IMG/VR virus record: IMGVR_UViG_3300042923_000055 | Coordinates: 1-24,555 of that record | Source: a virus | DNA: 24,555 nucleotides | Reading direction: 5' to 3' (one strand) | Shown: positions 1 to 24,555 of the stretch, in pieces | Position numbering within the stretch: the stretch's first letter is position 1 | How the letters are laid out: the number at the start of each line of letters is the position of its first letter | Made by a program: the position numbers and the translations under genes | Notes under the pieces: model-generated | What the model was told of the DNA's origin: nothing | The model's database searches: none | What the model saw: the letters and a program-made list of their open reading frames with translations, nothing else

Positions 1-162
1 GAACCAGACTTGGCCAATGGAAACATATCCTCCGAGAAAGTCGGTGAATATAGCGTATCATACGCCGACAAAGAGAAGGTTGAAGCAGATTACCAAAGCA
101 AGTGTATAAATGTAATTTATGACACTCTTGCAATGACCGGTTTGCTGTATCGGGGGTGCTGA
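1..162 (+). CDS. Head-tail connector protein, C-terminal fragment
   Basis: An open frame runs in from the left edge and stops with TGA at 160-162, giving the last 53 residues of a protein (ending GLLYRGC). The tail contains a helix-like stretch (KVEADYQSKCINVIYD) of the kind seen at the C-terminus of gp6-like head-tail connectors, and its place just before the minor capsid genes fits that role. The start and most of the protein lie outside the window, so the assignment is from position and general look only. Confidence 0.5.
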   Translation, partial: EPDLANGNISSEKVGEYSVSYADKEKVEADYQSKCINVIYDTLAMTGLLYRGC

Positions 163-163
163 C

Positions 164-535
164 ATGATTACCAATGCAGATATGACGCTTTACTCGTGCA
201 GTAAGGATGGTAAGTATACTCGGAAAGTGATATACGGCGTATTCTGGCAAGAGGTCAAGCAATCGCTAATCGAGAAAACCGGATTAACTTCAGCAGATTC
301 TATAAAGGTGTTTATACCGATCGGCAGTGCTCCGGACGGCTTGAATTTTACTACAAGCAAAGACCTAGTTATCAATGGAGAGGTATCAACCGAGTTTAAC
401 AATACTTCTCCACAGACGATATCGGCATCATTAACGGCTCTTAAGGCTGCGCACGATGTATACACAGTCACAGTAGCAGATGGAAAGCTTTATGGTAGTT
501 CAATCATGCAACATTACCAGATATCAGGCAGGTGA
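164..535 (+). CDS. Small conserved head-completion-region protein
   Basis: This 123-residue protein has no catalytic motif and no membrane segment. It starts one base after the stop of the upstream connector fragment, with a GGGGGTG purine run in front of the ATG. It lies between a connector-like gene and a Minor_capsid_2-like gene, where Clostridia siphophages usually carry a head-closure or adaptor protein of about this size. A role at the head-tail joint is therefore inferred from position. It overlaps no other real gene; the opposite-strand frame here is a shadow. Confidence 0.65.
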   Translation: MITNADMTLYSCSKDGKYTRKVIYGVFWQEVKQSLIEKTGLTSADSIKVFIPIGSAPDGLNFTTSKDLVINGEVSTEFNNTSPQTISASLTALKAAHDVYTVTVADGKLYGSSIMQHYQISGR

Positions 536-539
536 TAAT

Positions 540-956
540 ATGGAGTTCGCTGGAAAGTTTGAAATGAATGATCTTAATAAATTACTGCACGACAGAGGAC
601 TTTTACCAAACGAGAAGGTGCAAAAATACGTAGATCAGGAAGTAATACGGCTTATGGATCCATATACACCGAGACTTAATGGCGTACTTACAAAGTCCAC
701 AACCATTGGCACTAAAATAGGAACCGGAGAAATACACCAGAACACTCCGTATGCAAGATACCATTATTACGGTAAATTAATGGTTTCTTCCCTTACCGGT
801 AGTGCTTGGAGCCACGGAGAGAGCAAGATATTAACCGATAAAGACATGAACTATAACGGAGCACCAATGAGAGGCCCGTATTGGTTTGAACGAATGAAAG
901 CCGATAAAAAAGAGCAGATCCTCAGAGGAGCTCAGAAGGTTGCAGGTGGTCAATGA
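540..956 (+). CDS. Minor capsid protein (Minor_capsid_2-like)
   Basis: The protein is 138 residues starting at ATG 540, which has a well-spaced AGGTGA ribosome site. The frame is open back to 480, but that longer start would overlap the previous gene and has no ribosome site. The middle carries the N-TPYARYHYYGK segment typical of the Minor_capsid_2 family found in A118-like phages, and a later PYWFERMKADKK segment also fits. Proteins of this family sit at the head-tail junction. The stop overlaps the next ATG (ATGA at 953-956), suggesting coupled translation. Confidence 0.75.
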   Translation: MEFAGKFEMNDLNKLLHDRGLLPNEKVQKYVDQEVIRLMDPYTPRLNGVLTKSTTIGTKIGTGEIHQNTPYARYHYYGKLMVSSLTGSAWSHGESKILTDKDMNYNGAPMRGPYWFERMKADKKEQILRGAQKVAGGQ

Positions 957-1405
957 ACATAGTTGAGTTGGTAAGGCAGATATTAACAGGTTATCCACAG
1001 ATATCCGACCTATCCGGCGGCGTTCATGTGGATTTCACAGAGCCGATTGTTGGCAATTGTGGATTATATCCCACGGGTGACCAGCTTCTTAAAGAAGATA
1101 TAATCGGCAATCAGGAAAGACAAAATAATTTTGTGCTATATGCAATCTTCCAAAGTCTAAACGACTACGAGAGGATGGCAAATAGCACTTTTTTATTAGA
1201 CTTGGCGTATTGGCTCGAACATGCAGCCGAGAACCAATCAATTGAGGTAACTATTAACGAGCGAACTGTAACCGGCACACTGACGAAACTCAGTAGTGCA
1301 AACGGAATGTTGTATGGATATCAGGACGGAACTCTAACCGGTCCGGTAACTTACCAGTTGCAGATTTATGCTCAATATCATTTAGAAAGCGAGGTATTGT
1401 TGTGA
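953..1405 (+). CDS. Minor capsid / tail-terminator-like protein
   Basis: A 150-residue protein in the slot between a Minor_capsid_2-like protein and the tail tube protein. In related phages this slot holds a Minor_capsid_3-like or tail-terminator protein that caps the tail tube and joins it to the head. The sequence is soluble with alternating beta segments (for example VTYQLQIYAQYHL near the C-terminus), as in tail terminators. It is coupled at both ends: its ATG overlaps the upstream TGA, and its own TGA overlaps the GTG of the next gene. The family assignment is by context and size. Confidence 0.6.
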   Translation: MNIVELVRQILTGYPQISDLSGGVHVDFTEPIVGNCGLYPTGDQLLKEDIIGNQERQNNFVLYAIFQSLNDYERMANSTFLLDLAYWLEHAAENQSIEVTINERTVTGTLTKLSSANGMLYGYQDGTLTGPVTYQLQIYAQYHLESEVLL

Positions 1406-2163
1406 CAGGAAAAATTGCTAGAAAGTGGATGGCTAATTATATTGATACAGATGCGACCCAGCTGGCACCTAATTATGTTAGGCTTGGCGCGGATCTCGAA
1501 GAATTCATCACAGAAATGAATGCAAACGTCGAGACAAAGAAGAATATACTCGGAGAGTCAACGACCAGCATTGATGGCTATGAGCCTCAATCATCGGTCG
1601 AGCCTTATTATGCAGTTGTAGGCGATCCTATGTTCTTACGGTTACAGAAGATTTATGACGAGAGACTAACTCTTGATGATCTTAAAACCCATGTTCTTGA
1701 AGTGCATCTATGGGAAGAAGTTTCAACAGGTGTTTATGTGGCTTATCGCGAGGATGCGATCATTGAGATCGTATCTGGTGGTGGCGACACAACCGGTTTG
1801 CAGTATCCCTTTAATCTTCACCATATTGGCAGTCGTATTAAGGGTACATTTACACTTGCAACCAAGACATTTACCCCTAGTACCGGAGTTCTCGGAAAGC
1901 TTCAGATTGAAGTGATTAAGGGCGGTACCGTTACAACCACTAAGGTATCCGATGTTATAGGTGAGCCTGCAGGTTCTTCGTTGTATTACAAAGTTGGAGC
2001 AAGCTTGACAGCCCCGGCATACGGAGAAGCTAGCACCGGGTATACAGCATTAACAACAGGCACAACCATTACAACGGCTGCAGGACAGTTTATCGTAGTT
2101 GTTGCTGTTAATACAACTGTAGTAGCTGCATCCGATATCGTTCCGGTTGTAGTAGGAGCTTAA
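1402..2163 (+). CDS. Major tail (tube) protein
   Basis: This 253-residue protein starts at GTG 1402, overlapping the previous TGA. Position (after the tail-terminator slot and before the chaperone pair and tape measure) and size match the siphovirus tail tube protein that forms stacked hexamer rings. The first ~165 residues hold the tube-like part with segments such as PYYAVVGDPMFLRLQ and VHLWEEVSTGVYVAYREDAIIEI. The last ~85 residues are rich in Thr, Val and Gly and beta-prone, suggesting an added surface domain of the Ig-like kind. A 71-base spacer containing a strong hairpin follows. Confidence 0.75.
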   Translation: MTGKIARKWMANYIDTDATQLAPNYVRLGADLEEFITEMNANVETKKNILGESTTSIDGYEPQSSVEPYYAVVGDPMFLRLQKIYDERLTLDDLKTHVLEVHLWEEVSTGVYVAYREDAIIEIVSGGGDTTGLQYPFNLHHIGSRIKGTFTLATKTFTPSTGVLGKLQIEVIKGGTVTTTKVSDVIGEPAGSSLYYKVGASLTAPAYGEASTGYTALTTGTTITTAAGQFIVVVAVNTTVVAASDIVPVVVGA

Positions 2164-2186
2164 TCAACCAATTAGTATTAGTTTGT

Positions 2187-2227
2187 GGGTGGCGGTTACC
2201 TCCTTCCCGTCACCCAATAGAAGGAGG
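2187..2227 (+). promoter_or_regulatory. Hairpin/pseudoknot candidate masking a ribosome site
   Basis: Bases 2187-2195 pair with 2207-2215 in a nine-base-pair stem with one G-T wobble. The loop segment 2199-2206 (CCTCCTTC) is an exact eight-base complement of 2220-2227 (GAAGGAGG), the ribosome site of the chaperone gene at 2235. Folding both at once would give an H-type pseudoknot; folding them in turn would give a switch. There is no T-tract, so it is not a simple terminator. A regulatory role is inferred. Confidence 0.45.
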
Positions 2228-2234
2228 CTAGGAG

Positions 2235-2681
2235 ATGGGCAATATACAGAATTTGAATTTTGATGATGGTTTTAAGAGATTTACAATCAACGGAGATCCC
2301 AACAAGGTAATTATGATTAATCCGTCCGATTTCGGTATTATCGAGCGTATTAATGATGCTTACAAAATGATTGATGATGCTTCAAAACTCACAGATGATG
2401 TAGAACTTAAGGCTGATGGTTCGCCGGTTGAAGAATTAGGCAAGGCTGCAGAAGTCGTTAAAGGGTTCAGAGAAGCAATCAATAACGCAATCAACTATAT
2501 CTTTGATGGTGACATTACAAGTGTTGCATTCGGCAACCAAAGCCCTTTAAGTCTAGTTGGTGGTGTGCCATTGTATCAAAGATTTATGAATGTTGTAATT
2601 CCGGTTATTAAGAAAGAAATCGAGTCCGAGATGCAAGCGAGTCAGAAACGGATCAGTAAATATACATCGCAGGTGAAGTAA
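2235..2681 (+). CDS. Tail assembly chaperone (gpG-like)
   Basis: A 148-residue, mostly helical acidic protein between the tube protein and a Gp15-like protein, where siphophages encode the first tail assembly chaperone that coats the tape measure before tube polymerization. ATG 2235 follows AAGGAGG with a suitable gap. The C-terminal half (IKKEIESEMQASQKRISKY) is a likely coiled coil. Many relatives make a gpG-GT fusion by ribosomal slippage; here the stop at 2679-2681 is one base before the next ATG and I see no slippery heptamer near it, so separate translation is the simpler reading. Confidence 0.65.
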   Translation: MGNIQNLNFDDGFKRFTINGDPNKVIMINPSDFGIIERINDAYKMIDDASKLTDDVELKADGSPVEELGKAAEVVKGFREAINNAINYIFDGDITSVAFGNQSPLSLVGGVPLYQRFMNVVIPVIKKEIESEMQASQKRISKYTSQVK

Positions 2682-2682
2682 T

Positions 2683-3252
2683 ATGATTGGTTACCTGCCA
2701 AGAAAACTAAATATAAACGGAACAGACAGAGCTATTCGGAGTGATTACCGGGTGGCTCTTTTGATATTCCAAGCTTATAACGATACCGAGCTATCAGAAG
2801 AAGAGAAAGTACAGACCATGATGGAATGTCTGTATGAAGACTACGAGAACATCCCCACTGAAGATTGCCAAGAGGCAGCCGACAAAGCTGTGTGGTTTTT
2901 GGATGGCGGCAGCACCTCAGAAGAGGACTCAAAGCACCAGCAGTCTAAGAAGGTTATGGATTGGGAACAGGATGAACAACTAATCTTTTCTGCCGTGAAC
3001 AAAGTAGCAGGTTATGAAACCAGAGAAAAGGAATACATGCATTGGTGGAGTTTCCTCGGATTCTTCAATGAGATAGGCGAAGGGCTGTTTTCAACCGTAA
3101 TCAATATACGCCAAAAGAAGAACAAAGGCAAGAAACTTGAAAAGCATGAACAGGAATTCTACAGGGAGAACAAATCATTGATTGACATTAAAGTGAAGCT
3201 CACACCTGAGGAACAGGCTGAAATAGATTACTGGAATGAACGTCTGAAATAG
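2683..3252 (+). CDS. Gp15-like tail assembly chaperone
   Basis: This 189-residue protein begins MIGYLPRKLNING, and the N-terminal part contains the DYRVALLIFQAYND segment and a KAVWFLDGG segment typical of the bacteriophage Gp15 family (PF06854), found directly upstream of the tape measure in A118-like phages. A charged helical C-terminus (KKNKGKKLEKHEQEFYREN) and ELTPEE-like ending follow. Together with the preceding gene it forms the usual chaperone pair. It starts one base after the upstream stop and ends seven bases before the tape measure GTG. Confidence 0.75.
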   Translation: MIGYLPRKLNINGTDRAIRSDYRVALLIFQAYNDTELSEEEKVQTMMECLYEDYENIPTEDCQEAADKAVWFLDGGSTSEEDSKHQQSKKVMDWEQDEQLIFSAVNKVAGYETREKEYMHWWSFLGFFNEIGEGLFSTVINIRQKKNKGKKLEKHEQEFYRENKSLIDIKVKLTPEEQAEIDYWNERLK

Positions 3253-3258
3253 AGAGGG

Positions 3259-5937
3259 GTGATTAATACGGCTGATGGTAATTTGAATTTTGATACCAAA
3301 ATAGACACTTCCGGCTTTGAAAAGGGCGAAGAAAGCTTAAGAAGTAAGGCTGCTAAGTTAGCGGCAGAATACAGAAAGCAAGGAATGAATTCTTCCGATG
3401 CGTTCAAAAAGGCATGGTCAGAGATTGAAAGAACGTCTAAACCTGCAGCGCAGAAGACCGCGAAACACTGGGGCGACGCTACCAATACGATTAAGTCACA
3501 GGCAGATGGATTAAAAAGCGCATTAGCTGGATTAGGGAGAACCTTGATAGCTGCTCTTTCAGTGACCGCAGTAATAAGCTTCGGCAAACAGGCTATTGAC
3601 ATAGCTTCTGACTTGGCAGAAGTTCAAAACGTAGTTGATACAGCATTTGGTGATATGTCGTATAAAATAGAGGAATTCGCCAAAACATCTATCGAAGACT
3701 TTGGATTGTCCAGATTGGCAGCAAAGCAGATGTCATCTACCTACATGGCAATGTCAACCGGTATGGGGCAGATGGCCGGAGTAGCCTCAGATATGGCAGT
3801 TGATATCACTGGTAGGCTGGGTGATGTAATGTCATTTTACAATAAGACAGCATCCGAATCGGACACCATCGGTAAAGCGATTTATACCGGAGAGACTGAA
3901 CCACTAAAGGCAATCGGCGTTGTTATGACAGAAACCAATCTGAGTGCCTATGCATTATCGAAAGGTATGTCAAAGGCTTATAGTGAAATGAGCTCGGGAG
4001 AAAAACTCCTCGTTAGACAGCAATTCTTCCTTGATAAAACCAATCTGGCAGCTGGTGACTTCGTGAAGACTTCCGGGTCATGGGCGAATCAGACCAGGGT
4101 GTTATCTGAGAGATGGAAAGAGTTCATGATCATCCTGGGAAATGGGCTGATCCAAGTACTCACACCGGTAGTGAAGTTTCTGAATACAGCACTCTCGTAC
4201 ATGATAGAGTTTGCAAATACAACGGGTAAAGTATTATCATCGGTATTTAATCTGAGCTCTGCCACCGGAACCACAGCAAAGAATACGGCAGCCATTGGCA
4301 CGGGATCAGAGGATGCAAGCTCTGGACTTGCAGACATGGGGAAAGCTGCTAAGAAAGCATCCAAAGATGTAGGTAACACAGCTGGGTTTGATAAGCTCAA
4401 TAATACGACCGAAAACATTGCGGATAATTCATCAAGTGCAGCAGATGCAATATCCGGTATAGGAACAGGTGGTGGTGTTTATGGCGCAACTGTCAAGGTA
4501 GATTCTGATACATCACCTCTCGAAAAAGGATTGTCAGGCGCCATGGGCGATATCAAAACGGCACTGGCTGGATTTAATACATGGGTTGTTTCAAGTTTTG
4601 CGCCAATCTTCGCAGGAATATGGACTGATCTGCAGGCTCCTATATCAAACTTTAAAACGATAATGTCTAAAGTGTTTACTGATATCAAAACCCTTGGTCA
4701 ACCTTTGCTTGATTATTTCACTGGTCCGTACACTACATACCTTCAACAGGCATTCAAAACAATCGGGGTGATCGCGGTAGGGCTGTTCGATACATTCAAT
4801 ATGGTTTTTGCTGACATATGGAACATTGCTGTGTTCCCTATGATTGAAAAATTCATCACTGTAATCCTTCCAATCATGACTGAGTTCGGGACTGAGGTAT
4901 GGAAAACCCTTCAGACTATTTTCGAATCAGTTAAGACAATATTTGATATGATCTGGAAAGATGCAATAGCACCGGCTCTGAAATTAGCCACTAAAATCTG
5001 GCTGGACTTCGTTGATATTCTAGCCGAGTTCTGGAATAAGTGGGGTGCTCCAATATTTGAAAACATTCGTAAAGCATGGAAAACCACTACAGACCTATTT
5101 GTTACGCTATGGAAAACCACTTTAAAGCCGATTTGGGACACTTTCATGAAGACAATGGATAAATTATGGACAGAGCATCTTAAACCTCTTCTTGCAAACT
5201 TTATGGACTTTGTGGGCGAGTTTGCGAACGGTGCTCTTGAAATCTATAATAAATTTATCGCTCCGTTGGTTAAGTGGTTTGTTGAAAAACTTGGGCCTCC
5301 GATATCGAAGGTAATCTCGGGGCTGATAACATTTATCGGCGATTTCCTTGGCGGCGTAGTTGATGCTGTGAGCGGCATTATAACAGCCTTAAAAGGCATT
5401 GTTCAGTTTATCACTGGCGTATTCACCGGCGACTGGAAAAAGGCGTGGGAAGGTGTTAAGAACATATTCAAGGGCGTATTTGACGCACTTGTTGGAATTG
5501 TAAAGGCCCCGATTAATTTGATTATCGACCTAATAAATGGGATGATCTCTGGCATTGTTTCCGGATTAAACGCCATGATTGGCGCGGCTAATAAAATCAG
5601 TATTACCGCCCCTGAGTGGCTTGGTGGTAAAACGTACGGGATACAGTTAAAAACGATTACCGCTCCAAAAATCCCTAAGTTTGCAACTGGTACAGTGGTT
5701 CCTGCTAATTACGGCGAATTCCTTGCGGTTCTTGGAGATAACAAACGAGAAACAGAGGTGGTATCCCCTATATCCACAATGAAACAGGCATTTAAAGAAG
5801 CTATGGCCGAGATTGGCGGTTCTGGTTCTGGTGAACTCACGGTTAATGTTTATATTAGCGGAAAACAGGTTCATGCAGAAGTGGTAAAGCAGGATAAAGA
5901 ATACAAAAAACAGAACGGCGAATCAGCATTTGCTTAG
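3259..5937 (+). CDS. Tape measure protein
   Basis: The largest gene, with 892 residues from GTG 3259. It sets tail length and is injected or placed in the tube lumen. Residues ~1-90 are a charged helical start. A hydrophobic stretch near 90-112 (LIAALSVTAVISF) leads into the TP901-type tape measure core (~110-330, including LAEVQNVVDTAFGDM). The C-terminal half has Trp-rich repeats (IWTDLQAP, KAWKTTTDLFVTLWKTT) and hydrophobic segments near 690-790. Using the usual ~0.15 nm per residue, the tail should be about 130 nm long. The start is uncertain: GTG 3259 sits directly on the GAGGGG run, whereas in-frame ACG 3268, giving the family-typical ADGNLNFDTKIDTSGF start, has normal spacing. Confidence 0.92.
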   Translation: MINTADGNLNFDTKIDTSGFEKGEESLRSKAAKLAAEYRKQGMNSSDAFKKAWSEIERTSKPAAQKTAKHWGDATNTIKSQADGLKSALAGLGRTLIAALSVTAVISFGKQAIDIASDLAEVQNVVDTAFGDMSYKIEEFAKTSIEDFGLSRLAAKQMSSTYMAMSTGMGQMAGVASDMAVDITGRLGDVMSFYNKTASESDTIGKAIYTGETEPLKAIGVVMTETNLSAYALSKGMSKAYSEMSSGEKLLVRQQFFLDKTNLAAGDFVKTSGSWANQTRVLSERWKEFMIILGNGLIQVLTPVVKFLNTALSYMIEFANTTGKVLSSVFNLSSATGTTAKNTAAIGTGSEDASSGLADMGKAAKKASKDVGNTAGFDKLNNTTENIADNSSSAADAISGIGTGGGVYGATVKVDSDTSPLEKGLSGAMGDIKTALAGFNTWVVSSFAPIFAGIWTDLQAPISNFKTIMSKVFTDIKTLGQPLLDYFTGPYTTYLQQAFKTIGVIAVGLFDTFNMVFADIWNIAVFPMIEKFITVILPIMTEFGTEVWKTLQTIFESVKTIFDMIWKDAIAPALKLATKIWLDFVDILAEFWNKWGAPIFENIRKAWKTTTDLFVTLWKTTLKPIWDTFMKTMDKLWTEHLKPLLANFMDFVGEFANGALEIYNKFIAPLVKWFVEKLGPPISKVISGLITFIGDFLGGVVDAVSGIITALKGIVQFITGVFTGDWKKAWEGVKNIFKGVFDALVGIVKAPINLIIDLINGMISGIVSGLNAMIGAANKISITAPEWLGGKTYGIQLKTITAPKIPKFATGTVVPANYGEFLAVLGDNKRETEVVSPISTMKQAFKEAMAEIGGSGSGELTVNVYISGKQVHAEVVKQDKEYKKQNGESAFA

Positions 5938-5951
5938 GAAGGAGGTTGTTC

Positions 5952-6353
5952 ATGAGTTTTGAAGGTAATTATATTTATGTTAGCAATACTGCATTTCCAA
6001 ACAGCCTCCTCGCATTCGAGGGCTATTCAAATACTCCATGTATTAGGATAGATAAAAACAGCTACAGGGATGGAAAAGGCAAATTACACAGGACTATTCT
6101 TCCTGAGAAGCCAAGCACAATCTCTATTAAGACGATTGACGGCTTCTCTTACGGTCAAAAGTTAATCATGAAAGCATTTTTTATTCCCCGTGACTTAATT
6201 ACTATAAAATACTGGAACGACGAAACAGACGATTATGAAATAGCTCAATTCTACGTACCGGAAATAAAATATACTCACAAATATCAGAAGAATGGCGTCC
6301 CTTATTATAATGCCTTGGAAATAGAATTTATTGCATATGGAGGGGATCAGTAA
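5952..6353 (+). CDS. Distal-tail-like (Dit) protein
   Basis: A 133-residue protein between the tape measure and the tail hub, the place of the distal tail protein that connects the tube to the baseplate. ATG 5952 is six bases after AAGGAGG; the open frame goes back to TTG 5946, but that lies directly on the ribosome site. It is shorter than classical Dit proteins (about 200 or more residues) and would correspond only to the core ring domain. The C-terminal NALEIEFIAYGG strand is consistent with a beta-rich fold. Its stop overlaps the next ATG (TAATG). Confidence 0.6.
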   Translation: MSFEGNYIYVSNTAFPNSLLAFEGYSNTPCIRIDKNSYRDGKGKLHRTILPEKPSTISIKTIDGFSYGQKLIMKAFFIPRDLITIKYWNDETDDYEIAQFYVPEIKYTHKYQKNGVPYYNALEIEFIAYGGDQ

Positions 6354-8641
6354 TGGTAAATGTAAGCGATGCCTTAAAAACCATATTCAAGAACGATATG
6401 TTCCCTCTAAGCCCAACAATCGCAGACAAGGACATAGAAGCAGTATTCCAATCCATCTCATTGACAGTTGGAACGGATCAGTTTGCGGTTGACAAAGGAG
6501 ATTTAGAGATAAGTGAAAGCATATGTACTGATGGAGATTTAAAGTTTGGTAAGTGTAATTCATCATCGGTTAAATTCACGGTTGCAGATGTTTCGGACGA
6601 TATCAAAGGTAGAGAATTTTCACTTAATCAAACAGTAAATTCTGGTGGCGCATCTTATCCCGTGCCTCTCGGAATATTCAAAGTTGACTCAGCGAACAAG
6701 CAAGGCGATTTGAGATTTAAGGATATTGTTGCTTATGACCGGATGAGAAAAGTTGATATCGATGTAACTCCATGGTACAATTCACTCTTCCCAATCGGAA
6801 CTGAGACATACACCCTAGCACAGTTTAGAGCCTCATTCCTGGCTCATACAGGGATCACAGAGGACACAAGTAAATTACCATTACCCAACGACTCAATGAC
6901 CGTCACAAAGACGATTGAGCCAGCTTCTCTCTCTGGGCGAATGGTAGTCGAAGCCATAGAAGAAATCAACGGAGTATTCGGACACATTAATCGGTCCGGA
7001 CAATTCACCCACATAATCCTTAAGCCAGCATACGGCGATTATCCAACCAACGATTATCCAACCAATGACTATCCGATCTCTGAAGATGACACTTCATTTG
7101 TAACCGCTGGATATGTAGATGAAACCATCACGGAATCCATGCGTCAGGGCGTACATTTCGAAGAATACACGGTAAAAGAGATTGATAAACTAATCATCCG
7201 CACAGATGACGAAGACATAGGGTCTATCGTTGGGACCGGTACGAATGCATATATCATTCAAGGAAATTTCTTGGTATTCGGAAAGGGCGCGGCTGAACTT
7301 GCTACCATTGCAAGGAACGCCTTTGGATACATGGCTAAGCGTCCGTACAGACCATACGAAAGCGAAAGTATAGGATTGCCTTACTTGGAGCCCGGGGACA
7401 TGATAAAACACGACCAGATGGAGCCTGTCATCGGGTATATATTCAGCCGTACTCTAAAAGGAATTCAGTCCTTGCGAGACGAATACAGTGCATCAGGGAG
7501 CCAAGAACTTCCTCAGAATACAAGTCGGAATGTAGAAATAGAAGTTCTTAAACGCAAGGCTACCACGATCAAGAAAGATGTAGACGGTGTAAGAGTAGAG
7601 GTATCAGATTTAGCAGCCGAGACTTCTACACAGTTTGAGCAGACCGCCAATTCAATTGGGTTAAAAGTAGCGAAAGCGGATATAATTCAATCAATCAACC
7701 TGTCCACGGAAGGACTAAAAATCGATGTAACCAAGCTTGACATAACCGGGCTTGTAACAATTACATCGTTAAATACTCCCGGGAGTGTAGTTATAGACGG
7801 CGGCAATCTCAAAGCCGGGACAGTTGTAGCAGATACGGTTAGGGCTGGATGGGTCTATGCTAATGATATAAGCGCAAATCAAATCAGCGCAGGCGGAACA
7901 ATAAGTGGCGTTACATTCACTACAACGGGGGCCTATGGTACGGTAACTCTAACCGATGGCAATATGGTTGCAGATTCTGCGTCTATAGACAATCTCGTTA
8001 TACCTACGCAGTTAGTTATAGGGTCAATACAGATGTTTGCCTATGATGGTAGTGCAAGCTTTCAAAAAATTACATGCTACAATGTTAACGGGGGAACCCC
8101 TGTGACATCTGTAAACATCAGTAGCCAGGCTGTGGGCTACGCAAATAGCTCGGGCAGTGTTTCTTCTATTAGCGGACACTACACGAGTGAAATCACTGCA
8201 TCTGACACCGGTTACGGAAATATTGATTTGCAAGGGTTTGACAATGCGGCAGGTGTTAATTATGTTCAAGCGAATTACCAGCCAATAAGCCCTTCAGACA
8301 TAAGGTTAAAGCATAATATTTTACCGCTGGATAACATCTTAGATGAACTGTTTTATTCGCTTAAGCCATACCAATTCAAATATAAAACAGATACCTATGG
8401 TGACGGAGTGTTTTTTGGATTGATAGCACAACAGTTAGAAAACGCATTTCTTTCTTACGGTCTTAACCCCTATGATTACGATTTAATAGAAGTAAAGGAC
8501 GTTAAGAAGTATACGGATGACGGATATTACGTGAACGATAAAACCCACAGAATACATTATAACAATTTCATCGCATGGTTGATTAAAATGGTTCAAAAGC
8601 AAAACGAACGCATTGTGCACCTCGAGAATATTATAAAATAA
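6353..8641 (+). CDS. Tail hub/spike with C-terminal S74 intramolecular chaperone
   Basis: A 762-residue protein. The N-terminal ~370 residues resemble the tail-associated hub (Tal/gp18-like) with many beta strands (for example LEPGDMIKHDQMEPVIGYIFSRTLKG split across a loop). A short coiled segment follows near 400-440, then a beta-repeat shaft rich in Gly, Ser and Thr (~460-640). The last 117 residues form a Peptidase_S74 intramolecular chaperone: SPSDIRLKHN at 646-655 with Ser648-Asp649 as the expected self-cleavage bond and Lys653 nearby, and a terminal helix QKQNERIVHLENIIK. After trimerization the chaperone is normally cut off. A DYPTN-repeat occurs near residue 230. Confidence 0.82.
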   Translation: MVNVSDALKTIFKNDMFPLSPTIADKDIEAVFQSISLTVGTDQFAVDKGDLEISESICTDGDLKFGKCNSSSVKFTVADVSDDIKGREFSLNQTVNSGGASYPVPLGIFKVDSANKQGDLRFKDIVAYDRMRKVDIDVTPWYNSLFPIGTETYTLAQFRASFLAHTGITEDTSKLPLPNDSMTVTKTIEPASLSGRMVVEAIEEINGVFGHINRSGQFTHIILKPAYGDYPTNDYPTNDYPISEDDTSFVTAGYVDETITESMRQGVHFEEYTVKEIDKLIIRTDDEDIGSIVGTGTNAYIIQGNFLVFGKGAAELATIARNAFGYMAKRPYRPYESESIGLPYLEPGDMIKHDQMEPVIGYIFSRTLKGIQSLRDEYSASGSQELPQNTSRNVEIEVLKRKATTIKKDVDGVRVEVSDLAAETSTQFEQTANSIGLKVAKADIIQSINLSTEGLKIDVTKLDITGLVTITSLNTPGSVVIDGGNLKAGTVVADTVRAGWVYANDISANQISAGGTISGVTFTTTGAYGTVTLTDGNMVADSASIDNLVIPTQLVIGSIQMFAYDGSASFQKITCYNVNGGTPVTSVNISSQAVGYANSSGSVSSISGHYTSEITASDTGYGNIDLQGFDNAAGVNYVQANYQPISPSDIRLKHNILPLDNILDELFYSLKPYQFKYKTDTYGDGVFFGLIAQQLENAFLSYGLNPYDYDLIEVKDVKKYTDDGYYVNDKTHRIHYNNFIAWLIKMVQKQNERIVHLENIIK
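7036..7074 (+). repeat. 15-bp in-gene tandem repeat
   Basis: CGATTATCCAACCAA occurs exactly twice (7036-7050 and 7051-7065), followed by a degenerate third unit. It encodes the NDYPT repeats within the hub domain of the tail spike. The unit length is a multiple of three, so unit gain or loss keeps the frame. Confidence 0.9.
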
Positions 8642-8660
8642 TTAATAAAATGTAAAAATG

Positions 8661-8689
8661 TTGAAATAATAACATTATTATGGTATTGT
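8661..8689 (+). promoter_or_regulatory. Promoter of the secreted Ig-like protein
   Basis: TTGAAA (8661-8666), a 17-base spacer and TATTGT (8684-8689) make a good sigma-A-type promoter in the gap after the tail spike gene. The spacer contains a perfect inverted repeat ATAATAA-CA-TTATTAT at 8666-8681, which could be a regulator-binding site. Confidence 0.6.
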
Positions 8690-8709
8690 TTGCATAGGAG
8701 GTGCATATA

Positions 8710-9672
8710 ATGAAAAAATTATTAGCGGTTATTTTAGCAATAGCATTATCGATGACCACAAATACCGCATATGCGGGATATGTGATGGATAGTAACGGAA
8801 AGTATGTATTAAGCGAAGATAGTTACACACAAGACGGAAAAATTAAAACAACATCGTTACATGAAATATATGGCAACACAGACACGGTATATAATTCTGA
8901 AATAGACAAAGTCGACCAAGCAATTAGTAAGCTTCCTAAATTGACCTTTAGCGGAGCCGATGATAAAACGGTAACTGGAACAGTGACCTATACAAATCAA
9001 AACGAGATAAAACTTGGAGATTTTGACCTGCAATGGACATTTACTCCAGACGATCCGAAATATGAGGCTCATACCGGTGCATTCCAGTTTTACATCTGGC
9101 CCACTGAAACAGAAGAGCAAAAAGGCAAATTGCCAGATCCGGAACCAGAGCAACCCACAACCCCATCCCTCACAGCAACCACGGTTCGACTAACAACACT
9201 TACCGCATACGATATCAATCTTGACAATAAAGTATCAGGTTCCTTGTATAGCTGGACAAGTTCTGATACAAGCGTAGTTGATGTAAGCAAAGGTGGACTT
9301 CTGAAAGCCAAGAAAGAGGGAGCCGCAACAATCACGTGCGACATAGTTTATCCTGACGGCGGTCAATCCTCACTATCTAGTCTGGTAGCCGTAGGATTTG
9401 ACGAGAACGCCCCGTTATTGACTGAAACGAGCTTAGATTTAGAGACAGGCGATGTATTTGATATCAATCTTGAAAATAAGGTTGCTAAGTCAAAATACAG
9501 ATGGGTATCGTCAGATAAATCCATTGTCAAGGTTAGTTCTCCATCAGGCAAGGTAACAGCCATGAGCGAGGGTGAGGCATATGTAACATGCACGATCACC
9601 ACACCGGAAAAGCAAGTCATTGTTTTAAGATGTGACATCAGTGTAACGGCACCAAAAACAGTAACCGAATAA
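8710..9672 (+). CDS. Secreted two-domain bacterial Ig-like protein (candidate moron)
   Basis: A 320-residue protein from ATG 8710, eight bases after AGGAGG (the open frame extends back to 8701 without support). Residues 1-22 are a clear Sec signal peptide: KK, a hydrophobic core LLAVILAIALSM, and an AYA cleavage site before Gly23. Residues ~35-130 are an unassigned beta-rich region. A Pro-rich linker (DPEPEQPTTP) follows, then two Big_2-like Ig repeats, each with a YxWxSSDxSxVxVS motif (SWTSSDTSVVDVS and RWVSSDKSIVKVS) and an EGxAxxTC strand. No LPxTG anchor or C-terminal membrane segment is present, so the product is probably released. It has its own promoter and terminator within the tail module. 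Host-cell or surface interaction is inferred, not shown. Confidence 0.85.
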   Translation: MKKLLAVILAIALSMTTNTAYAGYVMDSNGKYVLSEDSYTQDGKIKTTSLHEIYGNTDTVYNSEIDKVDQAISKLPKLTFSGADDKTVTGTVTYTNQNEIKLGDFDLQWTFTPDDPKYEAHTGAFQFYIWPTETEEQKGKLPDPEPEQPTTPSLTATTVRLTTLTAYDINLDNKVSGSLYSWTSSDTSVVDVSKGGLLKAKKEGAATITCDIVYPDGGQSSLSSLVAVGFDENAPLLTETSLDLETGDVFDINLENKVAKSKYRWVSSDKSIVKVSSPSGKVTAMSEGEAYVTCTITTPEKQVIVLRCDISVTAPKTVTE

Positions 9673-9685
9673 CTTAATAATCAAA

Positions 9686-9715
9686 GGGCAGAGCCGAAAG
9701 GTATCTGCTCTTTTT
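9686..9715 (+). terminator. Intrinsic terminator after the Ig-like gene
   Basis: GGGCAGA (9686-9692) pairs with TCTGCTC (9704-9710), extended inward by GCC/GGT around a GAAA loop and followed by five Ts (9711-9715). It lies 14 bases after the Ig-like gene and closes that transcript. Confidence 0.8.
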
Positions 9716-9736
9716 ATGTGCAGAAATGGAGGATAT

Positions 9737-9907
9737 ATGGACTACTACGGATATACGGAGGAACAATTCAACCGAATGGTAGAGCTTTTCAATAAGATTA
9801 GCATAACCGGGATAAATCAAATTGAGGATTACCACGAAGCAACCGGGATTCTAAGACATCCAGTTAAACTCAATGTTAAACAGGAGGAGAAAAAAGATGC
9901 CAATTAA
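9737..9907 (+). CDS. Small tail-module protein, unknown
   Basis: A 56-residue protein starting MDYYGYTEEQFNRMVELF at ATG 9737, just after a GGAGG ribosome site at 9728-9732. The open frame extends upstream to 9716, but that part overlaps the terminator T-tract and has no ribosome site. It is mostly helical, charged, with no membrane segment. It overlaps the next gene's start by 11 bases, so the two are translationally linked. I do not recognise a family; position suggests a tail or baseplate accessory protein. Confidence 0.6.
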   Translation: MDYYGYTEEQFNRMVELFNKISITGINQIEDYHEATGILRHPVKLNVKQEEKKDAN

Positions 9908-10289
9908 TTACGAACCAATCAATTATCAAAATGCTCCGTCCACCGCAACCCCAAGAAATGCATATAATCTGAATAAAACTGATCAGGCAGCAAAGCAAGC
10001 GTGCGATGGGGTTGATGCTATAAATGCTGATTTAGCATCTAAAATACTTCCCATATACGGCAATACGCTGGCAGTTGGTACAGATTTTAATACCTTGAAA
10101 TCCGCAGCTATTTATGACTATCAAGGAAACTTATCTTACATAAATGCTCCCGCAAGCGGAGAATATGGCATACTTGAAGTTGTTAAGTTAAATATATTTA
10201 TACTTCAAAGAGCCACAAATGTAGTAGCAAATACCATCAAGCACCGCACTTCGTATGATAATGGGGTGTCATGGACGACATGGGCATAA
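9897..10289 (+). CDS. Tail fibre/receptor-binding protein with pyocin-knob-like end
   Basis: A 130-residue protein from ATG 9897, with AGGAGGAG at 9882-9889. The C-terminal half has the pattern GEYGILEV...ILQRATN...KHRTSYDNGVSWTTW, which resembles the knob domain found at the end of many phage tail fibres and pyocins (Tyr/Gln-Arg strand, then YDNG-x-W-x-x-W). The N-terminal ~50 residues are polar and would serve as an attachment helix. The protein stops right after the WTTW motif, at the usual end of such knobs. Function as an adhesin is inferred from this pattern and location. Confidence 0.6.
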   Translation: MPINYEPINYQNAPSTATPRNAYNLNKTDQAAKQACDGVDAINADLASKILPIYGNTLAVGTDFNTLKSAAIYDYQGNLSYINAPASGEYGILEVVKLNIFILQRATNVVANTIKHRTSYDNGVSWTTWA

Positions 10290-10354
10290 ACTATAAGTTA
10301 ACTCATTAAATCAAAACCATAACGGTCTATTTTTTATACATAGAAAGGAGTTTT

Positions 10355-10714
10355 ATGGAAAAAATCAGATTGTCTAACGGTCAAGAATTTGATCTTAGAC
10401 CACTCGGGATCAACTCGAACGATATACGTAAAACAAGATTATTCAAATTTACTTCAGAGCTACCCATCGGGGAAATTCAAGCAATGTTCCGCAATAGCGA
10501 AAATATATCATCCATAGACCACTTATTATCCACCGGAACGCTTAGAGGTAATTTTAGCGATTGCGTGGCTTATAAATCACTCTCACATGATGACAGCAAT
10601 GTTTACACGGTGGAATTATCAACGGATTCTATCGAGCGTGAGGTAATGGAACTTAGAATGAAAGTTGCGAAGCTCGAAGAGGCTCAGGCAATCGCAGAAG
10701 AACCGGAAGCCTAA
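10355..10714 (+). CDS. Small baseplate-region protein, unknown
   Basis: A 119-residue protein with an AAAGGAG ribosome site four bases before ATG 10355. The first ~85 residues look like a compact beta domain (KIRLSNGQEFDLRPLGI) and the last 30 are a helix with heptad character (EVMELRMKVAKLEEAQAIAEE). It lies between two host-recognition genes and ends 15 bases before the BppU-like fibre gene. Proteins like this, with a short C-terminal coiled coil, are common in Clostridia phage tail modules, but I know no defined function. Confidence 0.6.
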   Translation: MEKIRLSNGQEFDLRPLGINSNDIRKTRLFKFTSELPIGEIQAMFRNSENISSIDHLLSTGTLRGNFSDCVAYKSLSHDDSNVYTVELSTDSIEREVMELRMKVAKLEEAQAIAEEPEA

Positions 10715-10729
10715 GGAAGAAGGTGCAAT

Positions 10730-12400
10730 ATGCAGCAGTTAGAATTTATCATACAGGGGCAGATATTAAAGCGAGTCGATAGCATAAAGTTAGTCGAAAA
10801 CTCTCGTGGATACGTCAAGGCTCATTTCGCTTTACCATCTGATTACTCAGGGACCATATCGGCATATTTCAAGAGACTTCAAGACGGTGTATGGGTCGGA
10901 TCTCCCGTAACCGTAGACAGAGCAACCGGACTGTGCGATATTCCTGACGATATTTTAGTAGACGGTAAAATCTATGTAGGATTACAATCGACGGATACCA
11001 ATATTGATATACCGACCAATGCGGAGATGATTGACATATTACCATCTGGCGTACCAAAGGAACTCTTGCCAAGTCCAGACGGAACGGTAAATGATTATCA
11101 AGATTTCGTATTGAAGCATACGGAAGTAGTTGAAAAGACAGCGATTGTGATTGATAATGCCACAGCTGCAGCATTATCCGAAGCGTATGCATATGATAGC
11201 GAAGTCAACGCAAAGGCAAGCGAGATGGCAGCTAAAACATCGGAGGATAACTCCAAGGCGTCCGAAACCAACTCGGCAAGTTCAGCATCTACGGCAACAA
11301 CCAAAGCAGATATCGCAACCACAAAAGCATCCGAAGCGTTAACAAGTGCTACTAATGCCGCTACATCGGCAACCAGTGCAGCGTCGTCTGCATCAACAGC
11401 CACAGCCAAGGCAAGCGAAGCTAGCACAAGCGCAACAAATGCGGCGACAAGTGCGACCAATGCGGCGAACACTGCTACGGAAGCCATTACGGCAAGAACA
11501 AGCACGGTCAAAAACAAGGTTTTCGATTCGTTGGATTTAAGGCTTGAAGATATTGAATATGGTTCAGATACGGCTATTGTCGATATTAAAACAGGCACCT
11601 CCATCCAATCTACAGTAGCAGATGATTATATCGCAGAGTTAAAAATTGAAGGTGCTACGACGGTTACAAAGGCTAATCCGGCTTTTGATATATCTCCTGA
11701 TAATGTAGCAACGATTGTGAGCACAATCAATTTTAACGTTACTGCATCAAACAGCGATGCAAGTAAAAACAATTCAATTAACGTCACACAGGAACTCCGC
11801 AAGCTTCCCAATGGTGCAACCGATGTAATAGAAAAAGGCACGGACGGCAAGTGGTATAGCAACCCCAAAACTTCCGTAAAAAATGTTAATGGTACTGAAA
11901 ACTGGTTGCTTCATGCGACACAGCCAACAAATACTTCGTTAGCTCGGTTTTCTCTTGTTGATTCCTCTGTTAAGTTTTCAAGTTCATTGCTATGCACTCA
12001 CTTTAAGTATAACGGTGTTCTTAATAGTGGTGGAACCATAGAGGCTGAGGGAATTGCATCGCATTCGGCAACAAGTCAATTTAATTTAATCATTACGAAG
12101 AGTAGATTAAGTGGTTGGAGTGATGGATTGTCAAATGCAGAAAAGCAAACATTATTCAAGAATTATATGGCGGCTCTTAACATGAAAATCATATACGAAC
12201 TGGCGACTCCCATACCGACCGTAACGTCAGATGTCAAGCTTGTATCCTACAAAGGATCAACTACTATTTACTCAACTTCCAATCCGCAAGCAAACATAAC
12301 AGCAACCTTTAAATCCAGACTTGCCAATGCTTACTCAGTCCTAATGGCTGAAATAACCAAAATTAAGCAAGCGATCATAGCATTAGGAGGTACAGTGTAA
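10730..12400 (+). CDS. BppU-like baseplate/tail fibre protein
   Basis: A 556-residue protein. The N-terminal ~115 residues match the look of BppU_N domains that attach fibres to the baseplate (DSIKLVENSRGYVKAHFALP, then GLCDIPDDILVDGKIYVGL). Residues ~140-265 are an Ala/Ser/Thr-rich shaft with seven-residue repeats such as TSATNAA, expected to form a trimeric coiled coil. The C-terminal ~290 residues form a beta-rich receptor-binding part (KLVSYKGSTTIYSTSNPQANITATF), followed by a terminal helix. The repetitive shaft DNA gives long false frames on the other strand. The stop overlaps the next ATG (TAATG). Confidence 0.75.
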   Translation: MQQLEFIIQGQILKRVDSIKLVENSRGYVKAHFALPSDYSGTISAYFKRLQDGVWVGSPVTVDRATGLCDIPDDILVDGKIYVGLQSTDTNIDIPTNAEMIDILPSGVPKELLPSPDGTVNDYQDFVLKHTEVVEKTAIVIDNATAAALSEAYAYDSEVNAKASEMAAKTSEDNSKASETNSASSASTATTKADIATTKASEALTSATNAATSATSAASSASTATAKASEASTSATNAATSATNAANTATEAITARTSTVKNKVFDSLDLRLEDIEYGSDTAIVDIKTGTSIQSTVADDYIAELKIEGATTVTKANPAFDISPDNVATIVSTINFNVTASNSDASKNNSINVTQELRKLPNGATDVIEKGTDGKWYSNPKTSVKNVNGTENWLLHATQPTNTSLARFSLVDSSVKFSSSLLCTHFKYNGVLNSGGTIEAEGIASHSATSQFNLIITKSRLSGWSDGLSNAEKQTLFKNYMAALNMKIIYELATPIPTVTSDVKLVSYKGSTTIYSTSNPQANITATFKSRLANAYSVLMAEITKIKQAIIALGGTV

Positions 12401-12648
12401 TGTCAAATTTTTTATCCGAATGGTTAAGGGATAACCTCATACAGTCATGCAGAGAAAGAAGCTTCACAGTGGCTCAGGTCAATTTGATGACTTTTAAGTA
12501 CAAGGAGGATACAAAACTCACAGAAGAGGATTTCAACCTTGTTATGGTGGTCACAGTAGAGGTGCAAGCCGAGATTGATGCCGAGTTAGAAGCACAGAGA
12601 TTGGCTGAAGAGCTGGCTAATTTGCCGACCGAGGAAGAAATAGTTTAG
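12400..12648 (+). CDS. Small acidic protein following the fibre gene
   Basis: An 82-residue protein translationally coupled to the fibre gene (TAATG overlap; AGGAGGT just upstream). The N-terminus MSNFLSEWLRDNL is amphipathic, and the C-terminal third is a very acidic helix (EAQRLAEELANLPTEEE). It resembles the small XkdX-neighbour or fibre-associated proteins that end many Bacillota tail modules, but I cannot name a family. A terminator follows at 12693. Confidence 0.6.
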   Translation: MSNFLSEWLRDNLIQSCRERSFTVAQVNLMTFKYKEDTKLTEEDFNLVMVVTVEVQAEIDAELEAQRLAEELANLPTEEEIV

Positions 12649-12692
12649 TCACAATCGGTTGAAACACGGACGCAACTAAATAACAAAACCAT

Positions 12693-12724
12693 AGAGCCAA
12701 GGCTTACGCTGAGGCTCTTTTATT
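12693..12724 (+). terminator. Intrinsic terminator at the end of the tail module
   Basis: AGAGCC (12693-12698) pairs with GGCTCT (12713-12718) around a 14-base loop, followed by TTTTATT. It separates tail genes from the lysis cassette and may allow partial read-through, since no clear promoter is visible between it and the lysis genes. Confidence 0.75.
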
Positions 12725-12735
12725 ATAAGGAAAGG

Positions 12736-13059
12736 ATGGTATATCATGTAATGACAAATGGAACTGCTACTTTAATCTCAGTAATAGCACTAATCGTCAC
12801 TATCATATCGGTAGCATTTGCAATCTATTTCGGGCTGAAGGGGGCAAGACGTAACGATAATACCGACATTGAAAAGAAAGCCTACGAACAAGCGAGTATC
12901 AATGTAAAGCTTGACCAAATCGGCGGTGATGTTAGAGATATAAAATATGATGTCACTGGGGTCAAGAAAGACTTTCAATTATTAAACGAAAGAGTAATTA
13001 AGGTAGAGGAATCGGCAAAATCAGCACACCATCGTATAGATGGTATCGAAGAAAGGTAA
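12736..13059 (+). CDS. Membrane-anchored coiled-coil protein of the lysis cassette
   Basis: A 107-residue protein with one strong membrane segment near residues 11-33 (TLISVIALIVTIISVAFAIYF), a basic KGARR stop-transfer, then a long heptad-rich helix (KLDQIGGDVRDIKYDVTGVKKDF) to the end. This is the layout of XhlA-like or holin-accessory proteins that lie just before the holin. ATG 12736 is close to AAGGA; ATG 12751 is a second possible start with AAGGATGG upstream. It ends nine bases before the holin. The precise role (holin partner or antiholin) is unknown. Confidence 0.7.
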   Translation: MVYHVMTNGTATLISVIALIVTIISVAFAIYFGLKGARRNDNTDIEKKAYEQASINVKLDQIGGDVRDIKYDVTGVKKDFQLLNERVIKVEESAKSAHHRIDGIEER

Positions 13060-13067
13060 GGTAAATT

Positions 13068-13331
13068 ATGGAGATATTAAGTCAATTTGTAATAGTAGCA
13101 GTTATGGGTATCTGTCTGGCATTAGGGTATATCATTAAGAATAGTTTAACATTTATCCCAAATAAGTATATACCGCTTATCATGGCGGTTGTAGGCGTCG
13201 GATTGAACGTCTGGATGAACAGCGGGGCATTTACACCGGAAATATTATTGGGTGGCTTAGCGAGCGGATTAGCAAGCACAGGAGCCTTTGAATTAATAAG
13301 GAATATCGGGAAGAAGGATGATGTTAAATGA
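13068..13331 (+). CDS. Phage holin (Phage_holin_2 / A118-like)
   Basis: An 87-residue protein with an N-terminal membrane helix (VIVAVMGICLALGYII), a conserved FIPNKYIPLIMAVVGVGLN second helix, a GGLASGLASTGAFELIRN third hydrophobic segment, and a charged tail GKKDDVK. This pattern matches A118-type holins, which form the pores that release the endolysin. Its TGA overlaps the amidase ATG (ATGA at 13328-13331), so holin and lysin are translated together. Confidence 0.85.
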   Translation: MEILSQFVIVAVMGICLALGYIIKNSLTFIPNKYIPLIMAVVGVGLNVWMNSGAFTPEILLGGLASGLASTGAFELIRNIGKKDDVK

Positions 13332-14011
13332 AAGCAACACCAAGATTTATGACAAAGAACCGATGCTATACCAACGCGATCAAGCTGAAGCCCACAAAGT
13401 TAGTTCTTCACTCCCTTGGCGTGGCTCAACCAAACGCGAATGTCCTAATTAATTCATGGAACAACCAAACAGAAGATAAGTGTGTACATGCATTTATTAT
13501 GGAACATGAGATCATCCAGACTCTTCCGTGGAATTATAAGGCGTGGCATGTAGGCAAGGGTCCTAAGGGATCATGGAACAGCTGCGCAATCGGCGTGGAG
13601 ATTTGCGAACCATCCGGGCATAAGTACAACGGCGGTACAATGGTTAATTATGATGTCAAAAAGAATGCTACATACTTTGAAGCAGTTTATAACAATGCCG
13701 TGGAGCTATTCGCCTATCTGTGCAAAGAGTACAGTCTGGAACCATTGAAAGATATCTATTGCCATTGCGAAGTCAATAAACTCGGTTACGCTTCCAATCA
13801 TGCCGATGTAATGCAATGGTTCCCGAAACATGGCAAGAGCATGGATACATTCCGTTCAGATGTCAAAGAAAAGTTAGCTGAGATGCAAAAGCCGAAAAAG
13901 AATACGGTTTACCGGGTACAGGTTGGCGCATTCGGGATCAAAGATAATGCAGAGAGGCTTGTCAAGGAACTTAAAGCAAAAGGGTATGAGCCTATCATCG
14001 TTGAGGCATAA
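13328..14011 (+). CDS. Endolysin: N-acetylmuramoyl-L-alanine amidase with C-terminal SPOR half-domain
   Basis: A 227-residue amidase_2/PGRP-type endolysin that cuts the bond between muramic acid and the peptide. Expected zinc ligands are His28 (LVLHSLG), His146 (YCHCEVN) and Asp160 (NHADVMQWF). The AWHVGKG turn (72-78) and IGVEICE (88-94, with Glu91) are also typical. Residues ~193-227 resemble one repeat of a SPOR domain (YRVQVGAFG...AERLVKELKAKGYEPIIV), which binds denuded glycan, but only about half the usual ~70-residue length is present. It has no signal peptide and depends on the holin. It is the last gene of the late operon, and terminators follow. Confidence 0.92.
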   Translation: MKATPRFMTKNRCYTNAIKLKPTKLVLHSLGVAQPNANVLINSWNNQTEDKCVHAFIMEHEIIQTLPWNYKAWHVGKGPKGSWNSCAIGVEICEPSGHKYNGGTMVNYDVKKNATYFEAVYNNAVELFAYLCKEYSLEPLKDIYCHCEVNKLGYASNHADVMQWFPKHGKSMDTFRSDVKEKLAEMQKPKKNTVYRVQVGAFGIKDNAERLVKELKAKGYEPIIVEA

Positions 14012-14052
14012 TCTAATCACGTAATCCGTGGTAAATTTAAAGCAAAGATAAA

Positions 14053-14090
14053 AAGGCGGTGAATTGGTTATCTAAACCTATAACCGCCTT
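14053..14090 (-). terminator. Minus-strand intrinsic terminator
   Basis: AAGGCGGT (14053-14060) pairs with ACCGCCTT (14083-14090), with an inner GGTT/AACC stem. On the minus strand it is followed by TTTTTATC, so it ends transcripts from the small Xre repressor gene. Confidence 0.65.
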
Positions 14091-14112
14091 AAAAGTCAAA
14101 ATAGAGCGTCAT

Positions 14113-14151
14113 AATAAGCCATTGCCTTAATTGGTGAGGGCTTATTTTATT
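14113..14151 (+). terminator. Terminator of the lysis operon
   Basis: AATAAGCC (14113-14120) pairs with GGCTTATT (14139-14146), with a weak inner stem, followed by T-rich sequence on the plus strand. It is about 100 bases after the endolysin stop. Confidence 0.6.
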
Positions 14152-14162
14152 GCAAAAGAAAA

Positions 14163-14186
14163 CCCCGCACTTGGCGAGGCTCTTTT
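14163..14186. terminator. Bidirectional terminator
   Basis: CCCCGC (14163-14168) pairs with GCGAGG (14174-14179), with one mismatch. It has TCTTTT on the plus strand and TTTTCTTTT on the minus strand, so it could stop transcription from both sides between lysin and the Xre gene. Confidence 0.6.
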
Positions 14187-14302
14187 CTAGAAATTCTAGT
14201 TTCTAACTGTTTATCTATTTTCTGCTTTTTTGGGATAAATTCATATTAACATCTATATGTGATTCTGTATAGTTGGTGATATGCCGAAAGTAGTTAACAT
14301 AT

Positions 14303-14536
14303 CTATACGTTTTCACTATCGTCTTTCTTACCGTACAACAACCACATAGGAGATATTCCTAACACATCACACAATGTCATGATCTTTGTTACCGGTAAGT
14401 CAGCCTGTCCATTTTCGAACCTGGAATATGTTGATTGTGCAATCCCCAGCACCTCGCAAACATGGCTCTGTTTTATTCTCTGTTTGGCTCTTGCTCTATA
14501 TGCTCTATCGCCTATTTCCTTAATGTTGTATCCCAT
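14303..14536 (-). CDS. Small Xre-family repressor outside the main immunity region
   Basis: A 77-residue protein that is almost only a helix-turn-helix domain. QRIKQSHVCEVLGIAQSTYSRFENG (split by the turn) contains the recognition helix with the STYSRFENG signature, and DVLGISPMWLLYG closes the fold. ATG 14536 is chosen because AGAGG at 14545-14549 is eight bases upstream; the longer GTG start at 14545 lies on that site. It has its own promoter with a palindrome between the boxes, suggesting self-repression. It lies between the lysin and attP, a common place for lysogeny-expressed accessory genes, and is separate from the CI-like gene near int. Confidence 0.82.
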   Translation of the reverse strand: MGYNIKEIGDRAYRARAKQRIKQSHVCEVLGIAQSTYSRFENGQADLPVTKIMTLCDVLGISPMWLLYGKKDDSENV

Positions 14537-14613
14537 AGTTCCCACCTCTGGGAAATAATAACATATAGATTAGACCAAAACAACAAATTGCGATAAAATA
14601 TCCATTATACGAA

Positions 14614-14642
14614 AATATATCCATTTATGGATAATGCGACAA
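14614..14642 (-). promoter_or_regulatory. Promoter and operator of the small Xre gene
   Basis: On the minus strand, TTGTCG (14642-14637), a 17-base spacer and TATATT (14619-14614) form a promoter. The perfect dyad TATCCA-TTTA-TGGATA (14618-14633) lies between the boxes, and another half site TATCCA is at 14599-14604. This is the arrangement of an autoregulated repressor. Confidence 0.55.
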
Positions 14643-14825
14643 TTTTACCACATTTATGACACAGTTTGACCTTACACTTTGATATTATGAAAAGTAGCCA
14701 CCGGAGGCACATATTGAGCGTAAATCATTCCCTAATTTACTAAAATTTTCGTAGCACCTTGCCCGTGCTGCGCCCAATTTTATCAACGCCACAAAGCGTT
14801 TAGATACTGTCAGCAATTTTTACTA
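14643..14825. other. Non-coding stretch between two divergent genes
   Basis: No gene of useful length is present here. There are two short hairpins: AGCAC/GTGCT (14753-14757 with 14765-14769) and AACGC/GCGTT (14785-14789 with 14796-14800). A GGAGG at 14703-14707 precedes a nine-codon TTG frame (14714-14743) that could be a leader peptide, but it has no convincing promoter. I see nothing else definite. Confidence 0.5.
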
Positions 14826-14854
14826 TTGAAAACAAACACGTGTTCTGTTATTAT
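14826..14854 (+). promoter_or_regulatory. Promoter of the 65-residue acidic ORF
   Basis: TTGAAA (14826-14831), a 17-base spacer and TATTAT (14849-14854) form a good promoter. The perfect palindrome AACACGTGTT (14835-14844) sits between the boxes. The transcript would lead into the gene at 14906. Confidence 0.55.
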
Positions 14855-14905
14855 TGTATTAATTTCACCGCTGAGAACTGTTGTTACTTAAAAGGGGGCA
14901 ATATA

Positions 14906-15103
14906 TTGAATAAGGCAATAGAAGAACTTATCATTAAACGCTGTGAGGCAGCAAAGCTTGAAGATGATGAATATTTGGAATGTGAGCGAGGCAATCACGA
15001 GGTTGAAGAAGTGCAATCACTGGCAGAAATAGCATGTTACAAAAAGGGACTAAGGGATGCAAAAAGTTTCTACCGGCTTCTTGAATGTAGTGAAAAAATG
15101 TAG
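14906..15103 (+). CDS. Small acidic protein next to attP, unknown
   Basis: A 65-residue protein from TTG 14906, seven bases after AAAGGGGG. The frame is open back to 14840, but the longer start would begin inside the promoter. The sequence is acidic and helical with several Cys (KRCEAAK, YLECERG, IACYKKG, LLECSEKM). Size and location beside attP allow thoughts of an excisionase-like factor, but no winged-helix or HTH pattern is visible, so I leave it unassigned. The last codons overlap the first two attP arm-type repeats. Confidence 0.6.
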   Translation: MNKAIEELIIKRCEAAKLEDDEYLECERGNHEVEEVQSLAEIACYKKGLRDAKSFYRLLECSEKM

Positions 15104-15109
15104 TAAAAA
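15086..15109 (+). repeat. Left attP arm-type repeats (two copies)
   Basis: TGTAGTGAAAA at 15086-15096 and TGTAGTAAAAA at 15099-15109 are direct repeats 13 bases apart. They are on the left of the att core and match the right-arm repeats. They are candidate binding sites for the integrase N-terminal arm-binding domain. Confidence 0.5.
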
Positions 15110-15229
15110 TAGTGTTTTATTAGCATATATTGAACGATATATATAAAGTTGTTTAATATTTAGAACTCGCCAAAACCCAATAAAAATATGACATTCATCT
15201 GTTTTTAAGGCTTTGGCGAGATGCTATTA

Positions 15230-15288
15230 GACTAGACTAAGGATCTAGTCCGGGTTTCTGGGTAGGGGTTCAAGTCCCCTCGACTGCA
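15230..15288 (+). other. attP core: 3' half of a tRNA-Leu gene
   Basis: The segment folds as the 3' part of a class II tRNA. The anticodon stem CTAGA/TCTAG surrounds loop CTAAGGA (15237-15243, anticodon AAG, Leu). A long variable arm CCGG-GTTT-CTGG follows at 15250-15261. The T arm AGGGG-TTCAAGT-CCCCT is at 15264-15280, the acceptor strand CGACTGC at 15281-15287, and the discriminator A at 15288. No CCA is encoded. The 5' half (acceptor and D arm) is absent upstream, so it is not a working gene. A tRNA 3' half beside a tyrosine integrase is the classic attP identity segment. Confidence 0.82.
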
Positions 15289-15299
15289 GTTAGTAAAAT
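15289..15299 (+). repeat. attP arm-type repeat next to the core
   Basis: GTTAGTAAAAT directly after the tRNA fragment resembles the TGTAGTAAAAA repeats on both sides and may be another integrase-binding site; the match is weaker. Confidence 0.3.
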
Positions 15300-15320
15300 C
15301 AAGGGTTTCAGCGTTTTCAC

Positions 15321-15346
15321 AAGAAGACGTTGGGGCTTCTTTTTTT
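15321..15346 (+). terminator. Terminator between attP core and int
   Basis: AAGAAG (15321-15326) pairs with CTTCTT (15336-15341), followed by a run of Ts to 15346. It is on the plus strand. After integration it would terminate the rebuilt tRNA-Leu transcript before it runs antisense into int. Confidence 0.55.
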
Positions 15347-15350
15347 GCCG

Positions 15351-15373
15351 TGTAGTAAAAAATGTAGTAGCTA
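15351..15373 (+). repeat. Right attP arm-type repeats (two copies)
   Basis: TGTAGTAAAAA at 15351-15361 (identical to the copy at 15099) and TGTAGTAGCTA at 15363-15373 are direct repeats 12 bases apart, immediately before the int stop codon. Confidence 0.5.
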
Positions 15374-15374
15374 A

Positions 15375-16586
15375 TTACATAACTTTAAACATTTTCTTGC
15401 GTTCCTCTTTGGTGATTGGCTTCTCTTCTTTGGCTTTTGGCTTAATGGAGTTATTGATTTTTTGTGCCGCTTCTTCATCCATATCCTTCAATACGTGTTG
15501 ATATACATCCCGAAGCGTTGACACGTTTGAATGTCCAAGACGTTCAGCAGCAACCTTGTCCGGTATGTTTCCACGAAGCATTACTACTGCATTGTAGTGC
15601 CTAAGGTCATGTAGACGGCAGTGAGGTAAATCATGCTTGTCCAAAAGGAAATTAAAGCGTTCTGAAAGAGATTTCGGTTTCCATCTGGTTACGATGTTAC
15701 TCTTTGCATCCGGCTTTCCATTGGCGTCATAATGTCTGAGTAGAGTCTCAATGACATAGTCCGGAGCGGATATGGTTCTTTTACTGGTTTCGTTCTTTGG
15801 ATCTTTTTCAATGTTGCTTGTAAAGTTAACCATAGTTGTTTCAATAGTTATCGTCTTTCCTTTAAAATCAATATTTTCCCATCGCAAACCAAGAATTTCA
15901 CCGCGCCTCAACCCAGACCCAGCACCCAGAATGATTGGGATCTCCTCGTCCTTACCGTAAACATAATCAAGTAGTTTTAAAAACTGATCCTTATTATAAA
16001 CAACGGGTTTATATTTTACGATTGGTGATAATTCCACGCCATCGGTTGGGTTGCTCCTGATCTTCCCGTTGATCACAGCATAGTGAAGCGCAGCCTTAAG
16101 AAACTTATTAAGCTTAATAACGGTATTATTGCTAAGTTTTGGCATCTTCTTAGTAATAATTTTATTTCCGTGCTTGACTTTGTGTTCTCTCTCGTGTGAA
16201 AGCTTATAGTTATAAAAATTATCCAGTGTCATTGTCTTTATATCTTTAAGCCTCATATCTTTGAAGTACGGTTCGAAGTGCACATCAATATACATCTTAA
16301 ATAGTTCCGCTGTGGTCCTTTCCCATTTTGCTTTGTCTGGCTTTTTTGCCTTGGGGTCCCACATATCGTATCCTGATCTGATCCGGTGATATTCTTTTAA
16401 AAAAGCAATCAGCGTATCTTTGCTTAGAGGAGTGTACTGCCCCGTCTGAATGGCAAACAGGATTTCTCCAGCTTTTTCGATAACCTCTTTTTCTGACCAC
16501 CCATAGATAAGCTTTGGCCTTTTTGTTCCGATATCAACCGGATACACCCATCTACCATCTGAATTTCTTTGATATGGCTTTCCCAT
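15375..16586 (-). CDS. int: Tyrosine recombinase integrase
   Basis: A 403-residue site-specific recombinase. The N-terminal ~60 residues are an arm-binding domain (SDGRWVYPVDIGTKRPKLIYG), residues ~60-180 the core-binding helical domain, and the C-terminal part is catalytic. The full set is present: Arg227 (GSGLRRGEILGLRW), Lys269 (TSKR), His326 and Arg329 (HDLRHY), His352 (LGHS) and Tyr362 (VYQH). ATG 16586 is chosen because AGGAGG lies seven bases upstream; the longer frame from 16610 overlaps that site. The ribosome site is formed by the last codons of the repressor gene, so int is in the repressor operon. It is next to attP, as expected. No excisionase gene is recognised. Confidence 0.95.
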   Translation of the reverse strand: MGKPYQRNSDGRWVYPVDIGTKRPKLIYGWSEKEVIEKAGEILFAIQTGQYTPLSKDTLIAFLKEYHRIRSGYDMWDPKAKKPDKAKWERTTAELFKMYIDVHFEPYFKDMRLKDIKTMTLDNFYNYKLSHEREHKVKHGNKIITKKMPKLSNNTVIKLNKFLKAALHYAVINGKIRSNPTDGVELSPIVKYKPVVYNKDQFLKLLDYVYGKDEEIPIILGAGSGLRRGEILGLRWENIDFKGKTITIETTMVNFTSNIEKDPKNETSKRTISAPDYVIETLLRHYDANGKPDAKSNIVTRWKPKSLSERFNFLLDKHDLPHCRLHDLRHYNAVVMLRGNIPDKVAAERLGHSNVSTLRDVYQHVLKDMDEEAAQKINNSIKPKAKEEKPITKEERKKMFKVM

Positions 16587-16590
16587 ATAA

Positions 16591-16908
16591 TTACCTCCTA
16601 TACAAATCAATCATCTGGTCAAGCTTCTCCGCGGATACCTCCTCTTTGATAGCCTTGTTGATTACATTTAAATACTCTTTCTTATTTGCAAACTGAATTG
16701 TGTTGAAATCTCCGTTTCCGGAAAGCCAATCTAGAGTTACCCCGAAATAATCAGCTATGCTTATCAGCGCCGATAACCCCGGCTCGGATTTTCCATGCTC
16801 GTATCTCCATATTAGCGACTTGGTGCTTCCGACAGCCTCCGCGAGTGTCTCATAAGATAATTCTTTTCTTTCTCTCAACATGCTTAATCTTTTTGCAAAT
16901 TCATTCAT
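16591..16908 (-). CDS. CI-like Xre-family repressor
   Basis: A 105-residue regulator with an N-terminal helix-turn-helix: LSYETLAEAVGSTKSLIWRYEHG has the recognition helix, and ISIADYFGVTLDWLSGNGDF ends the domain. The short C-terminal helix (KAIKEEVSAEKLDQMIDLYRR) may allow dimerization; there is no self-cleaving S24 peptidase domain, so SOS-type cleavage is not expected and another route of inactivation is needed. ATG 16908 has GAGAGGA nine bases upstream; the longer frame to 16926 does not. It is divergent from the early promoter, is the likely lysogeny repressor, and is followed by int five bases later. Confidence 0.85.
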   Translation of the reverse strand: MNEFAKRLSMLRERKELSYETLAEAVGSTKSLIWRYEHGKSEPGLSALISIADYFGVTLDWLSGNGDFNTIQFANKKEYLNVINKAIKEEVSAEKLDQMIDLYRR

Positions 16909-16929
16909 TTTTATTATTCCTCTCATTGC

Positions 16930-16945
16930 GTTTCATTTATGTAAC
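16930..16945. promoter_or_regulatory. Imperfect dyad in the repressor leader
   Basis: GTTtCAT-TT-ATGtAAC is a 16-base imperfect palindrome just downstream of the repressor -10 box. It shares GTT...AAC ends with the two operators around the Cro-like gene and might be a weaker site or a site for the other regulator. Confidence 0.35.
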
Positions 16946-16946
16946 G

Positions 16947-16975
16947 ATTGTATCAAAAAAGTTTAATATATGCAA
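16947..16975 (-). promoter_or_regulatory. Promoter of the repressor-int operon
   Basis: On the minus strand, TTGCAT (16975-16970), a 17-base spacer and TACAAT (16952-16947) form a near-consensus promoter upstream of the CI-like gene. Confidence 0.65.
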
Positions 16976-16985
16976 CAAAAAGTTA

Positions 16986-17014
16986 TTGACAAATGAAAAT
17001 GTAAGGATTATACT
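16986..17014 (+). promoter_or_regulatory. Early rightward promoter
   Basis: A TTGACA consensus box (16986-16991), a 17-base spacer and TATACT (17009-17014) give the strongest promoter seen in the window. It faces the Cro-like gene and the early region and is divergent from the repressor promoter. The first operator begins ten bases after the -10 box. Confidence 0.75.
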
Positions 17015-17023
17015 ACATTTAGA

Positions 17024-17040
17024 GTTCTAAATATAGAACG
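17024..17040. promoter_or_regulatory. Operator O1
   Basis: GTTCTA-AATA-TAGAAC is a perfect dyad covering the expected early transcription start. The same 17 bases (GTTCTAAATATAGAACG) recur at 17345-17361. A bound repressor here would block the early promoter. Confidence 0.65.
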
Positions 17041-17081
17041 CAACAAACCCTAGGATTATCATGGAAAGGAGGTTTAAAATA

Positions 17082-17327
17082 GTGCAAAAAACGACACATA
17101 GAAAAGACAAGAAGCTACATAATTTACGCAAGTTCCGTGACGAATTTGATATAAGACAGGAAGATTTTGCCGTACTATTGGGATATAAGAAGTCTAATTA
17201 CTGTCAAAAAGAGTTGGGCAAGATGGAATTTAAGCTTGATGAATTATTAAAAATTCAGAAAGCTATAAATGACAGGCGCGAAAAGGTCGGACAACCACCA
17301 GTAACACTTGATGAAATTTTCAAGTAA
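17082..17327 (+). CDS. Cro-like helix-turn-helix regulator
   Basis: An 81-residue basic protein from GTG 17082, nine bases after AAAGGAGG; the ATG at 17061 lies just upstream of this ribosome site, so that start is unlikely. The central part FDIRQEDFAVLLGYKKSNYCQKELGK has the Xre turn and recognition helix, and KLDELLKIQKAINDRREK follows. It is the first gene after the early promoter and is flanked by two identical operators, the usual context of a Cro regulator that turns down the repressor. The C-terminal VTLDEIFK is typical of small phage HTH proteins. Confidence 0.75.
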   Translation: MQKTTHRKDKKLHNLRKFRDEFDIRQEDFAVLLGYKKSNYCQKELGKMEFKLDELLKIQKAINDRREKVGQPPVTLDEIFK

Positions 17328-17344
17328 TTTTTTTTACCCATAAC

Positions 17345-17361
17345 GTTCTAAATATAGAACG
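17345..17361. promoter_or_regulatory. Operator O2
   Basis: This is an exact second copy of the 17-base dyad (GTTCTAAATATAGAACG) found at O1, located between the Cro-like gene and the Rha-type regulator, 321 bases downstream. A weak T-rich tract precedes it and no clear promoter is seen. Confidence 0.65.
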
Positions 17362-17383
17362 ACAAAAAGAAAGGAGATACATA

Positions 17384-18127
17384 TTGAACGAATTACAGCA
17401 AAAATCAATTACCTCATTAGAGGTAGCGGAAATGGTGGACAAGCAGCACAACGAATTATTAAAAGATATACGCAGATATTCAGAGCAATTAGGAGAGGGG
17501 AAAATCGCCCAGTCCGATTTCTTCACCGAAAGTACATATCTTAATTCTCAGAATAAAGAGCAACCATGTTATATGGTCACAAAGAAAGGCTGTGAATTTA
17601 TTGCTAACAAGCTCACCGGAACCAAGGGAGCAATATTCACCGCAAAGTACATAAACAAATTCCATGAAATTGGACAGCTTCTCGAGGCAATGGTTATTGA
17701 ACTTTCACCAGAGCTGCAAATGTTCCAATCAATTTTTCAAGCGGTAGCACAGCAAGAACTCAGAAACAAGCAGATTGAACAAAAAGTAGATGTGATCGAG
17801 CAGACCAACAAGGCAATAAAAGAAACCATCATCGGCGTATATGATGATTGGCGGTCCGAGATCAAACACCTAGTAGCTTCTATCCAACGAGGAATGGACA
17901 AGTCCTATCAAGATACCTATAACGAGTTATACGATGCACTAGAAAAGCGAGCTCACTGTGATTTATCCAAGCGAGTGAACAACGGCAGGTTTAGACTTGC
18001 AGAGCATGGCATGACACCATCAAAGATTAATGAGTTTCGCCGGATTGATGTAATCGAATCCGATCCGAAGCTAAAAGAAATTTTTACAACTATTGTGAAG
18101 GAGTACGCGATTAAGTTTGTAGCGTAG
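17384..18127 (+). CDS. Rha-type phage regulator with ORF6C domain (antirepressor-like)
   Basis: A 247-residue protein from TTG 17384, seven bases after AAAGGAG. The N-terminal ~100 residues match the Rha family: SLEVAEMVDKQHNELLKDIRRY, then SDFFTESTYLNSQNKEQPCY, TKKGCEFIANKL and AKYINKFHEI. A helical linker (~105-145) leads to a C-terminal ORF6C-like domain (AIKETIIGVYDDW, then LEKRAHCDLSKRVN and IDVIESDPKLKEIF). Such proteins act as antirepressors or host-growth regulators when early genes are switched on. It follows operator O2 and is probably under the same repressor. Confidence 0.85.
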   Translation: MNELQQKSITSLEVAEMVDKQHNELLKDIRRYSEQLGEGKIAQSDFFTESTYLNSQNKEQPCYMVTKKGCEFIANKLTGTKGAIFTAKYINKFHEIGQLLEAMVIELSPELQMFQSIFQAVAQQELRNKQIEQKVDVIEQTNKAIKETIIGVYDDWRSEIKHLVASIQRGMDKSYQDTYNELYDALEKRAHCDLSKRVNNGRFRLAEHGMTPSKINEFRRIDVIESDPKLKEIFTTIVKEYAIKFVA

Positions 18128-18141
18128 AAGGAGGACAAGCA

Positions 18142-18384
18142 GTGAAGAAGTTACTTAAAGGAGTATTCGCATCAATTATCGTAGCATGTTTAGTATTTGT
18201 ATTCCTGATTGCCTTAATGTTCGAGGCTGACACCTTGACATTGTGGAGTGCAATCAAATTGATCTTGGCTTACTTTGCTACCGGAGTTATAGCTTTTGTA
18301 TGCTATATAAGTATCGACATTAGAGAGAGAAATAAGGAGGATTGGCAAGAGTTACTTGATCGTGAGCGAAAGGGGTTGAGGTAA
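18142..18384 (+). CDS. Small two-helix membrane protein
   Basis: An 80-residue protein from GTG 18142 with AAGGAGG upstream. It has two membrane segments: one near 8-28 (VFASIIVACLVFVFLIALMF) and one near 36-57 (AIKLILAYFATGVIAFVCYI). A short acidic loop lies between them and a charged cytoplasmic tail (DIRERNKEDWQELLDRERKGL) follows. The function is unknown; small membrane proteins in the early region may act in superinfection exclusion, but nothing here proves it. The TAA overlaps the next ATG. Confidence 0.65.
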   Translation: MKKLLKGVFASIIVACLVFVFLIALMFEADTLTLWSAIKLILAYFATGVIAFVCYISIDIRERNKEDWQELLDRERKGLR

Positions 18385-18544
18385 TGCCAAGATATATATT
18401 ATGTCCACATTGCGGTAATGTGTGGCAGATAAGTAAACTACCAAGGTACGCTATGGACAGTATAAATGTCCAGATTGTAGTGAAAAAGAAAAAGCCCAAA
18501 AGGAATCACGAGTTCCTAGAGGGCAGTTAACAAAAATATCTTAA
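18384..18544 (+). pseudogene. Zinc-ribbon protein split by a one-base frameshift
   Basis: ATG 18384 overlaps the preceding stop and opens a 48-codon frame beginning MPRYILCPHCGNVWQISKLP, which then loses sense and ends at 18530. In the frame one base back, open from 18437, the sequence continues RYGQYKCPDCSEKEKAQKES and stops at 18544. The two halves together make a normal zinc ribbon with CPHC and CPDC knuckles and a basic C-terminus. Loss of one A in the CCAAGG stretch (18441-18446) explains it. No slippery heptamer is visible, so it is a real disruption or a sequencing error rather than clear programmed slippage. Confidence 0.7.
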
Positions 18545-18578
18545 GTGCATTATTGCACAGAATTGGAGGAATTGCAAT

Positions 18579-18767
18579 ATGTTTAAAGTTGGTCAAAGAG
18601 TTGTATTCATTAAAGGTACTTATGTAGGCGTAGAGGGTGTGGTCGTTGATGTTGATAAAGGAGATCCAGATCTTCCGTATTCCGTTGCTTTCGAAGATGA
18701 ATACGAAGAGGAAACAAGAGGATGGTTTTCTGATAAGGCAGTAGAAGCAGCAGAGGAGGCTGATTAG
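18579..18767 (+). CDS. Small KOW/SH3-like beta-barrel protein
   Basis: A 62-residue acidic protein starting MFKVGQRVVFIKGTYVG, with TGGAGGA upstream. The pattern FKxGxRVV, a glycine turn with EGVVVDVD, then PYSVAFEDEY and a Trp near the end resembles a KOW or SH3-like small barrel. A related layout is seen in the gene at 19074, on the other side of the AbrB-like gene. The function is unknown; such proteins often bind nucleic acid or act as adaptors. It ends one base before the next ATG. Confidence 0.65.
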   Translation: MFKVGQRVVFIKGTYVGVEGVVVDVDKGDPDLPYSVAFEDEYEEETRGWFSDKAVEAAEEAD

Positions 18768-18768
18768 T

Positions 18769-19059
18769 ATGATAAACACAGGAATGGTTCGTAAATTGGA
18801 CGAGCTTGGAAGAATTACTATTCCTAAGGAATTAAGAGATACCATGGGGCTAGGTGAAAGAGCTCCACTGGAAATTCACGTAGATGAAGGTTCAATTGTT
18901 TTGAAGAAATATGTAAAAGATAAAAAGGTTTGTGCTCACTGCCAATCCACTAGCGAATTGATTTCGTTGGATGGAACTCATATCTGCTTACCGTGTTTTT
19001 ACCGGTTATCTCAAAAGGTAAAGAACGTGGAGCGTAGATCACCGGTTGGTATCTTTTAA
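18769..19059 (+). CDS. AbrB/SpoVT-like regulator with zinc ribbon
   Basis: A 96-residue protein. Residues ~5-48 are a swapped-hairpin AbrB domain (GMVRKLDELGRITIPKELRD, then LEIHVDEGSIVLKKY), which dimerizes and binds DNA. Residues 55-76 hold Cys55-x2-Cys58 and Cys73-x2-Cys76 (CAHC and CLPC), a likely zinc-binding ribbon. This fusion is common in Bacillota and their phages. It is in the early operon with GAGGAGG inside the end of the preceding gene. It probably regulates phage or host transcription. Confidence 0.85.
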   Translation: MINTGMVRKLDELGRITIPKELRDTMGLGERAPLEIHVDEGSIVLKKYVKDKKVCAHCQSTSELISLDGTHICLPCFYRLSQKVKNVERRSPVGIF

Positions 19060-19073
19060 AGGAGGTCTTTGTA

Positions 19074-19250
19074 GTGATATTTAAGATTGGTGAACGAGTA
19101 GTCAATACTGAGGCTACGACATTTATTCCAAAAGGAATGACCGGAACCATTGGAGAGGAAGATAGCTGTCCTTGGGTAACATGGGATAACGGAGAAGTTT
19201 GGTGTAGAGAGGACAAGCATCTGAAATTATTGGATGCTAATAAAAATTAG
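19074..19250 (+). CDS. Small beta-barrel-like protein, GTG start
   Basis: A 58-residue protein from GTG 19074, eight bases after AAAGGAGG (19058-19065). It starts MIFKIGERVVNTEATTFIPK, then GMTGTIGEEDSCPWVTWDNG and WCREDKHLKLLD. It has the same FKxGxRVV start, glycine turn and Trp-rich end as the gene at 18579 and looks like a diverged paralogue. Its stop TAG 19248-19250 merges with the AGGAGG of the ATPase gene. The function is unknown. Confidence 0.65.
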   Translation: MIFKIGERVVNTEATTFIPKGMTGTIGEEDSCPWVTWDNGEVWCREDKHLKLLDANKN

Positions 19251-19262
19251 GAGGATAAGGAA

Positions 19263-20693
19263 TTGAATATATCAAAGATCAAAATTAGAACCCTATTCGG
19301 GTTAAAGGCTTTCGAAACAGACGGAAAGTCAATAGAATTATCCGGCAAAAACGGAGTAGGAAAGACATCTGTATTAGACGCAATAAAGTATGCACTTACC
19401 AATAAGTCAGATAGAGAGTACATAGTACACGATAACGAGCCAGAGGGCGAGATCCTTATTGAGACAGATAATGGGCTAGTTATTGACAGAAAGAAGCGTA
19501 CACAGCAAGCAGATTATAAGAGCGTCAAGCAGAACGGCAGAGAGGTAGGAAGCCCGGAGGCATTTCTTAAAGATATTTTTACAACACTGCAGCTTTCCCC
19601 GGTTGAGTTTATGCAGATGGATAAGAAGCACCAAAACGCCATTATTCTGGACATGATTGAATACGATTGGTCGCTTCAGACAATCAAAGAGTGGTTTGGC
19701 GAAATCGTGCCAGAAGTCAATTATGATCAAAACATTCTCCAGGTGCTTAATGATATTCAAGCCGAGAATGGATATTATTTCATGCGTAGACAGGATATTA
19801 ACAGAGACATCCGAAATAAGAAAGCTTTTGTTGAAGAGATTGCCGTAAATATCCCGGCTGGATACGAGGCTGAGAAGTGGGAAAAAGAAAGCCTTAATGA
19901 GATTTACACCGACATTGAGAAAATCCGCAAGGATAACGAGACTATTGACAAGGCTCTGCAACTTATCGAAAACCGGAATAATAAGGTTCGCAAGTTCGAA
20001 GCTGACAAGGAAATAGCCTTAGCTGCTCTTGACCGTGAATTTGACACTAGAGCCAATCAGATAGATCGTGACATTGCTAATCTTAAGGCGCAGATTAAAG
20101 CCCTTGAAACAGAGCATGACGGTCTTACAGAGAAGAAACAGGACAAGGTATCTGTTATTGAAAATCAGTATAAAGCTGCCGTCTCGAAATATGACGCAGA
20201 GGTTGAGGAATACCGAGAGTATACCGGCAGAGAAAAGAAATCTATTGTTGAACTTTCCGAAAAGGCGACAATGGTCGAGAAGATGAAATCACATATTAAT
20301 GAGTTCCGAAGAATGACTGTATTACAGACCGAAGTTGAAGAGCTGCAATCACAATCTACAGAGCTTACAAGAAAGATTGAGAAAGCAAGAACTCTTCCCG
20401 GTGAAATTCTAGAAACTGCAGTGATCCCGATTGACGGATTAACCGTAAAGGATGGCATTCCTTTGATTAATGGTCTTCCGGTATCCAATCTTTCCGACGG
20501 TGAGAAACTTGACCTTTGTATTGATGTTGCAATTCAGAAGCCGAACGGCTTACAGATCATCCTTATTGATGGTGTAGAGAAATTGTCTACAGACCTTAGA
20601 ACGAAGCTTTACCAGAAGTGCAAGGATAAAGGGCTTCAATTTATTGCAACTCGTACAACCGATGATGAAGATTTAACAGTCGTAGAACTGTAG
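19263..20693 (+). CDS. SbcC/RecF-like AAA ATPase
   Basis: A 476-residue ATPase from TTG 19263, eight bases after AGGAGG. Walker A is GKNGVGKTS at 28-36, the coiled coil runs from ~215 to ~390 with many Lys/Glu heptads, the ABC signature is LSDGE at 410-414, and the Walker B strand is LQIILIDGVEKL at 430-441 with Asp436. A canonical Asp-Glu pair is not present: Gly437 follows, and Glu439 is the nearest acid. No CxxC zinc hook is in the coil, and it is shorter than cellular SbcC (about 1000 residues). It lies in front of the RecT-like and nuclease genes and probably works on DNA ends in recombination or replication. Confidence 0.82.
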   Translation: MNISKIKIRTLFGLKAFETDGKSIELSGKNGVGKTSVLDAIKYALTNKSDREYIVHDNEPEGEILIETDNGLVIDRKKRTQQADYKSVKQNGREVGSPEAFLKDIFTTLQLSPVEFMQMDKKHQNAIILDMIEYDWSLQTIKEWFGEIVPEVNYDQNILQVLNDIQAENGYYFMRRQDINRDIRNKKAFVEEIAVNIPAGYEAEKWEKESLNEIYTDIEKIRKDNETIDKALQLIENRNNKVRKFEADKEIALAALDREFDTRANQIDRDIANLKAQIKALETEHDGLTEKKQDKVSVIENQYKAAVSKYDAEVEEYREYTGREKKSIVELSEKATMVEKMKSHINEFRRMTVLQTEVEELQSQSTELTRKIEKARTLPGEILETAVIPIDGLTVKDGIPLINGLPVSNLSDGEKLDLCIDVAIQKPNGLQIILIDGVEKLSTDLRTKLYQKCKDKGLQFIATRTTDDEDLTVVEL

Positions 20694-20701
20694 GAGGCAA
20701 A

Positions 20702-21100
20702 ATGAGAACCTGTCAATATCGAGGAAAGACAATTACAGGGAAGTGGATTTTCGGTAGTTTAGTCAATACCACAATTGGTAATACAAAAACCTGGATAGTT
20801 GTCACAGCAAGGGGTAACGGTGGTTGGTTCAATGTTATTCAAAGAAATTATGTTAAGCCAGATACAGTTGGACAGTTCACAGGACAATATGACAAAAACG
20901 GCAAGATGATTTTTGAGGGTGACATCGTAAAAGTGGATGATTTAATCTATCAAGTGACTTTCAAATATGCACAGTGGAAGTTTGACATTATAACAGACAA
21001 AATATACTGCAATCCTTGTTTTTATAGCCATGCTGATATGTGTGTGGTCATTGGAAATATACACGATAACAAAGATTTATTGAAAGACGGAGGTAATTAA
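20702..21100 (+). CDS. YopX-like protein
   Basis: A 132-residue protein of the YopX family, frequent in Bacillota phages. The signature VGQFTGQYDKNGKMIFEGDIV (two parts) occupies residues ~56-76, followed by beta strands. The start RTCQYRGKTITGKWIFGSL is also typical. The biochemical role is unknown. AGGAGG precedes ATG 20702. It lies between the ATPase and RecT-like genes, and its TAA touches the next ATG. Confidence 0.85.
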   Translation: MRTCQYRGKTITGKWIFGSLVNTTIGNTKTWIVVTARGNGGWFNVIQRNYVKPDTVGQFTGQYDKNGKMIFEGDIVKVDDLIYQVTFKYAQWKFDIITDKIYCNPCFYSHADMCVVIGNIHDNKDLLKDGGN

Positions 21101-21733
21101 ATGAACGAATTAATAAAGCAAGAAGCATCTTACGAATTAAGCACAGGTGTTTTTTCAACCATAGAGAATTTCAAAGAAATATATGATATCGGTAAAATGT
21201 TTGCTACTTCCACTTTAGTTCCGCAGGCATATCAAGGTAAGCCTATGGATTGCACAATAGCCGTAGATATGGCCAACAGGATGGGAATCTCCCCGATGAT
21301 GGTAATGCAGAACCTTTGGATTGTTAGAGGAAAACCTTCTTGGAGTGGACAAGCTTGCACAGCATTAATCGAGGGTAGCGGTAAGTTTAAAAACCTCAGA
21401 CACGTATATACAGGCGAAAAAGGCACAGATACATGGGGTTGTTACGTAGAGGCCGTTAGAATTGAGAATGGCGAGGTTGTACGGGGTGTTGAGGTTACTA
21501 TTGCAATGGCTAAAGCCGAGGATTGGGTTAATAAACCAGGTTCGAAATGGAAGACTATGCCGGAATTAATGCTTGCTTATAGAGCATCGGCGTTCTTCGC
21601 TAGGGTACATATTCCCAATGCTTTAATGGGTGTTTCCGTAGAAGGCGAGGCACAGGACATTCAGAAGTCAGTAAAGCAAGAACCGCCTATGATCTCCTTT
21701 GAAAGCGAGGTAGTTGAAAATGATATTAACTAG
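21101..21733 (+). CDS. RecT-like single-strand annealing protein
   Basis: A 210-residue protein with the layout of the RecT/Redbeta group: IAVDMANRMGISPMMVMQNL near 50-70, SGQACTALIEGSGKF near 82-97, YRASAFFARVHIPNALMGVS near 158-177 and VEGEAQDI after it. RecT-family proteins anneal single strands with 5'-resected ends made by a partner nuclease. It overlaps the start of a PD-(D/E)XK nuclease gene by 14 bases, which is the usual partnership. It is shorter than typical RecT (about 270 residues), and similarity is judged by eye, so a related annealase family is also possible. Confidence 0.68.
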   Translation: MNELIKQEASYELSTGVFSTIENFKEIYDIGKMFATSTLVPQAYQGKPMDCTIAVDMANRMGISPMMVMQNLWIVRGKPSWSGQACTALIEGSGKFKNLRHVYTGEKGTDTWGCYVEAVRIENGEVVRGVEVTIAMAKAEDWVNKPGSKWKTMPELMLAYRASAFFARVHIPNALMGVSVEGEAQDIQKSVKQEPPMISFESEVVENDIN

Positions 21734-22520
21734 TGAAAACTATTTTAGTCCCGAGGCAAGCAAAGAGTATTTATCAGTATCGCAATATAAAAACTTCATG
21801 GGGTGCATGGGAAGTACCGGATGTGAAGCTCAGGCAATGGCATTACTAAACGGCGAGTGGGATATGGATGATAAGTCAACCGCTTTGCTTGTGGGTTCTT
21901 ATGTGGACGCTCACTTTGAGGGGACACTTAATATATTCAAGGCCAAGAACCCGGAACTATTTAAAAAAGACGGTGGATTGAAATGTGATTATGTAAAAGC
22001 CGAGGAAATTATAAACCGGATTGAGCGCGATGAATTATTCATGCAGTTTATGTCCGGGGACAAGCAAACCATAATGACCACCGAAATGTTTGGATCTCCA
22101 TGGAAAATCAAAATTGATAGTTACTTAGAAGGTAAAGCCATTGTTGATCTAAAGGTGATGAAATCTCTTAGAGATAAATTCTATCATAAAGATTTTGGAC
22201 ACATAGATTTTGTTCAAGAATGGGGTTACGACATTCAAGGGGCAGTATATCAAGAGGTTGTTTATCGCAATACCGGTAAGAGACTTCCATTCTTTATAGC
22301 TGCAGCATCCAAGGAAAAAGAAACAGATATAGAGTTGATCTGGATACCGGATGAACATCTTCATGAAAAGCTAATTGAGATCGAAACCAATACTCCTAAA
22401 ATTATGATGCTGAAAAATAGAGAGGTTGAACCGATCCGCTGTGAGACTTGCGATTATTGCAAGCACACTAAAGTCCTAACAAAACCTATCCACTTTTCTG
22501 AATTATTGGGGGAAGCGTGA
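21720..22520 (+). CDS. PD-(D/E)XK exonuclease (RecE/DUF3799-like)
   Basis: A 266-residue protein. ATG 21720 is chosen over TTG 21714 because GAGG is nine bases upstream of the ATG. The core nuclease residues are Glu122 (TEMFG), Asp133 (KIKIDSY), Asp143-x-Lys145 (IVDLKVMK) and a Q-x3-Y motif at 173-177 (QGAVY), matching the RecE/DUF3799 pattern. Near the N-terminus, LSVSQYKNFMG is the usual DUF3799 start. Cys35 and C-terminal Cys241, Cys244 and Cys247 (RCETCDYC) may hold an iron-sulfur staple as in AddB and Cas4. It is likely the exonuclease partner of the RecT-like protein, resecting double-strand ends. Confidence 0.8.
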   Translation: MILTSENYFSPEASKEYLSVSQYKNFMGCMGSTGCEAQAMALLNGEWDMDDKSTALLVGSYVDAHFEGTLNIFKAKNPELFKKDGGLKCDYVKAEEIINRIERDELFMQFMSGDKQTIMTTEMFGSPWKIKIDSYLEGKAIVDLKVMKSLRDKFYHKDFGHIDFVQEWGYDIQGAVYQEVVYRNTGKRLPFFIAAASKEKETDIELIWIPDEHLHEKLIEIETNTPKIMMLKNREVEPIRCETCDYCKHTKVLTKPIHFSELLGEA

Positions 22521-22807
22521 TGTTGAATAAAAGCATTATGGTAGATGATAAAGAACATTGTATTTTCTGCTTTAGCGACCACGTTGAAGAGCATCATATT
22601 TTCTTTGGTGTAGCAGACAGACCATTTTCAGAGAGATATGGATTAACCGTACCGTTGTGTAATCATCATCATACAGGAGGCTCAGACAGCCCACACAAGA
22701 ACCGTATTGTGGATTTGGCGTTAAAGTGTTGGGCACAGACAGTCTATGAACAGCATCTCGGAGACAGAGACAGGTTTAGACGAGAGTTTAGAAAATCCTA
22801 TTTATAG
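22520..22807 (+). CDS. Small HNH-like zinc protein
   Basis: A 95-residue protein with CIFC (two Cys near residues 13-16), EEHHIFFGVADR, and CNHHHTGGSDSPH. This is the metal-binding core of small HNH-like or recombination-associated proteins (of the DUF968 or Ref type). The ATG 22520 follows a GGGGG run and overlaps the upstream TGA by one base; GTG 22517 is an alternative. Whether it cuts DNA cannot be decided from sequence; the place between an exonuclease and RusA suggests a role in recombination. Confidence 0.7.
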   Translation: MLNKSIMVDDKEHCIFCFSDHVEEHHIFFGVADRPFSERYGLTVPLCNHHHTGGSDSPHKNRIVDLALKCWAQTVYEQHLGDRDRFRREFRKSYL

Positions 22808-22860
22808 TACTTCCGGTATAACATATCACAGTGTCACCGGATTAACATACCTTATCCGAG

Positions 22861-22885
22861 CCGGGGAGGCTGACCACTTCCCCGG
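22861..22885 (+). promoter_or_regulatory. Strong GC hairpin before rusA
   Basis: CCGGGGA (22861-22867) pairs with TCCCCGG (22879-22885), ending three bases before the AAAGGAG ribosome site of the RusA gene. No T-tract follows, so it is unlikely to be a terminator. It may affect translation or mRNA processing. Confidence 0.4.
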
Positions 22886-22898
22886 AGAAAGGAGAACA

Positions 22899-23324
22899 AT
22901 GGAATATACCTTTACAATATTGGGCCGATTAGATGCCTTAAACGAATATACCTCAGCCAATAGAACCAATCCTCACAAAGGCGGAAAAATGAAGCGCGAT
23001 AACGAGGATACCATAATTTGGTCAATACGACAATTTTTAAGAGGGGTACATATAGAAAACCCAGTATTAATATATTATCGCTTCTACGAGCCAAATTCAA
23101 AGCGAGACAACGACAATATCCTCAGTTGTGCTGCTAAGTTTATTCAAGACAGTTTAGTCAAAACAAAGGTTCTGGTAAATGACAATCAAAAGTGCATACA
23201 TAATTTTTACTTTGATACGCTTGTTGATAATGAAAATCCAAGAATAGATGTAACAATCACTGAACTTTCAAAGGAGCAGTCCAAGATGTTACTAGTTGAT
23301 TTACTTAAAGATTTAGGGCGGTGA
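22899..23324 (+). CDS. rusA: RusA-family Holliday junction resolvase
   Basis: A 141-residue protein from ATG 22899 with AAAGGAG just upstream. The frame is open for 51 codons further, but that part has no ribosome site and crosses the GC hairpin. RusA acidic residues are in place: Asp70 and Asp72 (SKRDNDNIL) and Asp84 (KFIQDSL), with the VLVNDN strand after. The dimer cuts four-way junctions made during recombination or replication. It is preceded by the annealase, exonuclease and HNH-like genes and followed by the replication protein four bases after its stop. Confidence 0.85.
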   Translation: MEYTFTILGRLDALNEYTSANRTNPHKGGKMKRDNEDTIIWSIRQFLRGVHIENPVLIYYRFYEPNSKRDNDNILSCAAKFIQDSLVKTKVLVNDNQKCIHNFYFDTLVDNENPRIDVTITELSKEQSKMLLVDLLKDLGR

Positions 23325-23328
23325 TTAG

Positions 23329-24117
23329 ATGGCAGATGATAAAAAATACTACTGGCTTAGACTTGACCGTAATTTCTTCAAACGTCACGACATCCGCATT
23401 ATAGAGAATATGGAGAATGGAAAAGAATACGTCTTATTCTACATGAAGTTGTTACTCGAGAGCATAGATCATGTAGGCAACCTGAGATTTAATGAGCTCA
23501 TACCTTACAATGAGTCAATGCTTGGAACTATAACCAATACGAATATTGACATCGTAAGAAGTGCTATAAAGCTTTTTGAAAATCTGGATATGCTTGAAAT
23601 ACTTGACGATCAAACTATTTATATAACCGACACCAAGAAGATGCTCGGTGAGGCAAAGTCCGCTGACAGGGTGAGAAGATTTAGGGAGAAACAGAAACAA
23701 ATTCCAGATGTAACGGGTTGTAACGTTACAGAAACGTTACATGTAACGGAGATAGAGAAAGAGATAGAGATAGAATCAGATATAGATAAAAAGAAAAAGA
23801 GTAGTCACTTCGTTCCTCCCACACTCGAAGAAGTAAAAGCCTATTGCACTGAGCGAAAGAACAATGTAAATCCACAGAAGTTCTTCGACTACTTCAATAC
23901 ACCAGACGCACAAGGTAGAACTTGGATTGACAGCAAGGGGAACAAGGTTAAGAACTGGAAGCAGAAAATAATCACATGGGAACAGCATTCCAGTTCGGAT
24001 AGCTCCAAGAAGCCAGATCAACCCAAGCCGAATAAATTCAACAGCCATCCCACAAGAGGATATACAGCAGAGGATTATTCAGCAATTGAACAAGCATTAA
24101 GAAATAAAGGATTATAG
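23329..24117 (+). CDS. Replisome organizer (Phage_rep_org_N)
   Basis: A 262-residue replication initiator. The N-terminal ~115 residues match Phage_rep_org_N: KKYYWLRLDRNFFKRHDIRI, YVLFYMKLLLES, then IVRSAIKLFENLDMLEI, a winged-helix DNA-binding domain. A linker (~125-160) with repeated Val-Thr and Glu-Ile pairs and a Lys run covers the iteron DNA. The C-terminal part (VPPTLEEVKAYCTERKNNVNP, then FFDYFNTPDAQGRTWIDSKG and NWKQKIITWE) is the helical element that recruits the helicase loader. Phage initiators of this type often bind an origin within their own gene, which fits the repeats at 23709-23748. Confidence 0.88.
   Translation: MADDKKYYWLRLDRNFFKRHDIRIIENMENGKEYVLFYMKLLLESIDHVGNLRFNELIPYNESMLGTITNTNIDIVRSAIKLFENLDMLEILDDQTIYITDTKKMLGEAKSADRVRRFREKQKQIPDVTGCNVTETLHVTEIEKEIEIESDIDKKKKSSHFVPPTLEEVKAYCTERKNNVNPQKFFDYFNTPDAQGRTWIDSKGNKVKNWKQKIITWEQHSSSDSSKKPDQPKPNKFNSHPTRGYTAEDYSAIEQALRNKGL
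23709..23748. repeat. TGTAACG iterons: candidate replication origin
   Basis: Five exact TGTAACG copies lie in 40 bases: plus strand at 23709-23715, 23719-23725 and 23742-23748; minus strand at 23724-23730 and 23735-23741. Two perfect palindromes result (TGTAACGTTACA at 23719-23730 and CGTTACATGTAACG at 23735-23748). A purine-rich, AT-rich tract with GATAGA repeats follows (23749-23804), a possible melting site. Confidence 0.6.
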
Positions 24118-24125
24118 GAGGGGTT

Positions 24126-24555
24126 ATGTTAGATTTCGGATTTTACAATATGGATTGTGTCGATGGGATGAAGCGGTTCCCTGATAAATATTTCGACTTA
24201 GCTATAGTAGATGTGCCATATGGTATAGGAGAGGACGGTAGCAAAAATCATTCTCGTGGAAAATTAGCAACATCTAAGGATTATAAACAGTTCCATGGTA
24301 ATGATACTGAAGCCCCCACCGACGAGTATTTTACGGAGTTGCTAAGAGTTTCTAAAAACCAAATTATATGGGGAGCCAATCATTTTATTAGTAAAATTCC
24401 ATTTGATAGTCATTGTTGGATAGTTTGGGATAAGGTTAATGGTGAGACGGATTTTGCTGATTGTGAGCTTGCATGGACAAGTCTTGATACTGCAGTCAGA
24501 CAATTTACATATAGATGGTCTGGAATGCTTCAAGAGAATATGAAAAACAAAGAAT
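24126..24555 (+). CDS. DNA methyltransferase, N-terminal part
   Basis: An open frame of 143 codons from ATG 24126 runs off the right edge; AGGAGG overlaps the stop of the upstream gene. The start FGFYNMDCVDGMKRFPDKYFDLAIVDVPYGIG is the N-terminus of an N6-adenine (or N4-cytosine) methyltransferase with catalytic motif IV near residues 30-33, here Asp-Val-Pro-Tyr instead of Asp-Pro-Pro-Tyr. Then come helices (FTELLRVSKNQIIWGANHF) and the LAWTSLD...FTYRW target-side segment. Motif order (IV first) suggests the beta class; the SAM-binding motif should lie beyond the edge. No restriction partner is visible. A role in protection from host restriction is plausible. Confidence 0.8.
   Translation, partial: MLDFGFYNMDCVDGMKRFPDKYFDLAIVDVPYGIGEDGSKNHSRGKLATSKDYKQFHGNDTEAPTDEYFTELLRVSKNQIIWGANHFISKIPFDSHCWIVWDKVNGETDFADCELAWTSLDTAVRQFTYRWSGMLQENMKNKE

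Follow-up and report, generated by a model that had tools for sequence, protein, structure and literature searches.

The window analyzed (24,555 nucleotides of viral DNA, the whole stretch covering positions 1 to 24,555 of IMG/VR record IMGVR_UViG_3300042923_000055) carries at 8642-9715 a cassette made up of a predicted promoter, a gene for an exported Ig-like protein and a predicted terminator, set between a tailspike gene ending in a Peptidase_S74 (S74) domain and fibre genes. The location of the gene between tail spike and fibre genes, reported in the initial annotation, is confirmed, the spike lying upstream and the 9737 gene and fibre-type genes downstream. On its minus strand the window encodes a tyrosine integrase and a regulator of Cro/CI type, and it also encodes a Rha-type regulator; the phage is thus temperate. 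The features of the region are as follows.

6353..8641, plus strand: tailspike/tail-tip gene (phrog_18190, E 5e-131), directly upstream of the cassette
aa 648-699 of the spike: C-terminal Peptidase_S74 auto-chaperone (Pfam PF13884, E 1.5e-10)
8661..8689, plus strand: predicted sigma-A-type promoter, TTGAAA-N17-TATTGT, with a counterpart at the same distance in each of the 13 cassettes
8696..8701, plus strand: ribosome-binding site AGGAGG (AGGAGG or GGAGG kept in 13/13 cassettes)
8710..9672, plus strand: cassette gene (ATG at 8710, stop at 9672), exported Ig-like protein of 320 aa, with 12 homologues in the same slot
8710..8775, plus strand: predicted signal peptide, aa 1-22, MKKLLAVILAIALSMTTNTAYA, with a putative type I AxA cleavage site and no lipobox Cys
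8776..9159, plus strand: variable N-terminal head, aa 23-150 (mean pairwise identity 0.24)
9172..9396, plus strand: first Big_2 Ig-like repeat, aa about 155-229 (Pfam PF02368)
9418..9651, plus strand: second Big_2 repeat, aa about 237-314, the most conserved part (Pfam PF02368, alignment)
9683..9715, plus strand: predicted intrinsic terminator, bulged hairpin GGGCAGA-GCC-GAAA-GGT-A-TCTGCTC followed by a T-run (folding, conservation)
9737..9907, plus strand: small downstream gene, the homologue of which abuts the spike gene in the cassette-less phage L018
13068-13331, holin, and 13328-14011, amidase: both past the fibre-type genes that follow the 9737 gene

The -35 (TTGAAA, 8661-8666) and -10 (TATTGT, 8684-8689) hexamers are separated by a 17-base spacer ending in TGG (extended -10), and the predicted transcript leader is only ~14 nt long. 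By consensus scan the promoter is unremarkable (9/12 matches; 19 sites in the window vs. 13.7 in shuffles), and a call based on the scan alone was dropped as not above chance, a comparative test being used instead. A sigma-A matrix was scored on the 75 bases preceding the start codon, with ~155 gene starts from the same loci as controls. Scores range from 8.1 to 12.2 in the 13 cassettes, vs. 3.8 +/- 1.8 in the controls (Mann-Whitney p = 1.5e-9). The -10 element ends 19-23 bases 5' of the start codon in 13/13 cassettes, the distance of 11 listed for L020 resulting only from the use of an earlier start. The 9683-9715 hairpin is not listed by a simple terminator scan of the window; folding of 9680-9718 gives -16.9 kcal/mol (z = -5.0). 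All 12 complete cassettes feature a G+C-rich hairpin plus T-run after the stop codon (-13.6 to -18.4 kcal/mol), an energy range reached by 10% of ~155 control gene ends (p = 9e-8). Decisive support for the predicted promoter and terminator is their conservation among homologous cassettes. The positions given in the initial annotation for the promoter (8661-8689), the ribosome site, the signal peptide and the terminator (within 9683-9715) are correct, as judged by sequence and folding.

An inverted repeat, ATAAT-AAC-ATTAT, is found in the promoter spacer of the window (8667-8680), and is shared with L002 and with none of the other cassettes; it is possibly an operator, or occurs by chance. In L013 (8365-8417) and L015 (8338-8393) the promoter reaches back into the 3' end of the spike gene, leaving almost zero intergenic space. 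In the window the strong terminator lies inside the late operon, and no obvious promoter precedes the fibre, holin and lysin genes. When the terminator stem was used as a marker of other cargo in this slot, the stem and a preceding family gene were found together, among the matches listed, in known members only.

Both IMG/VR and the Herbinix hemicellulosilytica genome yielded homologues of the cassette protein. No matches were obtained with the single spike protein sequence, whereas a profile of the spike alignment yielded 29 loci. The cassette gene resides in 13 distinct phages, the window included, always directly after the spike, and 12 of the cassettes are complete. A comparison with sister phages had been proposed earlier, on the ground that a gene kept by all relatives would be a fixed tail gene. 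Nine relatives having the same tail gene (L018, L022, L023, L030, L034, L035, L036, L037 and L040) cleanly lack the cassette, the spike abutting the next genes; the fixed tail gene is ruled out by these absences, and the cassette is consequently accessory. The cleanest case is L018, in which a homologue of the 9737 gene (39% identical) is found 16 bases past the spike stop codon. On a tree of spike N-termini, the pattern of presence and absence takes six changes at best, with at least four gains or losses on well-supported branches. An integrase or a serine recombinase is encoded by the window and by the majority of cassette carriers, and one of these or a chromosomal contig was recorded for eight carriers. 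No sequence relatives of the cassette protein were detected in 50,697 annotated phage records, and no description of this exported Ig-protein family was found in the published literature.

The GC content of the cassette gene (0.415) equals that of its surroundings (spike 0.421, window 0.405), and the same holds closely for other cassettes; a recent foreign insert of odd composition was ruled out on this basis. Further small ORFs are found past the cassette in L013 (9399-9593), L020 (9497-9679), L032 (9452-9637) and, on the minus strand, L007 (10106-10342). With such extra ORFs, one in opposite orientation, present after some of the cassettes, this may be a slot in which accessory genes gather. 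In L024 (7596-9145) the spike frame breaks at 7596 and similarity continues to 8303, as a result of a frameshift, recoding or an assembly error; no cassette homologue was found at this locus.

Traces of replacement are visible in two phages. L016 and L020 (the latter being the same prophage as L007 and L005) are 82% identical in the first part of the spike and 90% in the gene after the cassette, and differ in both S74 ends and heads. Past its own intact cassette, L020 carries (9339-9496) a ~160-base scrap of a cassette 3' end plus terminator, placed after the terminator of L020 itself; it matches the 3' end and terminator of the L016 cassette at 80% identity, and L020's own gene at 73%. By this similarity, the scrap is a fossil of cassette replacement. 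In L023 a hairpin resembling the cassette terminator persists at 8128-8175 in spite of a missing cassette gene and a non-S74 spike end, the whole spike end and the cassette having been replaced as far as the terminator, which was left behind. This scar excepted, cassette-less phages lack the terminator. An AAA/SMC-like ATPase gene (19263-20693) and a RecT-like gene, the latter just below the Pfam cut-off (21101-21733), are found in the window, and this recombination module could have promoted the exchanges observed.

The cassette is associated with the S74 end of the spike, present in 13/13 carriers and in 2/9 non-carriers only (L035 and L036, the S74 spikes of which are not followed by a cassette; hypergeometric ~2e-4, kinship ignored). 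S74 domains were sorted into four classes, defined by identity >= 0.35. Head identity is 0.41 within and 0.20 between classes (p = 5e-5). Neither the N-terminus (p = 0.44) nor the middle (p = 0.14) of the spike follows S74 class, and the Big_2 part follows it weakly (p = 0.02). Mantel tests on whole distances gave a less marked association with the S74 end (rho 0.33-0.39, p 0.04-0.06) than did the comparison by class. Among independent tree pairs, the S74 end changes along with the cassette in three to four of four, and never in the opposite way, the pairs being too few to reach significance (p 0.125). L014 is a partial exception, an unrelated S74 domain lying beside a head nearest to the window class. 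The S74 domain is normally cleaved off, and is hence not itself the receptor-binding part. As S74 domain and head reside within about 1 kb, physical linkage alone may explain the pairing, and the association with S74 drops on both sides (none in the spike middle, weak in the Big_2 part), as a linkage gradient would. Judging from these comparisons, the cassette does not move by itself, its exchange going along with that of the spike's C-terminal end. The locus had been described as a self-contained moron. By architecture and distribution, as read in the genomes, this is well supported, the cassette having its own predicted promoter and terminator and an export signal, and being accessory; the notion has to be amended for the co-exchange with the S74 spike end.

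Signal-peptide-like N-termini (positive charge, hydrophobic stretch, type I cleavage motif) are featured by 13/13 homologues, vs. 3/158 other phage ORFs. The predicted cleavage sites are AxA-like, and a Cys following the site is absent in all 13 N-termini. The earlier argument that a Sec signal would be superfluous in a tail protein is sound; alone, it does not exclude a role in the virion. Two Big_2-type repeats had been recognized, and Pfam PF02368 indeed matches two stretches (E 2.4e-11; 43.9 bits vs. a gathering score of 22.8). Among homologues the repeats share mean identities of 0.60 and 0.62, vs. 0.24 for the head. Cys294 and Cys308, nearly invariant, lie on adjacent strands of the second Big_2 repeat (9589-9633 in the window), and could form a disulfide, fitting an exported protein. 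The Big_2 part also has hits to tail- and head-protein profiles in PHROG. No LPXTG, lipobox or SLH anchor motif was seen in the protein, and no Pfam match to cell-wall-binding domains at E up to 1.

The N-terminal ~100 residues had been reported as not recognized. This holds for part of the head only, its second half (about aa 75-131) being, by profile matches, a third Ig-type module of the kind found in surface proteins. The module matches a repeat without a name in large Lachnospiraceae proteins (profile search, 16/397 genomes matched); three such proteins, upon inspection, also carry YDG, CBM_X2, or MBG plus lectin-like domains. No match of the head to carbohydrate-binding families was obtained by Pfam and profile searches, the module lying outside Pfam coverage. 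Structure prediction of the N-terminal region, already suggested in the initial annotation, returned a pLDDT of 87 for the head and 84 for the whole protein (AlphaFold). Fold searches with the whole protein hit generic Ig or cadherin chains only, at low TM; the head alone gave no Foldseek match below 0.001, with Z at most 5.6, and its matches are generic Ig-like domains, those of S-layer proteins and adhesins included. The modelled head fold is a common Ig-like arrangement, and gives no clue to a ligand.

The reading preferred here, tentatively and at somewhat short of an even chance, is that of a surface moron expressed by the lysogen, paired with the exchangeable spike end and acting, most likely, in superinfection exclusion or receptor masking. 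Region 8642-9715 would work as an autonomous transcription unit that a temperate phage carries inside its late tail operon. The promoter is probably on in the prophage, transcription in the lysogen being argued from the conserved promoter-terminator pair, and the terminator would stop prophage transcription from entering the downstream fibre, holin and lysin genes. The product, presumably built as a conserved stalk of two Big_2 repeats bearing a variable Ig-type head, would be exported by Sec, and then released or held at the host surface. There it may mask or alter a surface receptor, or block entry, for phages with a matching spike; it may also keep released progeny off debris. Lysogen expression, surface location and exclusion function are what we infer for this protein. 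A role at a step controlled by the spike is most likely, since the cassette is found beside S74-ending spikes only and is exchanged along with the spike end; for the same reasons, a link to adsorption or exclusion is likelier than a generic adhesin serving host fitness. That S74 end and variable head form a cognate offence/exclusion pair, inherited as one module and protecting the lysogen specifically against phages of the same spike class, is a narrower proposal, and a fairly unlikely one. If the head truly matches the spike, host-range and exclusion modules would be inherited together, and the resistance carried by a prophage would be predictable from spike sequence. The family in any case offers a recognizable promoter-to-terminator cassette, with natural states of presence, absence and replacement in otherwise similar phages.

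A moron of the same architecture might serve host fitness, the exported multi-Ig protein binding plant fibre, glycans or cells, and the match with S74 reflecting linkage only. Such a function, often served by prophage morons (PMC7067206), is in keeping with the resemblance of the head to repeats of Lachnospiraceae proteins bearing YDG, MBG, CBM_X2 or lectin-like domains, and with the presence of one homologue in the genome of Herbinix hemicellulosilytica T3/55, a hemicellulose degrader by its name. Yet the head itself matches no carbohydrate-binding family, the cassette always occupies one slot after S74 spikes, and head class tracks the spike end and not the rest; host fitness is accordingly placed on the unlikely side.

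Distinctly unlikely is a late lytic protein, expressed mainly together with the tail and lysis genes and exported just before the cell lyses, which would keep progeny off debris and infected cells, the internal promoter only boosting its expression. The gene points the same way as the late operon around it, and late transcripts have to pass through the cassette, because no promoter-like site is listed by the window scan in 9716-10589, between the cassette terminator and the next genes; Llp of T5, moreover, acts during lytic infection (PMC9586334). A strong terminator after the gene would, however, hamper late expression of fibre, holin and lysin, and is best understood if the cassette forms a transcription unit by itself; phages devoid of the cassette, the L023 scar aside, are devoid of the terminator as well. 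A virion protein, either an Ig-like tail decoration with a non-working signal or an exported product coating released particles via its Ig repeats, is highly improbable. In its favour, phage particles commonly bear Ig-like domains, PHROG tail and head profiles are hit by the Big_2 part, and the gene sits among tail genes; against it, all 13 homologues have a type I signal-like N-terminus rare in other phage ORFs, many relatives with the same tail gene miss it, and the cassette has its own promoter and terminator.

The surface moron preferred here resembles known phage morons (PMC7067206) in having its own predicted promoter and terminator, in its accessory presence at a fixed site, in the exported product and in the temperate nature of the phage. 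It differs in that the cassette, known here from sequence alone, swaps together with the neighbouring tailspike end, and in lacking the unusual base composition often cited, though not essential, for morons. Big_2 (PF02368) proteins are akin to the cassette protein by two repeats above the Pfam cut-off, a likeness of fold family only, silent on function. For phages of Gram-positive bacteria, only a few examples of exclusion or conversion proteins are known (PMC4737114). Llp of T5 is an exclusion lipoprotein whose gene lies just downstream of the one for receptor binding, and counters both superinfection and phage loss on fragments of lysed cells (PMC9586334). The cassette protein, too, is predicted to be exported, and its gene likewise directly follows one for receptor recognition. 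However, Llp and Cor of T1/phi80 are small lipoproteins of Gram-negative hosts, from which a three-Ig protein of 320 aa, having a type I signal and lacking a lipobox, is set apart by its features. CwpV, a surface protein of Clostridium difficile, blocks phage DNA injection (PMC4737114). As a secreted surface protein of a clostridial bacterium it is comparable with what is proposed for the cassette protein, but it is host-encoded, wall-bound and phase-variable, whereas no wall-binding domain was found in the cassette protein. The latter belongs to neither the Llp nor the CwpV family; by analogy, T5 Llp is a precedent for the mechanism proposed, and CwpV for a clostridial surface protein able to block injection.
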